A program made the translations under genes and the position numbers. The notes beneath the pieces are model-generated. The model saw nothing but the letters and a program-made list of their open reading frames with translations. It was not told where the DNA came from and made no database searches. DNA of 58,031 nucleotides from Candidatus Syntrophosphaera sp. (GTDB lineage Bacteria; Cloacimonadota; Cloacimonadia; Cloacimonadales; Cloacimonadaceae). Where the stretch lies: the NCBI GenBank assembly GCA_019429425.1, contig JAHYIU010000005.1, positions 1-58,031 on the forward strand. The letters are read 5' to 3'. Below are positions 1-58,031 of this stretch, one piece after another (position 1 is the first letter of the stretch; every line of letters begins with the position of its first letter).

Positions 1-7
1 GTGAGCT

Positions 8-1291
8 TTATTCAGTTCGGAGCAGGGGCAGGAAATTGAGCTGGAATTCTTCCTGCATCTTGTTTCCGCTGATATCCTCCGCGAAGATGCTGAGGACGTA
101 GGAGCGGTAGTTTTGCAGGGGCTGGCGGGGTTGGAACAGATATATGTCGCTATCGGATTGGATGATATCAAGAGGAACTTCAGCAGAAGACCGCGCGGCC
201 GTGAGTCTGGCCTTGAGGCCCGAGATAGGGATGATCTCCGAGAAACGCACTTCCAGAACCGGCTCCAAGTTGTTGACCGAGGTTCCGTTGCGGGGATCGG
301 TGAAGGTGACAAACGGCGCAGTGGTGTCATCCTCAGGCACGGAGCGGAATTCGACCCTTTCCAGGGGCGTCGTGTTTCCTTTCAGGTCCCTGAGCTGGCG
401 GACTTCCACAAAGTAGGAAAAGCTCTCCTGTCTGGCTGTGAGCAGGGTCATTTTATTGTCCCGCAGCCGCGAGATCAATATCGGCAGGTCCGTTTGAGTG
501 TCCGAACTGACGATGTTCACCGATCCATAGCTGGCGGCCGGTTCGGAGAAAGTGACCTCGATTTCCCGCGGAGACTTGCCCAGGGCGGTTCTGATCACAG
601 GTCTGGTGGTGTCAGCATAGGCGAGGGTTAGGTTCAGGTTCATGGATCTGTCGAGGTTTGCCCGTTGTTCGAACCAGGGCTCGCGGGAGAAATCGTAGCG
701 GCCGTTTTGGTCTTTGTCGATATAGGCCCTAAGGATGTAGGAGGCGGGATTGAGGGCCTCGAGCGCGTAGGTGGGCCCGCTCATCGCCATATTCATCACC
801 AGCAGGGAATCCGCCGAGAGGAGGCTCATCTGGACCGGCAGGCCCAGGTCAGCCGGGTTTTCATACTCGAAGTTCCCGGCGATCCGCAGGTTGTTCAGGT
901 CTCCGTTGGCGAAGACCAGAGTCTGGTTCTCGGCCAGGGCGTTGCCGCGCAGGTCTTTGAGCCGGGTGCTGATGGTCACGTAGTAGTTCGTGTCCGGGAG
1001 CAGATCGCCGTAAAGCCTGATCAGCAGGGTGTTTTTGTCCACGGTCACCTTTTTGTCGGCGACCGGGGGATAGATATAGATCGCCTGGGTGACGGAGCTT
1101 TTGTCCAAGGGTTTGGAGAAATTGATCTCGATCCTGCCGGAACCGAGTTGCCCGTATTGAGGCGGCAAAGTGGTGAGGACCGTGGGTTTTTCCAGGTCTT
1201 CGGGCCCGCCGGTGGGATTCTTTTTGCTGCCGCAGGAGGCCAGAACGAGGATCAGCAGCAACAACCCGAAAAGCTTAATAACCTTGTTCAC
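8..1291 (-). CDS. Ig-like domain lipoprotein
   Basis: A predicted 427-aa exported lipoprotein. The N-terminus has a lysine followed by a hydrophobic run and a lipobox (LASC, Cys about residue 20), so it should be lipidated and membrane-anchored. Residues about 35-130 resemble the bacterial Ig-like Big_5/SbsA type (conserved P-x-x-G-x-x-x-x-x-x-I-x-I-x-F-S-x-P pattern), and a second such unit is visible near residues 325-425. The start is GTG at 1291, preceded by GGAGG six bases upstream; it overlaps the 3' end of ribE by 17 bp, so it is probably translated from the same mRNA. A structural or cell-surface role is likely, but the exact function is unknown. Confidence 0.8.
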   Translation of the reverse strand: MNKVIKLFGLLLLILVLASCGSKKNPTGGPEDLEKPTVLTTLPPQYGQLGSGRIEINFSKPLDKSSVTQAIYIYPPVADKKVTVDKNTLLIRLYGDLLPDTNYYVTISTRLKDLRGNALAENQTLVFANGDLNNLRIAGNFEYENPADLGLPVQMSLLSADSLLVMNMAMSGPTYALEALNPASYILRAYIDKDQNGRYDFSREPWFEQRANLDRSMNLNLTLAYADTTRPVIRTALGKSPREIEVTFSEPAASYGSVNIVSSDTQTDLPILISRLRDNKMTLLTARQESFSYFVEVRQLRDLKGNTTPLERVEFRSVPEDDTTAPFVTFTDPRNGTSVNNLEPVLEVRFSEIIPISGLKARLTAARSSAEVPLDIIQSDSDIYLFQPRQPLQNYRSYVLSIFAEDISGNKMQEEFQLNFLPLLRTE

Positions 1292-1901
1292 GCAGGCCCT
1301 CCATGCTCAGATCCAGATGGTTGCCTTGGTTGAGGATGTATTTGCCCAGGATGTCGTATTCCAGGTTGACTGTGTTTCCCGGCGCGAGTTTGCCCAGATT
1401 GCTGTTCTGCAGGGTGTGGGTGATCAGGGCAACCGTGAAGGAGGAGGAATCGAGCTCCGTAACGGTGAGGCTGACCCCGTTGATCGCGATGGAGCCTTGG
1501 GACACGACCAAAGGCCGGTCCTGGGAATGAAGTTCAAAACGCAGATAGGTTGTGGAGCCGATGACGCGGCTGGCCAGGAGTTGAGCGGTCCTGTCGATAT
1601 GGCCCAAAACCCAGTGCCCGTCCAGGCGGTCCCCGACCTGCAAGGCGGGCTCCAGATTGAGCAGGGTGTTCGCGTTCCAGGCCGAGGCGGTGCTTTTGGT
1701 GAGGGTTTCCCGCATCACTTCCACGGTGAAACTCCTGCTGTCGAAGCTCAGAACGGTGAGGCAAATGCCGTCGCAGGCGATGCTGGCTCCTTCACGCAGA
1801 TCGGAGAATGAGGCCGGACGCTCGACCGTGACGAGGTGTTTTCCCCCGGAAGGCACGCTGCGCAGGACTTTGGCTGTGGCCTGGATTATCCCCGTGAACA
1901 T
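1275..1901 (-). CDS. ribE: Riboflavin synthase alpha chain
   Basis: Dismutates two 6,7-dimethyl-8-ribityllumazine molecules to riboflavin in the cytoplasm. The 208-aa protein begins MFTGII, the universal start of the family, and consists of two lumazine-binding repeats (about 1-97 and 98-195): the repeat signatures DGICLTV and NGVSLTV align, and GHIDRT is the characteristic segment between them. Length is normal for the family. It lies 3 bp after recR and overlaps the next gene. No other riboflavin genes and no FMN riboswitch are visible next to it, so the pathway is split elsewhere. Confidence 0.95.
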   Translation of the reverse strand: MFTGIIQATAKVLRSVPSGGKHLVTVERPASFSDLREGASIACDGICLTVLSFDSRSFTVEVMRETLTKSTASAWNANTLLNLEPALQVGDRLDGHWVLGHIDRTAQLLASRVIGSTTYLRFELHSQDRPLVVSQGSIAINGVSLTVTELDSSSFTVALITHTLQNSNLGKLAPGNTVNLEYDILGKYILNQGNHLDLSMEGLREQGY

Positions 1902-1904
1902 GGC

Positions 1905-2501
1905 TTAGACCGGATAGCGCCTTTTCCAGGCGTTGGATAGGGTGAGCATGCTGCTGTATTCCAGGTCGCCACCAAAAGGTATTCCCGTGGAGAGGCGGGT
2001 TACCTGAACCCCTTTGTCCTTGAGGATCTCGGAGAGGTAATGGATGGTGGCTTCGCCTTCCGGAGAGGGTTTCAGGGCCAGGACGATCTCTTCCGGATGG
2101 AGGCGGCCGATCGCTTCCAGCAGGGAATCCGACCTGATCTGCTCAGGCCCGTAGCCATCGATGGGGGAAAGCAGGTGTCCGAGGACGAAATAGCGGCCCC
2201 GGTAGTCGTTCATGTTTTCGATGATCTGGATGTCGGCTGTGGTTTCAACGATGCAGAGCAGGCCGTCCAAACGCTCCTGGGACAGGCAGATCTGGCAGGG
2301 ATCGCTTTCGGAGAGCATGTTGCAGAGCTGGCAGGTGGTGAAGCTTTCCACCGTGGTTCTGACCGTGTCCGCGAGCTCCAGGGCAAAGCTTTTATCCTGG
2401 CTCACGAGGAACCAGGCGAGGCGCTGCGCGGTTTTGCGGCCAATGCCTGGAAAGCGGTTCAGGATTTGGATCAAGCGTTCCAGGCCGGGGGAGATCAGCA
2501 T
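1905..2501 (-). CDS. recR: Recombination protein RecR
   Basis: Acts with RecF and RecO in loading RecA at gaps in damaged DNA. The 198-aa length is typical. A helix-hairpin-helix stretch at residues about 8-25 (RFPGIGRKTAQRLA), a C4 zinc finger at about 57-72 (CQLC...DPCQIC) and a Toprim domain from about residue 80 (LCIVET with the acidic residue) are all present, followed by a Walker-like C-terminus with LSTGIPFGGDLEYS. It sits 26 bp behind ybaB; the ybaB-recR pair is a widely conserved gene arrangement. The ribosome-binding site is weak, which fits translational coupling. Confidence 0.96.
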   Translation of the reverse strand: MLISPGLERLIQILNRFPGIGRKTAQRLAWFLVSQDKSFALELADTVRTTVESFTTCQLCNMLSESDPCQICLSQERLDGLLCIVETTADIQIIENMNDYRGRYFVLGHLLSPIDGYGPEQIRSDSLLEAIGRLHPEEIVLALKPSPEGEATIHYLSEILKDKGVQVTRLSTGIPFGGDLEYSSMLTLSNAWKRRYPV

Positions 2502-2527
2502 TCAGGCAACCTGGGCTGTGAATCAGC

Positions 2528-2839
2528 TTAGAACAATCCGGGGATATTCATCCCGCCGGTGATCTTGCCCATGATCTCTTCGGTGGCCGCGGCGACCTTG
2601 GCATGGGCCTCCTGCAGCGCGGCAACAATCAGGTCCTCAAGCATTTCCACATCATCGGGGCTCACCGCCTCGGGATCGATCTTGAGGGATTTAAGCTCAA
2701 ACTTGCCGGTCATTTCCACCTTGACAACTCCGCCGCCGGCGCTGGCTTCAAAGGTGGAATCTTCCAGCTCCTGCTGGGATTTCATCATTTCCTGCTGCAT
2801 CCGCTGGGCCTGTTTCAGCATCTGGTTCATGTTTTGCAT
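2528..2839 (-). CDS. ybaB: YbaB/EbfC nucleoid-associated protein
   Basis: A 103-aa small DNA-binding protein of the YbaB/EbfC family, which forms dimers that coat and bend DNA. Visible features are the N-terminal helix MNQMLKQAQRMQQEM, the central strand pair with GGGVVKVEMTGKFELKSLKID and the C-terminal helix ending with a flexible Gly/Met-rich tail. It is directly upstream of recR, as in most bacteria. A TTGACG-like -35 element on the minus strand near 2930 could drive ybaB-recR-ribE. The 143 bp between hydE and this gene show no clear terminator. Confidence 0.93.
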   Translation of the reverse strand: MQNMNQMLKQAQRMQQEMMKSQQELEDSTFEASAGGGVVKVEMTGKFELKSLKIDPEAVSPDDVEMLEDLIVAALQEAHAKVAAATEEIMGKITGGMNIPGLF

Positions 2840-2982
2840 ATAAACTCCTTGGGCTTTGGCGATCCTTGCGTCAAATCGCGCTTATCAAAAAGTGCTTTCA
2901 ACCATTCTGGCCGGATCGCGGTTTTCGTCAAGAGATATCTAAGCCATCGCGGCCTGAGCCTCGGATAGGCCTGAGGCGGAGA

Positions 2983-4032
2983 TCACTTGTGGGGCTTGTT
3001 TTGATAGTGGCGGGAATCGCCCCATTCGCCATAGCCGATGGTTTCCCCGATCGACCTGATGCGGTTTTCCAGGCAATTGCGGCAGAGGCTGGCGTTCTCA
3101 TCCAGGCAGGGTTTCCCGTCATAGAGCTGGTATCCTGCCCGGTAGCTTACATCCGTGAGGTTGGGCATGATGATGTTGGCGCCGGCGAGGAGGCCAAGTT
3201 CGCGTCCGGTCGGCATCAAAGCCTGCAGCGCGGTGGTGGAGGCGATGTTCACATCCTTCAGGGCGATGCGGCAGACGGCAATCATCTTCAAAGCGTTTTC
3301 CAGAGCCGCCTCCGGATCGTATCCAACGCTGAGGTGGCCCAGCGGAGTGTCCTGATGGGGGATGAAGGGTCCCATGCCGAGCATGTCGATGTCCTGGTCG
3401 TAAAAGAACAAAATGTCGTCGGCCAGGTCAGACACGGTCTGGCCCGGCAGGCCGATCATCACGCCGGTTCCCACCTGGTAATTAAGCTCGCGCAGCAGGT
3501 CCAGGCAGTTTTTCCTGCGCTGGAAGGAATGGTCAGCCGGATGGAGTGATTCATAGAGCGCGGGATTGGTGGTTTCGATGCGCAGCAGGTAGCGATGCGC
3601 GCCAGCCTCGAACCACTGCCGGTATACTTCTTCACTTTGCTCGCCCAGGGAGAGGGTGATGCCCAGTTCTCCTTGGGAAAGGCCTTTGATTGAGCGGACC
3701 AGATCCGTGATATAAGCCGTGTATGCCTCATCCTCGCGTTCTCCGGACTGCAATACGATCGAACCGTAACCTTGCTGGTGGCACCAAGCGGCCTCCGCCA
3801 GCACTTCGTCCCGGTCGATCGTGTAGCGTGCCACCTTCTCGTTTCCCGCCCTGATCCCGCAATAGTAGCAATTCTTGGCGCAGATGTTGCTCAGTTCGAT
3901 CAGGCCGCGGAAATACACCTTGGTGCCCACATACTGCTTTTTCACCTCGTAGGCGCGGTCATACATAGCTTGGATCTCTTCCGGATCTGTCAGGGCAAGC
4001 ATGTCTATCAGTTCGTTTCTGTTGGGACGCAT
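2983..4032 (-). CDS. hydE: [FeFe]-hydrogenase maturase HydE (radical SAM)
   Basis: Radical SAM enzyme that helps build the H-cluster diiron subsite of [FeFe] hydrogenase. With the start at 4032 the product is 349 aa, normal for HydE. The radical SAM cluster motif CAKNCYYCG has cysteines at residues 51, 55 and 58. The downstream part fits the BATS-type barrel end, with GTGVMIGLPGQ and GMGPFIPHQDTPL, and it ends with a second Cys-containing segment (CRNCLENR). An in-frame TTG 24 codons upstream lacks a Shine-Dalgarno sequence, whereas ATG 4032 has GGAG about 11 nt upstream, so the short form is preferred. hydF, hydG and a hydrogenase are not in the window. The related PylB and biotin-synthase-like enzymes are less likely. 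Confidence 0.9.
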   Translation of the reverse strand: MRPNRNELIDMLALTDPEEIQAMYDRAYEVKKQYVGTKVYFRGLIELSNICAKNCYYCGIRAGNEKVARYTIDRDEVLAEAAWCHQQGYGSIVLQSGEREDEAYTAYITDLVRSIKGLSQGELGITLSLGEQSEEVYRQWFEAGAHRYLLRIETTNPALYESLHPADHSFQRRKNCLDLLRELNYQVGTGVMIGLPGQTVSDLADDILFFYDQDIDMLGMGPFIPHQDTPLGHLSVGYDPEAALENALKMIAVCRIALKDVNIASTTALQALMPTGRELGLLAGANIIMPNLTDVSYRAGYQLYDGKPCLDENASLCRNCLENRIRSIGETIGYGEWGDSRHYQNKPHK

Positions 4033-4171
4033 GTCTGGGTTTGCTCCATTGGATTTGCCTGAAATGGTTTTGGCATACCCACAGTATAGTTTGATTTCCT
4101 GCAAACAAAAGGGGAAATCTGCCTGTGGCCTGGCACAGGGGGCTGGATTGCGGCGGTGGGAAAAATTCTTC

Positions 4172-4221
4172 TTGCCAAAATCCCGGGGCTGGTTAGATTG
4201 GTTAGTGAAGACATACTAACC
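4172..4221 (+). promoter_or_regulatory. Promoter and palindromic operator of the tetR-hcp operon
   Basis: A -35-like TTGCCA (4172-4177) and a -10-like TAGATT (4194-4199) are 16 bp apart. Immediately downstream is a perfect inverted repeat, GGTTAGT-N8-ACTAACC (4200-4221), 13 bp before the tetR start codon. Size and symmetry are those of a TetR-family operator overlapping the transcription start, so self-repression is the natural reading. The palindrome is seen directly; its use is inferred. It also lies in the divergent gap before hydE. Confidence 0.65.
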
Positions 4222-4234
4222 TATAGGATAAGCG

Positions 4235-4822
4235 ATGGAACTCACGAAACGACAGGAAGATATAATCCAGGCGGCGATCCTGATCATCGCCCGGCAGGGG
4301 TTCAAGAACCTGACGACCAAGAATCTGGCCCGGGAGATGAAGCTGACCGAAGCCGCGCTATACCGTCATTTCGAGAGCAAGAACGATCTCATCACCAAGA
4401 TCCTGGAATACTTCCAGCTCATGTCCTGCCAGGTTTTGGAGGATATCCGCACCGCCGGGCTCGCTCCATTGGAGCGGGTGCGCCGTTTCGTGATGAACCG
4501 CTACGAAATGTTCAGCGCCAACCCCGACCTGGCCCAGGTGATGTTCTCCGAGGAGCTGTTCCGCTACGATCCGGCCTTTTCGGAGCAAATGCGCGGCATC
4601 ATGCACTCGCATAAGGACAGCGTGGTTTCCTATTTGAGGGAAGCCCAGGAGCAGGGGCAGATCGGTGCCAATCTCGATCCGGGGCAGCTTTTCCGCATCA
4701 TCGTGGGCTCGATGCGCTTCACCGTCACCCAATGGAACCTTTCCGGCCAGGGTTTTGACCTGGTGGGCGAGGGCGGCAAACTGTTTGAAACGATAAAACA
4801 ACTCATAGAGGTAAAGAAGTGA
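4235..4822 (+). CDS. TetR/AcrR-family transcriptional regulator
   Basis: A 195-aa one-component repressor. Residues 1-60 are a classic TetR helix-turn-helix (MELTKRQEDIIQAAILIIAR, then LTTKNLAREMKLTEAALYRHF), followed by an all-helical ligand-binding domain that cannot be assigned a ligand. ATG 4235 has AGGA six bases upstream. It is the first gene of an operon with ferredoxin, cupin and hcp, overlapping the ferredoxin gene by 4 bp (GTGA), and is preceded by a palindrome that is a likely self-operator. Context suggests it senses nitrosative, oxidative or redox stress, but the signal is unknown. Confidence 0.93.
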   Translation: MELTKRQEDIIQAAILIIARQGFKNLTTKNLAREMKLTEAALYRHFESKNDLITKILEYFQLMSCQVLEDIRTAGLAPLERVRRFVMNRYEMFSANPDLAQVMFSEELFRYDPAFSEQMRGIMHSHKDSVVSYLREAQEQGQIGANLDPGQLFRIIVGSMRFTVTQWNLSGQGFDLVGEGGKLFETIKQLIEVKK

Positions 4823-5631
4823 AGAGACAGATCATCAAGATCGACCCCGAAACCTGCACCGGTTGCGGAGACTGCATCATTGGCTGCCCGGAGGGGGCGA
4901 TCCAACTCATCGACGGCAAGGCCCGCCTGGTAAGCGATCTCTTTTGCGACGGCCTGGGCGCCTGCATCGGCACCTGCCCGGTTGGCGCGATCACGATCGA
5001 GGAACGCGAGGCCGAGCCCTACAGCGAAGCCCTGGTGCTGGAAAACATCATCCCCCATGGCGAGAACACCATCAAAGCCCACCTGAAGCACCTGAAGAGC
5101 CACGGCGAGACGGGCTATTACACCCAGGCCCTGGAGATCCTCAAAGCACAGGGCTTTGACATTGAAGACCTGACGAGGGAGGAAACCATGGCCTGCGGCT
5201 GTTCCGGCACCCACGCCCGCAAGCTGGAGCCCCGCTCGGAGGCCAAACCGGCGGGCGAGGTAGAATCCCAACTGCGCCAGTGGCCGGTCCAGATCCAACT
5301 GCTCAATCCCGCGGCTGAGTACTTTGACAATGCCGACCTGCTCATCTCAGCGGATTGCGTGCCCTACGCCTTTGGCGACTTTCACAACCGCTTCCTCAAG
5401 GACCGGATCGTGATCACCTTCTGCCCCAAGCTGGACCAGCAGAACGACCGCTACATCGACAAACTGGCCCAGATCTTCACCCTGCACAAGATCAACAGCG
5501 TAACCGTCGTGCGCATGGAAGTGCCCTGCTGCGGCGGGACCGAGTTCATTGTGCAAAAGGCACTGGAGAAGGCGGGCAAGGTCCACATGGTCCGGCTCAA
5601 CGTCATTTCCGTCGACGGCAAGATAATCTGA
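4819..5631 (+). CDS. Two-[4Fe-4S] ferredoxin domain protein with Cys-rich C-terminal domain
   Basis: A 270-aa cytoplasmic electron-transfer protein. Residues 12-60 hold two [4Fe-4S] motifs, CTGCGDCIIGCP and CDGLGACIGTCP. The linker carries a CGCSG motif (about residue 125) and the C-terminal domain has more conserved-looking cysteines (ADCVPYAF, FCPKLD, VPCCGG), which could hold another metal centre. The GTG start overlaps the tetR stop by 4 bp, indicating translational coupling. Proteins of this layout are commonly found beside hcp in anaerobes, so it is a plausible electron donor to the hybrid cluster protein; that role is inference. Confidence 0.85.
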   Translation: MKRQIIKIDPETCTGCGDCIIGCPEGAIQLIDGKARLVSDLFCDGLGACIGTCPVGAITIEEREAEPYSEALVLENIIPHGENTIKAHLKHLKSHGETGYYTQALEILKAQGFDIEDLTREETMACGCSGTHARKLEPRSEAKPAGEVESQLRQWPVQIQLLNPAAEYFDNADLLISADCVPYAFGDFHNRFLKDRIVITFCPKLDQQNDRYIDKLAQIFTLHKINSVTVVRMEVPCCGGTEFIVQKALEKAGKVHMVRLNVISVDGKII

Positions 5632-5644
5632 ACAAGGAGCAGCA

Positions 5645-5962
5645 ATGATCACCAGAAACTGCAAGCAAACCGAGCCTTTCTTCCAGAAGGGCGGGATCGA
5701 GGGCAGGCGGCTCTACGACCTGCCGGAGGCCCAGATCATCCACATGACGATAGCTCCAGGCTGCACCCTGGCCTCGCACATCACCCCGGTGGACGTCGCG
5801 ATGTATGTCCTGGAAGGCGAGCCGCTCATCGAGATCGGCCCTGAGAAAAAGATCTGCCCGGCGGGGACAATGGTCGAGAGCCCCAAAGGCATCCCGCACG
5901 GCATCCAAAACCCGTCCGAAGAGGCCGTCCGCCTCTTGGTCATGAAACTGCCCAAACCATAA
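5645..5962 (+). CDS. Small cupin-domain protein
   Basis: A 105-aa single-domain cupin. The two cupin motifs are visible: G-C-x-L-x-x-H-I-x-P-V-D...E-G-E-P at residues about 38-60 and PKGIPHGIQN at about 80-90, giving potential metal-binding histidines and a glutamate. It is 13 bp after the ferredoxin gene and 21 bp before hcp, clearly in the operon. Such small cupins may bind a metal or a small ligand. The substrate cannot be told from sequence; a sensor or accessory function for the Hcp system is a guess. Confidence 0.85.
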   Translation: MITRNCKQTEPFFQKGGIEGRRLYDLPEAQIIHMTIAPGCTLASHITPVDVAMYVLEGEPLIEIGPEKKICPAGTMVESPKGIPHGIQNPSEEAVRLLVMKLPKP

Positions 5963-5983
5963 TAAACATAAGGAGAAACACCC

Positions 5984-7633
5984 ATGAGCATGTTCTGTTA
6001 CCAATGTCAGGAAACATCCCGCAACCTCGGCTGCACGATGCGCGGAGTCTGCGGAAAATCCCCCGAGCTTTGCCACCTGCTGGACCTGGCCATCCACGCG
6101 ATGAAAGGCCTGGCCCATGTTGACGCCCGGCTTCTCAAGCACGGCGTCTATTATCCGGAAGACGCGCTGCTGGTGATGGGCGGCCTGTTCCGCACGATCA
6201 CCAACGCCAACTGGGATGAGCAGCAGATCCGGGACACGATCGCGAACGTCATGGCCATCCGCGACAAGCGCAAAGAAGAGCTCTGCGCCGTTCTGGACGG
6301 CGAATGCACGACCTGCCCGGATGCCGCCACCTTCCAGGTCAAACCTGAAGACTATGACAGCTATGGCCAGCAGGTCGGCGTTCTGGCCACCGGGAATGAG
6401 GACATCCGCTCCCTGCGCGAGACCGTCATCTATGGCCTGAAAGGGATCAGCGCCTATGGAGAGCACGCCTGGATGCTGGGCTACACCAGCGACGAGATCA
6501 ACAAGTTCCTCATGGAGGCCCTCGCCGCCACCATCGACGACTCCCTTTCCGCCGCAGAGCTCACCGCACTGGTGGTCAAAACGGGAGAACACGCGGTGAA
6601 GGTCATAGAGCTTCTGGACCGCGCCAACACGGAAACCTACGGCGTTCCGGAGCCCACGGTCGTCCAGCTGGGAGTGGGAACCAACCCCGGCATCCTGGTC
6701 AGCGGCCACGACCTCAAGGACTTTGAGGAACTGCTCCAACAGACCGAGGGGAGCGGGATCGACATCTACACCCACAGCGAGATGCTGCCTGCCAACTATT
6801 ATCCCGCCTTCAAGAAGTACCCACACTTCCACGGCAACTACGGCTCCTCCTGGTGGCACCAGCTCGAGGATTTCGAAAACTTCAACGGCCCCATCCTCAT
6901 GACCACCAACTGCATCGTGCCCCTGCGCAAGGAGCAGACCTATCTGGACCGCTTCTTCACCACCGGCATGACCGGCTATCCCGGCGCCACCCACATTCCG
7001 GACCGCGAACCCGGCAAGCAGAAGGACTTCTCCGCCCTCATCGCCAAAGCCAAGGCCTGCCAGCCGCCCAAGGAACTGGAAACCGGCACCATCACCGGCG
7101 GATTCAATTACAGAACCGTTCTGGGCCTGGCCGACAAGATCGTAGAAGCGGTAAAATCCGGAGCGATCAAGAAGTTCGTGGTGATGGCCGGCTGCGATGG
7201 ACGCATGCCCAGCCGCAAATACTTCACCGAAGTGGCTGAAAAGCTGCCTTCTGACGCAGTCATCCTCACCGCCGGCTGCGCCAAATACCGCTACATCAAG
7301 CTGCCCCTGGGCGACATCGGCGGGATTCCGCGGGTCCTCGATGCAGGCCAGTGCAACGATTCCTATTCCCTGGCCGTGATCGCGCTCAAGCTCAAGGAAG
7401 CCTTCGGCCTGGACGACGTGAACAAGCTTCCGCTCGACTTCGCAATCGCCTGGTATGAGCAGAAGGCCGTCGCCGTATTGCTGGCCCTGCTTTCCCTCGG
7501 CTTCAAGAACGTGCGCATCGGGCCGACCCTGCCGGGATTCCTCTCGCCCAACGTGGCCAAGGTCATCATCGACACCTTCGGCCTTAAACAGACCACCGAT
7601 TCCGACGCCGACGTGGCCGCCATCATGGCCTGA
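5984..7633 (+). CDS. hcp: Hybrid cluster protein (hydroxylamine/NO reductase)
   Basis: A 549-aa hybrid cluster protein (prismane), cytoplasmic. Members reduce hydroxylamine in vitro, and E. coli Hcp is a high-affinity NO reductase. The N-terminal cubane motif C-x2-C-x8-C-x5-C begins at residue 5, the pattern of strict anaerobes rather than the enterobacterial [2Fe-2S] form. All hybrid-cluster ligands can be located by motif: SGHD (His), HSEML (Glu), TTNC (Cys), [12 protein letters not shown] (persulfide Cys), LTAGC (Cys), DAGQC (Cys) and WYEQKA (Glu, Lys). It is the last gene of the tetR operon and is followed by a strong terminator. The ferredoxin two genes upstream probably replaces the Hcr reductase. 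Confidence 0.97.
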
Positions 7634-7663
7634 GCCAGACAATCTCCCAAACCCATCTAAACC

Positions 7664-7695
7664 AAGCGGGATCCAGACCGGGTCCCGCTTTTTTT
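7664..7695 (+). terminator. Rho-independent terminator after hcp
   Basis: A stem AAGCGGGA...TCCCGCTT with a short GC-rich loop is followed by a run of T, 31 bp after the hcp stop. It closes the tetR-hcp operon and marks the start of the repeat field. The same core stem sequence recurs in the terminator after rpsG. Confidence 0.88.
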
Positions 7696-7737
7696 CATTG
7701 GCATGGGTGCCCAGATGGAGAAGCAGAGAGGCTGAAT

Positions 7738-8030
7738 CGTAATCGATCACGAAGCAAGTCCGGAGGACGACAGTGCATCAGCACGGTATGAAGTGACGAG
7801 GCGCGCATAGGAGCGGAGCGAGTTTGCGGGACAAGGAACGGAATGCCGTGACCTGGCGTGATGGGCAGATAATCGATCACGGAACAAGCCCGGAGTACGT
7901 AAAGGGAGATGGTTAGGTAATCGATCACGGAGCCAGTCCGGAGGACGAAAGTGCATTAACACGGTATGAAGCGACGCGGGCCGGCAAAGGAGCGGAGCGA
8001 GTTTGCGGGGCAAGGAGCGGAATGCCGTGA
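7738..8030 (+). repeat. Interspersed repeat, forward units (three, one partial)
   Basis: Three successive units begin with AATCGATCACG, at about 7740, 7871 and 7919. Two are long (7758-7851 and 7936-8030). They run GTCCGGAGGACG, then a GTGCAT...-CACGGTATG stretch, a GCAAAGGAGCGGAGCGAG-like palindromic part, and end with GGAATGCCGTGA. The middle unit is cut short at about 7899. The same unit reappears at 17299-17392, and a shorter form in the opposite orientation at 8149, 8362 and 17507-17863. No credible protein is encoded; open frames here are read through the repeat. The inner palindromes suggest hairpins in DNA or RNA. Confidence 0.85.
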
Positions 8031-8059
8031 CCAGTCGTGATGAGTACAACACAAAATAT

Positions 8060-8116
8060 CCCCACCCCCACCCCCATAGGCGGGACGGCGTCCCGTCAAT
8101 GGGGGTGGGGGTGGGG
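8060..8116. repeat. Long C5A/G5T hairpin at the centre of an inverted repeat pair
   Basis: A perfect 18-bp inverted repeat: CCCCACCCCCACCCCCAT at 8060-8077 and its complement at 8099-8116. The loop holds a second hairpin, CGGGACGGCGTCCCG. The G strand has three G4-5 runs split by single T, so quadruplex folding is also possible. It lies between a forward repeat unit (7936-8030) and a reverse one (8149-8244). A second copy with the same flanks is at 17421-17474. Confidence 0.9.
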
Positions 8117-8148
8117 TAAAAAACAAAATCATTGTAATCCGCACCCAT

Positions 8149-8244
8149 CACGGCATTCCGCTGCGCTCCATACCGTGTTAATACACAGCCGTCCTCCGGA
8201 CTAGCAAAAAGCGACACAACGCCAAAACGCCAAAGCGCCACCCC
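8149..8244 (-). repeat. Interspersed repeat, reverse unit
   Basis: Begins CACGGCATTCCGCTGCGC, contains CCATACCGTG and GTCCTCCGGAC, and ends with the linker GCAAAAAGCGACACAAC plus AAACGCCA-type sequence. Nearly identical to the units of the tandem array at 17507-17863, including the linker. CACGG...CCGTG and GTCC...GGAC are self-complementary, so each unit can form hairpins. Confidence 0.88.
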
Positions 8245-8249
8245 GCAAG

Positions 8250-8349
8250 ATGTAGCCGGAGGACTCCGATCCTCTGCATCCAGGGCAACAGGGGAGGAAG
8301 CGGAAGCCCCGCAAGCGGGGACCCCTGCTTTGGAAAGCTCCGGCTACAT
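8250..8349. other. 100-nt structured element of unknown function
   Basis: The ends are perfect complements, ATGTAGCCGGAG (8250-8261) and CTCCGGCTACAT (8338-8349). Inside are a hairpin CCCCGCAAGCGGGG (8307-8320) and complementary CAGGGG/CCCCTG segments around it, so the whole could fold into a long branched structure. I do not recognise it as any known RNA family. It could be a non-coding RNA, a miniature inverted-repeat element, or part of the surrounding repeat nest. It lies between two reverse copies of the interspersed repeat. Confidence 0.5.
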
Positions 8350-8361
8350 TCACCCCGCCAT

Positions 8362-8415
8362 CACGGCTTTCCGTTTCTCTCCATTATGTGTTATTGCAAG
8401 ACGGTCCTCCGGACT
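8362..8415 (-). repeat. Degenerate reverse copy of the interspersed repeat
   Basis: CACGGCTTTCCG...CCATTATGTG...GGTCCTCCGGACT keeps the order of blocks of the unit at 8149-8244 with about one change in five. It is the decayed end of the repeat field. From 8416 to 8515 I see no feature. Confidence 0.7.
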
Positions 8416-8515
8416 TCATTATGATCAATGGTTACCGAGATCTAATATGAAGAAAAATAGCTGATCACAATCCTCATAATACCACATCCTTCCTTTCCCT
8501 GTTCCTCACGCCAGT

Positions 8516-8578
8516 CCTACACTCGCCGAACACATCCCGAACAAGATTGGGAATGTGTAGGGTGAGCGTGAAAGGGGG
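8516..8578. repeat. REP-like palindrome, copy 1
   Basis: CCTACACTCGCCGAACACATCCC, spacer GAACAAGA, then TTGGGAATGTGTAGGGTGA. The core ACACATCCC/GGGAATGTGT is an imperfect inverted repeat. Related copies are at 17913, 35521 (opposite orientation) and 52568, always outside genes. It is just downstream of the DUF2752 gene and might act as a transcript end. Confidence 0.75.
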
Positions 8579-8616
8579 GTGGCTTCCCGGAAAAGGGGTT
8601 CAGAGAAGGGGAATAA

Positions 8617-9018
8617 TCAGGGAAGGAAGAGGATGAGGTAGAGCCAGTTGAGGAGGAAAAGGGCGAGGAAGAGGATGAGGAGCAGGCGGCGCTGGCGGGG
8701 CGTGGCGTCCAGGGCGAGGCGGCGCTTGAAGGCGAGGGTTGCGCTTTGCTGGAAGAAGACGAAGAGGGTGAAGATGAGCATGAGGGGGTTGGAGAGCAAG
8801 GCCCGCAGCGGATGCCCCCCCAAGAGCGAAATGAAGCCGCGGAAGAGCCCGCAGGTCGGGCAGTTGATCCCGGTGAGAGCCCGGAACCAGCAGAGCCGGA
8901 GCCAGGCTTCGAGCCCGAAATGAATGCCCAGATAGGCCAGGAAGAAGGCGTAGAAAACAAAAACCGGCAGTTTTCCTGCCGGATAGCGGTCAGACAGCTT
9001 TTCTACGCGGAGGCGCAT
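8617..9018 (-). CDS. DUF2752 membrane protein
   Basis: A 133-aa inner-membrane protein of the DUF2752 type. The family motif is present at about residues 53-75: NCPTCGLFRGFISLLGGHPLRAL followed by SNPLM. There are three hydrophobic helices, at about 15-40, 75-95 and 110-132. Function is unknown; the CPxCGxxR motif may bind metal or form disulfides. It is 28 bp downstream of a DUF4190-like gene, a pairing often seen in other phyla. The Shine-Dalgarno sequence is weak, so the start is less certain. Confidence 0.8.
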   Translation of the reverse strand: MRLRVEKLSDRYPAGKLPVFVFYAFFLAYLGIHFGLEAWLRLCWFRALTGINCPTCGLFRGFISLLGGHPLRALLSNPLMLIFTLFVFFQQSATLAFKRRLALDATPRQRRLLLILFLALFLLNWLYLILFLP

Positions 9019-9046
9019 TGAGACCGGGGACGGGGCGGCTAACAGC

Positions 9047-9433
9047 TCAATTGAAGAATTTTAATCCGTCGGAAGCCGCGGCGCCCATCACTCCCATGAA
9101 AAAGAAGAAGTAGACCAGTCCGAAGACGATCCCCAAAATGATCAGGCCCACGGAGATGATCCCCAGGATGCGGCCTATGTTGGTCAGGTCGCGGCCGCTG
9201 GGGTCCATCTGGCCGTATTCCATCTTTTTGAGGTCCTCGTTGCCGAAGATCCAGGCCAGAATGCCGAAGATCTGGCAGGCGACCAGGCCCACGATGCCAA
9301 AGACGAGGATCATGGTCCCCCGGTGCGGCTGAAGCTGCATTGGCGGGGGTGGCGGGGTCTGATACTGCTGAAACTGCTCGTAAGGGGGTGTTTCTTTGTT
9401 CTCGTTGTTTCCGTTGTTTTCGTTGTTGTCCAT
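9047..9433 (-). CDS. DUF4190-like small membrane protein
   Basis: A 128-aa protein with a disordered Asn/Glu/Pro/Gln-rich N-terminus (residues 1-38) followed by two hydrophobic helices (about 40-65 and 88-118). The segment between them (FGNEDLKKMEYGQMDPSGRDLTNIGRILG) fits the DUF4190/CCC-motif membrane family. Start ATG 9433 has AAGGAG five bases upstream. It is adjacent to a DUF2752 gene. The function is unknown. Confidence 0.75.
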   Translation of the reverse strand: MDNNENNGNNENKETPPYEQFQQYQTPPPPPMQLQPHRGTMILVFGIVGLVACQIFGILAWIFGNEDLKKMEYGQMDPSGRDLTNIGRILGIISVGLIILGIVFGLVYFFFFMGVMGAAASDGLKFFN

Positions 9434-9457
9434 CTTTGCTCCTTGTCTGAAAGAAGG

Positions 9458-9483
9458 GGACAGGGGAAGCGCGCCCCCTGTCC
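9458..9483 (-). terminator. Possible terminator between V-ATPase operon and DUF4190 gene
   Basis: A 9-bp stem GGACAGGGG/CCCCTGTCC with a 7-8-nt loop, 26 bp past the atpK stop. On the minus strand it is followed by CCTTCTTTC, a poor T tract, so it may be a weak terminator or only a hairpin. Confidence 0.45.
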
Positions 9484-9508
9484 GGTTTTAGCTCGAAAAG
9501 GCCTCTCT

Positions 9509-10012
9509 TTACAGGGCGCCGCTGATCAGGAAGCAGGCGGCAAAGGCGATGATGGCGTAAAGTTCGGGATAGACGGCGAGGATCAGGGTGTTCGAAAACA
9601 CGTTGTTGCCGTTGCCGATGCTTTCGATGCCGTTGGCCACCACGCGGCTCTGGAAATAGGCGGAGAGCAGGTTCGTGATCCCGGAGATGAGCCCGGCGCC
9701 AAAGAGGGCGGCGGCTGTGAGCATGGTGATCTCGGGGGTGATGTGCTCTTTGAGGATGAAGAAGGCGCCGAATCCGTAGAGCCCCTGCGTGCCGGGCAGA
9801 GCGGAAAGGATCATGCAGTTGGCGAAGATGTCGTCACGTTTTTTCATGGCGGCGATCGTGGCGCTGCCTGCGTTTCCCGTTCCGAGGGCGGAACCGATCC
9901 CGGACAGGGAGACCATCAGGAAGATCCCGATCCAGGCCAGGATATAGGCCGGGTTTCCCCCGCCGATCGCGGCCAGTGCGTCGTTTCCTGCTTGTAAGAG
10001 AATGTAAGGCAT
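9509..10012 (-). CDS. atpK: V-type ATPase rotor subunit K (Na+-type signature)
   Basis: The 167-aa membrane rotor (c-ring) subunit, made of two fused hairpins with four helices. The ion-binding residues can be matched to Enterococcus hirae NtpK by spacing: Leu72-x2-Thr75-Gln76 in the LPGTQG motif, Gln121 45 residues later and Glu150 another 29 later (NtpK: 61, 64, 65, 110, 139). This predicts Na+ rather than H+ as coupling ion. Only the second hairpin carries the carboxylate, as usual for V-type proteolipids. It is the last gene of the V-ATPase operon. Confidence 0.96.
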   Translation of the reverse strand: MPYILLQAGNDALAAIGGGNPAYILAWIGIFLMVSLSGIGSALGTGNAGSATIAAMKKRDDIFANCMILSALPGTQGLYGFGAFFILKEHITPEITMLTAAALFGAGLISGITNLLSAYFQSRVVANGIESIGNGNNVFSNTLILAVYPELYAIIAFAACFLISGAL

Positions 10013-10025
10013 GTAACCTCCAGGT

Positions 10026-11819
10026 TTATGATTTTATTTTCTTTGAGTTGCCAAAGGGATGGTATTCAAGGCCAGGCCCGTTGAACCCGGCATTCTTGTA
10101 AAACTCGACAAAAGTGAGGCGCAAGGGGTGCACAAAGCCGCTGAGGGCGCCGAGGGCGATGTTTAGGGCGTGGCCTGCGACCATGAAGAGGAAAAAGATG
10201 ACGGGGCCGGCGATCTTGATGCCCAGGAACTGCTGGCCGATGGAGTTGATCACGAAGCCGAGGATGGCGCTGGAGACCCCCAAGGCGAAGAGCCTGATGT
10301 AGGAAAGGATGTCGCCAAAGAAGCCGGTGACCACGTTGTAGAGCAGCCAAAGGCCGCCGAGGACGTTCTTCACGATGCTCTTGCCGGGGGCGTTGAAGAG
10401 CAGGAGCAGGGCCAATCCGGGCCAGATCAGCCAACTGGTGTAGGGCTGGATCTGGGAGGTGTCCACCTTGAGCATCCCGGCGCCCATGACGGTGAGGCTG
10501 AGCAGGAAGAGGAAGGTGCCGAAGGGGGCCAGGAAATGGGTGAATCCGCCCTGGCGGGCCTGCTTGATGCCCTTGACGACAGTTCCGAAGAGGATCTGGA
10601 TGGCACCCAAAAGCAGGGCGAAATTGAAGATCTGGTCATTGTTGCGGATGATGACCAGGTTGTCCAGCGAGGTCTGCTTGAGGTCGAAGCCGAGGATGGT
10701 GCCGACGACGAAGCCCATGATCACGGAGGCGACCCCAAACACCCCCACCAGGGTGAATATGCCCTTCATGGCGGGGGTTTTCGCCTTTCTGCCGAGGAAG
10801 AAGGCCAGGAGGATGAAGATGATGCCATAGGCGATGTCTGCGTTGCAAAAGCCGAAAAAGAGCATGAAGAAGGGGGCGAAGAAGGGGGTGAGGTCAAACT
10901 CGTTGTAGTAGGGCAGCATGTACATCTTGGAAATCGGCTCGAAGAGGCGGGAAAACCAGTTGTTGACCAGGCTCACGGGGGGATTGTCCTCCACCGTGGC
11001 CGGGGCGGCGAAACTGATCACGCCTTCGGTTTCCAGCCACTCGTTCAGACCGGGCTCCAAACGCTCGGGAACGAAGCCACCGAGGACGACGACGTGGTCC
11101 TCCGCCTCGCTTACGCCTTGCAGGGTGGCGTCCTCGAACTCGCAGGCCTGGCTGAGCCGGCCGATCTCCTCTTCAAAGAGCTCGATGGCCGCCGGGGCAG
11201 TGGTGGCCAGGTATGCGTCGATGTCCTTGATCTGGGCTTCGTTTTCCGCCAACTGCTGCTCAAACTCCTGCAGGGTGTGGCGGTGGAAGCTGAAGCTGTC
11301 GGCATCCAGGGCGGGCTTTTCGCCGGTGTAGAAGACCACGAAGTAGACCACGCCGAAGACCTCGTTGATGATCTCGATGGCGTTGTCCTCCAGCCATTCG
11401 GGCTTGAAGTGGTTCTTCAAACAGGTGTGGAAATCGACCTTGATGCCCTGCGCTTCGATCTGGGTTTCGAGGGCATAGTCGAAATGGCCCCAGGGCTCGA
11501 GATCGCGGATCTGCTTGCGCAAAACCTCGGCCTTGCGCTGGAGCTGGGCCTGCCCGTCTCGGGCTTCGGTGATCTTGTTGAGCAGCATTTTGGGGCTAAG
11601 GGGCGTGGCGGCTTTTTCCGCTTCGGAGCCGAGCTTTTTGAAGAAATCCACCGCCTCGGCGTAGTCCTGGATCAGCTCCAGGTTTTTCTGCAGGGATTCG
11701 GTCTTGGCGTCCGTGTTCCTGATCAGATGGAGCACTCCGAGCTTCTGCAGCTCGCGGAGGAAATCCTCGTAATCGCGGTGGAAGAGGACAAAGGTGTATT
11801 TGCGCATTGGCTCGATCAT
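10026..11819 (-). CDS. atpI: V-type ATPase subunit I (stator a subunit)
   Basis: A 597-aa membrane stator subunit that forms the ion half-channels. Residues 1 to about 310 are cytoplasmic, with long charged helices; the remainder has about seven or eight membrane helices. The essential arginine lies in the conserved LSYIRLFALGVSSAILGFV segment. It overlaps the subunit D gene by 4 bp (ATGA) and precedes subunit K by 13 bp. Length and order match chlamydia/spirochaete-type operons. Confidence 0.95.
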   Translation of the reverse strand: MIEPMRKYTFVLFHRDYEDFLRELQKLGVLHLIRNTDAKTESLQKNLELIQDYAEAVDFFKKLGSEAEKAATPLSPKMLLNKITEARDGQAQLQRKAEVLRKQIRDLEPWGHFDYALETQIEAQGIKVDFHTCLKNHFKPEWLEDNAIEIINEVFGVVYFVVFYTGEKPALDADSFSFHRHTLQEFEQQLAENEAQIKDIDAYLATTAPAAIELFEEEIGRLSQACEFEDATLQGVSEAEDHVVVLGGFVPERLEPGLNEWLETEGVISFAAPATVEDNPPVSLVNNWFSRLFEPISKMYMLPYYNEFDLTPFFAPFFMLFFGFCNADIAYGIIFILLAFFLGRKAKTPAMKGIFTLVGVFGVASVIMGFVVGTILGFDLKQTSLDNLVIIRNNDQIFNFALLLGAIQILFGTVVKGIKQARQGGFTHFLAPFGTFLFLLSLTVMGAGMLKVDTSQIQPYTSWLIWPGLALLLLFNAPGKSIVKNVLGGLWLLYNVVTGFFGDILSYIRLFALGVSSAILGFVINSIGQQFLGIKIAGPVIFFLFMVAGHALNIALGALSGFVHPLRLTFVEFYKNAGFNGPGLEYHPFGNSKKIKS

Positions 11820-12415
11820 GCGTAGGCCTCCGTTCCCAGGCGGTTCTTGAGTATCTTCTGGGAGGCTTTGGAGAGGTTTTCCTCGTCCTCCATGAAGCGC
11901 TTGATCTTGAGGATGGCGTCCTCAAAGGCGGGGATCTGGACCTTTTCGTAGAGGTTGACCTTCTGGGTGGTCTTCTTGCGCACGTGCTCCAGGATCTTCA
12001 TCTTGCGGAGGAAGAAGTCGCGCTCGATCTGGAAGGTGGCCAGTTGCTTGGCCATTTCGATCCCGTCCAGGAACCAGGAAGGCGCGGAGAAGAGGTCGTA
12101 GTCCGCCAGCTGGAAATCGATCTCGCCGAGGACGGGGACCTTGGTTCCCGCGATGTTGCGGGTGAGGACCTCCACGCTCTTCACGCTCACGAGGCCGGGG
12201 TCGAATTCCGCCCAGAGCTTCATCAGCTCATCGAGTCTGGCGGTCTCGGCGATCACCTTGGCGTCCAGCTCGTGGGCTTTGTCCCGGGCGCGCTTGACCT
12301 CGAGGCGCAGGGCCGATTCCTTGTTCTTGAGGGTCGGCAGGGCCTTGAGCCTGATCTTGAGCTGTTTTTCCAGGTGGATCTGGGAGATCTTGTTGTATTG
12401 GAACTTGAAGGTCAT
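11816..12415 (-). CDS. atpD: V-type ATPase subunit D
   Basis: The 199-aa central-stalk subunit, predicted as two long antiparallel helices that rotate within the A3B3 head. The N-terminal helix (FQYNKISQIHLEKQLKIRLK) and the C-terminal helix with LEHVRKKTTQKVNLYEKV are typical of the family. It overlaps subunit B upstream and subunit I downstream by 4 bp each, consistent with coupled translation. Confidence 0.93.
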   Translation of the reverse strand: MTFKFQYNKISQIHLEKQLKIRLKALPTLKNKESALRLEVKRARDKAHELDAKVIAETARLDELMKLWAEFDPGLVSVKSVEVLTRNIAGTKVPVLGEIDFQLADYDLFSAPSWFLDGIEMAKQLATFQIERDFFLRKMKILEHVRKKTTQKVNLYEKVQIPAFEDAILKIKRFMEDEENLSKASQKILKNRLGTEAYA

Positions 12416-13734
12416 GCCTTGGTCCAGTATTTTTCCATGAGTTCGTTTCTGATGGCCACCTCTTCGCGGGTGAAGTGTTTGTGGAAGAGGGCCCAGGTGA
12501 TGTCGAGCATTTCGTCGGTGTCGACGTTGACGTCGATGGCAAGGATCTGTTCGGCATAGTCGCGGGCGAATTCCAGAGAGCGCTCGTCGTAGTCCGAGAG
12601 GTCAAAGCCGTTCTCCATCTTGGTGCGGGCGTTGGTGGCGTCCGCATTGAGGCGCACGGAGGTGGACATCACCTGGGGATGGTCCTCGCGGGTCTTTTTG
12701 CCCATGACCTTGGTCTTGAGGCGGGAAAGAGAGCGGGCGGGGTCGATGACGACCTTGCCGATGTCCGTGTCGCGCCGCAGGTAGAGCTGGCCTTCGGTGA
12801 TGTAGCCCGTGTTGTCCGGGATGGCGTGGGTGATGTCGCCGCCGGAGATGGTGGTGACGGCGATGATGGTGATGGAGCCGCCATCAGGGAATTGCACGGC
12901 CTTCTCATAGATCTTGGCCAGGTCCGAATAGAGCGAGCCGGGCATGGAATCCTTGGAGGGGATCTGGTCCATGCGGTTGCTGACGATGGAAAGGGCGTCG
13001 CAATAGAGGGTCATGTCCGTGAGCAGGACGAGGACGGCCTCGTTCTTCTGGATGGCGAAGTATTCCGCGGCGGCCAGGGCCATATCCGGCACCAGGAGGC
13101 GTTCCACGGGCGGATCGTCGGTGGTGTTCACGAAGGAGATGATCTTGTCGATCACGCCGGCGTTCTCGAAGGTGTGCTTGTAGTAAAGGTAGTCGTCGTT
13201 GGAGAGCCCCATGCCGCCGAGGATGATCTTGTCCGCCTTGGTGCGGAGGGCGACGATTGCCATGACCTGGTTGAAGGGCTGGTCCGGATCGGCGAAGAAG
13301 GGTATCTTCTGGCCGGTGACCAGGGTGTTGTTCAGGTCGATGCCGGCGATGCCGGTGGCGATAAGTTCCGAAGGGTCGCTGCGGCGGACGGGATTAACGG
13401 ATGGCCCGCCGATCTCCACTTCCTCGCCTTCTATTTCAGGGCCGCCGTCGATGGGGTCGCCATAGGCGTTGAAGAACCTTCCGGCAAGCTGGTCGCCGAC
13501 CTTGAGGACGGGCGGGCGCCCGAAGAACACGACCTCGGCGTCCGTGCCGATGCCCTCTGTCCCGGCGAAGATCTGCAGGGTGACGATGTCGCCCATGATC
13601 TTGACGACCTGGGCCAGCCTGCCGCTGACGGTGGCCAGTTCCTCATAGCCGATCCCGGTGGCCTTGACGGCGCAGGTGGCCTTGGTGATCTGGGTGAGCC
13701 TGGTGTAGATCTTTTGGAAAGCTTGTCCGGCCAT
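12412..13734 (-). CDS. atpB: V-type ATPase subunit B
   Basis: The 440-aa non-catalytic nucleotide-site subunit of the V1 head. Family marks include GRFFNAYGDPIDGGPEI near residues 84-100, the TGIAGIDLNNTLVTGQKIP segment in place of a P-loop, LLTDMTLYCDALS and the YMTEGQL-like ITEGQLYL. It starts within the stop of subunit A (TAATG) and ends overlapping D. Length is typical. Confidence 0.96.
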   Translation of the reverse strand: MAGQAFQKIYTRLTQITKATCAVKATGIGYEELATVSGRLAQVVKIMGDIVTLQIFAGTEGIGTDAEVVFFGRPPVLKVGDQLAGRFFNAYGDPIDGGPEIEGEEVEIGGPSVNPVRRSDPSELIATGIAGIDLNNTLVTGQKIPFFADPDQPFNQVMAIVALRTKADKIILGGMGLSNDDYLYYKHTFENAGVIDKIISFVNTTDDPPVERLLVPDMALAAAEYFAIQKNEAVLVLLTDMTLYCDALSIVSNRMDQIPSKDSMPGSLYSDLAKIYEKAVQFPDGGSITIIAVTTISGGDITHAIPDNTGYITEGQLYLRRDTDIGKVVIDPARSLSRLKTKVMGKKTREDHPQVMSTSVRLNADATNARTKMENGFDLSDYDERSLEFARDYAEQILAIDVNVDTDEMLDITWALFHKHFTREEVAIRNELMEKYWTKA

Positions 13735-15488
13735 TATTTCACCCTCCTTTCTTCCAGGGCCTTGTCCAGTTCGGCCTCGTATTTCTTGAATTCAGCGCTT
13801 TCGAAGGGCTGGTAGTTCATCTGGCGGAGAAAGTTTATCAGCCGGGAATAATAGGGCTGGAGCTCCTCATAGTTCTCGAAGGCCAGGTCGGTGTCGCAGA
13901 CCTTGAGGACCAGCTTGAGCATGTAGGCCTGGCGCTTCATGGGGGTGGATTTGTCCACATCGTCGAAGCCGTCCTGGACCAGGATGATCCGGTCCACCAG
14001 CTCGCTTCTCCAGAAGCGGGAATGGTAGTCCAGGGGCACCCCGTCGTCGCCGAGGATGTTGATCTGGTCCTTGGCTTCCTTGCCGCGCAGGAGGATATCC
14101 TTGGCCTGGGTCACGCTGTCCACCCAGCCGGGGGCGATGTTGTTGTCCAGATATTCCCGCACCTCGTCGTATTCGAGGTATTTGGAATAGGAATCGATGG
14201 GGTCAACTGCCGGATAGCGCTTGCTGTCCGCCCGTTCCTGGGAGAGGGAGTAGAAGCAGCGGGCGGCCTTTTTGGTGGATTCGGTCACCGGTTCCTTGAG
14301 GTTTCCGCCGGCGGGCGAGACCGCGCCGATGAAGGTTATGGAGCCGGCAGTGCCGTTATTGAGGTAGACGTAGCCGGCGCGGGAATAGAAGTTGGAAATG
14401 ATGGCGGGAAGGTCCATGGGAAAGGCGTCCGGGCCGGGGAGCTCTTCCATGCGGTTGCTCATCTCGCGGAGGGCCTGGGCCCAGCGGGAGGTGGAATCCG
14501 CCAGGAGCAAGACTTTCAGCCCCATTGAGCGATAGTATTCGGCGATGGTCATGGCGGTGTAGACCGAGGCCTCGCGCGCCGCCACGGGCATGTTTGAGGT
14601 GTTGCAGATGATGATGGTGCGCTCGATCAGCTTGCGGCCGGTGCGGGGATCGTCCAGTTCCGGGAATTCGGTGAACAGCTCGACGACCTCGTTGGCGCGT
14701 TCGCCGCAGGCGGCCACGATGATCAGGTCCGCCTCGGCGTTTTGGGAGATGCTGTGCTGGAGCACGGTCTTGCCCGTTCCGAAGGGCCCGGGTGTGAAGC
14801 CCGTGCCGCCCTCGGCGATGGGGTTGAGGGTGTCGATGGTGCGCACCCCGGTCTCCATCATCTTGAAGGGCCTCGGCTTGTTGTCATAGGCGCGGATGGG
14901 GAGCTTGACCGGCCAGTATTGGATCATGTTCAGCTCAAGGTCCTTGCCTTCCTCGTCGCTGAGGGTGGCGACGGTATCCGTGAGCTTGTACTGGCCTTCG
15001 GGGACTATGGATTTGAGGCTGTATTTCCCTTCCAGCTTGAAGGGGACCATGATCTTGTGGTCGATCCAGTTTTCCTGGACAGAGCCCAGCCAATCGCCCG
15101 CCTGGAGGCTGTCGCCGGCCTTGGCCAGGGGCTTGAAGTCCCAGACGCTGTCCTCGTCCAGCGGATCGGTGTATTCCCCGCGTTTGAGGAAGAGGCCTTC
15201 CATCTTGTTCAGGTCGTCCTGGAGCCCGTCATAGTTCTTGGAGAGCATGCCCGGCCCCAGTTTCACCTCCAGCATCCGCTCGGTGAATTCCGCCTTGCTG
15301 CCCGGCATCAGGCCGCGGGTGCTTTCAAACACCTGGGTGTAGGCAATGTTGCCCGTAATTTTGATCACTTCGGCCATCAGCCTGACGCCGTGGTGGTCGA
15401 TGTAGCAGATCTCGTTTTGGGAGACCGGCCCGTCCACCTCCACGTGGACCAGGTTGCTGATTATTCCTTTCACAGTGCCTGTGGTCAT
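13734..15488 (-). CDS. atpA: V-type ATPase catalytic subunit A
   Basis: The 584-aa catalytic subunit. The Walker A motif GPFGTGKT is at residues 234-241, the catalytic-glutamate segment CGERANEV about 20 residues further on, and the Walker B region LLLADSTSRWAQALREMSNR follows. The V-type non-homologous insertion lies between the beta-barrel and the nucleotide domain (about residues 110-190). The start ATG is 12 bp after the DUF2764 gene. Together with subunit B it forms the hexameric head. Confidence 0.97.
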   Translation of the reverse strand: MTTGTVKGIISNLVHVEVDGPVSQNEICYIDHHGVRLMAEVIKITGNIAYTQVFESTRGLMPGSKAEFTERMLEVKLGPGMLSKNYDGLQDDLNKMEGLFLKRGEYTDPLDEDSVWDFKPLAKAGDSLQAGDWLGSVQENWIDHKIMVPFKLEGKYSLKSIVPEGQYKLTDTVATLSDEEGKDLELNMIQYWPVKLPIRAYDNKPRPFKMMETGVRTIDTLNPIAEGGTGFTPGPFGTGKTVLQHSISQNAEADLIIVAACGERANEVVELFTEFPELDDPRTGRKLIERTIIICNTSNMPVAAREASVYTAMTIAEYYRSMGLKVLLLADSTSRWAQALREMSNRMEELPGPDAFPMDLPAIISNFYSRAGYVYLNNGTAGSITFIGAVSPAGGNLKEPVTESTKKAARCFYSLSQERADSKRYPAVDPIDSYSKYLEYDEVREYLDNNIAPGWVDSVTQAKDILLRGKEAKDQINILGDDGVPLDYHSRFWRSELVDRIILVQDGFDDVDKSTPMKRQAYMLKLVLKVCDTDLAFENYEELQPYYSRLINFLRQMNYQPFESAEFKKYEAELDKALEERRVK

Positions 15489-15500
15489 ATAAACTACCTT

Positions 15501-16385
15501 CTATTTCTTTTTTGCTTTGATATTGAATTGCTCGGGGAAGGAGAAGCTGCCGGAGAGGGTGTCCATGGTGTCCTGGAAGACCTCCTTGCCGAGGGAGGGA
15601 TCGAGCGCCAGCCAGCGGCTGAGGATGCGCAGTTGGGCGTAGTAGCCGAGGATCCGGTCGATGTTGAAATAGTTGAAAAAGTTATGGTTGTCGATCCATT
15701 TCCAGCGGAGGATGTCGTAGCCCCGTTCGCGGTAGAGGATGTTGTTTTGCTCCCAGATGCGCAGGAGGTCGTTGAAAAGCTCGTGGTCCTTGCCCAGCCC
15801 GAAGTCCGCGGCGTGGCTCTTGGCCAGCTTTTCCACCAATTCTCCGCCGCCGACGAGGTGTTTGGCAAAGTCCAGCTTATGATGCCGGCCGTTGATGGCG
15901 ATGAGGATGTTCTGGATCTCGCGGTTGAATTCGAACCAGCCGGAGAGGAATTTGTTCCTCAGCCCCGCGGCGAAGGCGAAAGTGGCCTCCAGGAGCCGGT
16001 GCTGGCTGTCCAGGAAGGGGGGCAGTTCCTCGCCGGAAAAGATGCCCAGGATCAGCTCGTGCCAGTAGTCCGGATAGGCCTGATAGTCTTTGCTGAGGCG
16101 GATCGAGGGATCGGCTGCCTTTTGTTTCATCAGCTCAATGTAGGCTTGCCAGAAAGCGCGCGAACATTCCCCGATCGGCCGGCTCTCGCTTTCGTTCTGG
16201 TAGATCAGGCGCAGGAGGTCGCCCACGTCCTCGGGCAGGCAGAGCAGCAGCAGGAGCTTGAAATCCCCCGCCGTGAGGTGGGTCTTGGCCTCCTCCATGA
16301 AGTTCTGAAGCGTGATCGAGCTCTTGGAGTCGTCGATCGAGAGGGCCGGCAGACCCGTGATGAAATAGTAATACTGGCTGCGCAT
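15501..16385 (-). CDS. DUF2764 protein, V-ATPase operon (likely subunit C equivalent)
   Basis: A 294-aa soluble, mostly helical protein. Its position between subunits E and A and the start MRSQYYYFITGLPALSID match the DUF2764 family found in chlamydial, spirochaetal and Bacteroidetes V-ATPase operons. There, no canonical subunit C (AhaC/NtpC) is present, so DUF2764 is generally thought to replace it at the central stalk-ring interface. The spacing to both neighbours is about 10 bp. The function is inferred from context. Confidence 0.88.
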   Translation of the reverse strand: MRSQYYYFITGLPALSIDDSKSSITLQNFMEEAKTHLTAGDFKLLLLLCLPEDVGDLLRLIYQNESESRPIGECSRAFWQAYIELMKQKAADPSIRLSKDYQAYPDYWHELILGIFSGEELPPFLDSQHRLLEATFAFAAGLRNKFLSGWFEFNREIQNILIAINGRHHKLDFAKHLVGGGELVEKLAKSHAADFGLGKDHELFNDLLRIWEQNNILYRERGYDILRWKWIDNHNFFNYFNIDRILGYYAQLRILSRWLALDPSLGKEVFQDTMDTLSGSFSFPEQFNIKAKKK

Positions 16386-16392
16386 GCCCGGG

Positions 16393-16992
16393 TCAGTTCT
16401 TGAAGAGGAGCTGGTTGCTGCGGGGCCTGAGGTATGATTTGAAGAGGCTGGCGAAGTCCTCGTCTGTGAAGCTGAGCTTATAGCCGCCGTCGGCCGGGGC
16501 GAGGGAAAAACCGCTCTTCATCTGGGGCGAGAATTCCACCTTGAGGCCTTTCTCCGCCGTGCCTTTGAGGCTGCTCAGGAACTGCTCTTCGAGCTTGCCC
16601 TTCATGTTTTCCGAGATGGTGATCAAACCTCCGGATTCCTTCCAGGCAGCAATTGTTTCCAGGATCACCTTCTTGAGGAACTCCGGGTCGCCGGAAGCTT
16701 TGCCCAGGCTGGCGTCGAAAGCCTTGTCCAGAAAGACGTCGGTGAGTTTTTGCTTGACGGCGCTCAAAGTTTGCTGGGCGGCCATCTTGAGGTCGGATTC
16801 GTTGTTCTTGAGCAGGTCCGCGGCCTTCTTTTGGGCCTCGGAAAGCGTCTTTTCCGCTTCGGCTTTGGCTTGGGCCACGATCTTTTCCGCCTCCGAATTG
16901 GCCTGCTCCAGGATCGCCTCCGCCTCGGTTTTGGCCTTGTCCACGCCCTCGTCGTAAACACGCTTCAAAAGGTCTTGCAGCTTGTCGGTCAT
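16393..16992 (-). CDS. atpE: V-type ATPase subunit E (peripheral stalk)
   Basis: A 199-aa peripheral-stalk subunit, first gene of the operon. The N-terminal half (residues about 5-100) is a Glu/Lys/Ala-rich coiled coil, as expected for the stalk. The C-terminal half is a compact domain. ATG 16992 is chosen because GGAG lies six bases upstream; a longer frame continues for 119 codons into repeat sequence but has no support there. A TTGACA on the minus strand at 17049-17054 is a candidate -35 for the operon, although no good -10 is visible. Confidence 0.88.
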   Translation of the reverse strand: MTDKLQDLLKRVYDEGVDKAKTEAEAILEQANSEAEKIVAQAKAEAEKTLSEAQKKAADLLKNNESDLKMAAQQTLSAVKQKLTDVFLDKAFDASLGKASGDPEFLKKVILETIAAWKESGGLITISENMKGKLEEQFLSSLKGTAEKGLKVEFSPQMKSGFSLAPADGGYKLSFTDEDFASLFKSYLRPRSNQLLFKN

Positions 16993-17058
16993 AACTTCTC
17001 CACTGTGATTTTCGCTTTGGTTTACAAAAAAATCTGCCGCCCCGATTATGTCAATAAT

Positions 17059-17269
17059 TATATGGGAAAAAGGGGGAGAGGGGGAAAGGGCAAAAGGGGA
17101 AAAGGGGGAAAAGGGGAAGAGGCGGAACGGCGTCCGCCTGTACAGTAGCGGCGCTCGCCGAAGCGCCGATAGGAAGGGGAAAAGGGGCTGGCGCTCGCCG
17201 AAGCGCCGAGAGGAAGGGGAAAAGGGGCTGGCGCTCGCCGAAGCGCCGAGAGGAAGGGGAAAAGGGGCT
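17059..17269. repeat. Purine-rich tract and three 40-bp tandem units
   Basis: 17059-17120 is almost only G and A (GGGGAAAA-type runs). From 17150 to 17269 a 40-bp unit occurs three times: GGCGCTCGCCGAAGCGCC, a short spacer and an AGGAAGGGGAAAAGGGGCT tail. The 18-bp head is a hairpin (GGCGCT-N6-AGCGCC). There is no gene. This field occupies the upstream side of the V-ATPase operon. Confidence 0.85.
17121..17173 (+). repeat. 53-bp double-hairpin element, left copy
   Basis: Identical over 53 bp to 20872-20924, in the same orientation. It consists of hairpin 1 (GGCGGA-ACGGCG-TCCGCC), linker TGTACAGTAGC and hairpin 2 (GGCGCT-CGCCGA-AGCGCC). The two six-base loops share a complementary CGGCG/CGCCG, so they could kiss. 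Both copies sit in purine-rich tracts and bracket the helicase island. Confidence 0.88.
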
Positions 17270-17298
17270 GGGGCTCGCCACTGGGGATCCTTATTAAA

Positions 17299-17392
17299 GC
17301 CCGGAGGGCGGCAGTGCATTAGCACGGTATGGAGTGACGCGGCCGGCAAAGGAGCGGAGCGAGTTTGCGGGGCAAGGAACGGAATGCCGTGA
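17299..17392 (+). repeat. Interspersed repeat, forward unit
   Basis: Same block order as the units at 7758 and 7936: CCGGAGGGCGGCAGTGCAT, AGCACGGTATG, GGCAAAGGAGCGGAGCGAG and GGAACGGAATGCCGTGA. As at 7936, it is followed by the C5A/G5T hairpin and then by reverse units. Confidence 0.88.
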
Positions 17393-17420
17393 TATGTGAC
17401 GGGGACTGTGTTCGTGTTTG

Positions 17421-17474
17421 CCCCACCCCCACCCCCAAGGGCAGACTCCGTCAGCCCTGGGGGTGGGGGTGGGG
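17421..17474. repeat. Second copy of the C5A/G5T hairpin
   Basis: CCCCACCCCCACCCCCA (17421-17437) pairs with 17458-17474; the loop region has another short stem, AGGGC/GCCCT. The arms match the copy at 8060-8116, but the loop sequence is unrelated, which shows that the stem is what is kept. Confidence 0.9.
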
Positions 17475-17506
17475 ATATTATATCATTGGGATCATACCTA
17501 CGCTAT

Positions 17507-17863
17507 CACGGCATTCCGCTGCGCTCCATACCGTGCTAATGCACTGCCGTCCTTCGGACTCGCAAAAAGCGACACAACACCAAAACGCCACCCCGCCACC
17601 ACGGCATTCAGCTGCGCTCCATACCGTGCTAATGCACTGCCGTCCTTCGGACTCGCAAAAAGCGACACAACACCAAACCGCCAAAACGCCACCCCGCCAC
17701 CACGGCACCACGGCATTCCGCTGCGCTGCATACCGTGCTAATGCACTGCCGTCCTCCGGACTCGCAAAAAGCGACACAACGCCAAAACGCCAAAACGCCA
17801 TCCCGCCACCACGGCATTCCGCTGCGCTCCATACCGTGTTAATACACTGCCGTCCTTCGGACT
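17507..17863 (-). repeat. Tandem array of four reverse repeat units
   Basis: Units start with CACGGCATTC at 17507, 17600, 17709 and 17810 (spacing 93, 109 and 101 bp). Each has CACGG...CCGTG, GTGC-TAAT-GCAC and GTCC-TTC/CTC-GGAC inverted repeats, then a linker with GCAAAAAGCGACACAAC and AAACGCCA sequence; the last unit lacks the linker. The linker between neighbours changes length by small duplications. Open frames across the array are repeat artefacts. Confidence 0.9.
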
Positions 17864-17912
17864 CATATATCTTCAACAAACCCAATATCGGCCCATTGAT
17901 GGTGTTCATGCC

Positions 17913-17970
17913 CCTCGAACCTTTGCCCAACACAGTCCGAAGGCCATTGGGGATGTGTAAATTGAGCTCC
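17913..17970. repeat. REP-like palindrome, copy 2 (degenerate)
   Basis: CAACACAGTCCGAAGGCCATTGG then GGATGTGTAAATTGAG. It matches the other three copies best over the right arm (TTGGGGATGTGT). 17971-18082 shows no gene or clear signal. Confidence 0.55.
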
Positions 17971-18082
17971 CGCGGGGCGTGGGCGAAAAAAGTGTGAAGG
18001 GAAGAAAGGTGAAGCGAGTATATATTATATAAGGTAGGGAAATACGAGGGTGAAAAGAATAACATTCAGACGCAAAAAGCCC

Positions 18083-18110
18083 TTGACAGATAACCCGGCC
18101 TGAGTATCTT
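18083..18110 (+). promoter_or_regulatory. Candidate promoter of the SF3 helicase gene
   Basis: A consensus -35 TTGACA (18083-18088) and a -10-like TATCTT (18105-18110) are 16 bp apart. If used, the transcript has a leader of about 190 nt rich in G- and C-runs that may fold. No other promoter-like pair stands out before the helicase gene. Confidence 0.5.
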
Positions 18111-18305
18111 GGCATCATAACTCGGTGAAGAGCTTCAATCCCTGTGGGGAAAAGGGTCTCGGGCCTGTTCAAGGGTCATTTTCCCGGCCTTTCCCTGAGG
18201 AGGGGCCAGCCCCTTCCACCCCCACCGGGGAAAACAGCCGCGAGGCCTTTCCAACCTGGCGTTTGGGGGCTTTTCCCGAAACAAAAAAAAGAAAAGGAGG
18301 ACATT

Positions 18306-20039
18306 ATGAGAAATGTGTTAAAACAACTGGTGGAGGACTATCCCGGGGCGTATTACGACCAGCCGGGGTATCCTGACTACAACGATGACGAGGATGGCGA
18401 GGCCGCCCAGCTGGAGCCGAGCCTGCCGGAGATTGGGCTGCCGAATTCCGTTTCGGCAGATCGGACGGAGTCCGATTCTATTCCTGAAGAGCCCTCCGGG
18501 CCCTGTGGCAAATCGGAATATGCCACCCCGATTCCGCCCACCCCGGAAAGAGAGCCCGATCCGCCTTTCCTGACGTCGATGCTGAAGGGAAACGTGGACG
18601 AATACCTCAATCCGGTGGATTTCTGCGGCTTCCTGGCCCATCTGGGCTACCGGCGCTATCTGGCGAACGGAACCTGCGAGCTCGTTTTGCCCAAGGGGAA
18701 GATCCTGGAGAAGGTGGACATGCTCAGAGCCAAGCAGGATGTGGAAAATATGCTCAAGGCGAACGAGCTGATCCAGGCGGTGAAGGACAAGGTCTTTCGG
18801 AAAACCAAGGAATTCTTCAAGATCAAGAACCTGACCACGCTGCCGGAGTTCGAGGGGAAATTCCTCTCCGACACCGCCACGGAATGCTACAAGCTCTATC
18901 TGAATGTCGCGGTGCGGATCACGGCGGACGGCTTCCAGACCATCCCCTATCCCAAGCTGGACCGCTATGTCTGGCGCGAGGACATCATCCAGAGGGCCTT
19001 CGGCTTCGATCCGGACTGGAAGGAGGGGATCTATTACCGCTTCACCAAAAACCAGTGTACTGATCCGCGGAGAAAAGGCCCCGACGGGCAACCTTTGTTC
19101 GATGAAGCGCGCCACACGGCCTATCTCTGCTCCATCGGCTACAACCTGCATGGCTTTAAAAGCCGCCTCCAGCCTTGCCTGACGATCTATTCGGACGCCA
19201 CGGAGGGCGATCGCGAACGCAACGGAGGTTCGGGAAAATCGCTGATAATCCAGCTCCTGGCGGCCATGCAGTCCCCTTCCGGGGCCGCGGGCAACCGCTT
19301 GGTGCTGGAGACCGGGGAGAACCTGAAACGCGATTACCAGCACAATTTCGACAACGTGACGCGCCAAACCAAGGTGGTGGTGATCGACGACCTGGATACG
19401 CGGCGCTTCCGCATCGAGGACGTCTATTCCTGGGTGAGCGTGGGCATGAAGCTGAACAAGAAGGGCCAGGAATCGGAGTTTCTGAGCTTCGAAGAGGCGC
19501 CCAAAGCCGTGATCACGAGCAACAACCCGGTCTCGGGGACCCGCGATTCGGACCTGCGCCGGAGGATGGACGTCCAGCTCCACCGCTATTACAACGCGAG
19601 CCACAAACCGGTCGACGACTTTGGCCGCGGCTTCTTCAACGAGGGCTTCAACGCCCGAGACTGGCGCCAGTTCGACCTCTTCGCGCTGAACTGCGTCCGC
19701 CTCGCGCTGCTCCATGAAGTGGCCACCAAAGGCCTGCCGCCCTACGCCAACAACGTGCTGGAAACCTCGCTGGAACTGGAGATCGGGGACGACCTCGTCG
19801 AATATCTGGACCACTGGGTGGGAGGCGCCCTGGTGGAGAAAGGCGAGGCCAAATTCGACGCCAAGGCCCTCAAAACCAACTACGAAGAGGAATACGGGAT
19901 CAAGCGGAAGGAGTCGTCCAAGAAGTTCAATATGAGGCTGAAAAAGTATGGGGAGCTGAGGAAGCTGGAGGTTTCGGTCAAAGCTTCTTCAAGTATCTAT
20001 TGGTGCACGTTCATCCCGATCGGAGCTGGGCATGAGTAA
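18306..20039 (+). CDS. SF3-type helicase (virus/plasmid primase-helicase like)
   Basis: A 577-aa protein. Residues 1-95 are acidic and Pro-rich, probably disordered. Residues about 95-290 are an unassigned domain. Residues about 295-430 form an SF3/AAA+ ATPase: Walker A NGGSGKS (306-312), Walker B VVVIDD (357-362), the C motif/sensor AVITSNNP (401-408) and the arginine cluster RRR (418-420). The C-terminus resembles a winged helix. SF3 helicases of this type (DUF5906-like) serve replication of viruses, plasmids and integrated elements. No primase catalytic motif is evident. ATG 18306 has AGGAGG five bases upstream; an upstream in-frame extension is not supported. It stands alone except for the iteron-like array and a small gene behind it. 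Confidence 0.85.
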   Translation: MRNVLKQLVEDYPGAYYDQPGYPDYNDDEDGEAAQLEPSLPEIGLPNSVSADRTESDSIPEEPSGPCGKSEYATPIPPTPEREPDPPFLTSMLKGNVDEYLNPVDFCGFLAHLGYRRYLANGTCELVLPKGKILEKVDMLRAKQDVENMLKANELIQAVKDKVFRKTKEFFKIKNLTTLPEFEGKFLSDTATECYKLYLNVAVRITADGFQTIPYPKLDRYVWREDIIQRAFGFDPDWKEGIYYRFTKNQCTDPRRKGPDGQPLFDEARHTAYLCSIGYNLHGFKSRLQPCLTIYSDATEGDRERNGGSGKSLIIQLLAAMQSPSGAAGNRLVLETGENLKRDYQHNFDNVTRQTKVVVIDDLDTRRFRIEDVYSWVSVGMKLNKKGQESEFLSFEEAPKAVITSNNPVSGTRDSDLRRRMDVQLHRYYNASHKPVDDFGRGFFNEGFNARDWRQFDLFALNCVRLALLHEVATKGLPPYANNVLETSLELEIGDDLVEYLDHWVGGALVEKGEAKFDAKALKTNYEEEYGIKRKESSKKFNMRLKKYGELRKLEVSVKASSSIYWCTFIPIGAGHE

Positions 20040-20242
20040 AAAAGTAAAAACCAGTAAAAACCGTTTTTACTTCCAGAACTCAGGAGCAGCATGGGTTGGT
20101 AAAAATGTAAAAATAATTCCTATAGCAGCAGAATTCATTCAAAAATGAAATGGAGATAAGGTGCAAAATATTCCTACGTTTTTACGGATCTTGTCCTGAT
20201 GAGGGATTCAGCGGTAAAAACGGAGTAAAAACAAAGTAAAAA
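20036..20242 (+). repeat. Iteron-like array of ten GTAAAAA motifs
   Basis: GTAAAAA occurs on the plus strand at 20036, 20044, 20054, 20099, 20107, 20214, 20225 and 20236, and as its complement at 20064 and 20179. Several copies extend to GTAAAAACC or GTAAAAACG. The first copy overlaps the helicase stop codon and the last lies 10 bp before the next start codon. The stretch is AT-rich compared with its surroundings. Direct iterated sites beside a helicase are what plasmid origins look like; binding sites for the neighbouring protein are an alternative. Confidence 0.7.
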
Positions 20243-20251
20243 GGAGGGAAA

Positions 20252-20743
20252 ATGAAAGCGATACTCAAAAACATGCTGCTGGCCTATTCGGGCAAGTGCG
20301 ACGGCCTGGTTTTCTATTACAACCCCAGGCTGGACCGGGTGTTGGTGCGCACCATACCCAAGTGGAAACCGACGGAAAACAACCACCGCCTGGCCCGGAT
20401 CGCGCGCAACCTGAAGGCCCTGGGGCTCTCGGAGGGCTTCCGGCTGGACCTGATCACCTACACCGAGATGTACCGCAGGGAATACCGGGAAAACAGCGTC
20501 AACAGTTGGTACAACCTGTTCAACCGGATGATGTGGAACCTGGCCAAAAACTACAGCCTGGAAGGCTCACCGCTCGCTCCGGACGGGACTCCGCCCGCGG
20601 GCGAAACCGCGATCGACCTGGAGACGCTCAACCGCGCCCAGATCACGGCGGGAAACCTGCCCTGCGCCTCGGTCAAACAGGCCGTGGAAGCCGGGCTGCT
20701 TCTGCCCGTGCCCGGGTATGAGAGGCTGGACGGGGCAATGTAA
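20252..20743 (+). CDS. Hypothetical 163-aa basic protein
   Basis: I do not recognise a family with confidence. The N-terminal half is basic and aromatic (GLVFYYNPRLDRVLVRTIPK, then KPTENNHRLARIARNLKALG), followed by a Tyr/Trp/Asn-rich helix (YTEMYRREYRENSVNSWYNLFNRMMWNLAKNY). The C-terminus is acidic and Pro-rich. There is no signal peptide or membrane segment. ATG 20252 has AAGGAGG immediately upstream. It lies behind the SF3 helicase gene across the GTAAAAA array. A DNA-binding accessory of the helicase is possible; the pattern GK-x-x-G-x-V-F-Y faintly recalls DUF6266-like phage proteins, but this is weak. Confidence 0.7.
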   Translation: MKAILKNMLLAYSGKCDGLVFYYNPRLDRVLVRTIPKWKPTENNHRLARIARNLKALGLSEGFRLDLITYTEMYRREYRENSVNSWYNLFNRMMWNLAKNYSLEGSPLAPDGTPPAGETAIDLETLNRAQITAGNLPCASVKQAVEAGLLLPVPGYERLDGAM

Positions 20744-20778
20744 AATGTACAATGTAGAATGTAAAATGGGGTAAAGGG

Positions 20779-20871
20779 GAAGAGGGGGAAGAGGGTAAGA
20801 GGGTAAGAGGGTAAGAGGGTAAGAGGGTAAGAGGGGAAGAGGGGAAGAGGGTAAGAGGGGAAGAGGGGAAA
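20779..20871 (+). repeat. Octamer tandem tract AAGAGGG(T/G)
   Basis: About eleven copies of an 8-bp purine unit, AAGAGGGT or AAGAGGGG, directly before the right 53-bp element. This kind of tract changes length by slippage. The left element is preceded by a comparable G/A tract. Confidence 0.88.
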
Positions 20872-20924
20872 GGCGGAACGGCGTCCGCCTGTACAGTAGC
20901 GGCGCTCGCCGAAGCGCCGATAGG
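20872..20924 (+). repeat. 53-bp double-hairpin element, right copy
   Basis: Identical to 17121-17173 and in direct orientation, 3.7 kb apart. It is followed by a GGGGAAGAGGGGCTGGG tail like the one after the left copy. With the left copy it brackets the reverse-repeat array, the helicase, the iterons and the 163-aa gene. Confidence 0.88.
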
Positions 20925-20955
20925 GAGGGGGAAGAGGGGAAGAGGGGCTGGGAAG

Positions 20956-20993
20956 GCTGGAGTCGAGCCCGCCACGCTGGAGTCGAGCCCGCC
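20956..20993 (+). repeat. Two 18-bp GCTGGAGTCGAGCCCGCC repeats
   Basis: Direct copies at 20956-20973 and 20976-20993. The core CTGGAGTCGAG is the reverse complement of the CTCGACTCCAG core of the array at 21217-21306, so both belong to one repeat family in opposite orientation around the 35-bp array. Confidence 0.8.
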
Positions 20994-21039
20994 TGCCTCC
21001 CGATTATCCTCAAGCAACGCGAAGCTGAGTGAAGGCGGG

Positions 21040-21165
21040 CATGGACTCCAGCAAGACCCATCAGGTCATCGTTAGCTTCTTTCCAGCAAGATTTATCAGG
21101 TCATCGTTAGCTTCTTTCCAGCAAGATTTATCAGGTCATCGTTAGCTTCTTTCCTGGAGTCCATG
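21040..21165. repeat. Three 35-bp repeats inside a 12-bp inverted repeat
   Basis: The 35-bp unit starts ATCAGGTCATCGTTAGCTTC and begins at 21060, 21095 and 21130, the last ending early. The block is enclosed by CATGGACTCCAG (21040-21051) and its exact complement CTGGAGTCCATG (21154-21165). There are no unique spacers, so it is not a CRISPR array. No gene is seen. Confidence 0.85.
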
Positions 21166-21216
21166 CGGGCCGGAAACATAGCCTGGATACTGAACAGGAT
21201 AAGTCAGAGGCCGCCC

Positions 21217-21306
21217 CGCTCGACTCCAGGGTACCGCTCGACTCCAGGGTACCGCTCGACTCCAGGATACCGCTCGACTCCAGGGTACCGCTCGGCTCCA
21301 GGTCTT
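21217..21306 (+). repeat. Five 18-bp tandem repeats
   Basis: The unit CGCTCGACTCCAGGGTAC is repeated five times with single-base changes in units 3 and 5. It ends 21 bp before the phnC stop codon. Together with 20956-20993 and the arms at 21040/21154 it shares an ACTCCAG/CTGGAGT core. Confidence 0.88.
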
Positions 21307-21327
21307 CTCAATCCACTCTGAAAACGG

Positions 21328-22071
21328 CTATATCTCTTCGGCGTCCTGCCCGTAGATCTGTTTAAAGCGGGCTTTGTCGATGTCGATGGGGAGGCCTTCG
21401 TAGACCTTGAGGCCGTCCTTGAGGGCGATCACGCGGTTTCCGTAGCGGCGGGCGAGGGAGAGGAAATGGAGCGAGCAGAGGACGGTGATGCCCTCGGAAT
21501 TGATCTGTGCGAGGTATTGCATGATCGAATCGGCGGTGGCGGGATCGAGGCTGGCCACGGGCTCGTCGGCGAGGATCACGGCGGGGTTTTGCATCAGGGC
21601 GCGGGCGATGGCAACGCGCTGCTGCTGGCCTCCGGAGAGGTTTTTAACCTGGCGGCGGGCGTAGTCCTCCAATCCGACCCGTTTGAGGTTTTTATGGGCC
21701 TGATCCAGCTCCTCGGGGGTGAATCTGGCCATCAGGCCGTGGGAGCCGAGGCGGCCGCTGAGGACGTTGGTGAGCACGGTGAGGTTTTTGACCAGGTTGA
21801 ATTGCTGGAAGACCATGGCGATGTGGCAGCGGTAACGGCGGAGCTGGTGGCCGCTGAGGGCCAGGACGGAGGATCCTTCGTAGAGGACATCGCCGTAATT
21901 GGGCTCCACGAGGCGGTTGACGCAGCGCAGGAGGGTGGATTTCCCGCTGCCGGAGAGGCCGAGGAGGATGACAAAATCCCCCTTGGAAACATCGAAGGAG
22001 ATGCCGTCCAGGGCCCAGATCTTGCCGTCGTAGCTCTTGCGCAGGTCCCTGATCTGGAGTTGGGGCGCCAT
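21328..22071 (-). CDS. phnC: Phosphonate/phosphite-type ABC transporter ATPase
   Basis: The 247-aa ATP-binding subunit of a PhnCDE-type importer. Walker [10 protein letters not shown] is at residues 38-46, the signature [15 protein letters not shown] near 142-156 and Walker [14 protein letters not shown] next to it. The overall match is to PhnC rather than general phosphate or amino-acid ATPases. It lies 7 bp after phnD and is intact, but no permease (phnE) follows before the repeat field, so the transporter is incomplete here. Confidence 0.92.
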
Positions 22072-22078
22072 CGCCGCT

Positions 22079-23011
22079 CTAATCGAGCATCTCCTGGGGA
22101 TCCATGCCGAGGGTCCCGAGGGTGTGGCGCACGACGTCGTAATCCGCGTCAGTGGCGGGGCTGAGGCCGTCGATGTCGTAGAGGGCGCGGAGGACCTCCT
22201 GGCCGTCGTCGCTCTGGGAAAACTTGGCGAGCGCCGCGATCAGGCTGGCCTCGATCTGGGGCGGCAGGGCGCGGCGGAAAGTGACGGTGTCGTTGGGGAT
22301 CCAATCTGTGAAGGCGACGATCTTGATCTTGTCAAAGACGTCTGGATAGGTCTCGAGCAGCTTTTCGCGGGCGTCCTTGGGCTTGCCGGAAGCGTCGGGC
22401 GGGGACCAGTAGGTGCAGCCGACATCCGCGGTTCCGTTGTAGACGGCGGTGATGGACTGGGGATGGCCTCCGGCGAAGGTGTAGCGCCCCGGTTCGACGC
22501 CCTGCAGTTTGAGGATGGCGGAAGGATAGATATAGCCGGAGGCGGAGGCGGCATCGGTGTAGGCGATGACCTTTCCGGCGATATGCGCGAGGCTGTCGAT
22601 CCCGCTGTCGCTCCTGGCCACGAACTGGCCGCGGTATTTGTCCAGGCCGTTGCGGATGGTCATGAACTTCACCTCGGCAGAGTATTTTTCCTGGGCCAGG
22701 ACGTAGGCGAAGGTGGGCAGCCAGGCCACGTCCGCCTGGAAAGTGCCGATCGCCTCGATCACGGCGGCGTAGCTGGTGGGAACGGCGACCTTGAAGCGGT
22801 AGCCGGTCTCCTTTTCCAGATAGTCGGCAATGGCCTCGCCGCTGGTGACCACGGTGGAGGCCTCCATGGAAGGCACGAAATACATCTTGATGGGATTCTT
22901 CTTGGAACCGAGGTCCAGGTTGGCCTTGGCCAGCCTGTCCTTCTCGCTCATGCAAGAGCCGAGCAGCAAGGCCAGGGCGATCATTGACAGGAATATACTT
23001 TTCAGGTTCAT
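22079..23011 (-). CDS. phnD: Phosphonate/phosphite-binding lipoprotein
   Basis: A 310-aa periplasmic substrate-binding protein (type 2 fold, PhnD family). The signal peptide ends in LLLGSC, a lipobox. The family segments FVPSMEAS, DVAWLPTFAYVLA, GYIYPSAIL and DVGCTYW are present. The start is ATG 23011 with GGGAG five bases upstream; a 66-codon longer frame lacks a ribosome-binding site. Substrates could be phosphonate, phosphite or a related oxyanion. It is followed by phnC and preceded by the DUF512 gene. Confidence 0.91.
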   Translation of the reverse strand: MNLKSIFLSMIALALLLGSCMSEKDRLAKANLDLGSKKNPIKMYFVPSMEASTVVTSGEAIADYLEKETGYRFKVAVPTSYAAVIEAIGTFQADVAWLPTFAYVLAQEKYSAEVKFMTIRNGLDKYRGQFVARSDSGIDSLAHIAGKVIAYTDAASASGYIYPSAILKLQGVEPGRYTFAGGHPQSITAVYNGTADVGCTYWSPPDASGKPKDAREKLLETYPDVFDKIKIVAFTDWIPNDTVTFRRALPPQIEASLIAALAKFSQSDDGQEVLRALYDIDGLSPATDADYDVVRHTLGTLGMDPQEMLD

Positions 23012-23066
23012 ACGCTCTCCCGGAGATAGTTTGGGGATGAAATTGTTATGCAGGGCAAAATTCGCG

Positions 23067-24332
23067 TCAGAGCCATTCCCAATCCTCGCAAAACTGGTCG
23101 ATGAGCAGGAGGGGGCGCTGGAGTTTGGCTTTGAGCTCGACCTGGGAAACATCGTCCAAGGTGACACCCTCGTGGTTGAAAATGCTGGAGGGAAGGATGA
23201 TCCCCTCATTGGTGGCTGCGGTGTGCTGGCTGAGGATGTCGGAAGCGGTGAGGAGGCCGCTGACGCTGATGTGCTCGCCGAAGAAGTCGTTGCGCAGAGC
23301 CTGGACGCGAAGCTGGCTCTTGTTCAGGCGGCCGTTGAGGTCCTCGGCGATGGCGGCGACGGTGCCGAAAGCGAGGCGTGAAGTGAGCATCAGGAAAGGC
23401 GCGGCGGCTTTGTCCAGCTCCTTGGCGAGGGCGCGTTTCCGCCTCTGGAAATTCATCTGCATCAGCCTGAGCATGCCGATGCCGTTCTCAAGCTGGGGAA
23501 AATCGCCGTAGTACTCGGGGCCGGGGATGGAAAGGCCAGCAAGGACGAAGAGCTCGTCCGCGGCATAGACGTTCTCGTTCTGGATGCGGAATTCCTCGAT
23601 GATGGCGACCGTTTCGCGGGCCAGATTTTCATCGAAGGGGCGCAGGGGGGTGAGGCCTTCGCGGAAGCGGGTGAGGCCGACGGGAACGACTCCGACGGAC
23701 AGGGTGGAAAGGGAGCCGTCTGAGAGGTCGCGCAGGGTTTCGCGCAGCTTGCCGCCGTCGTTGTAGCCAGGCACGCAGACGATCTGGAGGTGGTAGTCAA
23801 TGCCGGATCCGGCCAGTTCGCGCAGGGTGGCGAGGACGTCCGGCTGGTTGAGCCCGCGCATCAGCTTTCCGCGGAGGGCGGGATCGGTGGTGTGGACTGA
23901 GATGTAGAGGGGGCTGATGTGTTGGCCGGCGATGCGCTTGATCTCCGCGGGATTGAGGTTGTTGAGGGTGATGTAGTTTCCGAAGACGTAGGAATAGAGG
24001 TAGTCGTCGTCTTTGAGATAGAGGCTGGGGCGGAGTTTGGGGGGCATCTGGTCGATGAAGCAGAAGATGCAGTTGTTGCGGCAGCGGGAGACGGTGTGGG
24101 GCTCGGGCCCGATCCCGAGGGCTTTGCTGCTTTGCCTGAGGACGGTGGCGGATTTGGGCTGGCCCTGGGTGTCCCTGAGCTCAAAATCGAGCTGATAGTC
24201 GTTGGCGTAGTATTCGAGGTCGAAGAAGTCATTCACCGGCATCGAGTTTATGCTCAGGATGGTGTCGCGGGCCTCGATGCCTGCCTTGGCGGCGAGGCTG
24301 CGGGGCTGGACTTCAGCGATCAAGAGCGGCAT
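23067..24332 (-). CDS. DUF512 radical SAM protein
   Basis: A 421-aa cytoplasmic protein: PDZ-like domain (residues 1-60), radical SAM core with CRNNCIFCFIDQMP (cysteines 84, 88 and 91) and a DUF512 C-terminal half, with VYAADELFVLAGLSIPGPEYY as a family mark. The reaction is unknown. The start has AGGGA five bases upstream. It is part of the minus-strand operon, 12 bp from the amidase gene. Confidence 0.92.
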   Translation of the reverse strand: MPLLIAEVQPRSLAAKAGIEARDTILSINSMPVNDFFDLEYYANDYQLDFELRDTQGQPKSATVLRQSSKALGIGPEPHTVSRCRNNCIFCFIDQMPPKLRPSLYLKDDDYLYSYVFGNYITLNNLNPAEIKRIAGQHISPLYISVHTTDPALRGKLMRGLNQPDVLATLRELAGSGIDYHLQIVCVPGYNDGGKLRETLRDLSDGSLSTLSVGVVPVGLTRFREGLTPLRPFDENLARETVAIIEEFRIQNENVYAADELFVLAGLSIPGPEYYGDFPQLENGIGMLRLMQMNFQRRKRALAKELDKAAAPFLMLTSRLAFGTVAAIAEDLNGRLNKSQLRVQALRNDFFGEHISVSGLLTASDILSQHTAATNEGIILPSSIFNHEGVTLDDVSQVELKAKLQRPLLLIDQFCEDWEWL

Positions 24333-24344
24333 GGCTATCCCTGC

Positions 24345-25463
24345 TCAGGCGTTGCGGGTCTGGTCGTAGCGGTATTTATAGCGTTTGATGCCTTCATAGA
24401 TGGTGCGGGCCAGGCGATCCTGATAATCGCGGTTGGAGAGCAGGGCTTCCTCGGCTGGATTGGAGATGAAGCCCATCTCGATGAGGATGGCGGGCATGAA
24501 AGCGCCGCGGAGGACCCAGAAATTGGCTTGCTTGACACCGCGGTCCATCCCTCTGGCCCCGGCCACGAGGTTGCGCTGGACCAGGAAGGCCAAGCTGTTG
24601 CTGTTTTCCAGGTGCTCGGTCTGGCTGAGATCGCTGAGGATGAAGGCGAGGTCGTCGTATTTGCTGCTTTCGCCCTTGCCTTCATAGAGCTCCACGACGT
24701 CGTTTTCGAGGGCCTCGACCGCGCGGGTGTCCGAATTCATGGAGGTTGCCAGGTAGAAGGTTTCCAGGCCTGTTGCGGTCCTGGTTTTGGAGGCGTTGGT
24801 GTGGATGGAGATGAAGAGGTCGGCGCGGTTGTCGTTGGCAAACTTGGTGCGATCGCTGAGGGAGACGAAGCGGTCGTCGGAGCGGGTCATCAGCACCTGC
24901 ACCCCCAGTTCCTTTTCCAGAAGCTGTTTGAGGCGGAGGGCGACGCTGAGGTTGACGTCCTTTTCCCGGGCTCCCTTCTTGCCCACCGCGCCGGGGTCTT
25001 TGCCGCCATGGCCGGGATCGATGACGATCCTGCGGATGCTTTTGTCCGGCGGCTTGGCGACCTTGAGGTTTTTGCCCCTCAATTGCACTTCCCGCGGGAA
25101 ATGGAGGGGGAGATGCTCGAGGACGAAGACGGCCGGGAGATAGAATTTCGCGCCCTCCTGAAGCATCGGGAAATGCATGTTGTAAATCTCGTTTTTGAAA
25201 CTGTAAAAGGATGAATTGGTGAGAAAGATGAACTGCTCGCCGTAGAAGAAGAAATGGACGCGGTTTTCGCTGAGCTCCTCTTTGACGATCGAGCCGATGG
25301 TGGCGTTGATGTCCTCAAAACTAACGTAATCACGCTGTTGCAGCTTGAGAGTGGGGATGCTTTTGGTGGTGTTGGTGGGATTGAGCACGAAGCTGATGTC
25401 GGCCGCCAGGGCGGTGAGGGAGGCCAGCAGGGCCATGATGAGCAAGGGAGCGTATTTAGGCAT
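24345..25463 (-). CDS. N-acetylmuramoyl-L-alanine amidase (Amidase_3)
   Basis: A 372-aa exported cell-wall amidase cutting the bond between MurNAc and L-Ala. It has a signal peptide (1-21) and an N-terminal domain resembling a copper-amine-oxidase N-terminal fold (about 35-120). The zinc amidase domain (about 145-365) has its ligands in view: His152 (DPGHGG), Glu167, His221 (SIHTNA), and catalytic Glu329 (LIEMGFISN). It overlaps the preceding radical SAM gene by 8 bp. Role in cell separation or wall remodelling. Confidence 0.94.
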   Translation of the reverse strand: MPKYAPLLIMALLASLTALAADISFVLNPTNTTKSIPTLKLQQRDYVSFEDINATIGSIVKEELSENRVHFFFYGEQFIFLTNSSFYSFKNEIYNMHFPMLQEGAKFYLPAVFVLEHLPLHFPREVQLRGKNLKVAKPPDKSIRRIVIDPGHGGKDPGAVGKKGAREKDVNLSVALRLKQLLEKELGVQVLMTRSDDRFVSLSDRTKFANDNRADLFISIHTNASKTRTATGLETFYLATSMNSDTRAVEALENDVVELYEGKGESSKYDDLAFILSDLSQTEHLENSNSLAFLVQRNLVAGARGMDRGVKQANFWVLRGAFMPAILIEMGFISNPAEEALLSNRDYQDRLARTIYEGIKRYKYRYDQTRNA

Positions 25464-26406
25464 GGTTTTGTTTTCCCCGGAAATTGACGGTGGTGGGAGA
25501 GGACGGTTCGCCCGGAGGGGTGAAATCCGGTGTCCACTCGGATGAGCAGCTCAGCTGCTGGGTGAAGACCCTCTTGAAACTGAGGTTTGACGCCTGGTCG
25601 AGGGCCTGTTGGTATTCATCCGGCCTCAGGCCGCGGTCCAGTTCGGGATAATTGGCGGCCCTTGCGGCGGGATAGTATTGGGCCATGAGGCTGAGGGAGA
25701 CATTGGTCCCATAGTTGTCGAAAAGCAGGTTCAGGGCTGCTCGGGTTCCGGCCAGTCCGTTGGGAAGGACCAGATGGCGGATGAGGACGCCCTTGGTGGC
25801 GTTGCCATCTGCGTCGGTTTCCAGATCGCCAACCTGGGCGTACATTTCCTTGAGGGCCAGGAGGGCGACTTCGGGATAATCCCGGGCGGAGGAGTATTTG
25901 AGGGCATAGGCGGCGTGGGCGTATTTGAAATCCGGCAGATAGATGTCCACCAGCCCGGCCAGGCTTTGGAGGCTGGGCACGGACTCATAGGCGTTGCTGT
26001 TCCAGACGATGGGGATGGCCAGGCCCTTTGCTTTGGCGATCCGGATCGCTTCCGCCAGTTGGGGCGTGAAGTGGGTGGGGGAGACCAGGTTGACGTTGTG
26101 GGCTCCCGCGGTCTGGAGCTCGAGCATTGTCTCCGCGCAATCCTCTTCCGTGATGTGGTTTCCCCAGCCTCCCTGGGAGATGGTGTGGTTCTGGCAAAAG
26201 ACGCAGTGCAGGTTGCAATGGGAGAGGAAGATCGTTCCGCTGCCCCGGGTTCCGCTCAGGACAGGCTCCTCGCCGTGATGGAGCTGGACCAGGTTGACCT
26301 TGAGGCGATGTCCCGCGCCGCAGAACCCCGTTTCCCGATAGCGGTCCACTCCGCAGGCCTGGGGGCAGACGCGGCAATCCTTTAGTTCGCTGTATTCCCT
26401 GCTCAT
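25456..26406 (-). CDS. Radical SAM protein, PflA/PflX-like
   Basis: A 316-aa radical SAM enzyme resembling the putative pyruvate-formate-lyase-activating family of unknown substrate. The N-terminus has a CxxCPxxCGxxR...GFCG cysteine set (residues 11, 14, 18 and 29), and the SAM cluster motif is CNLHCVFCQN (cysteines 64, 68 and 71). The middle has VWNSNAYES and IYLPDFKYA, typical of the family. It overlaps cdd by 4 bp and the amidase by 8 bp. No glycyl-radical enzyme lies nearby, so PFL activation is not supported by context. Confidence 0.88.
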   Translation of the reverse strand: MSREYSELKDCRVCPQACGVDRYRETGFCGAGHRLKVNLVQLHHGEEPVLSGTRGSGTIFLSHCNLHCVFCQNHTISQGGWGNHITEEDCAETMLELQTAGAHNVNLVSPTHFTPQLAEAIRIAKAKGLAIPIVWNSNAYESVPSLQSLAGLVDIYLPDFKYAHAAYALKYSSARDYPEVALLALKEMYAQVGDLETDADGNATKGVLIRHLVLPNGLAGTRAALNLLFDNYGTNVSLSLMAQYYPAARAANYPELDRGLRPDEYQQALDQASNLSFKRVFTQQLSCSSEWTPDFTPPGEPSSPTTVNFRGKQNHA

Positions 26407-26795
26407 ATCTCTCTTAAGGAAAAAGCCTGGGGCAGGAGGGTGGCCAGGTCGGTCTCGATCGCCTGGAGGCGGTTGGCATAGACGATCCGGAGGCCGGGAT
26501 TGAACTCCGCCAATACTTGGCGGCAGGCACCGCAGGGGGGAAAGAGCTTGTCGTCGCCCACGTAGATGGCGATGGCCGCGAAGTCCCTCTGGCCGGCGTT
26601 CACGGCCTGAAAGACGGCGTTGCGCTCGGCACAGCTGGAAAGCGAATAGGAGGCGTTTTCCACATTCGCTGCGGTGAATATGCTGCCATCCGCGCAGAGC
26701 AAGGCGGCGCCGACGCGGTAGCCTGAATAGGGGGCGTAGGCTTGGGCAGAGGCGGCTTTGGCCTGGGAGAGAAGAGCTTTTAATTCTGCGTTCAT
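26403..26795 (-). CDS. cdd: Cytidine deaminase
   Basis: A 130-aa homotetrameric-type deaminase converting cytidine or deoxycytidine to uridine or deoxyuridine. The zinc site is complete: Cys55-Ala-Glu57 and PCGAC (Cys88 and Cys91). Length is typical. It overlaps both neighbours by 4 bp, so it is translated with the Na+ pump subunit and radical SAM genes. Confidence 0.95.
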   Translation of the reverse strand: MNAELKALLSQAKAASAQAYAPYSGYRVGAALLCADGSIFTAANVENASYSLSSCAERNAVFQAVNAGQRDFAAIAIYVGDDKLFPPCGACRQVLAEFNPGLRIVYANRLQAIETDLATLLPQAFSLREI

Positions 26796-27898
26796 AGATT
26801 CCCCAGGAGGGCCAGGATCAGGCCTCCGGCGATGACGGAACCGATCTGTCCGCCGACGTTTACGGATACGGCAGGCATCAGGAGGAAATTGAAGGGGTCT
26901 TCTTTCTGGCCCATCTGATGCACCACCCGCGCGGACATCGGGAAGGCCGAGATCCCGCAGGCGCCTATCATGGGATTGAGCTTTTGCTTGCGAAAGAGGT
27001 TCATCAGCTTGGCGAAGAGGACCCCGCCGGCAGTGTCGAAGATGAAGGCGACCAGGCCCAGGGCGAAGATCAAAAGGGTGGTGGGGCGCAGGAAAGCCAC
27101 GCCGCTCATGGTGGAGGCGATGCTGATGCCGAGGAAGATGGTCACGATGTTGGCGAGCTCGTTCTGCGCCGTCTTGGAAAGGCCGGGCAGGACCCCGCTT
27201 TCGCGGATGAGGTTGCCGAACATCAGGAATCCGATCAGGGCGACGGAGGCCGGCACAAAGATCCCGGCGATGAGGGTGACGATGATGGGAAAGAGGATCT
27301 TGACGATCTTGGGAACGTCCCCGGCGTTGTAATCCATGTGGATTTTGCGCTCCCCCTTGGTGGTGAGCAGGCGGATCACGGGAGGTTGGATGATGGGCAC
27401 CAGGGCCATGTAGGAATAGGCGGCGACGGAGATCGCAGGCAGGAGATCGCGGGCGAAGCGATTGGCCACATAGATCGAGGTGGGGCCGTCCGCTGCGCCG
27501 ATTATGCCGATCGCCCCGGCTTGCCTGAGGTCGAAGCCCAGCAAAGTGGCCACGGCCAGGGTTACGAAGATCCCCAATTGCGCTGCGGCTCCAAAGAGGA
27601 GCATGGAGGGATTCTTCAAGAGCGGTGTGAAATCGATCATGGCGCCGATGCCGATGAAGATCAGGAGGGGGAAAAGCTCCGTGCTGATGCCCGCGTTGAA
27701 GAGGATCTGGAGCGGCCCGTGCTCTCCGATGGCGGCGGAATTGGGGATATTGGCCAGGATCGTGCCAAACCCTATGGGAAGCAAAAGGGTGGGCTCGTAC
27801 TTCCTGACTATCGCCAGATAAATCAGGACCAGTCCGATCAGGATCATGATGACCTGTTGGTATTCAAAGTCCAGAATTCCGCCAAATATGGCCTGCAT
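26792..27898 (-). CDS. oadB: Na+-translocating decarboxylase beta subunit
   Basis: A 368-aa integral membrane subunit of an oxaloacetate, methylmalonyl-CoA or glutaconyl-CoA decarboxylase. It has about nine or ten hydrophobic helices and the conserved GAADGPTSIYVANRF segment, with the Asp needed for Na+ transport in the family. ATG 27898 is used because GGGAG lies seven bases upstream; a TTG two codons earlier is less likely. The alpha, gamma and biotin-carrier subunits are not in the window. The acid substrate cannot be told apart from beta alone. Confidence 0.92.
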   Translation of the reverse strand: MQAIFGGILDFEYQQVIMILIGLVLIYLAIVRKYEPTLLLPIGFGTILANIPNSAAIGEHGPLQILFNAGISTELFPLLIFIGIGAMIDFTPLLKNPSMLLFGAAAQLGIFVTLAVATLLGFDLRQAGAIGIIGAADGPTSIYVANRFARDLLPAISVAAYSYMALVPIIQPPVIRLLTTKGERKIHMDYNAGDVPKIVKILFPIIVTLIAGIFVPASVALIGFLMFGNLIRESGVLPGLSKTAQNELANIVTIFLGISIASTMSGVAFLRPTTLLIFALGLVAFIFDTAGGVLFAKLMNLFRKQKLNPMIGACGISAFPMSARVVHQMGQKEDPFNFLLMPAVSVNVGGQIGSVIAGGLILALLGNL

Positions 27899-28034
27899 GG
27901 GCAAACTCCCTAATTTATACTTGAAAATCCATTTATTTGCGGCGCGACATGTTTGTCAATGAGAATATCGCCGGAGGGCGCTTGTGTATCCCGCCTGAGC
28001 TTGTTTTTTGAAGGCAAATGAGGGGAAAGGCGAG

Positions 28035-31000
28035 CTAATCCCGAACGGCCGAAACCCGGAAGAAGCGCCTTTCCGCAAATGCGGCCACGATCCTCCAGAC
28101 ATTGATCTGAGCGGGGTCGAAGAGGCCCTCGGCGCTCACCTCAATGTAGCCGCCCCAGGGCTCATCTGCGGCGAAGACGTGATAGGCCACGGCTCCGGAC
28201 AGAGGGGTGAGGGTCAGCCGGATGAATTCCCCCTCCAAGGCGATGGTGGCGGTGCCTTCCACATGGGCGATGATGCCGAGGGGGAAACTGGTGACGGGAT
28301 AGTCCACGCTGATCTCGGAGGCTGCCACGGTGATCCGGAAGCTGTGGTAATTATCGTCGAAATCGGTGCCGTCAAAGGCCAGGATGATCGTTGCCGTGGT
28401 TGGATTCAGATGGCTGACGCTTTGGATGGAAAGCCCGGCGGGGGCGTCGTTCAGCACGAAACTGGAGATGGACAGTTCGGCGTCGAGAAAAGCGGCGTTC
28501 TGCAAACTGAAAGTGAGGGCCGCTCCCTGCAGATTGGTCTCCTCGAGGGTTTGGGCGGGCGTCAGGGTGGCTGTGGCAAGGACGGTATCCAAAAGGGTGA
28601 CCCGCATAAAGGGTGAATACATGCCATAGTCGTCCTCGAACCAGGACCTCAGCCGGTAATAGTAGGTCGTTCCGGCGTTCAGGCCAGTGAAGCTCCGGCT
28701 GGTGGATAGGTTGACATTGAGGTTGACGTATCCGCCGACGAGGCTGGTGAACAGGCTGTCCGTGGCAAGCTGCAGGTAATAGGCGGTGGCGGAGATGGGC
28801 GTGCTCCAGTGGCCCGTGAAGCCGCTGGTGGTGACGCTGGAATTGGCAAGGGGGACCGGGGCCCAGATGTATTGGGCGTAGGCGGGGACGTCGATGAAGG
28901 GATTGCGGTTGCCCTGGCGTTCGTAGATGCGATCGTTGCGCCTCGCCTCGCGGGGGTCGGGCGGGTCCTGAACGTGCCATTGGAGCAGGGTGGCCAGCTT
29001 GCCGTAATGGGGCAGGTAGGCGCCTCCCTCGCTATAGAAGTGGTCCACCAGTTCCAGGTCGTAGCTGGTGTCAGTCCCTTCATAGCGGACGGCCATGTAC
29101 ATCATCATGCGGGCCACGTCGCCTTTGTCCTCGTAGCGCGGCTCCCAGGAATAGGAGGTGGAATAGCAGCCTGTCACACCGGAATAGCCTGCCGGAGGAG
29201 AGGAATCGACGTAGGGGCTGCCTCCGTTGCCAAAGTCCTTGTTGCTCTTGGAGAAATTGACAGTCGAGTCGCAGGGGCGGAGATGGTGGAGATCGGTGCC
29301 CGCGGGCGCCACATCGCCGAAATCGCCGTGGCTCTTGCTCCAAACGTGTTCCCGGTTCCAGTCCGTTCCCTCGTTGCCGAAGTCATCCTTGTCCACGCTC
29401 CAGCCGGTGTAGATCTCGATGATGTTATTGAAATTGTCCGGATCTTCGTCTGTGTAGGGGATCTGGGTGAGCAGGGCGGAATAGGAATACTGGGTGCTGT
29501 GGGTGTTTCTGAGCAGGATGTGGAGGTTACCCTTGAGCGCCGCCCCGTATCCGTAAACATCCGAGTAGTAGTCCGTCCCCTGCGAGGGCAGAGTGGTTGC
29601 GGAGGCAGGATTGCCCGTGGCCGGGACGGTCAGGTAGCGGATGAAAGTGCCGCTGCCGTTGTATTCATAGATCCGGAACCACCAGGTGGTGTCCGGTCCG
29701 AGGCCGGTGACTTCGCAGCCGTTGAAGGGTAGGTCTTCAATGATCTGAGTCGAGCCGTTGAAGATGACCTGTTCGCCCGCTCCCGCCCAGACCGGATTGG
29801 CCGGGAGGCTGGTCCCGTCCAGAGGATCGGTGAAGCTGTTCAGGGTGTTGATCTTGACGAGGCGGCGGGAACCGTTTCCGGGCGTCCATTCCAGCGCGAT
29901 CGTCGAACTGGTGGGATAGCTGATGATCGCCGAAGCCTGCGCCGTGGGCGGATCGACCTCTTCTCCCGAGCCTTCAAAGCTGTGCCAGCCAAGATTGGTA
30001 AAGCTGTCCTGGGCATAGAGGTCCCATTCCGAGGCCAGGGTCGTAAATGCCCCGCTGCCAGTTCCAGTGGGGTTTTCAGTTATTCCGGCGCTGACCGACG
30101 GCTTGCGCACCAGAGTCCGGTCCTGGGTCGAATAGCCTCCGTCTCCAAGCCAGGCTGTTCCGGGATCGTCGCCGATCACGCCGAAGATATCAATATAATC
30201 CCCATTGCTGACCTTTCTTAGCACAATGGCGTCATCGCCATTGAAGTTGATCACGGAGTTGTTGATGATATCCGCCTGGTCGAGGATCAATTGGTTCGCC
30301 GAGCTGTGAGCCAGAACGAGCACCTCACCGTGGGGCAGATAACCGGAAAGGGTCAGGGGGGGAGATGGTGTGCTTGCTCCGTTGAAATAGGTTTCCAGTC
30401 TGTAGTCCGAGAGGTCCGCGGTGTTGCCGGTGCCGTTGAAGATCTCGAGCGCTTTGTTGTAGCTGGAACCTTCGATGTATTCGCTGATGAAGAGGTCTGC
30501 CGCGAACCCGGCCTGACCGCTCACTTCCCCGGCCACGGGCAGCAAGGCGTTTTCCGCCCCAAGGCTGGAATGGACTATGTAACCGCCGTAGGTCCCGCTC
30601 ATGGCGCCAGTCATCCGGACCTGGATGAGGCCATTGAAAGCCGGGGGCAGGCTTGCTTGTGTTTGCCAGACCAAGCCTCCGTCTGATGAGATCTCGAAGC
30701 CATGTGGGGCGGCGATATCGATGTTTTCCGCCAAGTCCGTTCCAGAAAGCGAGTAGCTCTGGGCCGCGGAGGGAATCCCCACGGAGGTGCTGAAAGGCAA
30801 AAGATCGCCGCTGACAAGCAGCTCCGCGCTGGAAACATAGTCCGTTAGAGTGATGTCGTCGATGTTCAGCCGGTTGTTGGAAGTGCCGGTCTCGGTGGCC
30901 CGTTTGACGCGGATACGCACGTTTCCGGGCATGTTCACCGCCTGGGAAAAGGTCTGGGGGACATCGCTGGCCGGAGCCGTGAAGGAGGATCCGATCTGGA

Positions 31001-31358
31001 TCCAGGAATTGCCCGCATCAACGCTGTACTCGGCCTTCCAATCGACCTGGGGATCGGTGCCGTAGCGCCGGTATAAAAAGGATAAGGTGCCCAGTCCGCC
31101 GCTCTTGTCTTCCAGCATGGTCATGGCCGAAGTTCCGTAGCCGCGCAGCCTGGCGGAGCGTTCGCCGTTCTTGAAATCTGCTTCCAGGGTGCCAATCAAC
31201 ACCTCTGTCAGATCCCAATCCAAGCCGCTAAGGTTGACCGTTCCGCTGGCATAGGCGGGTTTTATCTCGCTTGGTCCCTCAAAATTGACCACATACAGCC
31301 CAAAGCCAAGGGAAAAGGCGAAAATGGCGAAGGCGCAGGCCAGTGTTTTTCTAAGCAT
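28035..31358 (-). CDS. Secreted multidomain endonuclease I
   Basis: A 1107-aa exported protein. Order: signal peptide (about 1-37), N-terminal beta domain (about 40-175), one GTPSA-type beta-sandwich (about 184-279; see the OmpA genes), a lamin-tail domain (about 285-450), a fibronectin-III-like domain (about 470-590), the endonuclease I domain (about 595-832) with NREHVWSKSHG and DLHHLRP as catalytic marks, another FnIII-like domain (835-925) and a beta-rich C-terminus. It probably degrades extracellular DNA or RNA for nutrition. The start has AGGAG seven bases upstream. No clear sorting domain is seen at the end. Confidence 0.9.
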   Translation of the reverse strand: MLRKTLACAFAIFAFSLGFGLYVVNFEGPSEIKPAYASGTVNLSGLDWDLTEVLIGTLEADFKNGERSARLRGYGTSAMTMLEDKSGGLGTLSFLYRRYGTDPQVDWKAEYSVDAGNSWIQIGSSFTAPASDVPQTFSQAVNMPGNVRIRVKRATETGTSNNRLNIDDITLTDYVSSAELLVSGDLLPFSTSVGIPSAAQSYSLSGTDLAENIDIAAPHGFEISSDGGLVWQTQASLPPAFNGLIQVRMTGAMSGTYGGYIVHSSLGAENALLPVAGEVSGQAGFAADLFISEYIEGSSYNKALEIFNGTGNTADLSDYRLETYFNGASTPSPPLTLSGYLPHGEVLVLAHSSANQLILDQADIINNSVINFNGDDAIVLRKVSNGDYIDIFGVIGDDPGTAWLGDGGYSTQDRTLVRKPSVSAGITENPTGTGSGAFTTLASEWDLYAQDSFTNLGWHSFEGSGEEVDPPTAQASAIISYPTSSTIALEWTPGNGSRRLVKINTLNSFTDPLDGTSLPANPVWAGAGEQVIFNGSTQIIEDLPFNGCEVTGLGPDTTWWFRIYEYNGSGTFIRYLTVPATGNPASATTLPSQGTDYYSDVYGYGAALKGNLHILLRNTHSTQYSYSALLTQIPYTDEDPDNFNNIIEIYTGWSVDKDDFGNEGTDWNREHVWSKSHGDFGDVAPAGTDLHHLRPCDSTVNFSKSNKDFGNGGSPYVDSSPPAGYSGVTGCYSTSYSWEPRYEDKGDVARMMMYMAVRYEGTDTSYDLELVDHFYSEGGAYLPHYGKLATLLQWHVQDPPDPREARRNDRIYERQGNRNPFIDVPAYAQYIWAPVPLANSSVTTSGFTGHWSTPISATAYYLQLATDSLFTSLVGGYVNLNVNLSTSRSFTGLNAGTTYYYRLRSWFEDDYGMYSPFMRVTLLDTVLATATLTPAQTLEETNLQGAALTFSLQNAAFLDAELSISSFVLNDAPAGLSIQSVSHLNPTTATIILAFDGTDFDDNYHSFRITVAASEISVDYPVTSFPLGIIAHVEGTATIALEGEFIRLTLTPLSGAVAYHVFAADEPWGGYIEVSAEGLFDPAQINVWRIVAAFAERRFFRVSAVRD

Positions 31359-31404
31359 CTGAAAACTCCTGTACAGTGAGATGGCAAATCCACCACCAAA
31401 ATAA

Positions 31405-31434
31405 ACTCTAATTCTATTTGGGAATATCTGTCAA
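31405..31434 (-). promoter_or_regulatory. Candidate promoter of the endonuclease gene
   Basis: On the minus strand, TTGACA (31434-31429) and TAGAGT (31410-31405) are separated by 18 bp, 47 bp before the start codon. Confidence 0.45.
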
Positions 31435-31558
31435 GCACAATGCCATGTTCAAGCAAGATTGGTTCCAGTCACGCTGGCAAGGGTTTGCTTTCCCGGCAGG
31501 GCTACCGGGGTTAAGCGCCAATGGATGAGCCAGTTGGCCGGCCAAAGTGAAAAAAGCC

Positions 31559-31587
31559 TTGCCGCTTAAGCTGTCCCGGGTTAATAT
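31559..31587 (+). promoter_or_regulatory. Candidate promoter of the first OmpA gene
   Basis: TTGCCG (31559-31564), a 17-bp spacer and TAATAT (31582-31587) lie 35 bp before the start codon. The spacing is ideal and the boxes match 4 of 6 each. Confidence 0.45.
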
Positions 31588-31621
31588 GTCACCATAGATC
31601 AATCAAAACAAGAGGTATATG

Positions 31622-33265
31622 ATGCACACATCACTGCATAATCTCCTTGCTACATTGCTATTGTTGGCCTTGATGCCTGCGCTGTTTGCTTTTGAAAGCA
31701 CTCTGACCCTGCAGGGCGGGGTGGCCATTCCCACCGACGACGTCGATGGCGAAAATGTCTGGAAAGGCGCCTGGGGCCTTTCCTGGGACGCTTGGCTGAC
31801 CAAATACCTGGCCCTGGGCATCAACCCCTATTTCAACAACCTTTTGGTCATGGACGGCGCGGACATGGACAGCTATTCCTCCTCGATCGAAGGCGTGGAC
31901 GTCTATCTGAAGCTGCGCCCGACCAATTTTCTGACCCTCAATTTCAAGGATGTGGCCATCATCAACCGCGTTTCCCCCTTCGCCGCGCTGGGGGTGGGAT
32001 ACGCGCATCACGGCAGCAAGAGCGTCCAGGGGCTGCCGGAGCTTGATAGGAGCAAATACATGTACGTGCTGCCGAACGTGGCGGCCGGAATCTCACTACT
32101 CACCAAATGGAATACCACTTTGGATCTGGGTGTAAAATATGACTATACAAACACCGACCGGATCGACTTCAAAAACACAGGGTACTGGCAGGACGGATAC
32201 ATCACTCCCTACATCGGGCTGGGCCTCCATTTTGGCGGACGCAAGGCCGCTTTGCAGCCCGTTATCCTGGCTACGGCGGCATTTGGCGATTTTTCCACCA
32301 CCCAGGGAACTCCATCAGCAGCCCAAAGCTACACTCTGGCGGGAACCGACCTGACCGGAGACATCAATGTAATAGCCCCGGAAGGTTACGAGTTATCGCT
32401 GGATGGCGGATCGACCTGGGCCAAAACAGCCACCTGGAAGCAGGGTTCCGACCTGCCAATTCTGGTGCGCCTGACCGGAGAAGAGGCCGGGGCTTTTAAC
32501 GGCAACATCGTCAATTCCAGCCTTGGGGCAGTCACTCTCAACCTGCCCGTGTTCGGCATCGTTCAGGAATACATTGCTCCCCAGCCCGAGATCACATCCG
32601 TGGGGACCTTCACCAGGTTCAGCACGGAAGAGGGGAGTCCCTCAGCCGCCCAGAGCGTCCGCATCTCCGGAAAAGACCTGGCTGGCATGATAAGCGTTAG
32701 CGCGCCCGAGGGCTATGAGATCTCCGCGGACGGAGGCCAGACCTGGGTCAAGACCGCCACCCTGAGATCCGATTTCGACGGAACCGTATGGGCCCGCCTC
32801 ACCGGAACGCAGCCTGGCGACTATGAAGGACATGTCATATTCTCCAGCGCAGGGGCGCCCGACCTGAGGCTGCCAGTTTCAGGCCGCGTGAACGAAAAGA
32901 TGCCCGAACCGGTCAAAGAGATCGATCCCGGGCTGATCCAGACAGTCGTGCACTTTGAGACCTACCTGTATGAAATCTCCCCTTCCGATAAACTCCTGCT
33001 CGACGCCCTGGCTGCCGGCCTGAAAGAATTCCCCGGAGTGAAACTTTTGGTACGGGGTCACACAGACAACAGCGGAAATGACCGCATCAACATTCCCCTG
33101 GGCGAGAACCGCGCCAAGGCCGTGAAGGAATACCTCGTCAGCAAAGGTGTTGAGGCCGACCGCCTGGAAACCAAAGGATACGCGGCCACCGTTCCCATGG
33201 ACACCAACGAAACCGTGGAAGGTCGCGCCAATAACCGCCGCACCGATTTCGCGGCCAGCAATTGA
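31622..33265 (+). CDS. OmpA-family outer membrane protein with two GTPSA domains
   Basis: A 547-aa protein: signal peptide (MHTSLHNLL...FAFES), an N-terminal beta-barrel (about 22-205), two beta-sandwich repeats (about 210-300 and 310-400) with the pattern F-S-T-x-x-G-T/S-P-S-A-A-Q-S...G-Y-E-x-S-x-D-G-G-x-T-W, and an OmpA peptidoglycan-binding domain (about 430-545, RGHTDNSG...NRAKAVKEYL...NNRRTDF). The second of two adjacent ATGs is chosen because it aligns with the paralogue downstream and gives a six-base gap to GAGG. It should tether the outer membrane to the wall. It is a tandem paralogue of the next gene. Confidence 0.88.
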   Translation: MHTSLHNLLATLLLLALMPALFAFESTLTLQGGVAIPTDDVDGENVWKGAWGLSWDAWLTKYLALGINPYFNNLLVMDGADMDSYSSSIEGVDVYLKLRPTNFLTLNFKDVAIINRVSPFAALGVGYAHHGSKSVQGLPELDRSKYMYVLPNVAAGISLLTKWNTTLDLGVKYDYTNTDRIDFKNTGYWQDGYITPYIGLGLHFGGRKAALQPVILATAAFGDFSTTQGTPSAAQSYTLAGTDLTGDINVIAPEGYELSLDGGSTWAKTATWKQGSDLPILVRLTGEEAGAFNGNIVNSSLGAVTLNLPVFGIVQEYIAPQPEITSVGTFTRFSTEEGSPSAAQSVRISGKDLAGMISVSAPEGYEISADGGQTWVKTATLRSDFDGTVWARLTGTQPGDYEGHVIFSSAGAPDLRLPVSGRVNEKMPEPVKEIDPGLIQTVVHFETYLYEISPSDKLLLDALAAGLKEFPGVKLLVRGHTDNSGNDRINIPLGENRAKAVKEYLVSKGVEADRLETKGYAATVPMDTNETVEGRANNRRTDFAASN

Positions 33266-33289
33266 TCCTCCTCCATAATACAAGGAAAG

Positions 33290-33313
33290 GGCCCGGTTTT
33301 GCCGGGCCTTTTT
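33290..33313 (+). terminator. Terminator after the first OmpA gene
   Basis: A 7-bp GGCCCGG/CCGGGCC stem with a TTTTG loop followed by TTTTT, 25 bp past the stop codon. Confidence 0.9.
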
Positions 33314-33399
33314 CGCTCATCCGGCTTTTGAACATGTTACAATTGCTGGCAGCCGTTTATTTTAATCTACAGATTCCGGCAAAAATTCAGAAATAATCC

Positions 33400-33427
33400 T
33401 TGACAAGTGGCGGGTCTGGAATTCTTA
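33400..33427 (+). promoter_or_regulatory. Candidate promoter of the second OmpA gene
   Basis: TTGACA (33400-33405) and a weak TTCTTA (33422-33427) are 16 bp apart, upstream of the start at 33464. Because a terminator precedes it, a separate promoter is expected here. Confidence 0.4.
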
Positions 33428-33463
33428 TGGCGATTAGAAATTTTATTAATCAAGAGGTGCCAC

Positions 33464-35413
33464 ATGAACGTAAGCTTACGCAATCTTCTGCTAGTAGTGA
33501 TCGCGTTGGCCCTGCTGCCGGCCGTATACGCGTTTGAAAGCACTCTGACCCTGCAGGGCGGAGTGAATATCCCCCACGACGACATAGAAGGCGAAAATGA
33601 ACTGATGGCCTCCTGGGGCCTCTCCTGGGAAGCCTGGGTGACCAAAGCCCTGGGTATCGGCGTCAATCCCTATTTCACCAACCTGCTGGTCAAACCAGGC
33701 GACGGCGACTATGGCTATTCCTCTTCCATCGAAGGAGTGGACGTATACCTGAAGCTGCGGCCGGACCGCATTTTGGCCATCAATTTCAGCGAAGAAGCGG
33801 CCCTCAGCCGGATCTCGCCTTTCATTGCCCTCGGAGCAGGCTACGCGGCCCACGGCAGCAAAACGATCATGGATACTCCCTATGATAACAGCAACGAATA
33901 CATGGTCGTGCTGCCCCATCTGGCAGCGGGGATCTCTTTTTTGACCAAAGCGAACTCCACTTTCGACCTTGGCGTCAAATACAACTACACCGATACCGAC
34001 ATCATCGACATGATACCGTCCGGCGACTGGAATGACGGCTATTTCATGCCCTACGTGGGCCTGGGCATCCATTTCGGGACCCGCCAGCCGCCGCAGATCG
34101 TCGTAGATGGCGCCTTCAGCCGCTTCGGAACGGAACTTGGCACCCCTTCCGCCCCTCAAAGCTACAACATCTCCGGCAAACGCCTCAAAGAACCGATCAC
34201 CATCACCGCGCCGGACGGCTATGAGCTCTCCATCGACGGCGGGCGCAGCTGGACATCCTCGGCGACATTGGATCCCCGGTCTGACCGCCCTGTCCTGGTG
34301 CGCATGACCGGCCTCCAAAGCGGAGTCTTCCAAGGCCAGGTCCTCAACGCCAGCCCCGGAGCGGCGCTCGTGAGGATGCCCCTCACCGGAGTGGTCGTGG
34401 CGCCGAGAGAGCCGGCCAGGATCAATATCAGCGGCAACATCAGCGGCTTCACCACGGAAGTGGGCACGCCTTCAGATCCCCAGCCCTTCAACCTTTCCGG
34501 GACCAATCTCGAGGAAAGGATCAATCTCCGTGCCCCCAACGGCTATGAGCTCTCCACCGACGGCGGCAAGACCTGGGGAGCCTCGACCAGCCTGGATCCA
34601 GATTATGTGGGAACGATCTGGGTACGCCTGACCGGAGCCCAAATGGGGCGCTACGAAGGTATCGTCGAGACAACCAGCGCGGGCGCGCTGAGCATTAACC
34701 TTCCCGTTTCCGGTGTGGTCGGCGAATTCACCAGAACCCCGCGCATCGGCATCAGCGGCAACCTCAGCGGCTTCTCCACGGAAAAGGGAACCCCTTCCGA
34801 GCCCCAAAGCTACAATATCAACGGCTCCAACCTCAGCGGCTGGATCACCATCACCGCCCCCAACGGCTATGAGATCTCCATCGACGGCGGCCAGACCTGG
34901 GTGCCCACGGGCAATGTGGACGCCAGCTTCAGCGGCCCGGTCTGGATCCGCATGACCGGCCTCCAAACCGGCGCTTTCCAGGGCTTTGTAATGCACACCA
35001 GCGCGGGCGTCGAGAATGCCATGCTCCCCGTTTCCGGTAACGTGAACGAACATCCGGAAATGGTTGCCCTGGAGGAAGACCTCTATATCCACATTGTCCA
35101 TTTCCCCACCAACGAATACCTCATCCCCGCGGAAGACAAGCTGTTTCTCGACCGCGTGGCCGAATCGATGAAAAAGCTGCCCAACGTCAGGATCCAGGTC
35201 CAGGGCCACACAGACAGCACCGGCGGCGACAAGATCAACATCCCGCTTTCCCTGAACCGCGCCAAATTCGTGCGTGACTACCTGATCAACCGCGGGATCG
35301 ACATCGCCCGCATCGACGTCAAAGGCTTCGCCTCCGAGCGCCCCGTCGAATCCAACGATACCAAAGAAGGACGCCGGGCAAACCGCCGCGCCGACATCGT
35401 CATCGTGGATTGA
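33464..35413 (+). CDS. OmpA-family outer membrane protein with three GTPSA domains
   Basis: A 649-aa paralogue of the preceding gene. Layout: signal peptide (MNVSLRNLL...VYAFES), beta-barrel (about 22-210), three beta-sandwich repeats (about 215-310, 320-415 and 425-520) and an OmpA domain (about 540-648, QGHTDSTG...NRAKFVRDYL...ANRRADI). The three repeats are very alike (GYELSIDGG, GYELSTDGG and GYEISIDGG), pointing to recent internal duplication. ATG 33464 has GAGGTG upstream. It is probably an abundant structural surface protein. It has one repeat more than its neighbour. Confidence 0.88.
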   Translation: MNVSLRNLLLVVIALALLPAVYAFESTLTLQGGVNIPHDDIEGENELMASWGLSWEAWVTKALGIGVNPYFTNLLVKPGDGDYGYSSSIEGVDVYLKLRPDRILAINFSEEAALSRISPFIALGAGYAAHGSKTIMDTPYDNSNEYMVVLPHLAAGISFLTKANSTFDLGVKYNYTDTDIIDMIPSGDWNDGYFMPYVGLGIHFGTRQPPQIVVDGAFSRFGTELGTPSAPQSYNISGKRLKEPITITAPDGYELSIDGGRSWTSSATLDPRSDRPVLVRMTGLQSGVFQGQVLNASPGAALVRMPLTGVVVAPREPARINISGNISGFTTEVGTPSDPQPFNLSGTNLEERINLRAPNGYELSTDGGKTWGASTSLDPDYVGTIWVRLTGAQMGRYEGIVETTSAGALSINLPVSGVVGEFTRTPRIGISGNLSGFSTEKGTPSEPQSYNINGSNLSGWITITAPNGYEISIDGGQTWVPTGNVDASFSGPVWIRMTGLQTGAFQGFVMHTSAGVENAMLPVSGNVNEHPEMVALEEDLYIHIVHFPTNEYLIPAEDKLFLDRVAESMKKLPNVRIQVQGHTDSTGGDKINIPLSLNRAKFVRDYLINRGIDIARIDVKGFASERPVESNDTKEGRRANRRADIVIVD

Positions 35414-35438
35414 ACTAAATCAATAGAACAAATATCAG

Positions 35439-35467
35439 GGGCCCGGACTTCCGGGCCCTTTCTTTTT
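35439..35467 (+). terminator. Terminator after the second OmpA gene
   Basis: An 8-bp GGGCCCGG/CCGGGCCC stem, ACTT loop, then TTTCTTTTT. The core resembles the terminator of the first paralogue, so it was probably duplicated with it. Confidence 0.92.
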
Positions 35468-35520
35468 GCCCTCGATTCATGCCGGCCATTCCGCCCCCTG
35501 GCCCAGCCCCATTCCCTGTC

Positions 35521-35570
35521 TGACATTCACCGCACACATCCCCAATGTTGTTCGGAGTGTGTAGGGCGAA
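35521..35570. repeat. REP-like palindrome, copy 3 (inverted)
   Basis: TGACATTCACCGCACACATCC, then CCAATGTTGTTCGGAGTGTGTAGGG when read on plus; its complement matches copies 1 and 4. The remaining gene-free bases to 35828 hold two TTGACA -35-like sites (35706-35711 and 35787-35792) without convincing -10 boxes; they may drive the tRNA-tuf transcript. Confidence 0.7.
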
Positions 35571-35828
35571 ACTACCAGTGGCGTGGCCGGCTGGAAAGAT
35601 GGTTCAAGCGCCGGAATCCCCAGCGGTAAAGGCGATCCGACCACTTGGTGGCGGCCGCTGGGTTTGAGGCTGGTTTTCGCCAGGTTATAAATTTTCACGG
35701 GAGCCTTGACAAAAAAGGGGCTGTGGAATTTTTTGCGCCGAACCGGGGAATCCGGTTATGTAAATAGAGTGTGAGCAAGAAAGAGATTGACAAAAAACAG
35801 GCACTGAAATTGCTTGGTTAAACTTGAC

Positions 35829-35903
35829 GCCGATGTAGCTCAATGGCAGAGCAATTGATTTGTAATCAATAGGTTGGGGGTTCAACTCCCTTCATCGGCT
35901 CCA
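35829..35903 (+). tRNA. tRNA-Thr (TGT)
   Basis: Acceptor GCCGATG/CATCGGC, anticodon loop TTTGTAA with anticodon TGT, T arm with GGTTCAACTCC, CCA encoded. First of four tRNA genes before tuf. Confidence 0.96.
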
Positions 35904-35911
35904 GAAATTGT

Positions 35912-35997
35912 GGACAGGTGGTCGAGTGGTTAATGGCACTGGGCTGTAAACCCAGCGACGCGAGTCTACGGAGGTTCGAATCCTTCCCTGTCCACCA
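35912..35997 (+). tRNA. tRNA-Tyr (GTA)
   Basis: Class II tRNA with a long variable arm. Acceptor GGACAGG/CCTGTCC, discriminator A, CCA encoded, anticodon stem CTGGG/CCCAG with GTA in the loop. Confidence 0.95.
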
Positions 35998-36017
35998 CTT
36001 TTTTAGACCATAGGCCA

Positions 36018-36094
36018 GCGGGAGTAGCTCAGTTGGCTAGAGCATCAGCCTTCCAAGCTGAGGGTCGCGGGTTCGAACCCCGTTTCCCGCTCCA
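36018..36094 (+). tRNA. tRNA-Gly (TCC)
   Basis: Acceptor GCGGGAG/TTCCCGC with one G-T pair, anticodon loop CTTCCAA (TCC), T arm GGGTTCGAACCCC, CCA encoded. Confidence 0.96.
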
Positions 36095-36112
36095 AATTTG
36101 ACGGTGATAGAA

Positions 36113-36188
36113 GCTCAAGTAGCTCAGCAGGTAGAGCACCTCCTTGGTAAGGAGGAGGTCATCGGTTCGAGTCCGATCTTGAGCTCCA
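36113..36188 (+). tRNA. tRNA-Thr (GGT)
   Basis: Acceptor GCTCAAG/CTTGAGC, anticodon loop TTGGTAA (GGT), CCA encoded. It lies 58 bp before tuf, in the conserved tRNA-tuf arrangement. Confidence 0.96.
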
Positions 36189-36246
36189 GTTCTTTAAAAC
36201 TAAATAAAACACGACATGGGATCCAGCAAGGGTCCCAGGAGGAAAA

Positions 36247-37431
36247 ATGGCAAAAGAAAAATTCGTACGTAACAAGCCACACATCAACGTTGGTACGATC
36301 GGCCACATTGACCATGGCAAGACGACGCTCACTGCAGCGATCACTTTGTATTTGAGCAAGAAGGGCGGCGCCAAATTCCGTTCCTTTGACAGCATTGACA
36401 ATGCGCCGGAAGAGAAAGCCCGCGGTATAACCATCGCCACAGCCCACGTGGAATATGAATCCGACAAGCGCCACTACGCGCATGTTGACTGCCCCGGACA
36501 CGCAGACTATATCAAGAACATGATCACAGGCGCTGCGCAGATGGACGGAGCCATCCTCGTCGTGAGTGCCGCGGACGGCCCGATGCCCCAGACCCGTGAG
36601 CACATCCTGCTCGCCCGTCAGGTGGGCGTTCCCGCCATCGTGGTGTTCATGAACAAGTGCGACCTGGTCGACGATCCCGAATTGCTCGACCTGGTGGAAA
36701 TGGAAGTCCGCGAACTTCTGGAAAAATATGAGTTCCCCGGCAGCGACCTGCCCGTGATCCGCGGTTCCGCCCTCAAAGCCCTCAACGGCGATCCCGAAGG
36801 CGAAGCCCAGGTCCAGGAACTGATCGACGCAGTCGACACCTATATCCCGGAACCCGACCGCGCGACAGACAAGCCCTTCCTGCTGCCCGTGGAAGATGTG
36901 TTCTCCATCCCCGGACGCGGAACCGTGGCCACTGGCCGTGTGGAACGCGGCGTGATCAAGCTTGGCGACAAGGTTGAACGCGTGGGGATCAGGGAAACCG
37001 TGGAAACCACCTGCACAGGCGTGGAAATGTTCCGCAAACTACTCGACGAAGCCCAGGCCGGCGACAACATCGGCGTGCTCCTGCGCGGCTTTGCCAAGAC
37101 GGACGTGGAACGCGGCATGGTTTTGGCCAAACCCAAATCCATCACCCCCCACACCAAGTTTGTTGGCCAGACCTACGTGCTCACAGCCGACGAAGGCGGA
37201 CGCCAGAAGCCTTTCCGCACTGGCTACCGTCCCCAGTTCTACTTCCGGACCACCGACGTGACCGGGACCCTCACCCTGCCTGAAGGCGTGTTGATGGTCA
37301 TGCCCGGCGACAACGTCGAGATCAGCGCTGAACTCATCACTCCCATCGCCATGGAACAGGGCCTCCGCTTCGCCATCCGCGAAGGCGGCCACACCATCGG
37401 CAGCGGAGTCGTTTCCAAAGTGCTCGAATAG
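36247..37431 (+). CDS. tuf: Elongation factor Tu
   Basis: A 394-aa GTPase that delivers aminoacyl-tRNA to the ribosome. G1 GHIDHGKT (19-26), G2 RGITI, G3 DCPGH, and G4 NKCD are all present, followed by the two beta-barrel domains, ending in the usual [24 protein letters not shown] lies seven bases before ATG. It is grouped with four tRNAs upstream and rpmG-secE-nusG downstream, not with rpsL-rpsG, so this is the tufB-type locus; fusA is not in the window. Confidence 0.99.
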
Positions 37432-37446
37432 GCACGGTAGCAAACA

Positions 37447-37593
37447 ATGAGAGATATCGTCATCCTGGCTTGCGAGGATTGCAAGAACCGTAATTATACG
37501 ACCACCCGCAACAAGCGCAAGCATCCGGAAAAGATGGAGCTGAAGAAATTCTGCCCCAGTTGCCGGAAACACACGACGCACAAACAGCGCTAA
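37447..37593 (+). CDS. rpmG: 50S ribosomal protein L33
   Basis: A 48-aa zinc-ribbon type L33: MRDIVILACEDCKNRNY at the start, cysteine pairs CEDC and CPSC, and a basic end KHTTHKQR. It lies between tuf and tRNA-Trp, the common place for rpmG. The Shine-Dalgarno sequence is weak. Confidence 0.96.
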   Translation: MRDIVILACEDCKNRNYTTTRNKRKHPEKMELKKFCPSCRKHTTHKQR

Positions 37594-37612
37594 GCGCTGG
37601 CATAGATGTTGC

Positions 37613-37688
37613 AGGACAGTAGTTCAACTGGTAGAGCACCGGTCTCCAAAACCGGGGGTTGCGGGTTCGATTCCTGCCTGTCCTGCCA
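37613..37688 (+). tRNA. tRNA-Trp (CCA)
   Basis: Acceptor AGGACAG/CTGTCCT, anticodon stem CCGGT/ACCGG with loop CTCCAAA (CCA), discriminator G and CCA encoded. It sits between rpmG and secE, as in many bacteria. Confidence 0.96.
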
Positions 37689-37739
37689 CATGACGCATTG
37701 CGATCCGAGCTTTGGCAAGCAATATTAAATGGTAGAAAA

Positions 37740-37931
37740 ATGAAAAAACTGATCGAAAAGATAAGCCGCTTCTTCCACGAAGTTTACATTGAGATGAGAT
37801 CTGTGGCCTGGCCCAGCAAGGCAGACGTCAAGGAGGGAACGATGGTAGTGATCGTGATCTCCGCCATCGTGGGCGTCTTTCTGAGCCTGGTCGACTACGG
37901 CTTCGGCCAGATCGTCAATCTGGTCTTTTAA
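37740..37931 (+). CDS. secE: Protein translocase subunit SecE
   Basis: A 63-aa single-membrane-span SecE, part of the SecYEG channel. The amphipathic segment FHEVYIEMRSVAWPSKADV is followed by the helix VVIVISAIVGVFLSLVDYGF. ATG 37740 is used rather than an upstream in-frame start inside the tRNA. It lies 17 bp before nusG. Confidence 0.95.
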   Translation: MKKLIEKISRFFHEVYIEMRSVAWPSKADVKEGTMVVIVISAIVGVFLSLVDYGFGQIVNLVF

Positions 37932-37948
37932 AGGAACAGCAAGCCATA

Positions 37949-38485
37949 ATGAAATGGTATGTGATCCATACCTACTCGTCTCACGAGAACAAGGTTAAGA
38001 CGGCCATCGAAAAAGGCCTGGAAGGAACTCCGCTGAGCGAATGCGTCGGGCAGCTCCTGGTTCCCGTGCGTAAGTCCTTCATCATCCGCGAAGGGAAAAA
38101 GGTCGAGCGCGAGCGCAAGCTCTTCACCAGCTACGTGATCATCGAAGCGGACCTGACCCCTGAACTCCGGACCTACATTCTGAACATCGCCGGAGTCACC
38201 AAGTTTTTGGGCCAAAGCAAGGAACACAAGGATCCCATTCCTCTGGACGAAGAGGAAGTGAACAGGCTGCTCGGCATCGCCGACAGAGACAAGGAACCGG
38301 GCAAGGCATTTTCCTACATGCCCGGGGATATGGTGAAAGTGACCACGGGTCCATTCTCTGATTTTGAGGGCATCGTGCAAAAGGTCGCGGACGACGGGGC
38401 CAAACTGGTGATCGATGTGACTGTTTTCGGCAGGCGCACACCGGTGGAACTGAACTCCAACCAAGTGGAAATCATTAGAAAATAA
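37949..38485 (+). CDS. nusG: Transcription antitermination protein NusG
   Basis: A 178-aa transcription factor that binds RNA polymerase. The NGN domain starts WYVIHTYSSHENKVK, and the KOW domain has PGDMVKVTTGPFSDFEGIV. Normal length, in the secE-nusG-rplK order. Confidence 0.97.
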   Translation: MKWYVIHTYSSHENKVKTAIEKGLEGTPLSECVGQLLVPVRKSFIIREGKKVERERKLFTSYVIIEADLTPELRTYILNIAGVTKFLGQSKEHKDPIPLDEEEVNRLLGIADRDKEPGKAFSYMPGDMVKVTTGPFSDFEGIVQKVADDGAKLVIDVTVFGRRTPVELNSNQVEIIRK

Positions 38486-38508
38486 GCTATAATAGATGAG
38501 GAAATAGA

Positions 38509-38940
38509 ATGGCAAAACCAAAAGACGCCGTGGCAATGCTCAAACTCCAGCTTCCGGCAGGCAAGGCGACTCCCGCCCCTCCGGTCGGCCCCGCTTTGGG
38601 CCAGGTGGGAGTGAATATCCCCGAATTTTGCCGCCAGTTCAACGAAAAAACGGCCGACCAGCCCGGGATGGTCTTTCCCGTGGTGATCTATGTCGCCAAG
38701 AATAAATCCTTTACTTTTGAGATAAAGACCCCGCCCGCCTCGATCTTGATCAAGAAAGAAGCTGGGCTGGCCAAAGGCTCGCCCACGCCGAACAAGGCCA
38801 AGGTGGGCCATATCAATCAGGATCAGCTGCGCGCCATCGCCCAGCTCAAGATCCAGGACATGAATTGTAATACCCTTGAATCTGCTATGAGTATGATCGC
38901 TGGCACTGCAAGGAGCATGGGAGTCGTCGTTGACGACTGA
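38509..38940 (+). CDS. rplK: 50S ribosomal protein L11
   Basis: A 143-aa protein of the GTPase-associated centre. The Pro-rich N-terminal domain ([20 protein letters not shown]) and the C-terminal rRNA-binding domain (ending [11 protein letters not shown]) are both typical. It precedes rplA by 39 bp. Confidence 0.98.
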
Positions 38941-38979
38941 TGCCCCCTGTGCAGGAGATTGTAATCATAAGGAGAGTCA

Positions 38980-39684
38980 ATGAAACATAGTAAAAGGTAC
39001 AACACTGCCTATTCGATGTATGACCGCCAGAAAAGGTATGAGATCGACGAAGCTCTGAAGATCTTGAAGACGTATCCGGCTTCCAAGTTCGACGAGACCG
39101 TCGAGGTTCATTTCAATCTGGGGGTCGATCCTCGAAAAGCCGATCAGCAGATCCGCAACTCGCTGGTTTTGCCCCATGGAACGGGCAAGGTCACGCGCGT
39201 GCTGGTCTTTGCCGAAGGCGACAAGGCAGACGAAGCCAGGAAAGCTGGCGCCGATTACGTTGGATTGGATGATCTGATGGAAAAGATTTCGGGCGGTTGG
39301 TTCGATTTCGACGTCGTGGTCACCACACCCACCCTGATGGGACGGATCGGCAAACTGGGAAGGATTTTGGGCCCCCGCGGCCTGATGCCCAATCCCAAGG
39401 TTGGTACCGTTACCATGGACGTGGGAAAAGCTGTTGAGGAATCAAAGGGGGGCAAGATCGCCTACCGTGTCGATAAATTCGGCAATCTGCACATCCTCTT
39501 TGGCAAGATCAGCTTTTCCGCGGAGATGCTCAAGGACAACCTCAAAGTCGTTCTGGCGGCCGTTCTCAAGGACCGCCCCGCGACCTTGAAAGGTGTCTAT
39601 ATCAAGAGCATCACGCTCTGCTCGACCATGGGACCCGGCATCAAACTGCAAATCGCAAGCGCAACCCTGGAAGCGAAGAGCTAA
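38980..39684 (+). CDS. rplA: 50S ribosomal protein L1
   Basis: A 234-aa protein of the L1 stalk, also the usual translational repressor of the rplK-rplA mRNA in other bacteria. The signatures [33 protein letters not shown] and GTVTMDV are present. Confidence 0.98.
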
Positions 39685-39696
39685 GGGAAGGTTGAA

Positions 39697-40227
39697 ATGG
39701 TTCAAAGTGGAAAATTAGACATCGTAGCACAACTGAAAGAACGTTTGAATGGCGCCAAAGCGATCGTACTGGTGGATTACAAGGGAATTAACGTGGAACA
39801 GGTGAACATGCTGCGCAACCAATTCCGGGATGTGCAGGTGGACTATCTGGTCCAAAAGAACACCCTGATCAAGATAGCTCTCAATGATCTGGGCATAAAC
39901 GAGCTGGACGAATACCTGGTGGGACCTACCGCGCTGGCGATCTGCCATGCAGACGAGGTCGCCCCGGCCAAGGTGCTCGTCAAATTTGTCAAGGAAGTGA
40001 TGGAAGATGCGCCTTTCCCCAGCTTCAAAGCCGGTTACGTGACTGGTCACGTGTTCAACCAGGCTGAATTGCTGTACCTGGCCAAGCTGCCCTCCCGCGA
40101 GGAGCTGATCGCCAAGGTCCTGGGAAGCCTGAACGCCCCCATCAGCAACTTTGTCAACCTGTCCCAAGGCATCATCCGTAAATTTGTGTATGCGCTCGAT
40201 GCCATTGCCAAGAATAAGGCAAGCTAA
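39697..40227 (+). CDS. rplJ: 50S ribosomal protein L10
   Basis: A 176-aa base of the L7/L12 stalk. The N-terminal part has AIVLVDYKGINVEQVNMLRNQFR; the C-terminal helix binds L12 dimers. It lies 12 bp after rplA. The 27-bp gap to rplL is short, fitting one mRNA. Confidence 0.97.
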   Translation: MVQSGKLDIVAQLKERLNGAKAIVLVDYKGINVEQVNMLRNQFRDVQVDYLVQKNTLIKIALNDLGINELDEYLVGPTALAICHADEVAPAKVLVKFVKEVMEDAPFPSFKAGYVTGHVFNQAELLYLAKLPSREELIAKVLGSLNAPISNFVNLSQGIIRKFVYALDAIAKNKAS

Positions 40228-40254
40228 AAATAATCATATCATTCTGGAGGAAAA

Positions 40255-40635
40255 ATGTCCGATAAAAAACAACAAGTTATTGACCTGATCAAAGAGATGA
40301 CAGTGCTCGAGCTTTCGGATCTGGTCAAAGAGATGGAAGAGATATTTGGCGTTTCCGCTGCCGCCCCCGTAGCCGTTGCTGCTGCTCCTGCCGCTGGCGG
40401 AGCCGCGGAAGCCAAGGAAGAACAGACCGAATTCGACGTACATCTGATGAGTGCCGGCGAGAAGAAGATCAACGTGATCAAAGTCGTGCGCGAGATCACC
40501 AAGCTTGGGCTCAAGGAAGCCAAGGACCTGGTCGACGGCGCGCCCAAAGTCGTCGTGGAAAAAGTCAGCAAAGAAGAAGCCGAATCCGTTAAGAAGAAAC
40601 TCGAAGAAGTCGGTGCTTCTGTCGAACTTAAGTAA
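40255..40635 (+). CDS. rplL: 50S ribosomal protein L7/L12
   Basis: A 126-aa acidic stalk protein. N-terminal dimer domain, Ala/Pro hinge ([16 protein letters not shown]) and C-terminal domain with [22 protein letters not shown] and the VDGAPK motif. TCTGGAGG lies six bases before ATG, a strong site that suits the multi-copy protein. A strong hairpin follows. Confidence 0.98.
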
Positions 40636-40657
40636 GGGATACCAAACCCTTTCAAGC

Positions 40658-40691
40658 GTCCAAAAAAAGTCCCCAGGGACTTTTTTTGGAC
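40658..40691. terminator. rplL-rpoB attenuator or terminator hairpin
   Basis: A perfect 16-bp inverted repeat GTCCAAAAAAAGTCCC with a two-base centre; the right arm carries T7. It lies 22 bp past the rplL stop and 150 bp before rpoB. The A7/T7 arms make it work in either direction. Partial termination here would lower rpoBC relative to ribosomal proteins, as in the E. coli rplL-rpoB gap. Confidence 0.85.
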
Positions 40692-40841
40692 TTGTTATGC
40701 TTCAGTTTACAGAGAATTCAGATTGTCAGAGCGATACCCCTGTCCATCCCATACGGCAGGCAGTTTAGCGCATCTCATGCAAGAATCACAAAAGCAAACC
40801 AATTACCAAGCAACGGTTAGACACCGCAAAGGAGTGAGCTT

Positions 40842-44630
<3,789 letters not shown>

Positions 44631-44632
44631 GC

Positions 44633-49108
<4,476 letters not shown>

Positions 49109-49140
49109 CCAACTAAAGATAAATATCATGGAGGTAATCA

Positions 49141-49521
<381 letters not shown>

Positions 49522-49537
49522 GCGGAGGAAATGAAAC

Positions 49538-50008
49538 ATGCCCAGAAAGAAAAAAGCAGTCGTCCGCGAAGTTCTTCCGGATCCCAAGTATAACGATGTC
49601 GTTGTTTCCAAGTTCATGAACTGCCTGATGAAAAAGGGTAAGAAGAGCATTGCGGAAAAGATCGTTTACGGCGCTTTCGACATCATCGCCGAAAAGACCA
49701 AACAGCCTCCGCTGGAAGTCTTTAAAACAGCCCTGGACAATGTGCGCCCCCAGGTGAAGGTCGTTTCGCGCCGCGTGGGCGGATCGAACTACCAGATACC
49801 CACCGAGGTCAATGAAAAGAACGGCCAGGCCCTGGCATTTCGCTGGCTGATCAGCTATGCCCGTGCCCGCAGCGAGAAGACCATGATCGAAAAACTGGCC
49901 GGTGAATTCATTGCCGCCTACAAGAAAGAAGGCGCTTCGATCAAGAAACGCGAGGACACCCACAAGATGGCCGAGGCCAACAGGGCTTTCGCGCATCTCA
50001 GGCGCTAG
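49538..50008 (+). CDS. rpsG: 30S ribosomal protein S7
   Basis: A 156-aa 30S head assembly protein. Typical start MPRKKKAVVREVLPDPKYND and SRRVGGSNYQIPTEV segment. It ends the operon; a terminator follows within 60 bp and fusA is absent, so the str operon is split in this genome. Confidence 0.98.
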   Translation: MPRKKKAVVREVLPDPKYNDVVVSKFMNCLMKKGKKSIAEKIVYGAFDIIAEKTKQPPLEVFKTALDNVRPQVKVVSRRVGGSNYQIPTEVNEKNGQALAFRWLISYARARSEKTMIEKLAGEFIAAYKKEGASIKKREDTHKMAEANRAFAHLRR

Positions 50009-50037
50009 TTCTCACAATCATACGTCTTATCCAATCG

Positions 50038-50068
50038 AGCGGGACCCCGGTCCCGCTTATTTTTTTTT
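50038..50068 (+). terminator. Terminator after rpsG
   Basis: A 9-bp stem AGCGGGACC/GGTCCCGCT with a two-base loop and TATTTTTTTTT tail. It ends the long tuf-rpsG block. Confidence 0.95.
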
Positions 50069-50193
50069 GGAAATCCATCCCAGGGATGTGCCCGTCCGGA
50101 CATCGGATTGGGAGCAATGGGATTAACTGTTTGGCAAACCGTTATATGGAATAAAAATTGCATCATACTTGATGTCAATTTATAGGAGGAAAA

Positions 50194-52476
50194 ATGAATT
50201 TTCCGTTTAACAACAGACTCTGCGCAGTGCTGGCCTTGGGCTTGCTGCTAAGCTTGATCCACCTGCCTCTGACGGCTGCTTTCATCCAGCCTGGGGATGC
50301 GGCCAAGATTGCCCAAACCTGGCTGCTCGACTCGCCATCCGGGGTTTCCAACGGCTCCGCTGTGGCTCAGGTCCTTCAGTTCAGGCAGGGAAGTTTTTCA
50401 GCCGGCGCGAGTGCTTATGATAAAAGCGATCCAGACCTTCCCCTGGTCTATTTGGTCAGTTTTGCCGACGGCGCTTTCGTGCTGATGTCTGCCGATGACA
50501 ATTCCATCCCCGTTCTGGGCTACTCGGCCGAGGCTTTCAGCCAGCCCCAGCTTCTTCACTCCACATTCCTGGATTGGGTCGGCTATTACGAGTTGCAGAT
50601 CGCCCAGATCATCCAGAGCGGTTTGGAGATACCCGAAAATAAAGATAAATGGCAGGAGTTGAGAAACGGCAGGGTGGATCCCGGCTACAAACAGAATCGC
50701 GCCGTGCAGCCTTTGCTGGCCTCCAATTGGGACCAGGGCTGGCCTTACAATGAGCTTTGCCCGGTTGACCCGCAGGGCCCGGGCGGACATGTTTGGGCTG
50801 GCTGTGTGGCCACCGCCATGGGCATGGTCATGAAATACTGGAACCATCCCATCACCGGGGTTGGCAGCAACAGCTATTACGCTTCGGGATACGGATATCA
50901 AAGCGCCAATTTCGGCGCCACCACCTATCTTTGGGACGAGATGCCCAACGCAGTCGGAAATTCCAACCTACCCATAGCCACCCTGCTCTATCATTGCGGC
51001 GTTTCCGTGGACATGGGCTATTCTCCGGACGGATCCGGCGCCCAAAGCTCAGCCGCGGCCGATGCCCTGGTGGACCATTTCCGTTATCCCAACGCCGCGC
51101 TCCACAGTAAGAACAGCTATAGCGACGCGGCCTGGAACAGCCTCCTGACGGCCCAGATCGACAATGCCAGCCCCATGTATTACAGCGGCTACGGCAGCGG
51201 CGGGCATGCCTTTTGCGTCGATGGCTACGACACGGCCAACTTTTTCCATTTCAACTTCGGCTGGAGCGGGTCCTACAACGGCTACTACTACGTGAATAAC
51301 ATCAATCCCGGCGGCAGCTATTTCAGCGAATTCCAATCCGCGATCATCAACAGCATTCCGGAAAACTACAGCATGGCCAATGCCCGGATCAGGATGCGGG
51401 CGGTCGGTGCCACCGTGGGCAACAATTTCAACCTGGCCGTCTCCACCTATCCCATCCTTGGTTCCTGGAACGTGGACCACTATGAATTCCAACTCTTTTA
51501 CGACCATGAGCACATCGTCTTCAACGGCGCTTCCGTCAGCAACACCATTGCCGCCAACGGCACTCTGACCGTCACCGAAACGACCCCCGGCTTCCTCAAT
51601 GTGAACTGGGACGGAACCTCGAACCTCTTCGGGGCCGGAGACCTGATCAATTTCACCTTCATGCCACTGGAGGCGGGGGAATTCCTCTTTGACCTCGGCC
51701 AGATGAAATTCAACACCACCCCGGTCACCAATACCGATTACCTGATGCTGGAAGTTCTGGCGCCCGTGGCCACCCTCGCCCAAAGCGCGATCAGCATGCT
51801 CAACGTGATGCATCTGGGTTATTACGAGATCGGCACCACCGAGATCCGCACCACCTATCTGCTTCCCTCCTGGAACGTGACGCACTATGAATTTGACCTG
51901 GCCTACGACCCCGCCATGCTTGAATTTGTGGGCATCGACGCCACCGGCACCATCAGCCAGGGCCATTCACCCCAGGCGGTGGTGAATTCGCCGGGGAGCG
52001 TTTCGGTCAGTTGTGACGCCGGTTCTTCCCTCACCGGCGACGGCATCCTGCTCAAGCTTAACTTCCGGGCCATCGGCAATTCGGTGACCATCATGGTAAC
52101 CCAGGTCACGCCAAGCAATTTCTTCTACAACGACACCCTCATCGCCTCGACCGGATCGGCCAATTTCATCCTCGCGGCAGGCACCACAGAAGTTCAGGAC
52201 GAAGTGACTGCAGTCGTCCCCACCCTGCGGATCTGGCCCAATCCCATCTCCGGAACCGCCAATCTCAGTTTTTCGGGCAAAGCGGACATTCCGGCGAAGC
52301 TGAAGGTTTTCAACCTTAAAGGCCAGATGGTGCGCGAGATTGAGCTCCAGCCCGGCCGTGAACTGGCCTGGGATGTGAAGGACAGCGCCGGGGCCAGGCT
52401 CGCTTCAGGGATCTATTTCCTCGCCTGGCAACAGGATGGATATCAGGGCCGGAGCAGGATCCTGATCCTCAAATAG
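50194..52476 (+). CDS. Secreted C10 (streptopain-type) cysteine protease
   Basis: A 760-aa exported protease. Signal peptide (about 1-29), propeptide-like inhibitory domain (30-165), C10 catalytic domain with Cys204 (VWAGCVATAMGMVMKYW) and His338 (GGHAFCVDGY) plus the FHFNFGWSG strand. Then two cohesin-like beta domains (about 395-515 and 535-665) and a C-terminal sorting/FlgD-Ig-like domain (about 675-760, IWPNPISGTANLSF...LKVFNLKGQMV...ASGIYFL). This ending suggests export by a Type IX-like system and surface attachment. It probably degrades proteins from outside. AGGAGG precedes ATG. Confidence 0.92.
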   Translation: MNFPFNNRLCAVLALGLLLSLIHLPLTAAFIQPGDAAKIAQTWLLDSPSGVSNGSAVAQVLQFRQGSFSAGASAYDKSDPDLPLVYLVSFADGAFVLMSADDNSIPVLGYSAEAFSQPQLLHSTFLDWVGYYELQIAQIIQSGLEIPENKDKWQELRNGRVDPGYKQNRAVQPLLASNWDQGWPYNELCPVDPQGPGGHVWAGCVATAMGMVMKYWNHPITGVGSNSYYASGYGYQSANFGATTYLWDEMPNAVGNSNLPIATLLYHCGVSVDMGYSPDGSGAQSSAAADALVDHFRYPNAALHSKNSYSDAAWNSLLTAQIDNASPMYYSGYGSGGHAFCVDGYDTANFFHFNFGWSGSYNGYYYVNNINPGGSYFSEFQSAIINSIPENYSMANARIRMRAVGATVGNNFNLAVSTYPILGSWNVDHYEFQLFYDHEHIVFNGASVSNTIAANGTLTVTETTPGFLNVNWDGTSNLFGAGDLINFTFMPLEAGEFLFDLGQMKFNTTPVTNTDYLMLEVLAPVATLAQSAISMLNVMHLGYYEIGTTEIRTTYLLPSWNVTHYEFDLAYDPAMLEFVGIDATGTISQGHSPQAVVNSPGSVSVSCDAGSSLTGDGILLKLNFRAIGNSVTIMVTQVTPSNFFYNDTLIASTGSANFILAAGTTEVQDEVTAVVPTLRIWPNPISGTANLSFSGKADIPAKLKVFNLKGQMVREIELQPGRELAWDVKDSAGARLASGIYFLAWQQDGYQGRSRILILK

Positions 52477-52503
52477 CACATCTATCTGCGCTACTTACAT
52501 TAT

Positions 52504-52533
52504 AGGCAGGGGTTTTTATCCCTGCCTTTTTTT
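52504..52533 (+). terminator. Terminator after the C10 protease gene
   Basis: An AGGCAGGG/CCCTGCCT stem with an eight-base loop and T7 tail, 28 bp past the stop codon. Confidence 0.92.
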
Positions 52534-52567
52534 GCCTCTGCGGACATATCCTCAATTCACGCCTAGG

Positions 52568-52630
52568 CTACATTCGCCCTACACATCCCGAACAATATTG
52601 GGGATGTGTTGGATGAATGTGAGAGGGGAT
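52568..52630. repeat. REP-like palindrome, copy 4
   Basis: CTACATTCGCCCTACACATCC, then CGAACAATATTGGGGATGTGT and GGATGAATGTGAGAGGGGAT. This is the best-kept copy; its arms ACACATCCC and GGGGATGTGT pair, with flanks GCCCTACA and GGATGAATG pairing less well. It lies between two convergent genes. Confidence 0.8.
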
Positions 52631-52745
52631 CAGGATTTGGAGATAAGGCCGTGATGGGATGAAAGCGCCATGATTGCCTGGGGACGGGGCTTTGCGTATG
52701 GATCGGATGCGCAGGCGGCTAAAGAAACCTGGAAAGAGCTCGAAG

Positions 52746-53570
52746 CTATTCGATGTAGGGCTCACCCAGGCCGGACAGCCTGCCCTCATTGAAATAGACA
52801 TATCCGGCGTTGCCCTTGCTGGTGACATAGCACCAATAATCAATGATTCGCTCGGATCTCCTGTCGGGCTCGCCCATCAAGGCCTGCACCTGTTTCTTGG
52901 TCATGCCGATCTTCAGGTTCTGCCAGCTTTCCCGGCAGTCTTTGGGCAGGCATTCCAGGGGCTGGGTATCCCGGACCAATTCAACCTTGACCGGTTCAGG
53001 TTCCTGGAGCTGCTTTGCCGCCTTGGCGGGCTTGGTTGCGACGCTGGGCTGGGTAACGACCGGTTTTGGCTCTGGGGCGGACGTGGATTTAACTTCAGGT
53101 TGCTTGGCGGCTTCAGGCTTTTTTTCCTGAACTGGTTGCTGGACGGCTGCAGGATTCTTTGCGGGAGGATTTTGCGGGGTTGCGGCTGGTTTGGATTCGA
53201 TGACCGGTTTTGAGGCCACGGAAGTTTTTGGCTCAACAACGGCCAGGGAGGCCGTGCTGCTTTGCTTGAGCTCGGTGTTTGCCTGTGCGGAGGCCACGGT
53301 CTGCGTTCTGGCGGGTTGTTGGGCGTCGATGACCTGAACGGCCCGGCTGGCTACGGGCAACTCAATGACAGGAACCGTGCCGCGGCTTTCCAACAAAGAA
53401 TCCAGGGTGGCAACAATATCTTCCATCTGGGCAATGTCGTTTTCCAGGGATTCGATTTTGGACATCAATTTTTCCAATCTGGACGGTCTTTGCTCAGAGC
53501 TCTGAGCGAACAGAGCGCTGCCGGCCAGGATCAGGATCGAGGCGCAGAGCAGTATAATCGGTCTTTTCAT
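52746..53570 (-). CDS. Exported BamE/SmpA-like domain protein with Pro/Ala-rich linker
   Basis: A 274-aa exported protein of unknown role. Signal peptide (1-22, ALFAQ), short coiled coil (about 28-62), a long low-complexity Pro/Ala/Lys/Val linker (about 70-200) of periplasm-spanning type, and a C-terminal domain (about 205-274) with WQNLKIGMTKKQVQALMGEPDR...YVYFNEGRL, the pattern of BamE/OmlA domains. Such domains bind at the outer membrane assembly machinery or cell wall. It has no lipobox, unlike classical BamE. It is convergent with the C10 protease gene. Confidence 0.75.
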   Translation of the reverse strand: MKRPIILLCASILILAGSALFAQSSEQRPSRLEKLMSKIESLENDIAQMEDIVATLDSLLESRGTVPVIELPVASRAVQVIDAQQPARTQTVASAQANTELKQSSTASLAVVEPKTSVASKPVIESKPAATPQNPPAKNPAAVQQPVQEKKPEAAKQPEVKSTSAPEPKPVVTQPSVATKPAKAAKQLQEPEPVKVELVRDTQPLECLPKDCRESWQNLKIGMTKKQVQALMGEPDRRSERIIDYWCYVTSKGNAGYVYFNEGRLSGLGEPYIE

Positions 53571-53800
53571 CTTTCACCAACCATGGGTTTAAACTTATTT
53601 GAGACCATGTGTGGATGTGTACATTCATGTCAAGTAAAATGTCATTAAGATCCAGATAAATCTCTCATAGGCATATCATTCGATCAATCGATTTTGGGTT
53701 TGATCGCCCAGCTGGCGGCCTTGTCAAGGAAAAGATTGACAAAAGGGGGGGTGTGGCAGAACATGAAAAAAAATATAAAAATCCATGACAGGGAGGATCA

Positions 53801-54880
53801 ATGTCCTATCGCATTCTCGCCATCAACCCCGGCTCGACTTCGACCAAGATCGCCGTCTACGACGGAGACCGGCCGGTTTTTGAAAAAACGCTGCGCCACG
53901 ATCCGGCGGAGCTTGAACCCTTTGGAGGGATCATCGAGCAGTATGATTTCCGCAAGAAACTCGTTTTGGAAGCGATGCAGGAAAATCAGGTCGCTCCAGA
54001 TAGCCTACACGCGGTTGTGGGTCGCGGCGGACTGGTTCGCGGCGTTTCCGGCGGTACCTGGAAGATCTGCCCGAATATGCTGCGCGATCTGAAGGACCCG
54101 GCGCTTTGGGGGCGCATCCACGCTTCCAACCTGGGGGCCTTCATAGCAGACGCGATTTCCCAGGAGCTTGGCATTCCGGGTTTCATAGTCGATCCGGTGG
54201 TGGTGGACGAATTTGGCGATCTGGCCCGCATTTCCGGGATTCCGGAGATCGAGCGGAAATCGCTGTTCCACGCGCTCAACATCAGATACATCGCGCGTTT
54301 GATGGCCCAGGAGCTGGGCCAGAAGTTTGAGGAAACCAACCTGATCGGAGTGCACATGGGCGGCGGGATATCGGTCGCGGCGATCCTGGGCGGACGTGTG
54401 GTTGACGTGAACAACGCCCTCTTGGGAATGGGCCCCTTTTCGCCGCAGAGAGCTGGCGCGCTGCCCATCGGTGATCTGCTCGAGCTGGCTTACAGCGGTA
54501 AATACACCCATAAGGAGTTGGTAAATTATCTGACCAAAACCGCCGGCCTGATGGCATATCTCGGCACCGACAGCGGGATCGAGGTCAACAAGCGCATCCA
54601 GGAAGGCGATGCCAAGGCCAAGCTTATCCTCGATGCCATGTGCTATCAGGTGGCCAAAGAGGTCGGCGTCTGCGCCACTGTCCTCAAGGGCAGGGTCGAT
54701 GCCATCTATCTGTCCGGAGGTTTGGTCTATAACGATTACATCGTTGAGCAGATCAGATCCCGGGTGGGCTTCATCGCCCCTGTGCACCTTTATCCCGGCG
54801 AAAAAGAGATGGAAGCCCTCAGCATGGGCGGAGTCCGCGTGCTCAGCGGTTTGGAACAAGCGCACGAATATCCGTATTAA
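53801..54880 (+). CDS. buk: Butyrate kinase
   Basis: A 359-aa acetate/butyrate-kinase-fold enzyme that makes ATP from butyryl phosphate (or branched-chain acyl phosphate). The ATP-site starts INPGSTSTKIAVYDGD, HMGGGISVAAI is the glycine-rich loop, and GGLVYNDYIVEQI is typical of Buk. AGGGAGG lies upstream of ATG. Phosphotransbutyrylase is not adjacent. A TTGACA at 53735 may be a -35. It is followed by the C11 protease gene after 23 bp. Confidence 0.93.
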   Translation: MSYRILAINPGSTSTKIAVYDGDRPVFEKTLRHDPAELEPFGGIIEQYDFRKKLVLEAMQENQVAPDSLHAVVGRGGLVRGVSGGTWKICPNMLRDLKDPALWGRIHASNLGAFIADAISQELGIPGFIVDPVVVDEFGDLARISGIPEIERKSLFHALNIRYIARLMAQELGQKFEETNLIGVHMGGGISVAAILGGRVVDVNNALLGMGPFSPQRAGALPIGDLLELAYSGKYTHKELVNYLTKTAGLMAYLGTDSGIEVNKRIQEGDAKAKLILDAMCYQVAKEVGVCATVLKGRVDAIYLSGGLVYNDYIVEQIRSRVGFIAPVHLYPGEKEMEALSMGGVRVLSGLEQAHEYPY

Positions 54881-54903
54881 AGGGTGTAGAGAACAGCCGA
54901 TCC

Positions 54904-56628
54904 ATGAAAAAGTGCCTCCTCCTGCTGTTGGGAATTCTGTTCCTGACCCCTGTTGTGGCCGAAACCTGGACTGTCCTGGTCTATATGGCTGCGGATAACA
55001 ACCTTTGGCAGAACGCGGTGCAGGACGTGAACGACATGGAATCGGTGTCCATGCCTGGAAACCTGAACCTGATCGTGCAGACGGACATGCCCGTCAATTC
55101 AAGCTATCCGGGAGGCCAGAGGCGCAGGATCAGGCAGGATTCCTCTGCCCAGATAACTTCACCCCTCCTGGCCAACCTCGGCAGCATCGACAGCGGCGAT
55201 CCCCAGACCCTGAAAAGCTTCATCAACTGGGGCTTTGAGCGCTATCCTTCCCAACGCAGGATGCTGGTCATCTGGGGGCATGGGGACAATTGGTTCAAGC
55301 AGGAGGAATTCAAATGGATCTGCCCCGATGACGGGTCCCAGTCTCTGATGAGCGTGGCCAACGGCGACCTGAAAGAGGCCCTGACCGGCATTCCGCATCT
55401 GGATATCCTGCTTTTCGACGCCTGCAGCATGCAGAGCCTGGAAGTCCTGGCCGAAGTGATGCACGCTGCGGATTACGTGATCGGTTCCGCGGAACTCGTC
55501 CCCGCCGCCGGTTTTCCCTATCAGACCATGGTCCCGTTGTTCGCGTCATTGGGCCCGGAGCAGTTGGCTGAGCAGATCCCGCAGAAATACCTGGAATCTT
55601 ATGAACCGGGGGGGGTCCAGAATCCGGGCGGATTCACCGTTCCCCTCACCTGTTCGGGGATCAGAACTTCGCCCCTACCGGAATTTTATGAGAGGATCAC
55701 GAATCTGAGCCTTTATGGCGTCTCCATGGCCCCGGCGATCGTTGAGCACATCCGTGACGGCCTGTGGGAAATGAATACGGCCTATTGCGATGTGGACATT
55801 GCCGAGTTCATAGCCAGTTGCTCGGTCATCCCTCCCAGCCTGGAGATCCTTTATTGGCCATACCAAATGCTCACGCAATGGGAAGAATGCGTCGTGTTCG
55901 CGGGGAACCTCAACATTCCGCTGGTGGCCTATCCGGTCGGCTCCGCGGCGATCTGGTTTCCCTGGCACAGGCAGTATTTTGACGGCTGGTGGAGGCAATA
56001 TCGCAAATTGGAGTTTGCCTCCACGCAGTGGCTGAGGTTTCTGAACAGGGGTTTGGGTGATACCGTTCCGCCGGATCTGCCTGAGGTTTCCGAGCAATCA
56101 GTGGTTTTGGGGACGCTCCAGTTTCGCATTGTCCAGCCGGCAGATCCGGACTCCTTGAGTTACCAAGTGTGTCTCTTTCAAGGCAGCAGCGAAGATTGCG
56201 ATGTGTCATACTTTAATCCGGCGGTTTCAGAAGCTTCTTTTTGGGTACGCCTTCCGGTCTGGCAGTTCGGATCAGTGACAGTTAAATGCATGGATACCTG
56301 CGGCAATTGGTCGGAATCAACTTCATTCCAGTATGAGTTCCCCGAGCCCGGCTTGGAACTACTGATGGTTCCCAATCCCGTTAGAGACAGGTTATCGGCC
56401 TCCGCGCGCTGGTATTTGCCGGATGGCCTGGAAGGGCAGGTGGATCTGACCCTGTTCAACATCCGTGGCCAGAAAGTGCTGTCCCGGAGTTTTCAGCAGA
56501 ATGAAGCCGGGGAAGGAAACTGGCTGCTTTCCGCCGAAGAGGAATTCCGCCATCTGGCCCGGGGAGTGTATGTCCTGAAATTGAAAGCTGGCAGTAAGTG
56601 GCGTCAGCAAAAACTCACAATTCTATAG
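54904..56628 (+). CDS. Secreted clostripain-family (C11) protease
   Basis: A 574-aa exported cysteine protease. Signal peptide (1-19), then the C11 domain starting TWTVLVYMAADNNL with His126 (LVIWGHGDNW) and Cys174 (LLFDACSMQSLE) as the catalytic dyad. The region 390-480 is a beta domain and the end (about 485-574) is a sorting-type domain (VPNPVRDRLS...LFNIRGQKV...ARGVYVLKL). It should cut after basic residues, as clostripain does, and be exported the same way as the C10 protease. No terminator is seen behind it. Confidence 0.92.
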   Translation: MKKCLLLLLGILFLTPVVAETWTVLVYMAADNNLWQNAVQDVNDMESVSMPGNLNLIVQTDMPVNSSYPGGQRRRIRQDSSAQITSPLLANLGSIDSGDPQTLKSFINWGFERYPSQRRMLVIWGHGDNWFKQEEFKWICPDDGSQSLMSVANGDLKEALTGIPHLDILLFDACSMQSLEVLAEVMHAADYVIGSAELVPAAGFPYQTMVPLFASLGPEQLAEQIPQKYLESYEPGGVQNPGGFTVPLTCSGIRTSPLPEFYERITNLSLYGVSMAPAIVEHIRDGLWEMNTAYCDVDIAEFIASCSVIPPSLEILYWPYQMLTQWEECVVFAGNLNIPLVAYPVGSAAIWFPWHRQYFDGWWRQYRKLEFASTQWLRFLNRGLGDTVPPDLPEVSEQSVVLGTLQFRIVQPADPDSLSYQVCLFQGSSEDCDVSYFNPAVSEASFWVRLPVWQFGSVTVKCMDTCGNWSESTSFQYEFPEPGLELLMVPNPVRDRLSASARWYLPDGLEGQVDLTLFNIRGQKVLSRSFQQNEAGEGNWLLSAEEEFRHLARGVYVLKLKAGSKWRQQKLTIL

Positions 56629-56649
56629 AAAACGAGGCTTTGCGGATTT

Positions 56650-56767
56650 TGTGGATAAGATGTGGATAACTTGGAAGTGTGTTTTGGCGCATTTGCCAAG
56701 GTATTGCAAGACAAGATGTTGTAAAATGGACTTTATCCACGGCCAATGTGGATAAGTTCGTAGATAA
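56650..56767. other. Cluster of DnaA boxes
   Basis: TTATCCACA, the consensus DnaA box, occurs as its complement at 56650-56658, 56661-56669 and 56747-56755. TTATCCACG is at 56733-56741 and TTATCTACG (complement) at 56759-56767. Five boxes in 118 bp between genes is far above chance. It may be an origin, a DnaA-titration site or a DnaA-regulated promoter of the next gene. No dnaA or dnaN is in the window. Confidence 0.7.
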
Positions 56768-56794
56768 CTGCCAATCAGGGAATTGGGAACAGCT

Positions 56795-57526
56795 ATGGAA
56801 TACTCCAAACTGAGCAAGAACCGGATCAAGGAACTGGCGAAACTGAAGCAGAAAAAATACCGCCTGGCAGAGGGCAGGGTGGTGGTGGAAGGGATCCGGA
56901 TCCTCCTTCAGATGAAGGAATACGGACTCACGCCGATTGAACAATACCTCGGAGAGGGTGGGAAGGCCATGTGGGACGGCGTTCCTGCTTTCGAACTGCG
57001 AGATTGGGAATTCGCAGCAATCTGCGACAGCGAGCATCCTTCGGGCCTGGCGGCGCTTTTTCCGGTGCCAGAACCTCACAGAGTGGATTTCAGGCGCGCT
57101 TTCTACCTTGATGGAATCAGCGATCCGGGCAACCTGGGCACCATCTTTCGCCTGGCTGCCGCTTTTTCGTTGGATTCGCTCTTCTTGTCTCCAAGCTGTG
57201 TGGAGATATCCTCTCCCAAAGTGATCAGGGCTTCTCTGGGTAGCGTCTATGCGGTTCCTTATGAAGTTTTGGGCTTTGAGGGAATAACGGCAAAAGATGC
57301 CAGGCTGCTTGTCACGGACGCGCGTTCCGGGAGCCCTTTGCGAGATTTGCGCCTCTCCCCGGAAGACAGGGTGATCATTGTCCTCGGCTCGGAGGCGCAT
57401 GGCATATCGTCTGAACTGATGCAAGCCGCGAATTCGGTTGTCACCGTGGAAATGGGCCGGGGGATCGAGTCGCTCAATGTGGCTGTGGCCGCGGGCATCA
57501 TCGCCCATCATCTTTATACTGGGTAA
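56795..57526 (+). CDS. TrmH/SpoU-family RNA 2'-O-methyltransferase
   Basis: A 243-aa SPOUT methyltransferase acting on tRNA or rRNA ribose. The N-terminal part has RIKELAKLKQKKYRLAEGRVVVEGIRIL (substrate-binding type). The knot motifs are DGISDPGNLGTIFRLAAAF, IIVLGSEAHGIS and VTVEMGRGIESLNVAVAAGI. The target nucleotide cannot be told. ATG 56795 is chosen; a TTG four codons upstream is the alternative. The start lies just behind the DnaA-box cluster. Confidence 0.93.
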   Translation: MEYSKLSKNRIKELAKLKQKKYRLAEGRVVVEGIRILLQMKEYGLTPIEQYLGEGGKAMWDGVPAFELRDWEFAAICDSEHPSGLAALFPVPEPHRVDFRRAFYLDGISDPGNLGTIFRLAAAFSLDSLFLSPSCVEISSPKVIRASLGSVYAVPYEVLGFEGITAKDARLLVTDARSGSPLRDLRLSPEDRVIIVLGSEAHGISSELMQAANSVVTVEMGRGIESLNVAVAAGIIAHHLYTG

Positions 57527-57600
57527 AGCACTTTATCGATTGACAAAATCGGGGCTTCTTTAAGGGTGTATTTTCAGGTAAGTTAGTCATAGGAGCGACC

Positions 57601-58031
57601 GTGAATATCATAAATCAAAAGACTGGCTGGATAGAAGTTATCTGCGGCAGCATGTTCAGCGGCAAGACGGAGGAACTGATCCGCCGCATTCGCCGCGCTG
57701 AATATGCCCGCCAGCCTTTGCTGGTCTTCAAACCGGCGATCGACAAACGCTATGATGCCAATAACATAGTTTCGCATTCGCAGATGCAGGCGCCCTCGAT
57801 TCCGATCAATACGCCAGCGGAGATTTATGAATACCTAAAGGACGAGATCAAGATCGTGGCCATTGACGAAGCCCAGTTCTTTGACGAATCGATCGTGGAT
57901 GTCTGCGACGACCTTGCGGATAAAGGATTCCGGGTGATAGTCGCCGGGCTGGACCAGGATTACACCGGCAAACCCTTTGCCAGCATGCCCCAGCTTCTGG
58001 CCATCGCCGAATACGTGACCAAAAACCTGGC
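57601..58031 (+). CDS. tdk: Thymidine kinase (cut by window end)
   Basis: The first 143 codons of a type II thymidine kinase. P-loop GSMFSGKTEELIRR (about residues 16-29) and the Walker B stretch VAIDEAQFF (about 87-95) followed by VIVAGLDQDYTGKPF are typical. The GTG start has AGGAG five bases upstream. The zinc-binding and lasso region lies past the end. It forms dTMP from thymidine; cdd in the window serves the same salvage network. Confidence 0.95.
   Translation, partial: MNIINQKTGWIEVICGSMFSGKTEELIRRIRRAEYARQPLLVFKPAIDKRYDANNIVSHSQMQAPSIPINTPAEIYEYLKDEIKIVAIDEAQFFDESIVDVCDDLADKGFRVIVAGLDQDYTGKPFASMPQLLAIAEYVTKNL

Follow-up and report, generated by a model that had tools for sequence, protein, structure and literature searches.

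We analysed a 58,031-nucleotide stretch of DNA (the window) from a draft genome (2.38 Mb) of Candidatus Syntrophosphaera sp., whose phylum is Candidatus Cloacimonadota. Two identical 53-bp double-hairpin repeats lie in the same orientation at 17121-17173 and 20872-20924 (+ strand; from 17120 and 20871 with one extra matching base), the left copy inside a purine-rich tract that starts at 17064; with the purine tracts included, the similarity extends over about 108 bp at 88%. Between them are two credible genes, encoding a superfamily 3 (SF3) helicase (18306-20039, + strand) and a 163-aa protein that we call smallA (20252-20743, + strand; ribosome-binding site GGAGGG), together with ten copies of GTAAAAA. 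A sequence-only reading had placed all of these features at these coordinates, and all were present there. It had also reported that 17121-20924 contains no integrase, transposase or relaxase, which held in Pfam, NCBIfam and PHROG scans of both genes. An Rfam scan of the window returned tRNAs and nothing else. Upstream of the helicase gene, a repeat family (AGTCCGGAGGACGGCAGTGCATTAGCACGGTATGGAG...) is present in several copies at 17298-17860; it occurs as arrays on many other contigs (C17, C27, C62, C91).

The SF3 helicase gene

The helicase gene encodes 577 aa (stop codon at 20037-20039), its start at 18306 being supported by the N-terminal motif YPGxYYDxPGYP, which is common to the orthologues. 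A putative sigma-70-type promoter, TTGACA-N17-ATCTTG (18083-18112, + strand), is kept in the orthologue of genome G008 (L102), and a TTGACA site likewise lies upstream of the gene in G010 (L073). The protein has the motif residues and SF3 AAA+ fold of D5-type SF3 helicases: the Walker A motif GGSGKS is encoded at 19224-19241 (+ strand; alignment A4), and G307, G310, K311, N406 and R419 (Walker A, sensor-1 Asn and Arg finger) are invariant in an alignment of relatives. An AlphaFold2 model (pLDDT 75, residues 1-81 unstructured) compared with the PDB using Foldseek matched SaPI5 Rep (a primase-helicase), NrS-1 PrimPol and poxvirus D5/E5 with E values of 1e-9 to 1e-11 and modest TM-scores (0.3-0.5). 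In this model, the last ~60 residues form a winged-helix-like fold (strand-helix-helix-strand-strand; 19848-20018, + strand; block pLDDT about 80-88), a predicted C-terminal domain and candidate iteron binder. Foldseek matches, invariant residues and dN/dS together mark the protein as a predicted replication initiator.

Profile searches gave no credible match in Pfam or NCBIfam and one match in PHROG. Phages and plasmids encode relatives of the protein, which are primase-helicases, and several of these relatives have matches to DUF5906 and to BT4734-like or Prim-Pol primase domains; the DUF5906 profile (PF19263) matches 7/11 aligned relatives and not the window protein. A Pfam scan detected no AEP primase domain in the latter, and no primase gene lies beside its gene. 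Phage, plasmid and IMG/VR collections yielded no extrachromosomal copy of a window-type SF3 system, and a search of viral contigs for SF3, smallA, its paralogue smallB and the 53-bp core yielded nothing.

Of the 12 other genomes of the genus, 3 have a close orthologue (66-69% identity in the aligned part). With 4/13 genus genomes carrying it, the gene is patchy and therefore accessory. Fixation in all relatives, which the sequence-only reading had named as an outcome that would count against it, was thus not observed. Pairwise dN/dS was 0.34-0.40 against the G008 and G010 orthologues (G005 rows, which were in a wrong reading frame, were left out of the dN/dS comparisons), indicating an intact gene under purifying selection.

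The N-terminal linker (aa about 41-80; 18426-18545, + strand) derives from a dispersed ~100-nt palindromic repeat that lies here in frame; outside this gene, the genome has at least 14 copies related to it. In the AlphaFold2 model, the linker is of low confidence and unstructured. Different repeats have invaded this linker in frame in different species, namely the palindromic repeat, 18-nt tandem repeats and a VIPGLTRDP-type repeat (window 18426-18545; L102 12483-12617; L103).

Iteron arrays in the window and at related loci

The GTAAAAA array (20036-20242), a putative origin, comprises eight forward sites (20036, 20044, 20054, 20099, 20107, 20214, 20225 and 20236) and two reverse sites (20064 and 20179). 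An A+T-rich spacer between iteron groups (20114-20178, 32% G+C) is a candidate melting region. The array was the densest non-tandem 7-mer cluster among 7,981 intervals of 212 bp covering 428 kb of the same genome. The window as a whole contains 13 GTAAAAA sites versus 2.9 expected, a count reached in 0/100 shuffles; the array was weaker when shuffling was confined to the region and its A-richness kept (P = 0.11, 6-mer).

We compared six SF3 genes in five genomes, which fall into two types about 30% identical to each other. After each gene comes an iteron-like set that adjoins or surrounds an A+T-richer spacer, most clearly in five of them, and the motif differs at every locus (GTAAAAA, GTCAAAA, GTTAAAA, GTGACG, GTTACAAA and GGGACG), while spacing is kept within a type. 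In G008, GTCAAAA replaces GTAAAAA directly 3' of the SF3 stop, and the layout resembles that of the window, with an 8-bp pair, an inverted copy about 60 bp on and 11-bp-spaced sites adjoining smallA. In G010, a looser GTTAAAA array lies 3' of the stop. The earlier proposal that helicase and iterons form a replicon was strengthened by this recurrence of a 3' array with altered motif and similar layout, and by the patchiness of the helicase gene.

The type II loci (C72 of the same genome with GTGACG, G025 with GTTACAAA and G003 with GGGACG) share a layout in which a pair of direct sites is separated from a pair of inverted sites by a spacer of about 56-59 bp (A+T-rich in G025), with 8-9 bp between the two sites of either pair. 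When each region was shuffled 3,000 times, the pattern arose at most twice, and its strict 9-bp form occurred in 5 of 5,604 intervals of the window's own genome. The C72 and G003 arrays consist of four sites each, that of G003 having one mismatch and being found by eye; counting 6-mers alone failed to single out the C72 region. At all three type II loci, a long hairpin whose TTCACCC loop is invariant is also conserved upstream of a ~220-aa minus-strand gene (L023 11936-12030; L106 3203-3297; L107 12289-12375). Three of its base pairs are altered on both sides, and it also precedes smallA in two loci; it was missed when we scanned for TTCACC hairpins.

Similar repeats lie 3' of a related gene of G040, and on contig C8 of the window's own genome, a primase-DUF3987 gene has on its 3' side an A+T-rich tract enclosed by a 32-bp inverted repeat. 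Unbiased scanning of other loci for non-tandem 7-mer clusters returned mostly sites adjoining SF3, smallA or AEP genes, the scanned loci being enriched for such places. Further iteron-like clusters were AATCACA upstream of smallA on C14 (L027 10440-10620), AAGTGAG between smallA and smallB in G034 (L108 8900-9280) and TTCTCAA near an AEP gene on C3 (L032 2120-2330).

The smallA family

smallA belongs to a lineage-specific family with 11 matches at 10 loci in the window's own genome. Matches were found in 36/37 genomes of the bacterial family searched, with up to 24 per genome and few relatives outside it; named Candidatus Cloacimonadota genomes, including Candidatus Syntrophosphaera, carry them. 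Its model is confident (pLDDT 91), and searches of Pfam, PDB profiles, PDB and BFVD structures (Foldseek) and phage, plasmid and viral-contig collections found no relative. The profile search that the sequence-only reading had recommended for this protein thus returned no known family, while turning up a family of its own lineage that recurs at other replication-gene loci. We had presumed a resemblance to DUF6266 (PF19781), and found no match among 32 members at E values up to 1; a DUF6266 search of the genomes also gave nothing, with the control of that search likewise matching nowhere.

smallA adjoins SF3 genes in the window, G008, C72 and G003, and probably also in G005, where the contig breaks. 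The earlier question of whether it always follows the helicase therefore has a mixed answer: it does so at these four loci, where the contig is long enough, and is absent from the remaining 1.2 kb of contig in G025. AEP primase loci show a comparable linkage, 10/17 having smallA (among the matches listed) within 5 kb, with 0.7 expected; sibling loci with an AEP domain are found on C8, C3 and C122. In the smallA tree, copies linked to either SF3 type form one clade (support 100/98) that includes G010_C53, and AEP-linked copies fall elsewhere. smallB often follows smallA, and a further gene of ~200 aa recurs at these loci. Close smallA copies within the window's own genome have the gene and little of the flanks in common and are under purifying selection; for one smallA clade, we found no shared neighbour that would mark a fixed host locus.

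On C8 (L024 9922-18228), the AEP-DUF3987 gene adjoining smallA is followed by a type ISP restriction enzyme and by a set resembling a toxin-antitoxin-chaperone system (Gp49/HigB-like, HTH and SecB-like), typical cargo of mobile elements. Contigs often start within a few hundred bases of smallA, as if the region were hard to assemble (L121, L126, L127, L133; G000:C45:2).

A putative replication core and its known counterparts

We consider 18083-20743 likely to be a small integrated element's replication core, with PICI-like Rep-ori initiation. The module combines an intact D5-type helicase, a 3' array of variable motif and conserved layout, purifying selection, patchiness and the linkage of smallA to replication genes. 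Working like the Rep of SaPIs and PICIs, the SF3 protein would act as initiator helicase: its C-terminal winged helix would bind the GTAAAAA iterons that lie immediately downstream of the gene, and hexamers would melt the A+T-rich spacer and load there. The DNA would then be copied by the host's polymerase and primase, or with a primase that an element supplies in trans. smallA would be an accessory protein of this and related replicons, perhaps in origin binding, copy control or maintenance. Binding, unwinding, autonomous replication and mobility are thus all predicted properties of the module. Against a replicon core stands the failure of our searches to find an integrase, relaxase or att site, a recombinase or primase beside the module, or an extrachromosomal copy in the phage, plasmid and IMG/VR collections.

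An alternative is an inert remnant, in which helicase, array and small gene are left over from an integrated plasmid or prophage that can neither replicate nor move any more. The module lacks genes for a recombinase, a primase or structural proteins, many smallA copies stand apart from any replication gene, and a relic of a related element does exist, as the smallA on C7, a decayed sibling, adjoins a fragment of a DUF3987 gene. However, SF3 and smallA are both intact with dN/dS of about 0.2-0.4, a signal of selection that could predate integration, and the full array is kept. Orthologous arrays have moreover changed their motif and not their layout. We therefore regard a remnant as rather unlikely.

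The preferred reading of a replication core can also be widened. The evidence suggests a group of small, integrated, replicating elements that has yet to be described, and the module is best read as part of a diverse Cloacimonadota family with smallA as its common gene. It is rather unlikely that integrated replicons of Cloacimonadota make up a large class, so far undescribed, with smallA/smallB as hallmark instead of an integrase, smallA itself supplying the missing function in mobility, integration or maintenance. As a hallmark gene, smallA could help to find an unnoticed element group among syntrophic bacteria, most of which are uncultured.

The last iteron ends 9 bp upstream of the smallA start codon, hence the iterons could serve as an operator. 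In a purely regulatory circuit, the SF3 C-terminal domain would bind GTAAAAA to control smallA, with no origin function. This is very unlikely, as the type II and C8 arrays follow the replication gene with smallA absent or distant, and the sites of this kind that known D5-type Reps bind are origins.

Despite the identical, same-orientation copies on both sides, a mobile unit that excises or inserts by recombination between the 53-bp repeats, as the sequence-only reading had envisaged, is scarcely credible, given that the repeats were not found flanking the orthologous module in G008, partial relatives of the hairpin recur at C44, and neither a recombinase nor an empty site was found. Scattering of the exact element, which the same reading had said would weigh against it, was not found. 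The genes flanking the module, PhnC and V-ATPase E, are adjacent in none of the relatives examined and lack their usual neighbours here; the locus is a synteny breakpoint, and an empty site is therefore not definable. For the usual neighbour of PhnC, the same genome has no closer homologue than a 54%-identical one on C83, a contig that ends about 0.6 kb upstream of this gene. In this draft genome, misassembly at the 53-bp repeats may have occurred; the module itself is chromosomal and patchy. A V-ATPase E gene lies near or adjoins SF3 or smallA in three genomes at varying distances (L107 4547-5149; L120 8235-9356; window 16396-16992), possibly by chance or as a favoured site.

Among known systems, Salinibacter ruber pSR14 encodes a primase-helicase about 25% identical to the window helicase, with iteron-like repeats 3' of the gene, but is a free 14.9-kb replicon with a terminase gene, and smallA was not found in the plasmid collection. 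Archaeal pRN1-type plasmids also have an origin region just downstream of the primase-helicase gene (PMC4234260), with a stem-loop instead of iterons and a fused primase. The BT4734, PriCT-2 and DUF3987 or DUF5906 primase-helicases of integrated elements are distant SF3 relatives that carry a primase domain, and sibling loci in the window's own genome encode AEP-DUF3987 beside smallA. The window helicase lacks an AEP domain, and the elements of that kind described by Kazlauskas 2018 (PMC5862659) were bounded by integrase att repeats, none of which were seen at the module. In SCCmec, Cch2, a helicase of D5_N/primase-C-term type, binds repeats just downstream of its own gene, a putative origin (PMC7581432), but SCC elements have Ccr recombinases and CCPol-MP, and the module has neither.

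The module shares its layout with the Rep-ori systems of SaPIs and PICIs. It differs from these in its Cloacimonadota host and smallA partner. Scanning both of its genes against Pfam, NCBIfam and PHROG revealed no integrase, and no attachment site or conserved module ends were found. The two credible genes between the repeats include no primase, no Stl/Rpr-like regulator, no terS and no capsid-interference gene; since searches for integrase, regulator and packaging genes came back negative, we did not classify the module as a PICI. The C-terminal domain of SaPI Rep binds iterons directly downstream of the rep gene (PMC7581432), and in PICI origins, whose organization has been described as unlike that of any other known bacterial replicon, two iteron sets flank an A+T-rich region 3' of rep (PMC6092414). 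At the level of sequence, the module reproduces this plan: a D5-type initiator helicase, as in SaPI5, with a predicted C-terminal DNA-binding domain, and, immediately 3' of the gene, an A+T-rich stretch flanked by iterons on either side, the iteron sequence varying by element as among SaPIs and PICIs (such as those with SaPI5 Rep and SaPIbov1 Rep). The same Rep-ori plan would thus exist in a distant phylum, where orthologous initiators have switched iteron sequence with the layout kept, a natural system for studying how D5-type initiators recognize their origins.
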